Positions 1 through 33,281 of a stretch of 33,281 bases of DNA are shown here, in pieces (position 1 is the stretch's first letter; every line of letters starts with the position of its first letter). The DNA is from Methylobacter sp. (lineage in GTDB: Bacteria > Pseudomonadota > Gammaproteobacteria > Methylococcales > Methylomonadaceae). The stretch is taken from contig JAURVK010000040.1 in NCBI GenBank assembly GCA_030655535.1, positions 1 to 33,281 on the forward strand, given 5' to 3'. Below the pieces are notes generated by a model, which worked only from the letters and a program-made list of their open reading frames with translations, did not search any database and had not been told where the DNA came from. Made by a program: the position numbers and the translations under genes.

Positions 1-56
1 TGCACTCCGGCTATTGGAAACTTGCTCACTTTATTTCGTGCCTGTTCCTAAGTATT
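1..56 (+). repeat. Dispersed direct repeat, copy A (may extend upstream of the window)
   Basis: TGCACTCCGGCTATTGGAAACTTGCTCACTTTATTTCGTGCCTGTTCCTAAGTAT recurs at 4142-4199 with a single T indel. Confidence 0.85.
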
Positions 57-115
57 AGGTACCCCGTTTGTTTTTCGTGGACTACGATTTTTTATAGGTA
101 TGCGCGTAACATCAG

Positions 116-880
116 TTACATAAGGGGAAGTAGCTGGTTAAGAATCTTTCCGTTGGTTACCAGAATCTGCTTGGGAAAAAGGCCTTTATTGCCTTTAAAG
201 TCGGTAAGCGTAGCGCCGGCTTCTTCGGCAATCAAGGCGCCGGCAGCCACGTCATACAGGTTTAATTCCTGTTCCCAAAAAGCATCGACTTGGCCGTCGG
301 CAACCAGGCATAGATCTATCGCCGCAGAGCCAAAGCGGCGTTGCCCGGTTGTTATCTCGGCGATCTTGCAAAACCGTTGCAGGTTGTTTTCTTTTAAGTA
401 AGAGCGTAAGCAGGCGAATCCGGTCGCGACCATCGCGTCAGCAAGGTTGCTTTCATTGGATACGCTAATGGGTGATCCGTTTTTCCAGGCTCCCTCGCCC
501 TTTTTTGCAGCATAATAATCATCCAGTGCGGGCGCATAGACGGCGCCGAATATGAGTTCCCGGTCAATCTCCAGGGCGACGCTGATACCCCAAAAATACT
601 GGCCTCTCGAGAATGAGTGGGTGCCATCAATCGGGTCGACGATCCAGCGGCTGGTTTGATTGGCGTTTTGTCCGCTTTCTTCTCCCCAAAAACCGAATTG
701 CGGGTAATGTTCGTCTAGGGATGCTTGTAAAAAGGCTTCAACCGCCACATCGGCAGCGGTGACCAAGTCGCGGGGACTTTTTTTGGCCACTTCTAAATTC
801 TTCAGATCTTTAAAATAAGTCATGGCAATCGATCCGGCTTCGCGGATTACATTTTCAAGAACGGTAAGCGAGATGGGCAT
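116..880 (-). CDS. Inositol monophosphatase family protein (SuhB/HisN/CysQ-like phosphatase)
   Basis: 254-aa ORF with the IMPase motifs GEESG and WIVDPIDGTHSF and a C-terminal NLYDVAAGALIAEEAGA segment. Substrate cannot be assigned from the sequence. Confidence 0.88.
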   Translation of the reverse strand: MPISLTVLENVIREAGSIAMTYFKDLKNLEVAKKSPRDLVTAADVAVEAFLQASLDEHYPQFGFWGEESGQNANQTSRWIVDPIDGTHSFSRGQYFWGISVALEIDRELIFGAVYAPALDDYYAAKKGEGAWKNGSPISVSNESNLADAMVATGFACLRSYLKENNLQRFCKIAEITTGQRRFGSAAIDLCLVADGQVDAFWEQELNLYDVAAGALIAEEAGATLTDFKGNKGLFPKQILVTNGKILNQLLPLM

Positions 881-1075
881 TTATAGTGACCTTTTAGGTA
901 AGAGGGTAAGAGTATCGCTAATCCAGATAAGTATTGCCCTATAGAGAGTGTCCTTATATCGGAAACAGCATGAGGCAAAATTTTTCCGGACAACTATAAC
1001 ATCAGGTTTGTAATCGGATTTCAATACTCTTCTGAGAGGCTGTGAAAAATTCGTTTTTAGCATAGATAAGAAATA

Positions 1076-1152
1076 ACCACGGAGAGTACGAAGTTTTTAA
1101 TGCATTGAATTAATGCCGTTATTTTCTCCGTGTCCTTCGTGTTCTCTGTGGT
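1076..1152. repeat. Imperfect inverted repeat (MITE-like/intergenic palindrome)
   Basis: ACCACGGAGAGTACGAAG ... CTTCGTGTTCTCTGTGGT arms match at about 15 of 18 positions, within the noncoding region upstream of the DhaL ORF. Confidence 0.6.
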
Positions 1153-1434
1153 AAATAATTTTTTCAGCTCGATTTGGATAATACTTTCACTGTCTCCGAA
1201 TGATTTTACGCGTCAAGAAAACAAGCATCTAAATCGGGTATGATCGATATTCGTTGTAATTGTGGGCGAACCATAGCTTTTGTCGATGATTAATTCAAGC
1301 GGTATTAGTCGGTAGACGAATATGACCGTCGAATAAATGCGTACTAACTTAGGATGTGCAGCTTGGGGTATGATTTGTAAGACGGGTGAGGGATGCTCAT
1401 CCCCCTAATGACTCTTTTTGAATTGGAGAATGCG

Positions 1435-2082
1435 ATGCAATTTGTTCCAGCATTATTACCCAGCCTGATTCAGGCAATAGATCAGGTAATCGAAACGAAT
1501 GCCGAAGAAGTGACTGCCCTGGATCAGGCGATAGGCGACGGCGATCATGTGACTAATCTGCAACGCGGCATCAAGGCGCTGGTGGCTCAAAGCGATGAGT
1601 TGGCGCAACTTGAGTGGGCTGCGGCCTGGCAGAAAGTCGGTATGACCTTGATGACGGCGGTGGGCGGCGCGTCGGGCTCTTTATACGGTACGCTGTTTGT
1701 TGCGATGAGCAAGGCGGCTCGCGAGCGGCCTTTGGATTTGCAAGCTTTTGCCGAGATATTCAGTAGCGGCGTGGATGCGGTAAAGCTGCGAGGAAAGGCC
1801 GATGCCGGTGAGAAAACCATGCTGGATGTGTTGATTCCGGTGGCGGCACGCCTGCGGCAGGATGCAGCGGATGCTGTTGCGTTGGCCGATGTTCTGGAAA
1901 ATGTCGCACAGACAGCCATTGTGGGAATGGAGTCTACCCGGGACATGTTGGCTACCAAAGGGCGCGCTTCTTTTTTGGAGGAGCGCAGCCGAGGGCATAT
2001 TGATGCAGGCGCTAAAACCAGTCAGTTAATGATTTGTGCGTTGGTCGGCGTGTTGGCGGAGCGTTTAACAGCACCAGCGTAA
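1435..2082 (+). CDS. dhaL: Dihydroxyacetone kinase subunit DhaL-like (DAK2/DhaL domain)
   Basis: Motifs ALDQAIGDGDHVTNLQRG, VGGASGSLYGTLF, KADAGEKTMLDVL and GRASFLEERSRGHIDAGAKTS are typical of DhaL. The start is placed at 1435 rather than the ORF-track start at 1393, because similarity begins there. Confidence 0.88.
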   Translation: MQFVPALLPSLIQAIDQVIETNAEEVTALDQAIGDGDHVTNLQRGIKALVAQSDELAQLEWAAAWQKVGMTLMTAVGGASGSLYGTLFVAMSKAARERPLDLQAFAEIFSSGVDAVKLRGKADAGEKTMLDVLIPVAARLRQDAADAVALADVLENVAQTAIVGMESTRDMLATKGRASFLEERSRGHIDAGAKTSQLMICALVGVLAERLTAPA

Positions 2083-3054
2083 GGCTGCCGTATGGACGGG
2101 AGCATCCCACAGGCGTAGCAGTTCTTCATCAAGCAGGCTCAGGGTGATCGAGCAGCCTGCCATATCGAGCGAGGCGGTGTAGTTGCCGACCAGGGAGCGG
2201 CAGATGTTAACGCCGCGCTTTTCCCAGTATTGAGAAGCCAGTTGATAAATAAGGTGCAGCTCCATTAAAGGCGTCGCACCGAAGCCGTTTATATGCAATA
2301 ACGCCGCTTGGCCTTTTTGCGGCTTCAGATCCTCATTAATCATGTTCGCCAGATAGTCGACAATTTCCGAAGCGCTGCGCATGGCTATGCGCTCACGTCC
2401 TGGTTCGCCATGAATGCCCACGCCCATTTCGATTTCGTTGTCGGCAATGTCGAAAGTGGGTTTGCCCAGGGCAGGTACTGTGCAACTGCTTAATGCCACG
2501 CCCATGGATGCAGTAGCAAGGTTGACTCGGTCGCCCAATGCTTTGCAGGCAGCCAAATCTGCACCTGCTTCTGCGGCTGCGCCGATAATTTTTTCTACAA
2601 TCAGGGTGCCTGCAACGCCGCGCCGGCCAGTGCTGTGGGTTTTTGGAAAGGAAACGTCATCGCAGACCAATAGGGTTTCGTTTTGACAATCGAGCATTTC
2701 AGCGGCGATTTCGAAATTCATCACGTCGCCCGCATAGTTCTTGACGATGAACAAAACCCCTCCACCGTTTTCAACAGCCTGTGCCGCAGCCAGCATTTGG
2801 TCGGGGGTCGGGGAGGTGAATATCTGGCCCGGACAGGCGGCATCCAACATGCCCGAACCGACAAAGCCGGTATGCAATGGCTCATGACCTGAACCGCCGC
2901 CGGAAATCAGCGCAACTTTGCCGGGCGCGGTGGGCTTTATGCGCCTGACGAAGTAGGGTTGGGCGTTGAATTGAATTATATCTGCATGGGCTTTGGCAAA
3001 GCCAGAGAGGCTTTCGTCCAGCAGATTATCAATGTTATTGATGAATTTTTTCAT
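2065..3054 (-). CDS. dhaK: Dihydroxyacetone kinase subunit DhaK
   Basis: Motifs ISGGGSGHEPLHTGFVG, VKNYAGDVMNF and MGVGIHGEPGRE (containing the conserved substrate-binding His) are typical of DhaK. Confidence 0.92.
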   Translation of the reverse strand: MKKFINNIDNLLDESLSGFAKAHADIIQFNAQPYFVRRIKPTAPGKVALISGGGSGHEPLHTGFVGSGMLDAACPGQIFTSPTPDQMLAAAQAVENGGGVLFIVKNYAGDVMNFEIAAEMLDCQNETLLVCDDVSFPKTHSTGRRGVAGTLIVEKIIGAAAEAGADLAACKALGDRVNLATASMGVALSSCTVPALGKPTFDIADNEIEMGVGIHGEPGRERIAMRSASEIVDYLANMINEDLKPQKGQAALLHINGFGATPLMELHLIYQLASQYWEKRGVNICRSLVGNYTASLDMAGCSITLSLLDEELLRLWDAPVHTAALRWCC

Positions 3055-3147
3055 TGCAGCGGCTCCGGTAGATTCGGGTTTTTTTCATGATAGCGCTTAT
3101 GGCAGGTCTGGGCAATTGGCTGTAATGCGTATCAAGAGCGATAATCA

Positions 3148-3975
3148 TCAGTTTTTCAGCGCTTGGGTCACCGCGCGGATGTCCGGCATAATCCAGGTGG
3201 GTCGATAATCCGCCGCTGTAATATCTTCTTCAGTGGACACGCCCGATAAAACCATCAGGCTGCGTATGCCGGTGCGAACGGCGCCAAGAATGTCGGTTTC
3301 AAGCCGATCGCCGATAGCCACTGTTTGAGCGGGATCAGCACCCAGCAACGCGAGGGCTTGCTGATAGATGATGGGTTCGGGCTTGCCGATGATGGTCGGT
3401 ATTACGCCGGTGGCAGCCGTTAATGCAGCCAGAATTGCGCCGTTGCCGTGGGTGAGGCCGCGTTCTGTCGGCAGCGTGGTATCGGCATTGGTGCCAATGA
3501 ACCGGGCTCCGGCGCGGATATTCAGCGTAGCGGTTGCCAGTTTGTCCCAGGACAAGGTTTTATCCATGCCACAGACAACAATGTCAGCGCCCCTATTGGG
3601 ATTGGCTTTGTCATCATTTAATTCGTACAGCCCGGTTAAGGTAAAGCCGCGTTCAATAAGCGGCTGTCTAGCGCCATCTTCGCCAACCACAAATACGCGG
3701 CTGTTTGTCGGATTGTTACGCTCGCTCAGGTAAAGTGCCGTTGCCATGCTGGAGGTGAGGATTTCATCGCGGGTTACTTCTACGCCCATCAGTGCCAGTT
3801 TAGTGACATACTGCTCCTGTGTCAGGCTGGCGTTATTGGTTGCCAGAATAAAGCGTATCTGTTGATCGCGTAAGGTTTGAAAAAAATCAGTCAATCCGGG
3901 CATCGGCTGTTCGCCGTGCCATAAAACGCCATCCATGTCGATGATGAGTGCGCGTATGTTGGTAAATGGTTCCAT
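3148..3975 (-). CDS. HAD-superfamily IIA phosphatase (NagD / phosphoglycolate phosphatase-like)
   Basis: LIIDMDGVLWHGEQPMPG (motif I), LATNNAS (motif II), IIGKPEP (Lys motif) and AIGDRLETDILGAVRTG (motif IV). Confidence 0.87.
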   Translation of the reverse strand: MEPFTNIRALIIDMDGVLWHGEQPMPGLTDFFQTLRDQQIRFILATNNASLTQEQYVTKLALMGVEVTRDEILTSSMATALYLSERNNPTNSRVFVVGEDGARQPLIERGFTLTGLYELNDDKANPNRGADIVVCGMDKTLSWDKLATATLNIRAGARFIGTNADTTLPTERGLTHGNGAILAALTAATGVIPTIIGKPEPIIYQQALALLGADPAQTVAIGDRLETDILGAVRTGIRSLMVLSGVSTEEDITAADYRPTWIMPDIRAVTQALKN

Positions 3976-4141
3976 CGGGTGTTTCTCTCTTAAAGTGGGG
4001 CTTGTTATTATAATTTACATCGGGTGTAAGGCGAATAATCAGGCGGATTTTAGCTAAGGAATGAGCATGAAATAACGTGAACAACTCGCGCCATAAGTTT
4101 GTAGCGGGAGTGCAAGCTTTGCTTGCGTTTGCACGGGATGC

Positions 4142-4199
4142 CTGCACTCCGGCTATTGGAAACTTGCTCACTTTTATTTCGTGCCTGTTCCTAAGTATA
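4142..4199 (+). repeat. Dispersed direct repeat, copy B
   Basis: TGCACTCCGGCTATTGGAAACTTGCTCACTTTTATTTCGTGCCTGTTCCTAAGTATA. Nearly identical to positions 1-56 and in the same orientation. Confidence 0.85.
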
Positions 4200-4731
4200 A
4201 GCGCCGGTTTTTGGCGCAAGACAATGAAAAAATACGGGTCGAATGATTTTTAATTTACTTTCCGTAATGAGAATTGCCAATGACTATGACGTAGTGCGAA
4301 CGTCACGACCCAACGTGGGAATGATCTGAATTTACATGATTTGGCGATTGCTGAAAGTCGTCCAAATATATCCTTGTAAAGGCCGCAGGAGTAGGCTGAT
4401 AGGTGAATGGCTTCTAAGTAAAAATGCCTCATGGAGTTGTAATTGTGTGGATGAAAAGGGTGTTTACGTTTCTTTTTGTTGTGGTTAAGAGGCGTTCTAG
4501 TGTGCGGAGAAAACGTTATATAGAAAAATGGATAGTCTTGGTATATAAAGATAAAGTACATAACATTGTGACTGTATGCCGCACTTAATTCGGTTGCTAC
4601 CCATGCGCTAACGCAGGACATTGAGCATTGGGCATTGACATCTGTCCCCTTTCTACTTTAAAGTTGCATTCGCATAAAAGAGTAAGTAACTAAAATTATA
4701 ACTATTACTATAAACCATCGGAGCACGCATC

Positions 4732-5373
4732 ATGGCAAAACCATTAATACAAATGGCATTAGATTCATTGGATTTCGACCAAACAGTCGCACTGGCTACT
4801 TTAGTAGCGCCTCATGTTGATATTTTTGAAATCGGAACTCCATGCATTAAACACAATGGCGTTAACCTGGTTAGAGAGTTGAGAGCAAGATTTCCAGATA
4901 AATTACTGTTAGTCGACCTTAAAACAATGGACGCAGGTGAGTATGAAGCAACGCCTTTCTACGCAGCAGGCGCTGATATTTGTACAGTTTTAGGTGTATC
5001 CGGCCTTGCAACTTGTGCCGGTGTTATCAAAGCAGCAAATGCACACGGTGCAGAAGCTCAAATCGATTTAATTAATGTCGGCGATAAAATAGCTTGTGCA
5101 AGAGCAACTGCTGACGCGGGTGCGCATATTATGGGTATTCACACAGGTCTTGACGCACAGGCAGCAGGTCATACACCTTTTGCCGACTTGACTGATATCG
5201 CATCATTGGGATTGCCAGTTAGAATTTCAGTAGCCGGCGGCATTAACGCATCAACCGTACAGGATGTTGTTAGAGCCGGTGCAAATATTATCGTAGTTGG
5301 CGCAGCAATTTATGGTGCCGCATCGCCAGCTGATGCAGCACGCGAGATTCGCGAACTGGTTGACGCGGTATAA
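4732..5373 (+). CDS. hps: 3-hexulose-6-phosphate synthase
   Basis: Characteristic N-terminus MAKPLIQMALDSLDFDQTVALA, plus VDIFEIGTPCIKHNG, LLVDLKTMDAGEYEA and VAGGINASTV. Adjacent to a phi gene. Confidence 0.95.
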   Translation: MAKPLIQMALDSLDFDQTVALATLVAPHVDIFEIGTPCIKHNGVNLVRELRARFPDKLLLVDLKTMDAGEYEATPFYAAGADICTVLGVSGLATCAGVIKAANAHGAEAQIDLINVGDKIACARATADAGAHIMGIHTGLDAQAAGHTPFADLTDIASLGLPVRISVAGGINASTVQDVVRAGANIIVVGAAIYGAASPADAAREIRELVDAV

Positions 5374-5375
5374 TT

Positions 5376-5909
5376 ATGCATCAGCAACTTATCATAGAAA
5401 AGATTTCAGGTGTTCTTGAAGCTACAGATGATACGTATGATGTAAAGCTGACCCAATTGCTTGATAACGCCAAGCGTATATTTATTGCAGGTGCTGGACG
5501 TTCCAAGCTTGTCGGCAATTTCTTTGCAATGAGACTGGTTCACGGCGGTTACGATGTCAGTGTCGTAGGTGAAATTGTGACGCCAAGCATTAAAAACGGT
5601 GACTTATTGATCATTATTTCCGGATCAGGAGAAACTGAGCAATTAATAGCGTTCACTAAAAATGCAAAAAAAATAGGTGCTAACATCGTCTTGATCTCTG
5701 CGAAAAGCGGCTCAACCATTGGCGATATGGCAGATGCTGTATTTCAAATCGGTAGCCCGGAGCTGTATGGTAAGGTTTTAGGTATGCCTATGGGAACTGT
5801 GTTTGAGCTATCTACCTTGTTATTCTTGGAAGCAGCCGTTTCACATATTATCCATGAAAAGGGAATTGCTGAAGAAGTAATGAGAGAAAGACACGCTAAT
5901 TTAGAATAG
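5376..5909 (+). CDS. hxlB: 6-phospho-3-hexuloisomerase (SIS domain)
   Basis: SIS-domain protein (IFIAGAGRSKLVGNFFAMRLVHGGYDVSVVGEIVTPSIKNGDLLIIISGSGET) starting 2 nt after hps. Confidence 0.93.
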   Translation: MHQQLIIEKISGVLEATDDTYDVKLTQLLDNAKRIFIAGAGRSKLVGNFFAMRLVHGGYDVSVVGEIVTPSIKNGDLLIIISGSGETEQLIAFTKNAKKIGANIVLISAKSGSTIGDMADAVFQIGSPELYGKVLGMPMGTVFELSTLLFLEAAVSHIIHEKGIAEEVMRERHANLE

Positions 5910-5917
5910 CGGCACAG

Positions 5918-5950
5918 GAACGAGTGGCTATGACCACTCGTTCTATTCTT
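5918..5950 (+). terminator. Rho-independent-like terminator after hps-phi
   Basis: Perfect 10-bp stem GAACGAGTGG-CTATGA-CCACTCGTTC followed by TATTCTTTGT. Confidence 0.75.
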
Positions 5951-6043
5951 TGTAGGGCAAGAACGCCAAAGAACATTCCGTGACAGAGTCTATCAGACTG
6001 AAAAGTCACCATTTAGTAATCTATAAATAGTAAGGAGAACAAT

Positions 6044-8029
6044 ATGACTTCGCGTCGAGAATTAGCGAACGCCATACGCGCTTTGAGCATGGATGCCGTG
6101 CAGAAAGCAAGCTCTGGGCATCCAGGCGCACCAATGGGCATGGCGGACATTGCCGAAGTTTTGTGGAATGATCACCTGAACCACAATCCGTCCAACCCGA
6201 AATGGTCGGATCGCGACCGTTTTGTTCTTTCCAATGGTCACGGTTCAATGCTGATTTATTCGCTATTGCATTTGAGTGGCTATGATTTGCCCATGAGTGA
6301 ATTAGCCTCTTTCCGTCAACTACATTCAAAATGCGCGGGACATCCCGAATACGGTTATGCGCCAGGCGTGGAAACAACCACAGGCCCGTTAGGACAAGGT
6401 ATTGCCAATGGGGTTGGTTTTGCGATGGCTGAGAAGCTGCTTGCAGACCAATTCAATCGTCCAGGCCACAAAGTCGTTGATCACCATACCTATGTGTTCA
6501 TGGGCGATGGCTGTTTGATGGAAGGCATTTCTCATGAAGCCTGTTCATTGGCGGGTACTTGGGGTTTAGGCAACTTAATCGCTTTCTGGGACGATAACGG
6601 TATTTCTATTGACGGCCATATTGAAGGCTGGTACACGGATGATACGGTAAAACGTTTTGAAGCTTACGGTTGGCATGTACTGTCAGTAGACGGACATAAT
6701 CCTGAAGAGATTTCTAAGGCAATTGTTATGGCTAAAGCGATGACTGATATGCCTTCATTAATCTGCTGCAAAACCACCATTGGTTTTGGATCGCCAAACA
6801 AACAAGGCACTCATGAATGTCATGGTGCGGCTTTAGGTCAGCCAGAAATTAATTTAACTAAAGCGGCTTTAGGTTGGGATCACGAAGCATTTATCATTCC
6901 AGAAGATGTTTATGCCGGCTGGGATGCTAAAGCAAAAGGCGCGAGAACCGAAGCGGCATGGGATACAAAGTTTGCAGCCTACGAGGCGGAATATCCGGAA
7001 TTGGCAGCAGAATTCAAACGCCGTATGGCGGGTGAACTACCGGCTGACTGGACGGCTGCGACTGAGGCATTGATTGCTGAAACCAATGCGGCAGCAGAAA
7101 ATCTTGCTACCCGTCAATCCTCACAAAAAGTAATTGGCGGATTAGCCCCTACATTACCTGAATTTTTAGGTGGTTCTGCGGACTTAACAGGCTCTAACTT
7201 AACCAGTTGCAGTAGCTTCAAGCATGTCAGCGGTAAAGAGATGGGGAATTATATCTCCTACGGTGTGCGTGAATTTGGCATGTACGCCATTATGAACGGT
7301 ATGACCTTACATGGCGGCTTATTGCCTTTTGGCGGAACATTCCATATGTTCTCTGATTATGCGAAAAGCGCTTTGCGTATGGCAGCGTTAATGAAAATTC
7401 GCACCATTGCTGTTTTAACGCATGACTCTATTGGTCAAGGGGAAGACGGCCCGACGCATCAGCCGATTGAGAATACTTCTGCGATGCGTTACATTCCGAA
7501 TATGGATGTTTGGCGACCTGCCGATACCACAGAAACAGCGGTCTCCTGGGTCATGGCAATTGAACGTATGACAGGGCCTTCAAGTTTAGTGTTAAGCCGT
7601 CAAGGCTTGCCTTTCATAGCGCGTACTGATGAACAAATTGCAGCCATCCGTAAAGGGGCGTACGTTGTTTCTGAAGCAGCAGGCAATGCTCAAGTTATCC
7701 TTATTGCAACCGGTTCGGAAGTTGATTTGGCAATAAAATCACAAGCAGCCTTAGCAGAAAAAGGTATTCAAGCGCGTGTTGTTTCAATGCCATCAACAAA
7801 CGTATTTGACCGTCAAGATCAAGCTTATAAAGACAGCGTATTAACACCCGGTGTAAAACGTGTTGCGATTGAAGCAGGTATTACTGATTTTTGGCGTAAA
7901 TATGTTGGTTTGGAAGGCGCAGTTGTCGGTATTGATACTTTCGGCGAATCTGCACCTGGCGGCGAATTGATGAAACACTTCGGCTTTACTGTTGAAAACG
8001 TCGTGAAAAACGTAGAAGCGGTACTTTAA
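6044..8029 (+). CDS. tkt: Transketolase
   Basis: 661 aa with [71 protein letters not shown] and [15 protein letters not shown]. Confidence 0.97.
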
Positions 8030-8172
8030 TTTTAAAAGTCATATTTGCGTTGGTGAGATGACGGGATATATTGATTGGGTGTGTTTAACCCGTTATTAAA
8101 TTAATATGACTAGATCGAAAATACAACGCAGATATGACTACTCTAAAACAACGCATAAAGGGGGATTCACAC

Positions 8173-8907
8173 GTGAAAATAAATAATTTGACGAATGGTT
8201 TAGTTGCTACGCTATTATTAGCCAGTCCCATAGTAGGGGCAGAAACTCAATATCCGGCGGCAGATTTCGAGCCAAAAGTAATTTATCAGGATGCTGAATA
8301 TATTGGCCAAAATAAGTCTGCATCTGCGGCGGTATCGACCAAGCAGGCCAAGTCGGCTGATGTGGACTCAAAATATCCAGCGGCAGACTTTGAACCAAAG
8401 GTTTTATATAAGGATGCCGACTATAAGAAAAGCACGGCTACAGGAAGCTCTTCGGCATCTGAAGGCGTTGCAGCAGTAAGTGAGAAAAGCACGATTACAG
8501 AAAGTTCTTCGACATCTGAACGCGTTACAACAGATGATGTAGCAGTAAGTGGAGTGGAAAAAGTGGAAGACGAATCAATGCTGAGTTATTTGTTCGGGTT
8601 AGCTGTTTTTGCTGTGGCTGGGTATGCCTTCTTGAGAAAACGTGAGGAAAAAGTAAAAGCCAGCGGTACGCCAGTTTATTCAGGCCATGTCAGTGGGCTT
8701 TCAGGTGTTGCTCGATATATGAGAAAACATAATATGTCTGCGTTAACCGGTGTTGCCAGATACTTGGAAAGTCAGGTTGTTTCTGCAAAAGATGCAGCGG
8801 TGTCAAGCGGCGTTGAAAAGTATCTTGAAAAACAGGCTAAATCTGCACAAGAAAAAGCAGCGCAAGCGGGAACCGGAGTTGAAAAGTACATGCGCAACCG
8901 GGGGTGA
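8173..8907 (+). CDS. Predicted signal-peptide/single-TM protein with two YPAADFEPKVxYxDAxY repeats and four GVxxY(L/M) repeats
   Basis: The GTG at 8173 is preceded by AAAGGGGG and starts MKINNLTNGLVATLLLASPIVGAET, a signal-like N-terminus. Two 17-aa repeats follow, then a Ser-rich linker, the TM segment MLSYLFGLAVFAVAGYAFL followed by RKREEK, then SGVARYM, TGVARYL, SGVEKYL and TGVEKYM. No named family recognised. Confidence 0.8.
   Translation: MKINNLTNGLVATLLLASPIVGAETQYPAADFEPKVIYQDAEYIGQNKSASAAVSTKQAKSADVDSKYPAADFEPKVLYKDADYKKSTATGSSSASEGVAAVSEKSTITESSSTSERVTTDDVAVSGVEKVEDESMLSYLFGLAVFAVAGYAFLRKREEKVKASGTPVYSGHVSGLSGVARYMRKHNMSALTGVARYLESQVVSAKDAAVSSGVEKYLEKQAKSAQEKAAQAGTGVEKYMRNRG
8251..8301 (+). 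repeat. YPAADFEPKVIYQDAEY coding repeat, copy 1
   Basis: 17-codon unit with a homologous copy at 8374-8424. Confidence 0.85.
8374..8424 (+). repeat. YPAADFEPKVLYKDADY coding repeat, copy 2
   Basis: 17-codon unit homologous to 8251-8301. Confidence 0.85.
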
Positions 8908-8910
8908 TAA

Positions 8911-10026
8911 GTGGATCAAAATTACCTAGTCAATTTAGTGTCAGGACTTTTTGGTTCCAAAAGGGAAGTTGAAACTCAAACCAGTTCCCCCGCATATTTT
9001 AGTGATCCTAATGGACTGACTGGAGTTGATAGGTATTTGAAAAGCCAGGAAGTTGTGCCGGTGCCAAGTGGAGTTGCGAGGTATTTGAGCAGTCTGGAAG
9101 AGTTGTTGGCAACCAATGAAGTTGCTGATGCTTTGGAAAGTCACGAAGAAGTGTTAATAGCTGATGAGGATCTCGGCAATCAGGAAGGCGAGGTATCATT
9201 GAGCAGTGTTGCCAAGTACCTGGAGAAATTGGATCAGCATCCTGTAAGCAGCGTTGCCAAATATATGGCAAGGCAAGCTATTGTCGCAAAAAAAGCACCG
9301 AAAATTAGTGGTGTCGCTAAGTATATGACCCAGCATGCTGTCGTTACAAAAAAAGCGCCCGTAGTAAGCAGTGTCGCCAGGTATGTGGAAAAACAAGCCA
9401 ACTCTCCCGCTATAAGTGGTGTTTCTAAGTACTTAATAAGGCAGTCTATATCTGCTAGAAATACAGTAGCAGCAACCGGAGTAGCAAAATATCTTGAAGA
9501 CGAGTCCATCGTTGCGAGAAAAGCGGCGGCGGCGACTATAGTTGCCAGATATTTGGAAGAGCAGCGCATTTCCGCAAAAGAGCAAGAAAAAGAACAAGAA
9601 CTAGAACAGCAGTTGGCTAGAGAAAAAGAGATGGAAAAAGCGGGCGAAAGGGCATCTGCAGCGGCCGCTGCAACCGGAGTGGCTCGATATTTGGAAGAGC
9701 AAGCAATTTTGGCAAAAGAAAAGCCCCCGGTAAGCGGTGTTGCCAAATACGTGGCAAAACAAATATTATCCAGAAAAGAAGCGCCTGTTTTGACTGGCGT
9801 AGAAAAGTACATGGCAAGACAAGCAATATACGTAAAAAAAGCTCCGATTATAAGTGGCGTTGCAAAGTACGTGGAAAAAGAGGCGTTGACCGCAAAAATA
9901 TTGCCTAAAGCAAGTGGAGTCACCAAATATATGCAAAAACAGGCTGTATTGCCGCCCTCAAGCGGGGTCTCTAAATACGTGAGTAGGCAAGTTATTGCTG
10001 CAAGAGCAATACCTGAAAAAGTGTGA
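8911..10026 (+). CDS. Repeat protein with 15 copies of the [ST][GSI]Vx[KR]Y[LMV] motif; no TM segment apparent
   Basis: 371-aa ORF starting at GTG 8911, 3 nt after the upstream stop. Motifs in order: TGVDRYL, SGVARYL, SSVAKYL, SSVAKYM, SGVAKYM, SSVARYV, SGVSKYL, TGVAKYL, TIVARYL, TGVARYL, SGVAKYV, TGVEKYM, SGVAKYV, SGVTKYM, SGVSKYV. Spacing is usually 20 or 16 aa. Confidence 0.85.
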   Translation: MDQNYLVNLVSGLFGSKREVETQTSSPAYFSDPNGLTGVDRYLKSQEVVPVPSGVARYLSSLEELLATNEVADALESHEEVLIADEDLGNQEGEVSLSSVAKYLEKLDQHPVSSVAKYMARQAIVAKKAPKISGVAKYMTQHAVVTKKAPVVSSVARYVEKQANSPAISGVSKYLIRQSISARNTVAATGVAKYLEDESIVARKAAAATIVARYLEEQRISAKEQEKEQELEQQLAREKEMEKAGERASAAAAATGVARYLEEQAILAKEKPPVSGVAKYVAKQILSRKEAPVLTGVEKYMARQAIYVKKAPIISGVAKYVEKEALTAKILPKASGVTKYMQKQAVLPPSSGVSKYVSRQVIAARAIPEKV

Positions 10027-10101
10027 TTTGATCGAGTTGTATTAATAACGTGTTAAATGTCTTGGTCGAATATGAGTCGGCTGTCGTTCATTGTTGTGAT
10101 T

Positions 10102-10125
10102 AAAACGATACCTGTGTATCATTTT
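10102..10125 (+). terminator. Candidate hairpin terminator downstream of the repeat-protein genes
   Basis: AAAACGATAC-CTGT-GTATCATTTT: 10-bp arms with one mismatch and a TTTT end. Low GC makes this uncertain. Confidence 0.4.
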
Positions 10126-10323
10126 AAGCTTGAACGCTATCGTTAATTAGTTTCCCGAAGTAAATGGATTCAGTTCTTGGGGGCTATGCGAAAAACGACT
10201 CATTGATTCAATAAGTAATTGCTTACTTACTAGGCATGACTGAGGGTTGTACTGCTATTTCATGATAAACAATCAGGGCTCACAGTATAATTCTACCCCA
10301 CCCTTGTAATTATATTGGATGTC

Positions 10324-10363
10324 ACACTTGCCTATTTCAAATGTATTTGGAAATGACAAGTGT
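10324..10363. promoter_or_regulatory. Long AT-rich inverted repeat upstream of tal (possible operator, terminator or UTR hairpin)
   Basis: ACACTTG-CCT-ATTTCAAAT-GT-ATTTGGAAAT-GA-CAAGTGT: near-continuous dyad with a small internal loop, ending 42 nt before the tal start. Confidence 0.5.
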
Positions 10364-10405
10364 ATGTCCTGATGTTTTTAAAATTTAAAATTAAAGGAGC
10401 CCTTA

Positions 10406-11392
10406 ATGGCGAAGACTTTACTTGAACAACTGAGAAAAATGACTGTTGTTGTAGCCGATACTGGTGATATCCAGGCTATTGAAACTTTCACTCCGCATGA
10501 TGCGACAACTAATCCATCCTTAATTACTGCAGCTGCTCAAATGCCACAATATCAAGGGATTGTCGATGATACCTTGAAAGGCGCCAGAGAAACTTTAGGT
10601 AAAGATGCATCTGCAGCGCAAGTGGCTACCCTTGCTTTCGAGCGGCTAGCTGTTTCTTTCGGGCACAAGATACTTGAGGTAATTCCGGGTCGTGTTTCTA
10701 CTGAAGTAGATGCTCGCCTTTCCTTCGATACTGATGCCAGTATCGCCGTAGGTCGCGATTTGATTGCCATGTATGAAGCGCAAGGTGTTTCACGCGAACG
10801 AGTGCTGATTAAAATTGCAGCGACTTGGGAAGGAATACAGGCGGCCGCAGTTCTTGAAAAAGAAGGTATTCACTGTAATCTGACCTTATTATTCGGTCTG
10901 CATCAGGCAATCGCCTGTGCCGAGAATGGAATTACGCTGATTTCACCTTTTGTTGGCCGTATTCTTGACTGGTATAAAAAAGACACTGGTCGTGATTCTT
11001 ATGCGCCGGCTGAAGATCCTGGTGTGTTGTCTGTTACAGAAATCTATAACTACTACAAAAAATTCGGCTATAAAACCGAGGTTATGGGTGCAAGCTTCCG
11101 TAACATTGGCGAGATTGTTGAATTGGCAGGTTGTGATTTATTGACCATTGCGCCGGCCTTATTAGCTGAACTCCAGTCTACAGAAGGTGATCTGGAACGT
11201 AAGTTGGATCCGAAAAATGCAAGCAATGCGTCAATTGAAAAAATGACAATTGACAAAGCAACTTTTGATCGTATGCATGCCGAAAATCGTATGGCTTCTG
11301 ACAAGCTCGCAGAAGGTATCGATGGCTTCACCAAAGCGTTAGAGTCTTTAGAAGGAATTCTTTCGGCACGGTTAGCGGTTTTAGAAGGATAA
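10406..11392 (+). CDS. tal: Transaldolase
   Basis: [72 protein letters not shown] and [14 protein letters not shown] are typical of TalB. RBS AAAGGAG lies upstream. Confidence 0.96.
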
Positions 11393-11404
11393 GTTGTTTT
11401 AAGC

Positions 11405-11440
11405 CACCCGGTTTATATCTATAAGCCGGGTGATGTTTCT
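11405..11440 (+). terminator. Rho-independent terminator after tal
   Basis: CACCCGGTTTATATCTATAAGCCGGGTG stem followed by ATGTTTCTTCTTTTT. Confidence 0.8.
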
Positions 11441-11794
11441 TCTTTTTCATTGTCATCAACTACGTAACCATGGGGTAGTATCCTCAACTACGCTATAAAA
11501 TTTGGCACGGATGTCCAAAGTAAATCAATTGTTATCATCCGCTTTCTATCATAAGGTGGAAAATCCGCTGCTTTTTGAGCTCAAAATCTATTCACAGTTA
11601 TCCGATACTACGGCTTTTGCACGACGATCATAAAGTAATTTAGTAGTGGACAGGTTTTTGAATTTTTACGGCATAACATCAAACTTGCTGTCCGCTTTAA
11701 GATCAATCAAGTGAATATGGATTCCGTTAAGTAGATAAATTCTCAGTGCAGAGGTACTTCAAAAGCATTAAATTAACTCTTTCAATTAATTAAT

Positions 11795-11804
11795 GCGTTT
11801 ACCT
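11795..11804. repeat. Target site duplication, left copy (GCGTTTACCT)
   Basis: Identical to 13013-13022, immediately outside the IS terminal inverted repeats. Confidence 0.93.
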
Positions 11805-13012
11805 CAGGGCTACCTCATTAAAAAATAGCCCCCCGTAAACCAAATTTAGGATAATGGCGAGCTAAACCACACTCAAGGAACCATAAGAAATGGATTTTTT
11901 GGATATTTTTGGACAGCTCGACGATCCCCGCATTGAACGGAAAAAACTGCACCCTCATGCCCGAAATACTGCTACTGACGTTGTGTGCTGTCATTTGCGG
12001 GGCAGAAAGCTGGGATGATATGAGGCATTTGGCAAGTCAAAGCCGGATTTTTTACGCCAGTATCTGCCGTATAAGAACGGTATGCCGAGCGATGACACCC
12101 TGCGGCGGTTTTTCCGAGCCATTGATAGCACGCAGTTCCAGCGTTTGTTTGTGGAATGGATTCGGGTCTGGTTAAGTCCTGAAGTGGCGGGTAAAGTGGT
12201 GGCCATTGATGGTAAAACGCTACGTGGCAGCTATGATGGCGAGCAGTCGCCGATACACTTCGTGTCAGCTTTTGCCAGCGAAGCGGGGATCGTCTTAGGG
12301 CAGATTAAAATCCGTGAAAAATCTAATGAGATTACCGCGATTCCTGAACTATTGAACTGGCTGGATGTGCGCGGCGCTATCGTGACTATTGATGCCATGG
12401 GTTGCCAAAAAGCCATCGCCGAGAAAATCATCGATAAAGGTGGCGATTACCTATTGGCGCTTAAAGGCAACCAAAGCAGCCTGCATAATGATGTCCGCCT
12501 GCATTTTGAACAGACCGCCCCGGCATCGCTGACCCGGATGGCTCGTGCTGAAAGCCTTGATAAAGGCCACGGGCGTATCGAAGTCCGGCAGTGCCGGGTC
12601 AGTACCGATATTGACTGGCTTAGGGCGAGTCACCCGGAGTGGAAAAATCTGGGCGGCATTATCGCTATTGATAGTGAGCGGCACATCGGCGATACAACGA
12701 CTCAAGAAACCCGTTACTTTATCAGCAGTTCGCTGGCCTCGGCAGCGCAGATGCTGGCCGCCGTGCGTTTGCACTGGGGTATCGAAAACCAGTTGCATTG
12801 GGTGCTGGATATGTCTTTCGGTGAAGACCAGAGCCGCATACGTAAAGATAATGCCCCAACCAATGTCGCTATTATCCGTCATGCCGCACTGAACATGATA
12901 CGACAGGCTCAAAAGAAACGGATGTCCATCAAACGTATGCGTAAAGTAGCGGGCTGGGATGATTCTGCCTTAACTGATATTTTGGCTCAGGTTTTTTAAT
13001 GAGGTAGCCCTG
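11805..13012 (+). mobile_element. ISAs1-family-like insertion sequence, 1208 bp, with perfect 21-bp terminal inverted repeats
   Basis: IRL CAGGGCTACCTCATTAAAAAA (11805-11825) is the exact reverse complement of IRR TTTTTTAATGAGGTAGCCCTG (12992-13012). Both ends are flanked by the direct repeat GCGTTTACCT. Confidence 0.95.
11890..12999 (+). pseudogene. ISAs1-family transposase with two compensating frameshifts in the N-terminal part
   Basis: Frame 1 reads MDFLDIFGQLDDPRIERKKLHP. Frame 2 then reads MPEILLLTLCAVICGAESWDDM. Frame 1 resumes as GKSKPDFLRQYLPYKNGMPSDDTLRRFFRAID and continues to TAA 12999, which lies inside IRR. The long ORF 12082-12999 carries VAIDGKTLRGS, ALKGNQ and HWGIENQLHWVLDMSFGEDQSRIR. 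Confidence 0.85.
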
Positions 13013-13022
13013 GCGTTTACCT
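13013..13022. repeat. Target site duplication, right copy (GCGTTTACCT)
   Basis: Identical to 11795-11804. Confidence 0.93.
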
Positions 13023-13238
13023 GAAAGGGGTCAAAAAACCGCTCAAACTGTTTTATAATCTACCCATTTAGACGCGATATGAATGCCGTTGTTTATTGTG
13101 AAAATAATATCTGTTAATATTCAAACCGCACTGGTTTTAGTTCGGTTTATGGGTTAATCCAATGTGTTATGTTTCGTAGAACCACCTCAATGCGAAATCT
13201 AATTAAATAATAAGTGAGGTGAATTTTGGAAATATATT

Positions 13239-13757
13239 ATGAACAATCTTACAGCGCTTTCACTCAGTATTGCCGGTCTGGCTGGGGTAGCAACATTTTT
13301 GGCGGTGGGACCACTTAGCGGTATCTTTTTTATATGGGCTGCAACCATTGCATGGGCCGCCTACTTTTTTCTCGGCGCCTCTCAGGAAGCTTTAAAAAAC
13401 ACCATCGTGTGTGGAATTTTCGGTGTTTTTATGGCTTGGTTGGCTGCTATTCAAATTACCAATATTCCTTCCTCAGCAATTCTTGGCTTCCCGTTTTGGG
13501 CTGCCGTTACAGTAACTTTTTCAGTCGTAGTTATGTGTCTTGCGGCAAATATTCCTGCACTTGCAACAATACCGGCAAGCGTACTCGGGTATTCTTCTGC
13601 ATTTGCATACTTGCTGCAAACGCCCGGTAAATTGAGTAAAGATATTCTGCTGAGTGTTTCTTTGGATAATGTATTAATTGTAATATCCATCTCTATTGTA
13701 GTCGGTACATACTTCGGTCAGTGGTCAGGGCAGCTGAGCGCTAAGTTGACCAAGTAA
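13239..13757 (+). CDS. DUF1097-type integral membrane protein
   Basis: 172-aa highly hydrophobic ORF with multiple TM segments and overall resemblance to the DUF1097/YcdZ-like family. Confidence 0.65.
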   Translation: MNNLTALSLSIAGLAGVATFLAVGPLSGIFFIWAATIAWAAYFFLGASQEALKNTIVCGIFGVFMAWLAAIQITNIPSSAILGFPFWAAVTVTFSVVVMCLAANIPALATIPASVLGYSSAFAYLLQTPGKLSKDILLSVSLDNVLIVISISIVVGTYFGQWSGQLSAKLTK

Positions 13758-14261
13758 TTTAACCAGAGGCTGTGAGTTTAAGTCGAGTGGTAACGAATTT
13801 TCAATAGAATTGTGCCTTTCTGGTCGTCTCTCATCATTATATTTAATCTGTGAATTATTTTACGATATGGGAGCGGCCGGCGCTTTTCATGTTAGAGCTT
13901 GAGTAAAGAATGATTGAAATGTAAGATCCTGAAAAACATTGCCAAAAAATAGACGTAACCTGCCGAATTCGCACTACATACCTATACGTTGTTGATTTAT
14001 CAGCATGATAAAGCTGTCCTGAAACATTCATTACGTGTGCTACTTATTTTTCGTTTTCTGACGTAATCAAAAATATCCCGCTCGCTTATGGTTTCTCCGG
14101 TAAATAATTTCCAAGCCACTACAGTGAAATTTACGCCGTGATCGCGAAATTTTCACGCATTTTTTTATGGTGCACAAAATTTTACTGGCGGTCTTTTTAG
14201 GTTTAAATCATACAAGTCGTAATCCATCTTGAATCGGTTACCTTTCGCCTTGCGCCTGCAT

Positions 14262-15905
<1,644 letters not shown>

Positions 15906-15969
15906 TTAATTCGACAATTAACCTGGTGGACTAAAGTACACCAAAATTCTTCTCTAGTGTAGATCATTT

Positions 15970-16512
15970 ATGTTACGAATCTATTTATTGCTGTGTTGTA
16001 GTGTTTTTTCTTTTGCTGTCATCGCGGACGATGACGTCTGGCTTTTAGTGGATACCAAAGCACTTACTATTGAGGTGAAAAAAGGCCAGCAGACGCTTGA
16101 AACCTTAAATGATATTGCCATTGGACAAGGCGGTGCCGGGTTTAAAAACCATCGGGGCGATAATGTCACGCCTTTTGGAAGTTACCGAATAGGCTGGGTT
16201 GGCGAACAAAGTTCCTTCCGAAAGTTTTTTGGTTTAACTTATCCGTCCACAGAGGATGCTCAAAAAGCCCTGGAACAGGGTGTTATTGATCAGGTGGCTT
16301 ACAATAGTATTGTGACTGCTCATCGGTATCATCAAGTGCCGCCGCAAAACACAGCTTTAGGCGGACGAATAGGTATTCATGGTTTGGGACGAGCGGATGA
16401 AAAAATCCATAAATCCATGAATTGGACTCATGGTTGCATTGCCTTAACCAACGGACAGATTGACCATTTAAGTCAATGGCTAGGCAAGGGAACGGTAGTG
16501 AAAATAAAATAA
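15970..16512 (+). CDS. L,D-transpeptidase catalytic domain (YkuD-type) exported protein
   Basis: Signal-peptide N-terminus, then VTPFGSYRIGWVGEQSSF and GGRIGIHGLGRADEKIHKSMNWTHGCIALTN, with the catalytic HGC motif. Confidence 0.88.
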   Translation: MLRIYLLLCCSVFSFAVIADDDVWLLVDTKALTIEVKKGQQTLETLNDIAIGQGGAGFKNHRGDNVTPFGSYRIGWVGEQSSFRKFFGLTYPSTEDAQKALEQGVIDQVAYNSIVTAHRYHQVPPQNTALGGRIGIHGLGRADEKIHKSMNWTHGCIALTNGQIDHLSQWLGKGTVVKIK

Positions 16513-16710
16513 AGAAAATTGCTATTATTGAGTTGGTGTCAAAATATTTCTTTGCAATAAGAAACAATTGCTTGTATTAGTCTGTGTTGTAGGGGAAATT
16601 ATTATTTGAGCTTTCCCAAAATAAAACTGGAAAATAGTTTAAAAACAGTTCAAAATTGAAACTTGGTAAGTGTTTTTTTTGTGTAATAACTTTTAAAAGG
16701 GAAAATAAGT

Positions 16711-16989
16711 ATGAAAAAAGTAATAAAATTATCAATGATTGCTCTGGTTGCTAGCTTGGCTGTTGGTTGTGCAAGCACTTCCGATATTGAAAACCTGCAA
16801 TCACAAGTTGATGGCTTGAAAACTTCTGTTGCACAAGCATCAGCTGATGCAGCTAGCGCAAAAAGCGCTGCTGATTCTGCTTCTTCACAAGCTGCTGCTG
16901 CTGAAGCTGCTGCTAACCGTGCAGCTCAGTATGCTCAAGACACAAACAGCAAACTGGACAGCATGTTTAAAAAATCAATGATGAAATAA
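16711..16989 (+). CDS. Lpp/OprI-like alanine-zipper lipoprotein ending in Lys
   Basis: Lipobox LAVGCAS after a lipoprotein signal peptide; heptad-rich Ala helix (SADAASAKSAADSASSQAAAAEAAANRAAQYAQDTNSKLDSMFKKSMMK). Confidence 0.88.
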   Translation: MKKVIKLSMIALVASLAVGCASTSDIENLQSQVDGLKTSVAQASADAASAKSAADSASSQAAAAEAAANRAAQYAQDTNSKLDSMFKKSMMK

Positions 16990-17010
16990 ATCATCGCTGA
17001 TTTAAAAAAA

Positions 17011-17047
17011 AAAGCCCGGTGGAATTTTCCACCGGGCTTTTTTTTTG
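17011..17047 (+). terminator. Strong Rho-independent terminator after the lpp-like gene
   Basis: AAAGCCCGGTGGA-ATTT-TCCACCGGGCTTT perfect stem flanked by an A-tract and a T-tract. Confidence 0.95.
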
Positions 17048-17132
17048 AGTATATGATTCAGGTAGGATGTTTTGAATTCAAGCAATGCTTACCCATGGTA
17101 GAATAAAGACTTTTTTAAATTTGCCACATTTC

Positions 17133-18167
17133 ATGCGTCTCATTAGAGGATTACCTCATTTAAAACCGTTAAAATCGGGCTGTGTACTGACGATTGGGAA
17201 TTTTGACGGCCTGCATTTAGGGCATAGAGCGGTGATAGAAAAGCTGGTTGAGCGAGGCGAGGCATTAGCTTTGCCCGTTATTGTTATGACGTTTGAACCG
17301 CAGCCGCTGGAGTATTTTCTGGGAGAAAATGCACCGTCACGGTTGATGTGTTTGCGGGAAAAAGTGCTCGGATTCTCCAAATTACCCGTTGATGAGTTAT
17401 TGATATTGCGATTTAATCAAAATTTTGCCGACTGTGATGCCGAGCGCTTTATTGAGGACATTTTAGTGAAAAAACTGAATGTAAAGCATCTGGTGGTCGG
17501 GGATGATTTTCATTTTGGTAAGACCCGGCGCGGCAATTTCGCGATGCTCAAGGATAAGGGCAAGATATTTGGTTTTGAGGTTGAAGATACCGGGTCTTAT
17601 CAAGTAACCGGGCTTCGAGTAAGCAGTACGCTAATCAGGGATGCGTTGGGCGATGGCGATTTGGCTCTGGCTGAAAAAATGTTGGGTTGCTGTTATTCTG
17701 TTTGCGGGCGTGTGGCACATGGCGACAAGCGCGGAAGAGCTATCGGTTACCCTACTGCTAATATACAGATGTTTAGAAAAAATACTCCTGTTAATGGGGT
17801 GTTTGCCGTTACCATGACCGGTATTGATGGACGCGAATTTGAAGGTGTTGCGAATGTAGGCACCCGGCCCACATTTGACGGTGGTTCAAAGATTATACTG
17901 GAAGTGCATTTATTCGATTTTAATAGGGAGATTTACGGTCGCTATGTGGAAGTGCATTTCAAACAAAAAATCAGGGATGAAATGCGTTTTCAGTCGCTGG
18001 ATGAGCTTAAAGTCCAGATTATAAAAGATGTGGCTAAGGTCAAGGCCGCGCTTTGCTCCCTGCGCGCTTGCAGCATACACACCCTCCCTGGTGATCGCCG
18101 CGCCGGCTCCTTACCGGCTAGCGGCATACACACCCTCCCTGGTGATAAAGATTTTTGCCGAGATTAA
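17133..18167 (+). CDS. ribF: Bifunctional riboflavin kinase/FAD synthetase
   Basis: [71 protein letters not shown] and [11 protein letters not shown]. The ORF track starts at 17085, but similarity starts at 17133. Confidence 0.95.
18070..18146 (+). repeat. Direct repeat of 26 bp with 51-bp period at the 3' end of ribF
   Basis: GCAGCATACACACCCTCCCTGGTGAT (18070-18095) and GCGGCATACACACCCTCCCTGGTGAT (18121-18146), translated in frame as [S/G]IHTLPGD twice. Confidence 0.9.
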
Positions 18168-18172
18168 TTGTT

Positions 18173-21019
18173 ATGACGATGGATTATAAAAAAACACTGA
18201 ATTTACCCAACACTGCGTTTCCGATGAAAGGCAATCTGGCTCAACGTGAGCCGGAACGTCTGAAAAAATGGAATGAAGCTGACTTGTACCACAAAATCAG
18301 GCAGGAATTTGCCGACAGGCCTAAGTTTGTTCTGCATGACGGACCTCCCTATGCTAATGGCGAAATTCATATCGGCCATGCGGTTAACAAGGTGTTAAAG
18401 GACATCATTGTTAAATCGAAATCGTTAAGCGGTTTCGATGCGCCTTATGTGCCGGGTTGGGACTGTCACGGTTTGCCGATTGAATTGCAGGTGGAGAAGA
18501 AAATCGGTAAAGCGGGGGTTAAAGTTTCTGCTGCCGTGTTCCGTAAAGCTTGCCGCGAATATGCGGGAAAACAGGTCAATATACAAAAAGAGGCCTTTAT
18601 CCGGCTGGGTATTTTAGGCGATTGGGAGCATCCGTATTTAACCATGGATTTTGCCTTTGAAGCCGACATCGTGCGCTCGCTGGGCAAAATCAGCCAAAAC
18701 GGACACATAGTAAAAGGCGCCAAGCCTGTGCACTGGTGTACCGATTGCGGCTCAGCACTGGCCGAGGCGGAAGTCGAGTACGAAGACAAGCATTCGCCTG
18801 CGGTCGATGTGCGTTTTCAGGTCGTCGATGAAGCCGGATTTTTGAGCCGGTGCCATCATGTGCCTGAGCATGAAGGTTTTGGGCCGTTATCGGTGGTCAT
18901 CTGGACAACCACGCCGTGGACGTTGCCGGCAAACCAGGGTGTTGCGTTAAATTCCGAGCTGGAATATGCAGTAGCACAATGCGAAAAAGACGGTAAAAAA
19001 GAGCGTTTGGTCGTTGCCGAAGCGTTGCTTAAGGATACGATGTTGCGTTACGACATCGAAAACTACCATGTCATTGCCTACTGCAAAGGCTCCGAACTGG
19101 AGCATCAATTACTGCAACATCCTTTTTACGACCGGCAGGTGCCGATCATTCTGGGCGAGCATGTCACCACCGAAGCCGGTACCGGCGCGGTGCATACTGC
19201 GCCCGGACACGGCCAGGACGATTATATCGTCGGCTTGAAATACGGTTTGCCGGTCGATAATCCGGTCGGCAATGACGGCGTTTTTCTGCCGAACACCGAA
19301 ATCTTTGCCGGGGAACATGTGTTCAACGCCAATGCTCATGTTTTGGAAGTGTTGGAACAACAAGGCAAATTGGTGCATCACGTCGCGATATTGCACAGCT
19401 ATCCGCATTGCTGGCGGCACAAAACTCCGATTATTTTCCGGGCCACGCCGCAGTGGTTTATTTCGATGAATAAAAACAAGCTGCGCGAGCAGGCTCTTGA
19501 TGAAGTCAAGCGCGTCGCCTGGATTCCCGAATGGGGTCAGGCGCGCATCGAAAGCATGATGGAAGGCCGTCCCGATTGGTGTATTTCCCGTCAGCGCACC
19601 TGGGGCGTGCCGATCACGTTTTTTGTCCATAAAGAAACCGGCGAATTGCATCCGCGCACGGCCGAATTGGTTGAGCAGGTGGCCCAGCGCATCGAACAAC
19701 AAGGCATAGAAGCTTGGTTTGAACTGGAAGCGGCTGAATTGTTGGGCGATGAAGCCGAGCATTACGAAAAAATGTCCGACACGTTGGATGTCTGGTTCGA
19801 CTCCGGCGTTACCCATGCTTGTGTGTTGGACAAAGTAGGGGCGACCGGCCGGTCGCCCCTACACTTTCCGGCCGATTTGTATCTGGAAGGCTCCGACCAA
19901 CATCGCGGTTGGTTTCAATCATCATTACTGACCTCGGTAGCCATGAACGAGGTTGCGCCCTATAAGGCCGTGTTGACGCATGGATTTACCGTCGATGCCG
20001 AAGGTAAAAAGATGTCCAAATCGAAGGGCAATGTGGTCGCGCCGCAATCGGTGATGAAGAATCTGGGCGCCGATGTGTTGCGTTTATGGGTTGCAGCGAC
20101 CGATTATCGAGGCGAGATGACCGTGTCGGATGAAATTCTTAATCGCACCTCGGATGGCTACCGGCGCCTCCGGAATACCGCGCGCTTTTTGCTGTCCAAC
20201 CTGGACGATTTCGACCCGGCGCAACATGCGGTCGAAGATAAGGATTTGCTGGCGTTGGATCGCTGGGTTGTGGATAGGGCATACACCTTGCAGGAAGAAG
20301 TCAAAACCGCCTACGATACTTATCAATTTCAGCATATCTACCAGAAAGTGCATCATTTTTGCGTGATTGATCTGGGCGGGTTTTATCTGGATATCATTAA
20401 GGATAGGCAATACACCGCAAAAACCGACGGTTTGGCGCGGCGTTCGGCGCAAACGGCTATGTATCATGTGCTTGAAGCCCTGACTCGCTGGCTGGCGCCG
20501 ATCATCAGTTATACCGCCGATGAAATCTGGCAATATCTGCCGGGTGAGCGTAGCGAGTCGGTGTTTTTGGAAACCTGGTATCAGGGCTTGGTCAAACTGG
20601 ACGACGATACCGTTTTGAATCGCGAGTTCTGGCAAAAAATTATGGCCGTTCGGGCCGCTGTCGGCAAGGAACTGGAAAAGAGCCGAGCCAAAGGCGATAT
20701 AGGTTCATCGCTGAATGCGGAGCTCGAACTGTATTGTAATGCCGAGTATTTTGATGTTTTAAGCCGGTTGGCTAGCGAACTGCATTTTATCTTTATTGTG
20801 TCCAATGCCTCGGTCATGGCAGAACACGATGCCTCGGCAGAAGCCATTCAGACGGAAATTGAAGGCATTAAATTAAAAGTTGTCGTTTCCGGGCATGAAA
20901 AATGTGTGCGTTGCTGGCATCAGCAAGCTGACGTGGGCATAGCGGCAGAACACCCCGAGCTGTGTGGCCGTTGCGTGGAAAACGTAGCGGGTGATGGCGA
21001 AATCCGACACTATGCGTGA
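18173..21019 (+). CDS. ileS: Isoleucyl-tRNA synthetase
   Basis: [52 protein letters not shown] (HIGH), [25 protein letters not shown] (KMSKS) and a C-terminal CVRCWHQ...CGRCVEN zinc site. Start placed at 18173. Confidence 0.97.
19835..19862. repeat. Perfect 28-bp palindrome inside ileS
   Basis: GTAGGGGCGACCGG/CCGGTCGCCCCTAC, read in frame within [29 protein letters not shown]. Confidence 0.95.
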
Positions 21020-21503
21020 TGTCGTTATGGTGAAATGGTTATGGCTGTCATTGCTGGCGGTAATTCTGGATCAAGGCAGCAAGCTTGCCATAGCGAGTTC
21101 TATGCAGCTTTATGAGTCGATCCAGATTATGCCGTTTTTTAAGCTGACTTATGTACACAATACCGGTGCGGCGTTCAGTTTCTTAAGCGAAGCCGGGGGC
21201 TGGCAACGCTGGTTTTTTGCCGGATTGGCTTTGGCGGTCAGTGTGGTGATAACGGTTTGGCTGACCCGGTTGAAAAGGCACGAAACCCTGCTGGCAGTGG
21301 CTTTGGCGCTGGTTTTGGGGGGAGCTGTCGGTAATTTGATTGATCGGCTGGCTTACGGCTATGTGATCGACTTTCTTGATGTATATTACGAATCCTGGCA
21401 CTGGCCTGCTTTTAATGTCGCAGATTCCGCCATTACCTTGGGAGTGATTTTAATGCTGGCGGAGTCATTCGGTTTAGTGCATCCGAAAGAGCCGGATTTA
21501 TAA
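21012..21503 (+). CDS. lspA: Lipoprotein signal peptidase (signal peptidase II)
   Basis: [60 protein letters not shown] (catalytic NxxD and FNxAD). The exact start is ambiguous (20991, 21012 or 21027). Confidence 0.95.
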
Positions 21504-21506
21504 TAG

Positions 21507-21615
21507 AACGCGGATGACGCGGATTTGACAGATTTACACGGATTTTAAGGGATAACGAAGTTTTTACTCATGTGTTTATCAGCGTGGATCCGCCTAATCC
21601 GTGTCATCTGCGTTC
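21507..21615. repeat. Intergenic repeat with terminal inverted repeats, copy 1
   Basis: GAACGCGGATGACGCGGATT ... AATCCGTGTCATCTGCGTTC near-perfect inverted ends. The edges TATAATAGAACGC and GCGTTCCATTTTTC recur at 28426-28670. Confidence 0.75.
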
Positions 21616-21626
21616 CATTTTTCCGG

Positions 21627-22169
21627 TTACTTCAACAGTCCTAAAAGTCTTTGCCAGTCAAACGATGCGCCCGGATCGGTTTTTCGTCCAGGCGCAATAT
21701 CACTATGCCCGATAATGCGTTGTGCCGATAGCTTGGGATAAGCTTCAAGTAAGGCCTGAATCACTGCGGCGAGTTGCCGGTATTGCTGATCGGTATAATC
21801 GACAAATTCGGTGCCTTCAAGTTCTATGCCGATAGAAAAATCATTACACCGTTCCCGACCCTTAAATGCCGAATTGCCGGCATGCCAAGCGCGCTTATCG
21901 AATGGCACGTACTGAACACAACTTCCATCGCGCTTAATCAGTAAATGTGCCGATACGGTAAATTGATAAACGACCTTGAAATAGGGGTGTTGATCAGGAT
22001 CAAGCTGATTGCAAAACAGCTGGTCTATATAATGATTGCCAAATTCGCCGGGCGGAAGACTGATGCAGTGGATAACCAGTAATGAAATATCCTCCGGGTC
22101 GGGGCGGTCATCAGCGTTGGGTGTAGGGATTCGGCTAATGTCAGTTAACCAGTGTTGGTCTATTTTCAT
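21627..22169 (-). CDS. ampD: 1,6-anhydro-N-acetylmuramyl-L-alanine amidase AmpD
   Basis: LLVIHCISLPPGEFG, VSAHLLIKRDG, RAWHAGNSAFKGRERCNDFSIGIELEGT and RIIGHSDIAPGRKTDPGASFDW. Confidence 0.95.
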   Translation of the reverse strand: MKIDQHWLTDISRIPTPNADDRPDPEDISLLVIHCISLPPGEFGNHYIDQLFCNQLDPDQHPYFKVVYQFTVSAHLLIKRDGSCVQYVPFDKRAWHAGNSAFKGRERCNDFSIGIELEGTEFVDYTDQQYRQLAAVIQALLEAYPKLSAQRIIGHSDIAPGRKTDPGASFDWQRLLGLLK

Positions 22170-22259
22170 GGGCTAGGCAAAGAAGTAAAAACGGAAACAA
22201 AGCACAGTATTTAGGCTGGATACGCATATTATTAGTCAAAACACGATGGGGGTACGGCT

Positions 22260-24404
22260 ATGATTAATTTATCTTTAATTGACAGCAGATATATTACTAT
22301 GGGTAACCGGCAGCAACTAAATTCAGGTTTGGATAAAGTGAAAAAGACTACGATTTTAAGCAAAGTTACGCTGATTTTTTTTCAGTATTTTGAGCAAGCG
22401 GTCGATGATTGCTGTATGCGTATCGATGTTGAATTCGGCTTGCAGTTAGGTAAAAATAGCGAAAAAACGAACAAAGAGCAGTATATAAAATTGCTGGAAT
22501 ATCTTCGTTCAGTTCGCAGAGACATTAAACAAGATTATTTGCTAAAAGTTAATGAGTTTTTCGACGACAGTGATCGGAAATCTGCAAAAAACCAGAAAGC
22601 GCAATTAGATTTTTCTAATGTCTCGCTAATCAGTGGCGATGCGGTAAAAGAAGACTATGCGGTTACTGCAATTATCCGGCAGTGTGAGCATTCATTTTAT
22701 GAAGAACTGACTAGCCTTAATAAGCTGATGGCAATTCAGCCGGGAAAACAAACGATTGCCGACAGTCAAAATTCGATATTTCCGGAAAAATTGGTTCGAG
22801 CTTTAGTCGAGGCGGTTAAGCCGCTGAAATTAAATGTAGATGGCCGGATTGCGTTATATAAAACATTTGAAGTTACTGTCTTTAGTCAGTTGGGATTTAT
22901 TTATCGTGAACTGATTAAACAGTGTGAAGCTGATGTGATCCCAGAGATAGTGGCGGCAGAGCAGTATAGCGGTGTCCCGATGCCTGCGCCTTTGTACGTA
23001 GTAGGCGAGATCAAGGAAAACGCCAAACCTGCTTCCGAGAGCGCTGAGCAGATCAGTGCTGAGTTTGCCCTGTTACAGGAAAAACTGGAGCTATGGCGAT
23101 GGGCTCATTTCCCTTCTGCTTACGATTCAATTTCAGTTGCCGGGCATACGTTTTATGAGCACTTTGAAATAAAATATGCCTTGCAAGTGCTTCAGCAGTT
23201 TAATGATGACTTAGATCCGGGTGAAAAGAAGCAGCCGTTAAAATGGCAAGTCCTTAAAAAACTGAAGGAACTGAGTTTTAGTGTTGATGTCAAAATATTG
23301 GCCAAACAGGATGAGGATGTACTGGATTTGGTGGCTTTGATTTTTAGCGAAATAAAGCAAGATGAGTCGCTTCAAGGAGATGTGAAAACCGCTATTTTAC
23401 AGCTGGAAATTCCTTTTTCAGTGGCCTCTTTAGGACGATACGGTATTTTTTTCAATCCGCAAAATCCGGTTAGGCAGTTACTCGATGATGTGTTTGCGGC
23501 CGGTATGTTTTTAAATACGGATGAGCATGATGACCGGCTAATTCAACAGCGTATCGTCAGCGCAGTTAAAAAAATAACCCAGGATAGCGGTTTCGAACTT
23601 TCCGGTTGGACGGCAGAAGCGAGTGAGTTTTCGCTCTATCTGAGCAAACAAAAGCAGCGTAGTCAGAATCTCGAAGAGAATGCCAAGCGGTTGATGATGA
23701 ATGAACAGGCATTGAAGGCGAGCAGAAAAATTGTCGCTATAGCTATTGAAAACAGCTTGATGGGTAAAACGGTGCCGACAGTAATATTCGAGTTTCTGCA
23801 TAATGTTTGGTCGGATGTGTTGCTAGATGCCTATACGGGTAAAGATGAGTTGCCGGAGCAGTGGGAAAAAACGGTGCAGGCTATGGATGAGCTGATTGTA
23901 AGCGTCATGCCTCCGGCAGATGACCATCAAAGAAAACAGATATTAAAATTGTTGCCGGGGTTGATTGCAGCATTAAGAAAAGGCTTGAAGCAAATTTCAT
24001 ACGATAAATCTGCACAATCGCGTTTTTTTAAAGATCTTGCCGTATGGCATATTATCTTAATGGATAAAAAAGAAATTAAAAAAACGCTGGATGATGTGGG
24101 TGAGCGACTGATTAAGGACGAGAAAATAAACGTCGTAACGCTAGCAGATGACAGCTCGGAGCAGGCTGAAAATCTTGCGCTGGAAAGCTGGATTACATTC
24201 ACTACAGGATCTGAAAAGCAATGGGGCAAGCTGATTTGGAAAGATGCTGAAAATATGCTGTTTATTGGCAAAAACGGAGCAAAAATGTTTGAAATTCAAA
24301 TGGACGAGTTGGCAAAGAAACTGCGACTAGGGTTGGCCGCTATTATTAAGGTTGATGAAAGAACGATCACCGAACGAGTGCTTTCAAAATTGATGGGCTT
24401 ATGA
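22260..24404 (+). CDS. DUF1631 family protein
   Basis: 714-aa ORF whose overall pattern resembles DUF1631 (N-terminal helical region, C-terminal WITFTTGSEKQWGKLIWKDAENMLFIGKNGAKMFEIQMDELAKKLRLG). It may start at an internal Met (for example 22299). Confidence 0.65.
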   Translation: MINLSLIDSRYITMGNRQQLNSGLDKVKKTTILSKVTLIFFQYFEQAVDDCCMRIDVEFGLQLGKNSEKTNKEQYIKLLEYLRSVRRDIKQDYLLKVNEFFDDSDRKSAKNQKAQLDFSNVSLISGDAVKEDYAVTAIIRQCEHSFYEELTSLNKLMAIQPGKQTIADSQNSIFPEKLVRALVEAVKPLKLNVDGRIALYKTFEVTVFSQLGFIYRELIKQCEADVIPEIVAAEQYSGVPMPAPLYVVGEIKENAKPASESAEQISAEFALLQEKLELWRWAHFPSAYDSISVAGHTFYEHFEIKYALQVLQQFNDDLDPGEKKQPLKWQVLKKLKELSFSVDVKILAKQDEDVLDLVALIFSEIKQDESLQGDVKTAILQLEIPFSVASLGRYGIFFNPQNPVRQLLDDVFAAGMFLNTDEHDDRLIQQRIVSAVKKITQDSGFELSGWTAEASEFSLYLSKQKQRSQNLEENAKRLMMNEQALKASRKIVAIAIENSLMGKTVPTVIFEFLHNVWSDVLLDAYTGKDELPEQWEKTVQAMDELIVSVMPPADDHQRKQILKLLPGLIAALRKGLKQISYDKSAQSRFFKDLAVWHIILMDKKEIKKTLDDVGERLIKDEKINVVTLADDSSEQAENLALESWITFTTGSEKQWGKLIWKDAENMLFIGKNGAKMFEIQMDELAKKLRLGLAAIIKVDERTITERVLSKLMGL

Positions 24405-25231
24405 CAGAACAATTGAACAGGGTAGAAATAAATCCCTTCCTCGAAGAAGACCTCGGTTCCGGCGATATAACCGCCGCCATTATTCCTGAAGCCATGACGG
24501 CCGAAGCTGAAGTGATTACCCGGGAAGACATGGTGCTCTGCGGTCGGGCCTGGTTTGATGCGGTATTTAAATCTTTGGATGTCGGCGTTAATATCAACTG
24601 GTTAGCGGCTGAAGGCGAAGCGGTCGGTAAAGATACGGTTTTATGTAAACTCAATGGTTCGGCTAGAGGATTGCTGACGGGTGAGCGCACTGCATTGAAT
24701 TTGCTGCAAACCTTGTCGGCAACAGCAACGGTTGCCAGGCAATATGCCGATGTGGTTTTCGGTACGGGCTGTAAAGTACTGGATACCCGAAAAACCATTC
24801 CGGGCCTGAGAAATGCGCAAAAATATGCGGTAGCTTGTGGCGGTTGTTATAACCATCGGATCGGCTTGTATGACGGGGTTTTGATCAAGGAAAATCATAT
24901 CATAGCGGCAGGTTCCATTGCTCAGGCAATCCGGTCGGCGCGTGAACTGAGTTCGGTTCCTGTGGAAGTAGAGGTCGAATCCATGCAGGAATTTTTAGAG
25001 GCTGTCGAGGCCAAGCCTGACCGGATCATGCTGGACAATTTCAGTCTGGAAGATATGGCGGCAGCAGTAAAATTAAACTCCGGAGCCATAGAGCTTGAAG
25101 CTTCCGGCAATATCGGCCTGGACAATATCAGGGCAATTGCCCAGACAGGCGTCGATTTTATTTCCATCGGCGCATTAACCAAGCATGTCCGTGCGGTCGA
25201 TTTATCGATGCGTATTAAGCTGGTGCATTAA
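24401..25231 (+). CDS. nadC: Nicotinate-nucleotide pyrophosphorylase (quinolinate phosphoribosyltransferase)
   Basis: EEDLGSGDITAAIIP, LTGERTALNLLQTLSATAT, VLDTRKTIPGLRNAQKYAVACGGCYNHRIGLYDGVLIKENHI, VEVEVES, IELEASGNI. ATGA start/stop overlap with the upstream gene. Confidence 0.97.
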   Translation: MTEQLNRVEINPFLEEDLGSGDITAAIIPEAMTAEAEVITREDMVLCGRAWFDAVFKSLDVGVNINWLAAEGEAVGKDTVLCKLNGSARGLLTGERTALNLLQTLSATATVARQYADVVFGTGCKVLDTRKTIPGLRNAQKYAVACGGCYNHRIGLYDGVLIKENHIIAAGSIAQAIRSARELSSVPVEVEVESMQEFLEAVEAKPDRIMLDNFSLEDMAAAVKLNSGAIELEASGNIGLDNIRAIAQTGVDFISIGALTKHVRAVDLSMRIKLVH

Positions 25232-25232
25232 C

Positions 25233-25712
25233 ATGATTGAACATGCGGAGGCATTGCTTAAACAGATCAGTCACGGCGTCTATGTGATCGGCGTCGGTGT
25301 TGGCGAGCGTCAAAACGCCTTTACTGCGGCCTGGGTGATGCAGGTGTCTTTCGATCCTTTGTTGCTGGCGATCAGCATTAATCCCGAGCATTATTCTTAT
25401 CAGTTGATGCAGGCTAGCGGCGTTTGTACGGTCAATGTCCTGGGGCAACATCAGTATTCCATAGCGGAACATTTTGGGCGATCCGCTCAGGACAAGATGG
25501 CCGGATTTCAATGGAAGACAGCCGAAACCGGTGCGCCGGTTCTATCCGAAAGCCTTGCCTTCTTCGATTGTCAGGTCAGTCATTATGCCGATGCCGGGGA
25601 CCATAAAATTGCGGTGTGCAAGGTGGTTGCTGCGGCAGCGCTTAATCAGGGGCGGTCATTGTTGTATAGCCAGACCGGCGATATGGACGGCAGCAGAGAA
25701 TTATACGGCTAA
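25233..25712 (+). CDS. Flavin reductase-like (FMN-binding split barrel) protein
   Basis: GVYVIGVGVGERQNAFTAAWVMQVSFDPLLLAISINPEHYS and VLGQHQYSIAEHFG are typical of the flavin reductase-like domain. Start set at 25233, just after nadC. Confidence 0.85.
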   Translation: MIEHAEALLKQISHGVYVIGVGVGERQNAFTAAWVMQVSFDPLLLAISINPEHYSYQLMQASGVCTVNVLGQHQYSIAEHFGRSAQDKMAGFQWKTAETGAPVLSESLAFFDCQVSHYADAGDHKIAVCKVVAAAALNQGRSLLYSQTGDMDGSRELYG

Positions 25713-25715
25713 GAC

Positions 25716-27122
25716 TTAAACCAGCGGAAACATTTTATCGGGATTGAGTATGCCGTTCGGGTCGAATTGGCGCTTAATGTTTCTCATCAGTTCCAAAGAA
25801 TTCGCATCCAGTTCCCTATCGACAAAATCTCTTTTTTCCAGACCTACGCCATGCTCGCCGGACAGCGTTCCGTTAAGCGCCAACACCAAAGAAAAGATTT
25901 CATCCAGACAAGCATGGGCTTTCTTGCCTTGTTCGGGCTGATCAGGATCGAGCAATAAGTTCACATGAATATTGCCATTACCCGCGTGACCAAAATTAAT
26001 AATGGGCAGGTCATATTTTTTTGACAGCTCACCTAGCCCAGCTATCAACGCCGGCATTTCGGTAACCGGAACTACCACATCCTCATTGATTTTTTTCGGA
26101 GCCACCTTGCGTAGCGCCGGTGACAGCGCTTTCCGGGTTTGCCAAAGCGCTTTAACTTCTGCATCGGTCTGAGCCAGTCGGATGTCCAAAAGGCCATCGT
26201 TTTTGGCGGCGGCAGCCACTTTTTCAGCCGCCGTATCCAAACCTTCCCGTTGTCCATCGACCTCGATCATCAGCATCGCGCCTGCATGTTCGGGCAGATC
26301 GGTTTCCGAATACTGCCTGATCATGTTGATCGCATTGCCGTCGATAAATTCCAGCGCACAGGGAATGACCGGCTGCGACATGATTGCGGAAACGGCTTTG
26401 GCCGCATCGAAAACAGAATTGTATATGGCCCTGAGCGTTTTGGTCGCTTCCGGCAGCGGCGTCAGTTTTAACGTGGCCTGGGTAATAATAGCCAACGTTC
26501 CTTCCGAGCCGAGTATCAACCGGGTCAAGTCATAACCGACCACGCCTTTGCTGGTATGAACGCCGACACGGATTTCTTTGCCTGCGCCGGTGACGGCGCG
26601 TAGCCCTAAGGTATTTTCCCTGGGGGTGCCGTATTTTACCGCCCTGGGCCCTGCGGAGTTATAGGCCAGATTGCCGCCGACGCTACAGAATGCCGCGCTG
26701 GTCGGGTCGGGCGGCCAGAAAAAGCCCCTCTCTTTGGCGATATCCTGTACCTGTTGGTTAGTCATGCCCGGTTCCACGATGATGTAGCGGTTATCGGGAG
26801 AAAATTCGATCAGCTTGTTCATGCGTTCCAGCGATACAATCAGTCCGCCTTTCAGCGGGACGGTGGCGCCGGTGGTTCCGGTACCGCGTCCTCTGGCAGT
26901 CAACGCAACCTTGAATCGGTTGCAGGCGTTAACGACACCGACGACTTGTTCATGCGTGGTCGGGAAGACGACGGCTTGAGGCAGCACATGGCGGCGGCTG
27001 TTGTCATAGCCGTAAGTCCAGCAGTCTTCAGGCGCAGTTAACAGGTCGCCGGCGGCAAAAGTTTCAGCCAGCAAGCTTAGGAAATCGGCAGGTAAGGGGG
27101 CAATATTAGTCAATGTATTCAA
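25716..27122 (-). CDS. FAD-binding oxidase, GlcD/D-lactate dehydrogenase type
   Basis: PTTHEQVVGVVNAC, TARGRGTGTTGATVPLKGGLIVSLERMNK, GNLAYNSAGPRAVKYG, NFGHAGNGNIHVNLL and GTLSGEHGVGLEKRDF. Substrate not assignable. Confidence 0.9.
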   Translation of the reverse strand: MNTLTNIAPLPADFLSLLAETFAAGDLLTAPEDCWTYGYDNSRRHVLPQAVVFPTTHEQVVGVVNACNRFKVALTARGRGTGTTGATVPLKGGLIVSLERMNKLIEFSPDNRYIIVEPGMTNQQVQDIAKERGFFWPPDPTSAAFCSVGGNLAYNSAGPRAVKYGTPRENTLGLRAVTGAGKEIRVGVHTSKGVVGYDLTRLILGSEGTLAIITQATLKLTPLPEATKTLRAIYNSVFDAAKAVSAIMSQPVIPCALEFIDGNAINMIRQYSETDLPEHAGAMLMIEVDGQREGLDTAAEKVAAAAKNDGLLDIRLAQTDAEVKALWQTRKALSPALRKVAPKKINEDVVVPVTEMPALIAGLGELSKKYDLPIINFGHAGNGNIHVNLLLDPDQPEQGKKAHACLDEIFSLVLALNGTLSGEHGVGLEKRDFVDRELDANSLELMRNIKRQFDPNGILNPDKMFPLV

Positions 27123-27678
27123 AAACCGTAATGATTTGATTTATATCGGATTGGTGTCGGGTCGCTTCGATGGCCGCAGCGCCTTCGGTTCTATGCACCA
27201 GGCCCATCAGATAAACCGTGTTTTTTTCGGTAACGACTTTGACCCAGGAAGCATCGAACTCAGGTATTTGAGTGAGTGCGGTTTTTACTCTGCCGGTAAT
27301 CAACACGTCACTGGCACGGAAGTTATAAGGGCTGGGGTTAGCGATAATCAGCTTGTTGTGCACCAGTTTTACGTTGGGAATGACGCGAACGATGTTGATA
27401 ATCCTGTCGCGAAATTCTTCTTTGGGCGTCTCGCCGGTGACCAGTACCGCGCCGTTATAGGCGGTAATATTAAAGTGACATTTTTCGCGCAAGTCGTAAT
27501 AGGCGTTCAGTTGGGCACCGGCATGATCTTCAATAGTTTCATCGGCCAAAATGGCATCGCGTGTGCGACGGTCATTTAATAATGACAAGCCGGTTATTTC
27601 CGCACCGCCCGCCGCAATCGTCGAACAGCCGGAAATAAAAAAGCTATGCACCAGAAGCAATAATAAAAGCTTTTTCAT
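27106..27678 (-). CDS. dolP: BON-domain outer-membrane lipoprotein (DolP/YraP-like)
   Basis: Lipobox FISGCST, two BON-like segments (AYNGAVLVTGETPKEEFRDRI and TEKNTVYLMGLVHRTEG), and synteny with diaA. Confidence 0.88.
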   Translation of the reverse strand: MKKLLLLLLVHSFFISGCSTIAAGGAEITGLSLLNDRRTRDAILADETIEDHAGAQLNAYYDLREKCHFNITAYNGAVLVTGETPKEEFRDRIINIVRVIPNVKLVHNKLIIANPSPYNFRASDVLITGRVKTALTQIPEFDASWVKVVTEKNTVYLMGLVHRTEGAAAIEATRHQSDINQIITVFEYID

Positions 27679-27681
27679 GGT

Positions 27682-28269
27682 CTATCCGCCAAATAATTGA
27701 TGGTCGATTAAGTCGCACAAGCAGTGGGTAATCATTGCATGTACTTCCTGAATATATATGCCGGAATTTGACGGTACGCGAATTTCTATGTCGGTTTCAT
27801 GGAGTAATGGAGCAATCATGCCGCCATTATTGCCGGTCAGCGCGATGACGGTGATGTCTTTATCGTGAGCGGTGCTAATGGCTTTGGCGATATTGGCCGA
27901 ATTGTTGCCGTCGGTGTAAGCGACCAATATATCGCCGCTTTGCGCTAAGGCCCTGAGCTGTTTGGCGAAAATGTCATCAAAATGATAGTCATTGGCTATC
28001 GCGGTGATCGTAGCGGTGTCGGTGGTTAAGGCAATGGCGGGTAACGACGGCCGATCGCGTTCGTATTGGTTAAGCATGGCCGATGACAGCAACTGGGCGA
28101 CGGCCGCCGAACGGCCATTGCCGCAAGTGACTATTTTCTTATCATTCAGCAAGGTGGCGACCAGCCGTTGCGAGGCAAACTCGATGAGATCAGAGAGGTT
28201 GGCGAGCGTATCCTGTTGGGTCTGAATACTGTTGGTGAAATGGTTGATTATGCGATTTTGTAAGCTCAT
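27682..28269 (-). CDS. diaA: SIS-domain protein DiaA / phosphoheptose isomerase-like
   Basis: KKIVTCGNGRSAAVAQLLSSAMLNQYERDRPSLPAIALTTD and YIQEVHAMITHCLCDLIDHQLF; position in the lpoA-yraN-diaA-dolP order. Confidence 0.88.
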   Translation of the reverse strand: MSLQNRIINHFTNSIQTQQDTLANLSDLIEFASQRLVATLLNDKKIVTCGNGRSAAVAQLLSSAMLNQYERDRPSLPAIALTTDTATITAIANDYHFDDIFAKQLRALAQSGDILVAYTDGNNSANIAKAISTAHDKDITVIALTGNNGGMIAPLLHETDIEIRVPSNSGIYIQEVHAMITHCLCDLIDHQLFGG

Positions 28270-28404
28270 GCCAAGGGATTATAAAGACTATCGTACCAGC
28301 CTGCGACAGTTTTTAAGATTAGCAGCTTGGCATCTCTTTGAATATTTCCGTGCTTTTCGTGGATCAATTGCCGTTTTTAGCTTGAAGGTTTTACGCGATT
28401 AAAA

Positions 28405-28688
28405 GTAACTACTCAGCCATTAATATAATAGAACGCAGATGCAGCTTCCGCTCCTGCTCACGCTAAGCACCTACATAATCCACATGGATGTGGCGAATGC
28501 CGATATTGCATAACGCCATGGATGGCGTGTAGTAGAGTCATGCAGGAGCAATTACCGAGGAGCAAATATCTGTCCCTGTAGGCGACGCTGATCATTAAGA
28601 TCAAATAAGATTTTTTTCGAGTTATCCGTGTTTATCATAATTTATCAGCGTCATTTGCGTTCCATTTTTCTAACTGCTGAGTAGTTAC
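28405..28688. mobile_element. MITE-like nonautonomous element, 284 bp
   Basis: Perfect 13-bp terminal inverted repeats GTAACTACTCAGC (28405-28417) and GCTGAGTAGTTAC (28676-28688), flanked by GATTAAAA direct repeats (28397-28404 and 28689-28696). No coding capacity. Contains an inner repeat similar to 21507-21615. Confidence 0.8.
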
Positions 28689-28690
28689 GA

Positions 28691-29056
28691 TTAAAATGCG
28701 TTTTGTATCCAGTCTATGTTGCCATTGCCGGAAATGGCAATCACGTCGAATCGAATCGGGCGGTCGGTTTTTTGGGAGGCAAGGTAAATATGCGTTGCCG
28801 CTATGATGCGGGATTGTTTGGCGCGGGTGATGCTTTCTGCGGCGCTGCCGTATTTATCGGTTTTGCGGAACCGGACCTCGACAATAACCAGCGACTGCTT
28901 GTCGATCATGATTAAATCGAGTTCGCCCTGTTTGCAGCGAAAATTCCGGCTGACCGGTTTAAGTCCTTTATCGATCAGGAAATTGTGGGCCTGTTGTTCG
29001 GCGCTTTCGCCGCGAATTAAATGCGCCGCTTTCGCTTTGAGCTTAGTAAACAGCAT
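28691..29056 (-). CDS. yraN: UPF0102/YraN family protein (predicted nuclease fold)
   Basis: GESAEQQAHNFLIDKGLKPVSRNFRCKQGELDLIMIDKQSLVIVEVRFR motif. ORF track start is 29110; the Met at 29056 (MLFTKLKAKAAHLIRG) is more likely. Confidence 0.9.
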   Translation of the reverse strand: MLFTKLKAKAAHLIRGESAEQQAHNFLIDKGLKPVSRNFRCKQGELDLIMIDKQSLVIVEVRFRKTDKYGSAAESITRAKQSRIIAATHIYLASQKTDRPIRFDVIAISGNGNIDWIQNAF

Positions 29057-30923
29057 GATCAAACTGTTTTTGCCCGGTATCAGCTGTCGGGGCGGTGTTT
29101 CCGTAATCATTAGTAAAACCGGTTATTTCGGGCTGTCCGTCCATGAACTTGGCGCAGGTCAGTTCGCGCTGGATGCGCTGGTCGGCGGTCAGCGATAGAT
29201 TCCCGGTAGCGCCGGGATAGGGATCGGTTTCCAGATTGTCCAAGCGCGTAGCCAAGCTGTAGGCATCGATGCCCATCGCAATCAGGCGTAAATAAGCGCG
29301 GGGAAATTGCTTCCAGGTTTCTTGCAGCGCATCGATCCCAAGTTCTCCCTGATAGGCTTTATTGAACAGCCACGGCGTGTCGCAAAACGTTATTTTATTC
29401 AGATCGGCATCCAGCGACGCGTTGATTTGTCCGGTGTAAACACTAGGCATCGCATAAACGGGAAGGTCGTCGGCCTGATAAAACTGGAGTTGGGGATTGA
29501 TGGAGCGCGCCTCGGGGCTATAGGCGCTTAACAAGATAGCATCGGCATCCTGCCGTCTTCGTGGGGTGTATTTTATTTCAGGTATCAATGCACGGATTTT
29601 ATGGTAACGCTGTTCGCTTTCATCCAGGTTAAGCAATTTTTGAACGGGTGTTGAAAAGTCTTTTTCTTTGGGGTTATAAGTCTGTGTTTCCAGAATAGTG
29701 CCGTCCCGATTTTCCCAGTCTTCGGTTAAATAACTGGCGATGCGTTTACCCGGCGCGTTTTCAGGAACGAGCAGCAACACTTTTTGATGGCCGTCCTGCC
29801 ATGCTTTATGAGTGATTTGGTCGGTATCATCCAGCGGGCTGAGGCTAAACTGATAGAGTCGGTTTTTTTGCAGGCCTGGAATATGATTTAATGCCAGCAC
29901 CGGTATGTTGAAGGTAACGGTATCGGCCAGGCTTTGGAGCTGTTCTTTAGCCAGCGGGCCGATGATTAATTGGGCGCCTTCGGCTACGGCTTGGTTGTAT
30001 AAGGCTTGCGGCGTCGATTGTTCGCTGTCGTAAAAGTGAACAGTGGGTTTGGTGGTATTGTCTGTATGATTGTAAGCCGCCATGAAACCGGCGCGGATGG
30101 CTTTTCCTGCCTGGACAAAAGCCCCTGATTCGGGTAACAACAGTGCGATGACTTTGGGTTGTGAGTGCGTATTTCCCGGCGTGTCCTGAGGGTCGTCTAA
30201 AAAACGTAAGTCGGCAGGATGTGTTGGAAAGCTTGCGCGCCATTGGCTTATTTGACTATTAAAATCGGGCTGGTTTAAATATTTTAAAATCTGGGCTAAC
30301 GACATCCAGCCTGCTAAATCGTCTGATTGGTCGGTCTTCAGGTCGGTATCGGGCAGCAGGCGTAATGCTTCGAGAATGGCAGCCTGATTTTTTTCGAGCT
30401 CATCGGCAGACGTTAACAGCCTATGCAGTTCGATTCTGGATTTGGCGCTGTTTAGCAAATTTCCTGTCAACGAGTAGGCAAAGGCCTGCGATTGAAAATA
30501 GTTAAGCTGATTGTCCAGACTGAGCAGTTGCGGCTGAATCTGCGCCATGCTTTCAATGGCCTGTTCGGCCTCGCCGAAGCTGAGCAGGATCTGGGCGTAA
30601 AGCAGACTCAGATGAGTGCGTTGCTCGGTCGACAGCTCGTCAGGATTAATGGTATCGGCAGCCTGTTTGGCGGTATTGCCATCGCCTGCCTGAATTAATG
30701 ACTCGATAGACTTTAGGCGCTGCAGGTTTTGCTCCGAAAACGATGGGGGATTAGGATGCTGGTATAATTCAACCATCTGTTCCTGCCGGTCGTTTCTTAT
30801 CAAGGGTCGTGTTGTCAGTGCCTGTTGTTCGGATATGGGGCTGCTTGCAGGCGTTGTTGAGCAACCGGAAAAAAACAAAGGAAGCAGGACGTATAATAAT
30901 GGCGGCTTATATTTGGGTCGCAT
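29043..30923 (-). CDS. lpoA: Penicillin-binding protein activator LpoA-like lipoprotein
   Basis: Lipobox FFSGCST after MRPKYKPPLLYVLLPL; VIALLLPESGAFVQAGKAIRAGFMAAY periplasmic-binding fold; RIQRELTCAKF C-terminus; synteny with rsmI and yraN. ORF track start is 30974. Confidence 0.88.
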   Translation of the reverse strand: MRPKYKPPLLYVLLPLFFSGCSTTPASSPISEQQALTTRPLIRNDRQEQMVELYQHPNPPSFSEQNLQRLKSIESLIQAGDGNTAKQAADTINPDELSTEQRTHLSLLYAQILLSFGEAEQAIESMAQIQPQLLSLDNQLNYFQSQAFAYSLTGNLLNSAKSRIELHRLLTSADELEKNQAAILEALRLLPDTDLKTDQSDDLAGWMSLAQILKYLNQPDFNSQISQWRASFPTHPADLRFLDDPQDTPGNTHSQPKVIALLLPESGAFVQAGKAIRAGFMAAYNHTDNTTKPTVHFYDSEQSTPQALYNQAVAEGAQLIIGPLAKEQLQSLADTVTFNIPVLALNHIPGLQKNRLYQFSLSPLDDTDQITHKAWQDGHQKVLLLVPENAPGKRIASYLTEDWENRDGTILETQTYNPKEKDFSTPVQKLLNLDESEQRYHKIRALIPEIKYTPRRRQDADAILLSAYSPEARSINPQLQFYQADDLPVYAMPSVYTGQINASLDADLNKITFCDTPWLFNKAYQGELGIDALQETWKQFPRAYLRLIAMGIDAYSLATRLDNLETDPYPGATGNLSLTADQRIQRELTCAKFMDGQPEITGFTNDYGNTAPTADTGQKQFDHAVY

Positions 30924-30957
30924 CTTTTTAGAGGATTTCAAGTGAGTGTATCGAATG

Positions 30958-31815
30958 TCAAGTGAATGCGGCAAATTATACGTTGTTGCTACGCCGATAG
31001 GTAATTTAGCGGATATTACTTTCAGGGCGGTTGAAATATTAAAACAGGTCGATTTGATTGCCGCAGAAGATACCCGGCATGTAAAAATGCTGCTGCAGCA
31101 TTACGGCATTAGCAATAAACTGATTTCGTTGCATCAGCATAATGAAGACAAAGCCTCAGTCGGGCTGCTGGAAAAGCTGCGGGAGGGCTTGTCGATTGCG
31201 CTGGTTTCCGATGCGGGAACGCCGCTGTTAAGCGACCCTGGCATGCCGCTGGTAAAAATGGTCAAAGAAGCGGGGGTTGATGTGGTGCCTGTGCCCGGCG
31301 CTTGTGCATTGATTGCAGCATTATCTGCGGCGGGATTGCCGGTTACGCAGTTTGCGTTTGAAGGTTTTTCGCCGAGAACTTCATCGGCCAGAAAATCTTT
31401 TTTTAGCGAACGATTATTGCGCCCGACCACCTGGGTATTTTATGAGTCCAGCCATCGAATTTTGGCCTCTTTGCAGGATATGGCTGAAGTTTTGCCGTTG
31501 GATCGGCAGATCGTGATAGCCAGAGAGCTGACCAAGTTGCACGAAACCATTGTCAAAACCAGCCTAGCTGAGGCGCTTAAGCTGGTTGAACAAGATGCCA
31601 ATATGAGGAGAGGCGAGTTTGTGGTGATTGTCGATGGCGCTACCATCGATAAAAAAGAACAGGTTATTACGCCCGAACAGGAAAAAATACTGCGCGTGTT
31701 ACTGGGCGAATGCTCTATTAAGACGGCAGTTGCATTGGCCGTTGAAATTACCGGGGCCAGGAAAAAGCTGTTGTATCAAGCGGCGTTGGATATGGAAAAA
31801 GGGAAAGAAGCATAG
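30958..31815 (+). CDS. rsmI: 16S rRNA 2'-O-ribose C1402 methyltransferase RsmI
   Basis: GKLYVVATPIGNLADITFRAVEIL, AAEDTRHVKMLL, LVSDAGTPLLSDPG, PVPGACALIAALSAAGLP and RPTTWVFYESSHRI. Confidence 0.96.
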   Translation, partial: SSECGKLYVVATPIGNLADITFRAVEILKQVDLIAAEDTRHVKMLLQHYGISNKLISLHQHNEDKASVGLLEKLREGLSIALVSDAGTPLLSDPGMPLVKMVKEAGVDVVPVPGACALIAALSAAGLPVTQFAFEGFSPRTSSARKSFFSERLLRPTTWVFYESSHRILASLQDMAEVLPLDRQIVIARELTKLHETIVKTSLAEALKLVEQDANMRRGEFVVIVDGATIDKKEQVITPEQEKILRVLLGECSIKTAVALAVEITGARKKLLYQAALDMEKGKEA

Positions 31816-31922
31816 TCTTTCCGTTAATGCGGGTTGGGGGTTTTATTTCTGGTCTGGTTTTTGCTAATAAATAAAGAAATGCGCATATCATATTGATGTG
31901 GATGTGTGATATACTGAATATT

Positions 31923-32274
31923 GAAAGAGTCGGCTGAGCAGTCGCTGTTTTATCGCAAGATAAGATGGAGGAAAGTCCGGGCTCCATTGGGCAGGGTGCC
32001 AGGTAACGCCTGGGAGGCGTGAGCCTACGGAAAGTGCCGCAGAAAATATACCGCCTGTCACTTGTGACCGGTAAGGGTGAAAAGGTGCGGTAAGAGCGCA
32101 CCGCGCTTTTGGTAACAGAAGTGGCATGGTAAACCCCACCCGGAGCAAGATCAAATAGAGGGACAGACGCGTGGCCCGCGCGGTTCCTGGGTAGATTGCT
32201 TGAGCTGCAGGGTGACTTGCAGCCTAGATGAATGACTGTTCTCGACAGAACCCGGCTTACAGGCCGACTCTTTC
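31923..32274 (+). ncRNA. rnpB: RNase P RNA, bacterial class A
   Basis: GGAGGAAAGTCCGGGCTCC core, AGGGTGAAAAGGTGCGGTAAGAGCGCACC, GGTAAACCCCACCCGGAGCAAGA and ACAGAACCCGGCTTACAGGCCGACTC, with the 5' GAAAGAGTCGGC pairing to the 3' GCCGACTCTTTC. Confidence 0.96.
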
Positions 32275-32583
32275 TTTCTTTTTTCGAGCATTTCTGCTCG
32301 ATATCCGGTAAAGCTTCTGCATTCATGCAGGCGTCGCTGTGTCGCTAAAAGCGTAAAAGATGTCAAGTTATTGCAGTGACGGTATTTTGGATCTGATTCT
32401 CATTTCTTATCAAAAAAGCTGGAAATTCCCGGCAGTATCACACTTAAAGTATTTTCTCACTAAGACCAATTAACTTTCTGATAAAAAATGGGAATTATTT
32501 TTCCATATTTTATCAGGATATATTTTGTCTTGGTTGTTGTGTAAGTCATTGTCGAAAAAGAAAGAATCTAAATGAAATCATCC

Positions 32584-32612
32584 TTGACTAGGGGTTGTTA
32601 GAAAACTATAGT
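32584..32612 (+). promoter_or_regulatory. Sigma-70-like promoter for the mraZ/division-cell wall cluster
   Basis: TTGACT, exactly 17 bp, then TATAGT (32607-32612). Confidence 0.75.
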
Positions 32613-32644
32613 GGACATAAGTGGAGAAAAGTGGGAAAAAATGG
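32611..32644 (+). promoter_or_regulatory. MraZ-box-like tandem GTGG repeats with 10-bp period
   Basis: GTGGacataa GTGGagaaaa GTGGgaaaaa ATGG at 32611, 32621, 32631 and 32641, upstream of mraZ. MraZ is known to bind such phased repeats at its own promoter. Confidence 0.8.
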
Positions 32645-32669
32645 TTTTTTAAGGTATCTGGGGTAAATC

Positions 32670-33137
32670 TTGTTTCGAGGCATTAGTTCAATCAATCTGG
32701 ACGGCAAAGGACGTCTTGCGATTCCTACCCGTTATCGGGAAGAATTACAGGATTGTTGCGAGTGCCAGATGGTCGTGACGGTCGCTGTCAATGAGCGGTG
32801 TGTTGGGGAGAATGGTTGTCTATGGCTTTATCCGATGCCTGAGTGGGAAAAGCTTGAACAAACGATCAGTAAATTACCCACGTTAAATAAAATGGCCGGG
32901 AAGTTAAGACGGTTTGTTATCGGTAATGCATCTGAATGCGAGATGGATGGGCAGGGGCGTTTGTTGTTGCCGGAAAAGTTAAGAACATTTGCAAATGTAG
33001 ACAAGAAAGTTGTCTTGGTTGGTCAGCTCAATAAATTTGAACTCTGGAATGAAGAAGCTTGGGGATTAAAGGAAACTGAGTGGCTGAATGGTGATGATAA
33101 TGAAGGCTTGGAAGATTTAGGCTCATTATCCTTTTAA
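32670..33137 (+). CDS. mraZ: Transcriptional regulator MraZ
   Basis: [24 protein letters not shown] and [19 protein letters not shown] double AbrB-like motifs; TTG start at 32670. Confidence 0.96.
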
Positions 33138-33153
33138 TGCGGGAGATTTGTTA

Positions 33154-33281
33154 GTGGAACATTTGCCCGTTATGTTTGCAGAAGCTTTGCAGCAGTTGGC
33201 TATTAAAGAAGACGGTATTTATTTGGATTGTACGTTCGGTCGGGGCGGGCATAGTCAGGGGATTTTAAATTTACTGGGTTC
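33154..33281 (+). CDS. rsmH: 16S rRNA (cytosine1402-N4)-methyltransferase RsmH, 5' fragment cut by the window end
   Basis: GTG start at 33154, translating [42 protein letters not shown], the typical RsmH N-terminus. Confidence 0.92.

Follow-up and report, generated by a model that had tools for sequence, protein, structure and literature searches.

The analysed window, a stretch of 33,281 nucleotides from Methylobacter sp., carries the gene order hps-phi-tkt-X1-X2-tal on its + strand (Table 1). The repeat protein X2 had been placed between transketolase and transaldolase by an earlier sequence-only reading of the window. Both genes do flank the site, but X2 is not a direct neighbour of transketolase: X1, which bears the same motif and was not reported in that reading, separates the two, and its stop codon lies 3 nt ahead of the X2 start. 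Between phi and tkt we observed a terminator-like hairpin of 11 pairs (5917-5944), and given this hairpin hps-phi and tkt-X1-X2 may be separate transcripts. A transposase-like ORF, labelled ISAs1 from its own sequence, lies just 3' of tal (12082-12999).

Table 1. Coordinates of genes and features in the window
Feature	Position	Strand	Basis or details
hps (3-hexulose-6-phosphate synthase), predicted client	4732..5373	+	PDB sequence matches 3f4w, 3ajx; linkage
HPS codon L58, covaries with motif proteins	4903..4905	+	HPS alignment
HPS codon R164, covaries with motif proteins	5221..5223	+	HPS alignment
phi (6-phospho-3-hexuloisomerase)	5376..5909	+	naming in the sequence-only reading and position directly 3' of hps; conserved neighbour
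tkt (transketolase)	6044..8029	+	profile search
X1, membrane-anchor protein	8134..8907	+	sequence features, predicted model, homologues
X1 periplasmic motif 1, YPAADFEPKVIYQ	8251..8289	+	sequence
X1 periplasmic motif 2, YPAADFEPKVLYK	8374..8412	+	sequence
X1 transmembrane segment, MLSYLFGLAVFAVAGYAFL, then RKREEK (positive-inside)	8578..8634	+	sequence, predicted model
X1 cytoplasmic tail motifs	8701..8892	+	starts 8701, 8746, 8806, 8872
X2, 371-aa soluble repeat protein, GTG start	8911..10026	+	motif count, predicted model, family-wide homologues
X2 motif array	9019..9981	+	copy starts 9019, 9067, 9202, 9247, 9307, 9367, 9415, 9475, 9535, 9673, 9733, 9793, 9853, 9913, 9961
tal (transaldolase)	10406..11392	+	profile search

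The pattern [ST][GSI]Vx[KR]Y[LMV] matched X2 exactly 15 times, as the sequence-only reading had counted. The copies begin at residues 37, 53, 98, 113, 133, 153, 169, 189, 209, 255, 275, 295, 315, 335 and 351, with successive spacings of 16, 45, 15, 20, 20, 16, 20, 20, 46, 20, 20, 20, 20 and 16 aa. In 2000 shuffles of X2, a looser form of the pattern occurred 0.06 times on average and at most twice. Because the codons differ among copies (GTT, GTC, GTA or GTG for V; TAT or TAC for Y), with a mean DNA identity among repeat units of 0.49, the repeat is not the product of recent slippage. Against four Methylobacter orthologues, dN/dS was 0.05-0.09 in the motifs versus 0.23-0.37 in the linkers, and the V and Y of the motif showed zero amino-acid change across X2 and these orthologues. 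The motifs are thus under strong protein-level selection, which bears out the earlier argument for constraint on the protein over slippage of the DNA.

The AlphaFold2 model of X2, of low confidence overall (pTM 0.22), shows an N-terminal helix, the 15 motifs, each starting one short helix, and a long central helix at about residues 191-254. Copy 9 (TIVARYL, residue 209) lies inside this conserved central helix and is complete as a motif in only some of the orthologues. The N-terminal helix of the window protein is weakly amphipathic (muH 0.23). Taken at their low confidence, the models fit beads on a string with no globular fold.

X1 opens with a signal peptide, followed by two YPAADFEPKV motifs in the periplasmic part, one TM helix, and a cytoplasmic tail with four GVx[KR]Y motifs; its AlphaFold model is also of low confidence (pTM 0.16). 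Its true start is probably the GTG at 8173, which has the Shine-Dalgarno sequence AAAGGGGG just 5' and agrees with the orthologue starts. Elsewhere in the same genome (contig C94, L114:4535-4777), an 80-aa periplasmic protein carries two YPAANFQPKVIY motifs resembling those of X1. It sits 3' of a predicted ABC transporter (SBP, permease, and ATPase) and recurs in related genomes (L115, L116 and L118-L121).

Distribution and gene neighbourhood of the motif proteins

Within the window's family, Methylomonadaceae, X1 was found in 149 of the 151 genomes and X2 in 128 of the 151. Synteny was read by BLAST to the window genes. The full hps-phi-tkt-X1-X2-tal order was recovered in 65 of 80 named loci of a GTDB-based collection and recurs across Methylomonadaceae genera. 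X2 was absent from two of these loci (Methylobacter marinus A45 and Methylobacter sp. BlB1), and nearly all the other incomplete loci were interrupted by contig ends. Additionally, duplicated hps cassettes bring X2 along, as hps-phi-tkt-X2 (L064, L071), hps-phi-X2 (L077), or hps-tkt-X1'-X2 (L072, L092), and hps is the sole enzyme gene common to all of them. In the last two, which are second hps-tkt cassettes, the X1-like gene (L072:8932-9219, L092:8991-9269) encodes a short secreted protein with YPA motifs, without the TM helix or the motif tail, and X2 comes next.

Linkage to hps was found in independent gene orders in the families f1, f4 and f10; the family names given here for f4, f6, f7 and f10 are guesses. 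In f4, probably Methylococcaceae, X1 lies directly 5' of hps, whereas L181 and L182 keep the Methylomonadaceae gene order and L180 resembles the duplicated RuMP locus known for M. capsulatus (PMC517821). In f10, probably Methylophaga-like, the order hps1 - soluble motif protein - tal - hps2 - phi was present in nearly all of 40 loci; in eight of the 40, the motif gene is present with variant motifs. The f10 protein has no TM helix. Across relatives, the number of motif copies per protein ranges from about 2 to 21.

Of the 369 genomes in a class-wide gammaproteobacterial draw, none of them from Methylophilaceae, six had HPS, and these six were also the ones with a motif protein; three of the six belong to f10, outside the window's order. 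The sequence-only reading had named homologues mainly in organisms lacking RuMP genes as a point against its scaffold idea; the outcome was the opposite, and the RuMP association holds in the order and beyond.

Some motif proteins sit away from hps, and the motif may therefore have further clients or roles. A DNA-pattern scan of seven genomes was used to find them; its forward and control counts overlap, and single matches are weak. Three off-locus proteins (L257:8838-9671, L258:8779-9555, and L262:8942-9772) have an N-terminal helix, four to five GVxKYL motifs, and a shared conserved C-terminal Cys/His stretch (CQAxTxKGxQC...C.QH); they matched no Pfam family above cutoff, and hps is not adjacent to them. 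In f4 genomes, we observed a TM protein with seven motifs (L261:8980-9663), an X1 paralogue with two (L260:8338-9201), and a 129-aa protein with four (L259:9027-9416).

Searches of Pfam, NCBIfam and PDB sequences returned no credible known family for X1 or X2, and the sequence-only reading had likewise recognised no named family for X2; an open-literature search found no paper that describes the X1/X2 pair or a scaffold for HPS. As judged by these searches, the motif proteins, carried by methane-oxidising and some methanol-using bacteria, are previously undescribed and covered by no curated family. U1snRNP70_N (PF12220) scored 28 bits on whole X2, above its own cutoff of 23, and 13.8 bits on X1, below it; none of nine related motif proteins exceeded the cutoff. 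On X2 the score accumulates along the E/K-rich central helix, and no stretch passes alone. We rejected homology across the domain and regard the match as compositional because it is diffuse over this helix and X1 and the off-locus relatives fall below the cutoff.

Covariation with two residues of HPS

Among 83 aligned HPS sequences, L58 and R164 were invariant in f1 (40/40), f4 with X1 (16/16), six HPS-PHI fusions, and f10 HPS1, and were absent from nine f6 sequences and from G171, G177 and G186. In 40 further f10 loci, HPS1 carried both residues and HPS2 never did; apart from f10 HPS2, every HPS from a genome with motif proteins keeps the pair. In a scan of 213 HPS columns, only 58 and 164 separated motif-bearing from motif-less groups, with a worst-clade margin of 0.98 against 0.20 for the next best column; the shortfall of 0.02 probably reflects a single HPS1 that the N-terminus rule misgrouped. 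The same scan, which covered HPS, PHI, and TAL, gave no discriminating column in PHI (best 0.51) or TAL (best 0.59), controls that include fewer sequences from motif-less genomes and offer no contrast between paralogues.

The HPS tree, in which several forks have low support, places f10 within the clade carrying L58 and R164 and G171/G186 beside or near its base. Because f10 falls inside this clade, its HPS2 lost both residues. The changes amount to about two evolutionary transitions, and therefore the sequences, though many, are not independent.

Alignment to the sequences of HPS/KGPDC structures, combined with TIM-barrel topology, suggests that L58 and R164 lie at the barrel bottom, at the N termini of strands beta3 and beta7, opposite the active-site face. 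Each is presumably four to six positions ahead of active-site or phosphate-binding residues. The motif proteins covary with a putative HPS surface, subject to the caveat of about two transitions; the side chains may instead point into the barrel bottom, and the covariation may come from internal packing.

A putative HPS scaffold and competing readings

From the family, its linkage, the selection on the motifs, the covariation, and the architecture, we infer that X1 and X2 probably constitute a two-part RuMP scaffold that docks HPS and is membrane-anchored in methanotrophs. The motif itself likely binds HPS: the short, helix-forming [ST]-G-V-x-[KR]-Y-[LMI] would most likely be the docking motif, recognising an HPS site that depends on L58 and R164. 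X2, which has an N-terminal helix and strings its 15 motifs along a flexible chain, would cross-link several HPS molecules, and we give such clustering slightly better than an even chance. Through its one TM helix and the four motifs of its cytoplasmic tail, X1 could tether the HPS cluster to the membrane. Periplasmic methanol dehydrogenase is the producer of formaldehyde, and HPS held at the membrane near it would capture, or channel, the toxic product at entry; for this role of X1 the chances seem a little short of even. Membrane tethering is not universal because the f10 motif protein lacks a TM helix. The idea of a scaffold for RuMP enzymes in the sequence-only reading is therefore upheld in its RuMP association, whereas the likely client narrows from HPS, PHI, TKT and TAL to HPS.

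Formaldehyde in these bacteria is both a carbon source and a poison, and its safe capture is an old question. In work of the 1970s, the HPS of methane-grown Methylococcus was reportedly large and particle-associated, and tethering by X1, if true, would account for this. More tentatively, and with the balance somewhat against it, X2 may condense HPS into a shell-less 'formaldehyde-fixing body' that X1 pins to the membranes where formaldehyde enters, which would possibly explain earlier descriptions of HPS bound to membranes in cells grown on methane. A dedicated HPS scaffold, if true, would add a new type of metabolic organisation to those of methane oxidisers, its genes being present in nearly all sampled Methylomonadaceae and in other RuMP gammaproteobacteria, and would offer a ready-made short docking motif for synthetic methylotrophy.

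Four other readings were weighed. The motif might dock PHI, transketolase or transaldolase, or several of these, with the HPS linkage merely operon-derived, as the flanking tkt and tal of the main arrangement and the position of the f10 motif gene between hps1 and tal could suggest. However, the non-hps neighbours vary (f10 is without tkt, L072 and L092 are without phi, and the hps-phi-X2 cassette of L077 is without tkt and tal), and among HPS, PHI and TAL only HPS has discriminating columns, two in number, so we consider this unlikely. A similarly low probability is assigned to binding of HPS mainly for regulation, as an activity or sequestration switch with CP12-like logic. The same linkage and covariation data agree with such a switch, and the predicted site, remote from the active site, could be allosteric, but the high and variable copy number and the TM anchor suit avidity and placement better than regulation.

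Still less probable is that X1 and X2 organise intracytoplasmic membranes or particulate methane monooxygenase, the RuMP link being co-expression only. X1 is indeed a membrane protein, and it carries a periplasmic YPA motif specific to methanotrophs, which also occurs in small periplasmic proteins elsewhere. Nevertheless, AMO/PmoA was found in none of the 11 f10 genomes, which do have motif proteins, whereas motif proteins were not detected in AMO/PmoA-bearing G171, G177 and G186 or in f6, f7 and f8, for each of which the one genome checked for PmoA has it. The motif is therefore not tracking methane oxidation, and this distribution lowers the membrane reading; moreover, the YPA-TM proteins of f6 and f2 have no motif tail, and their genes show no linkage to hps. 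Equally improbable is that L58 and R164 mark an HPS subfamily, through catalysis or packing, and that the motif serves self-association or binds nucleic acid or lipid: the small number of transitions, the possibly internal barrel-bottom residues, and the off-locus motif proteins, some with the Cys/His domain, agree with it, but f10 HPS2 lost both residues from an ancestor that had them while the genome keeps a motif gene beside HPS1, and across several gene orders hps is the neighbour that does not change.

Likeness to Rubisco linkers

A docking scaffold of X1 and X2 would be analogous to EPYC1/CsLinker and to the CsoS2 N-terminus, and homologous with neither. EPYC1 and CsLinker are pyrenoid Rubisco linkers, for which a spacing of 20-120 aa serves as a criterion (PMC11570498). 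The likeness lies in low complexity, in repeated helices of about ten residues on flexible linkers, and in one carbon-fixing enzyme as specific client with conserved partner residues, the client of X1/X2 being predicted. With 15 motifs and one helix each, X2 has the EPYC1-type arrangement of repeated helices on disordered linkers, and its spacing of 15-46 aa overlaps the 20-120 aa range, although some spacings are below 20 and are thus shorter (PMC11570498). In contrast, X1/X2 are bacterial and unrelated in sequence, their predicted client is HPS and not Rubisco, the TM partner X1 bears the same motif, and condensation of a client by X2 is putative.

The N-terminal region of CsoS2, from the alpha-carboxysome, contains four repeats with the motif RxxxxxRRxxxxxxGK (PMC10614612). 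Like X2, CsoS2 is a disordered protein of bacteria in which a short linear motif is repeated, and it is encoded beside its carbon-fixing client, which for X2 is a predicted one. However, its motif is unrelated to that of X1/X2, with none visible in either protein, and CsoS2 also binds shell proteins. No carboxysome shell or Rubisco genes were seen beside X1/X2 in the ORF listing or by BLAST to the window genes; the neighbours are hps, phi, tkt, tal, dhaK/L and pgp. Since there is no sequence relation, the predicted client is another enzyme, and a membrane partner is present, the principle is known whereas the family and the predicted client are new. A formaldehyde-fixing body, if true, would be the first case in C1 assimilation of the linker principle seen in pyrenoids and carboxysomes. 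The off-locus proteins of L258, L259 and L262 weakly resembled the Pfam family 'Diatom pyrenoid component 2', at E 0.005-0.017 and well short of its cutoff, which is probably a chance effect of repeat composition.
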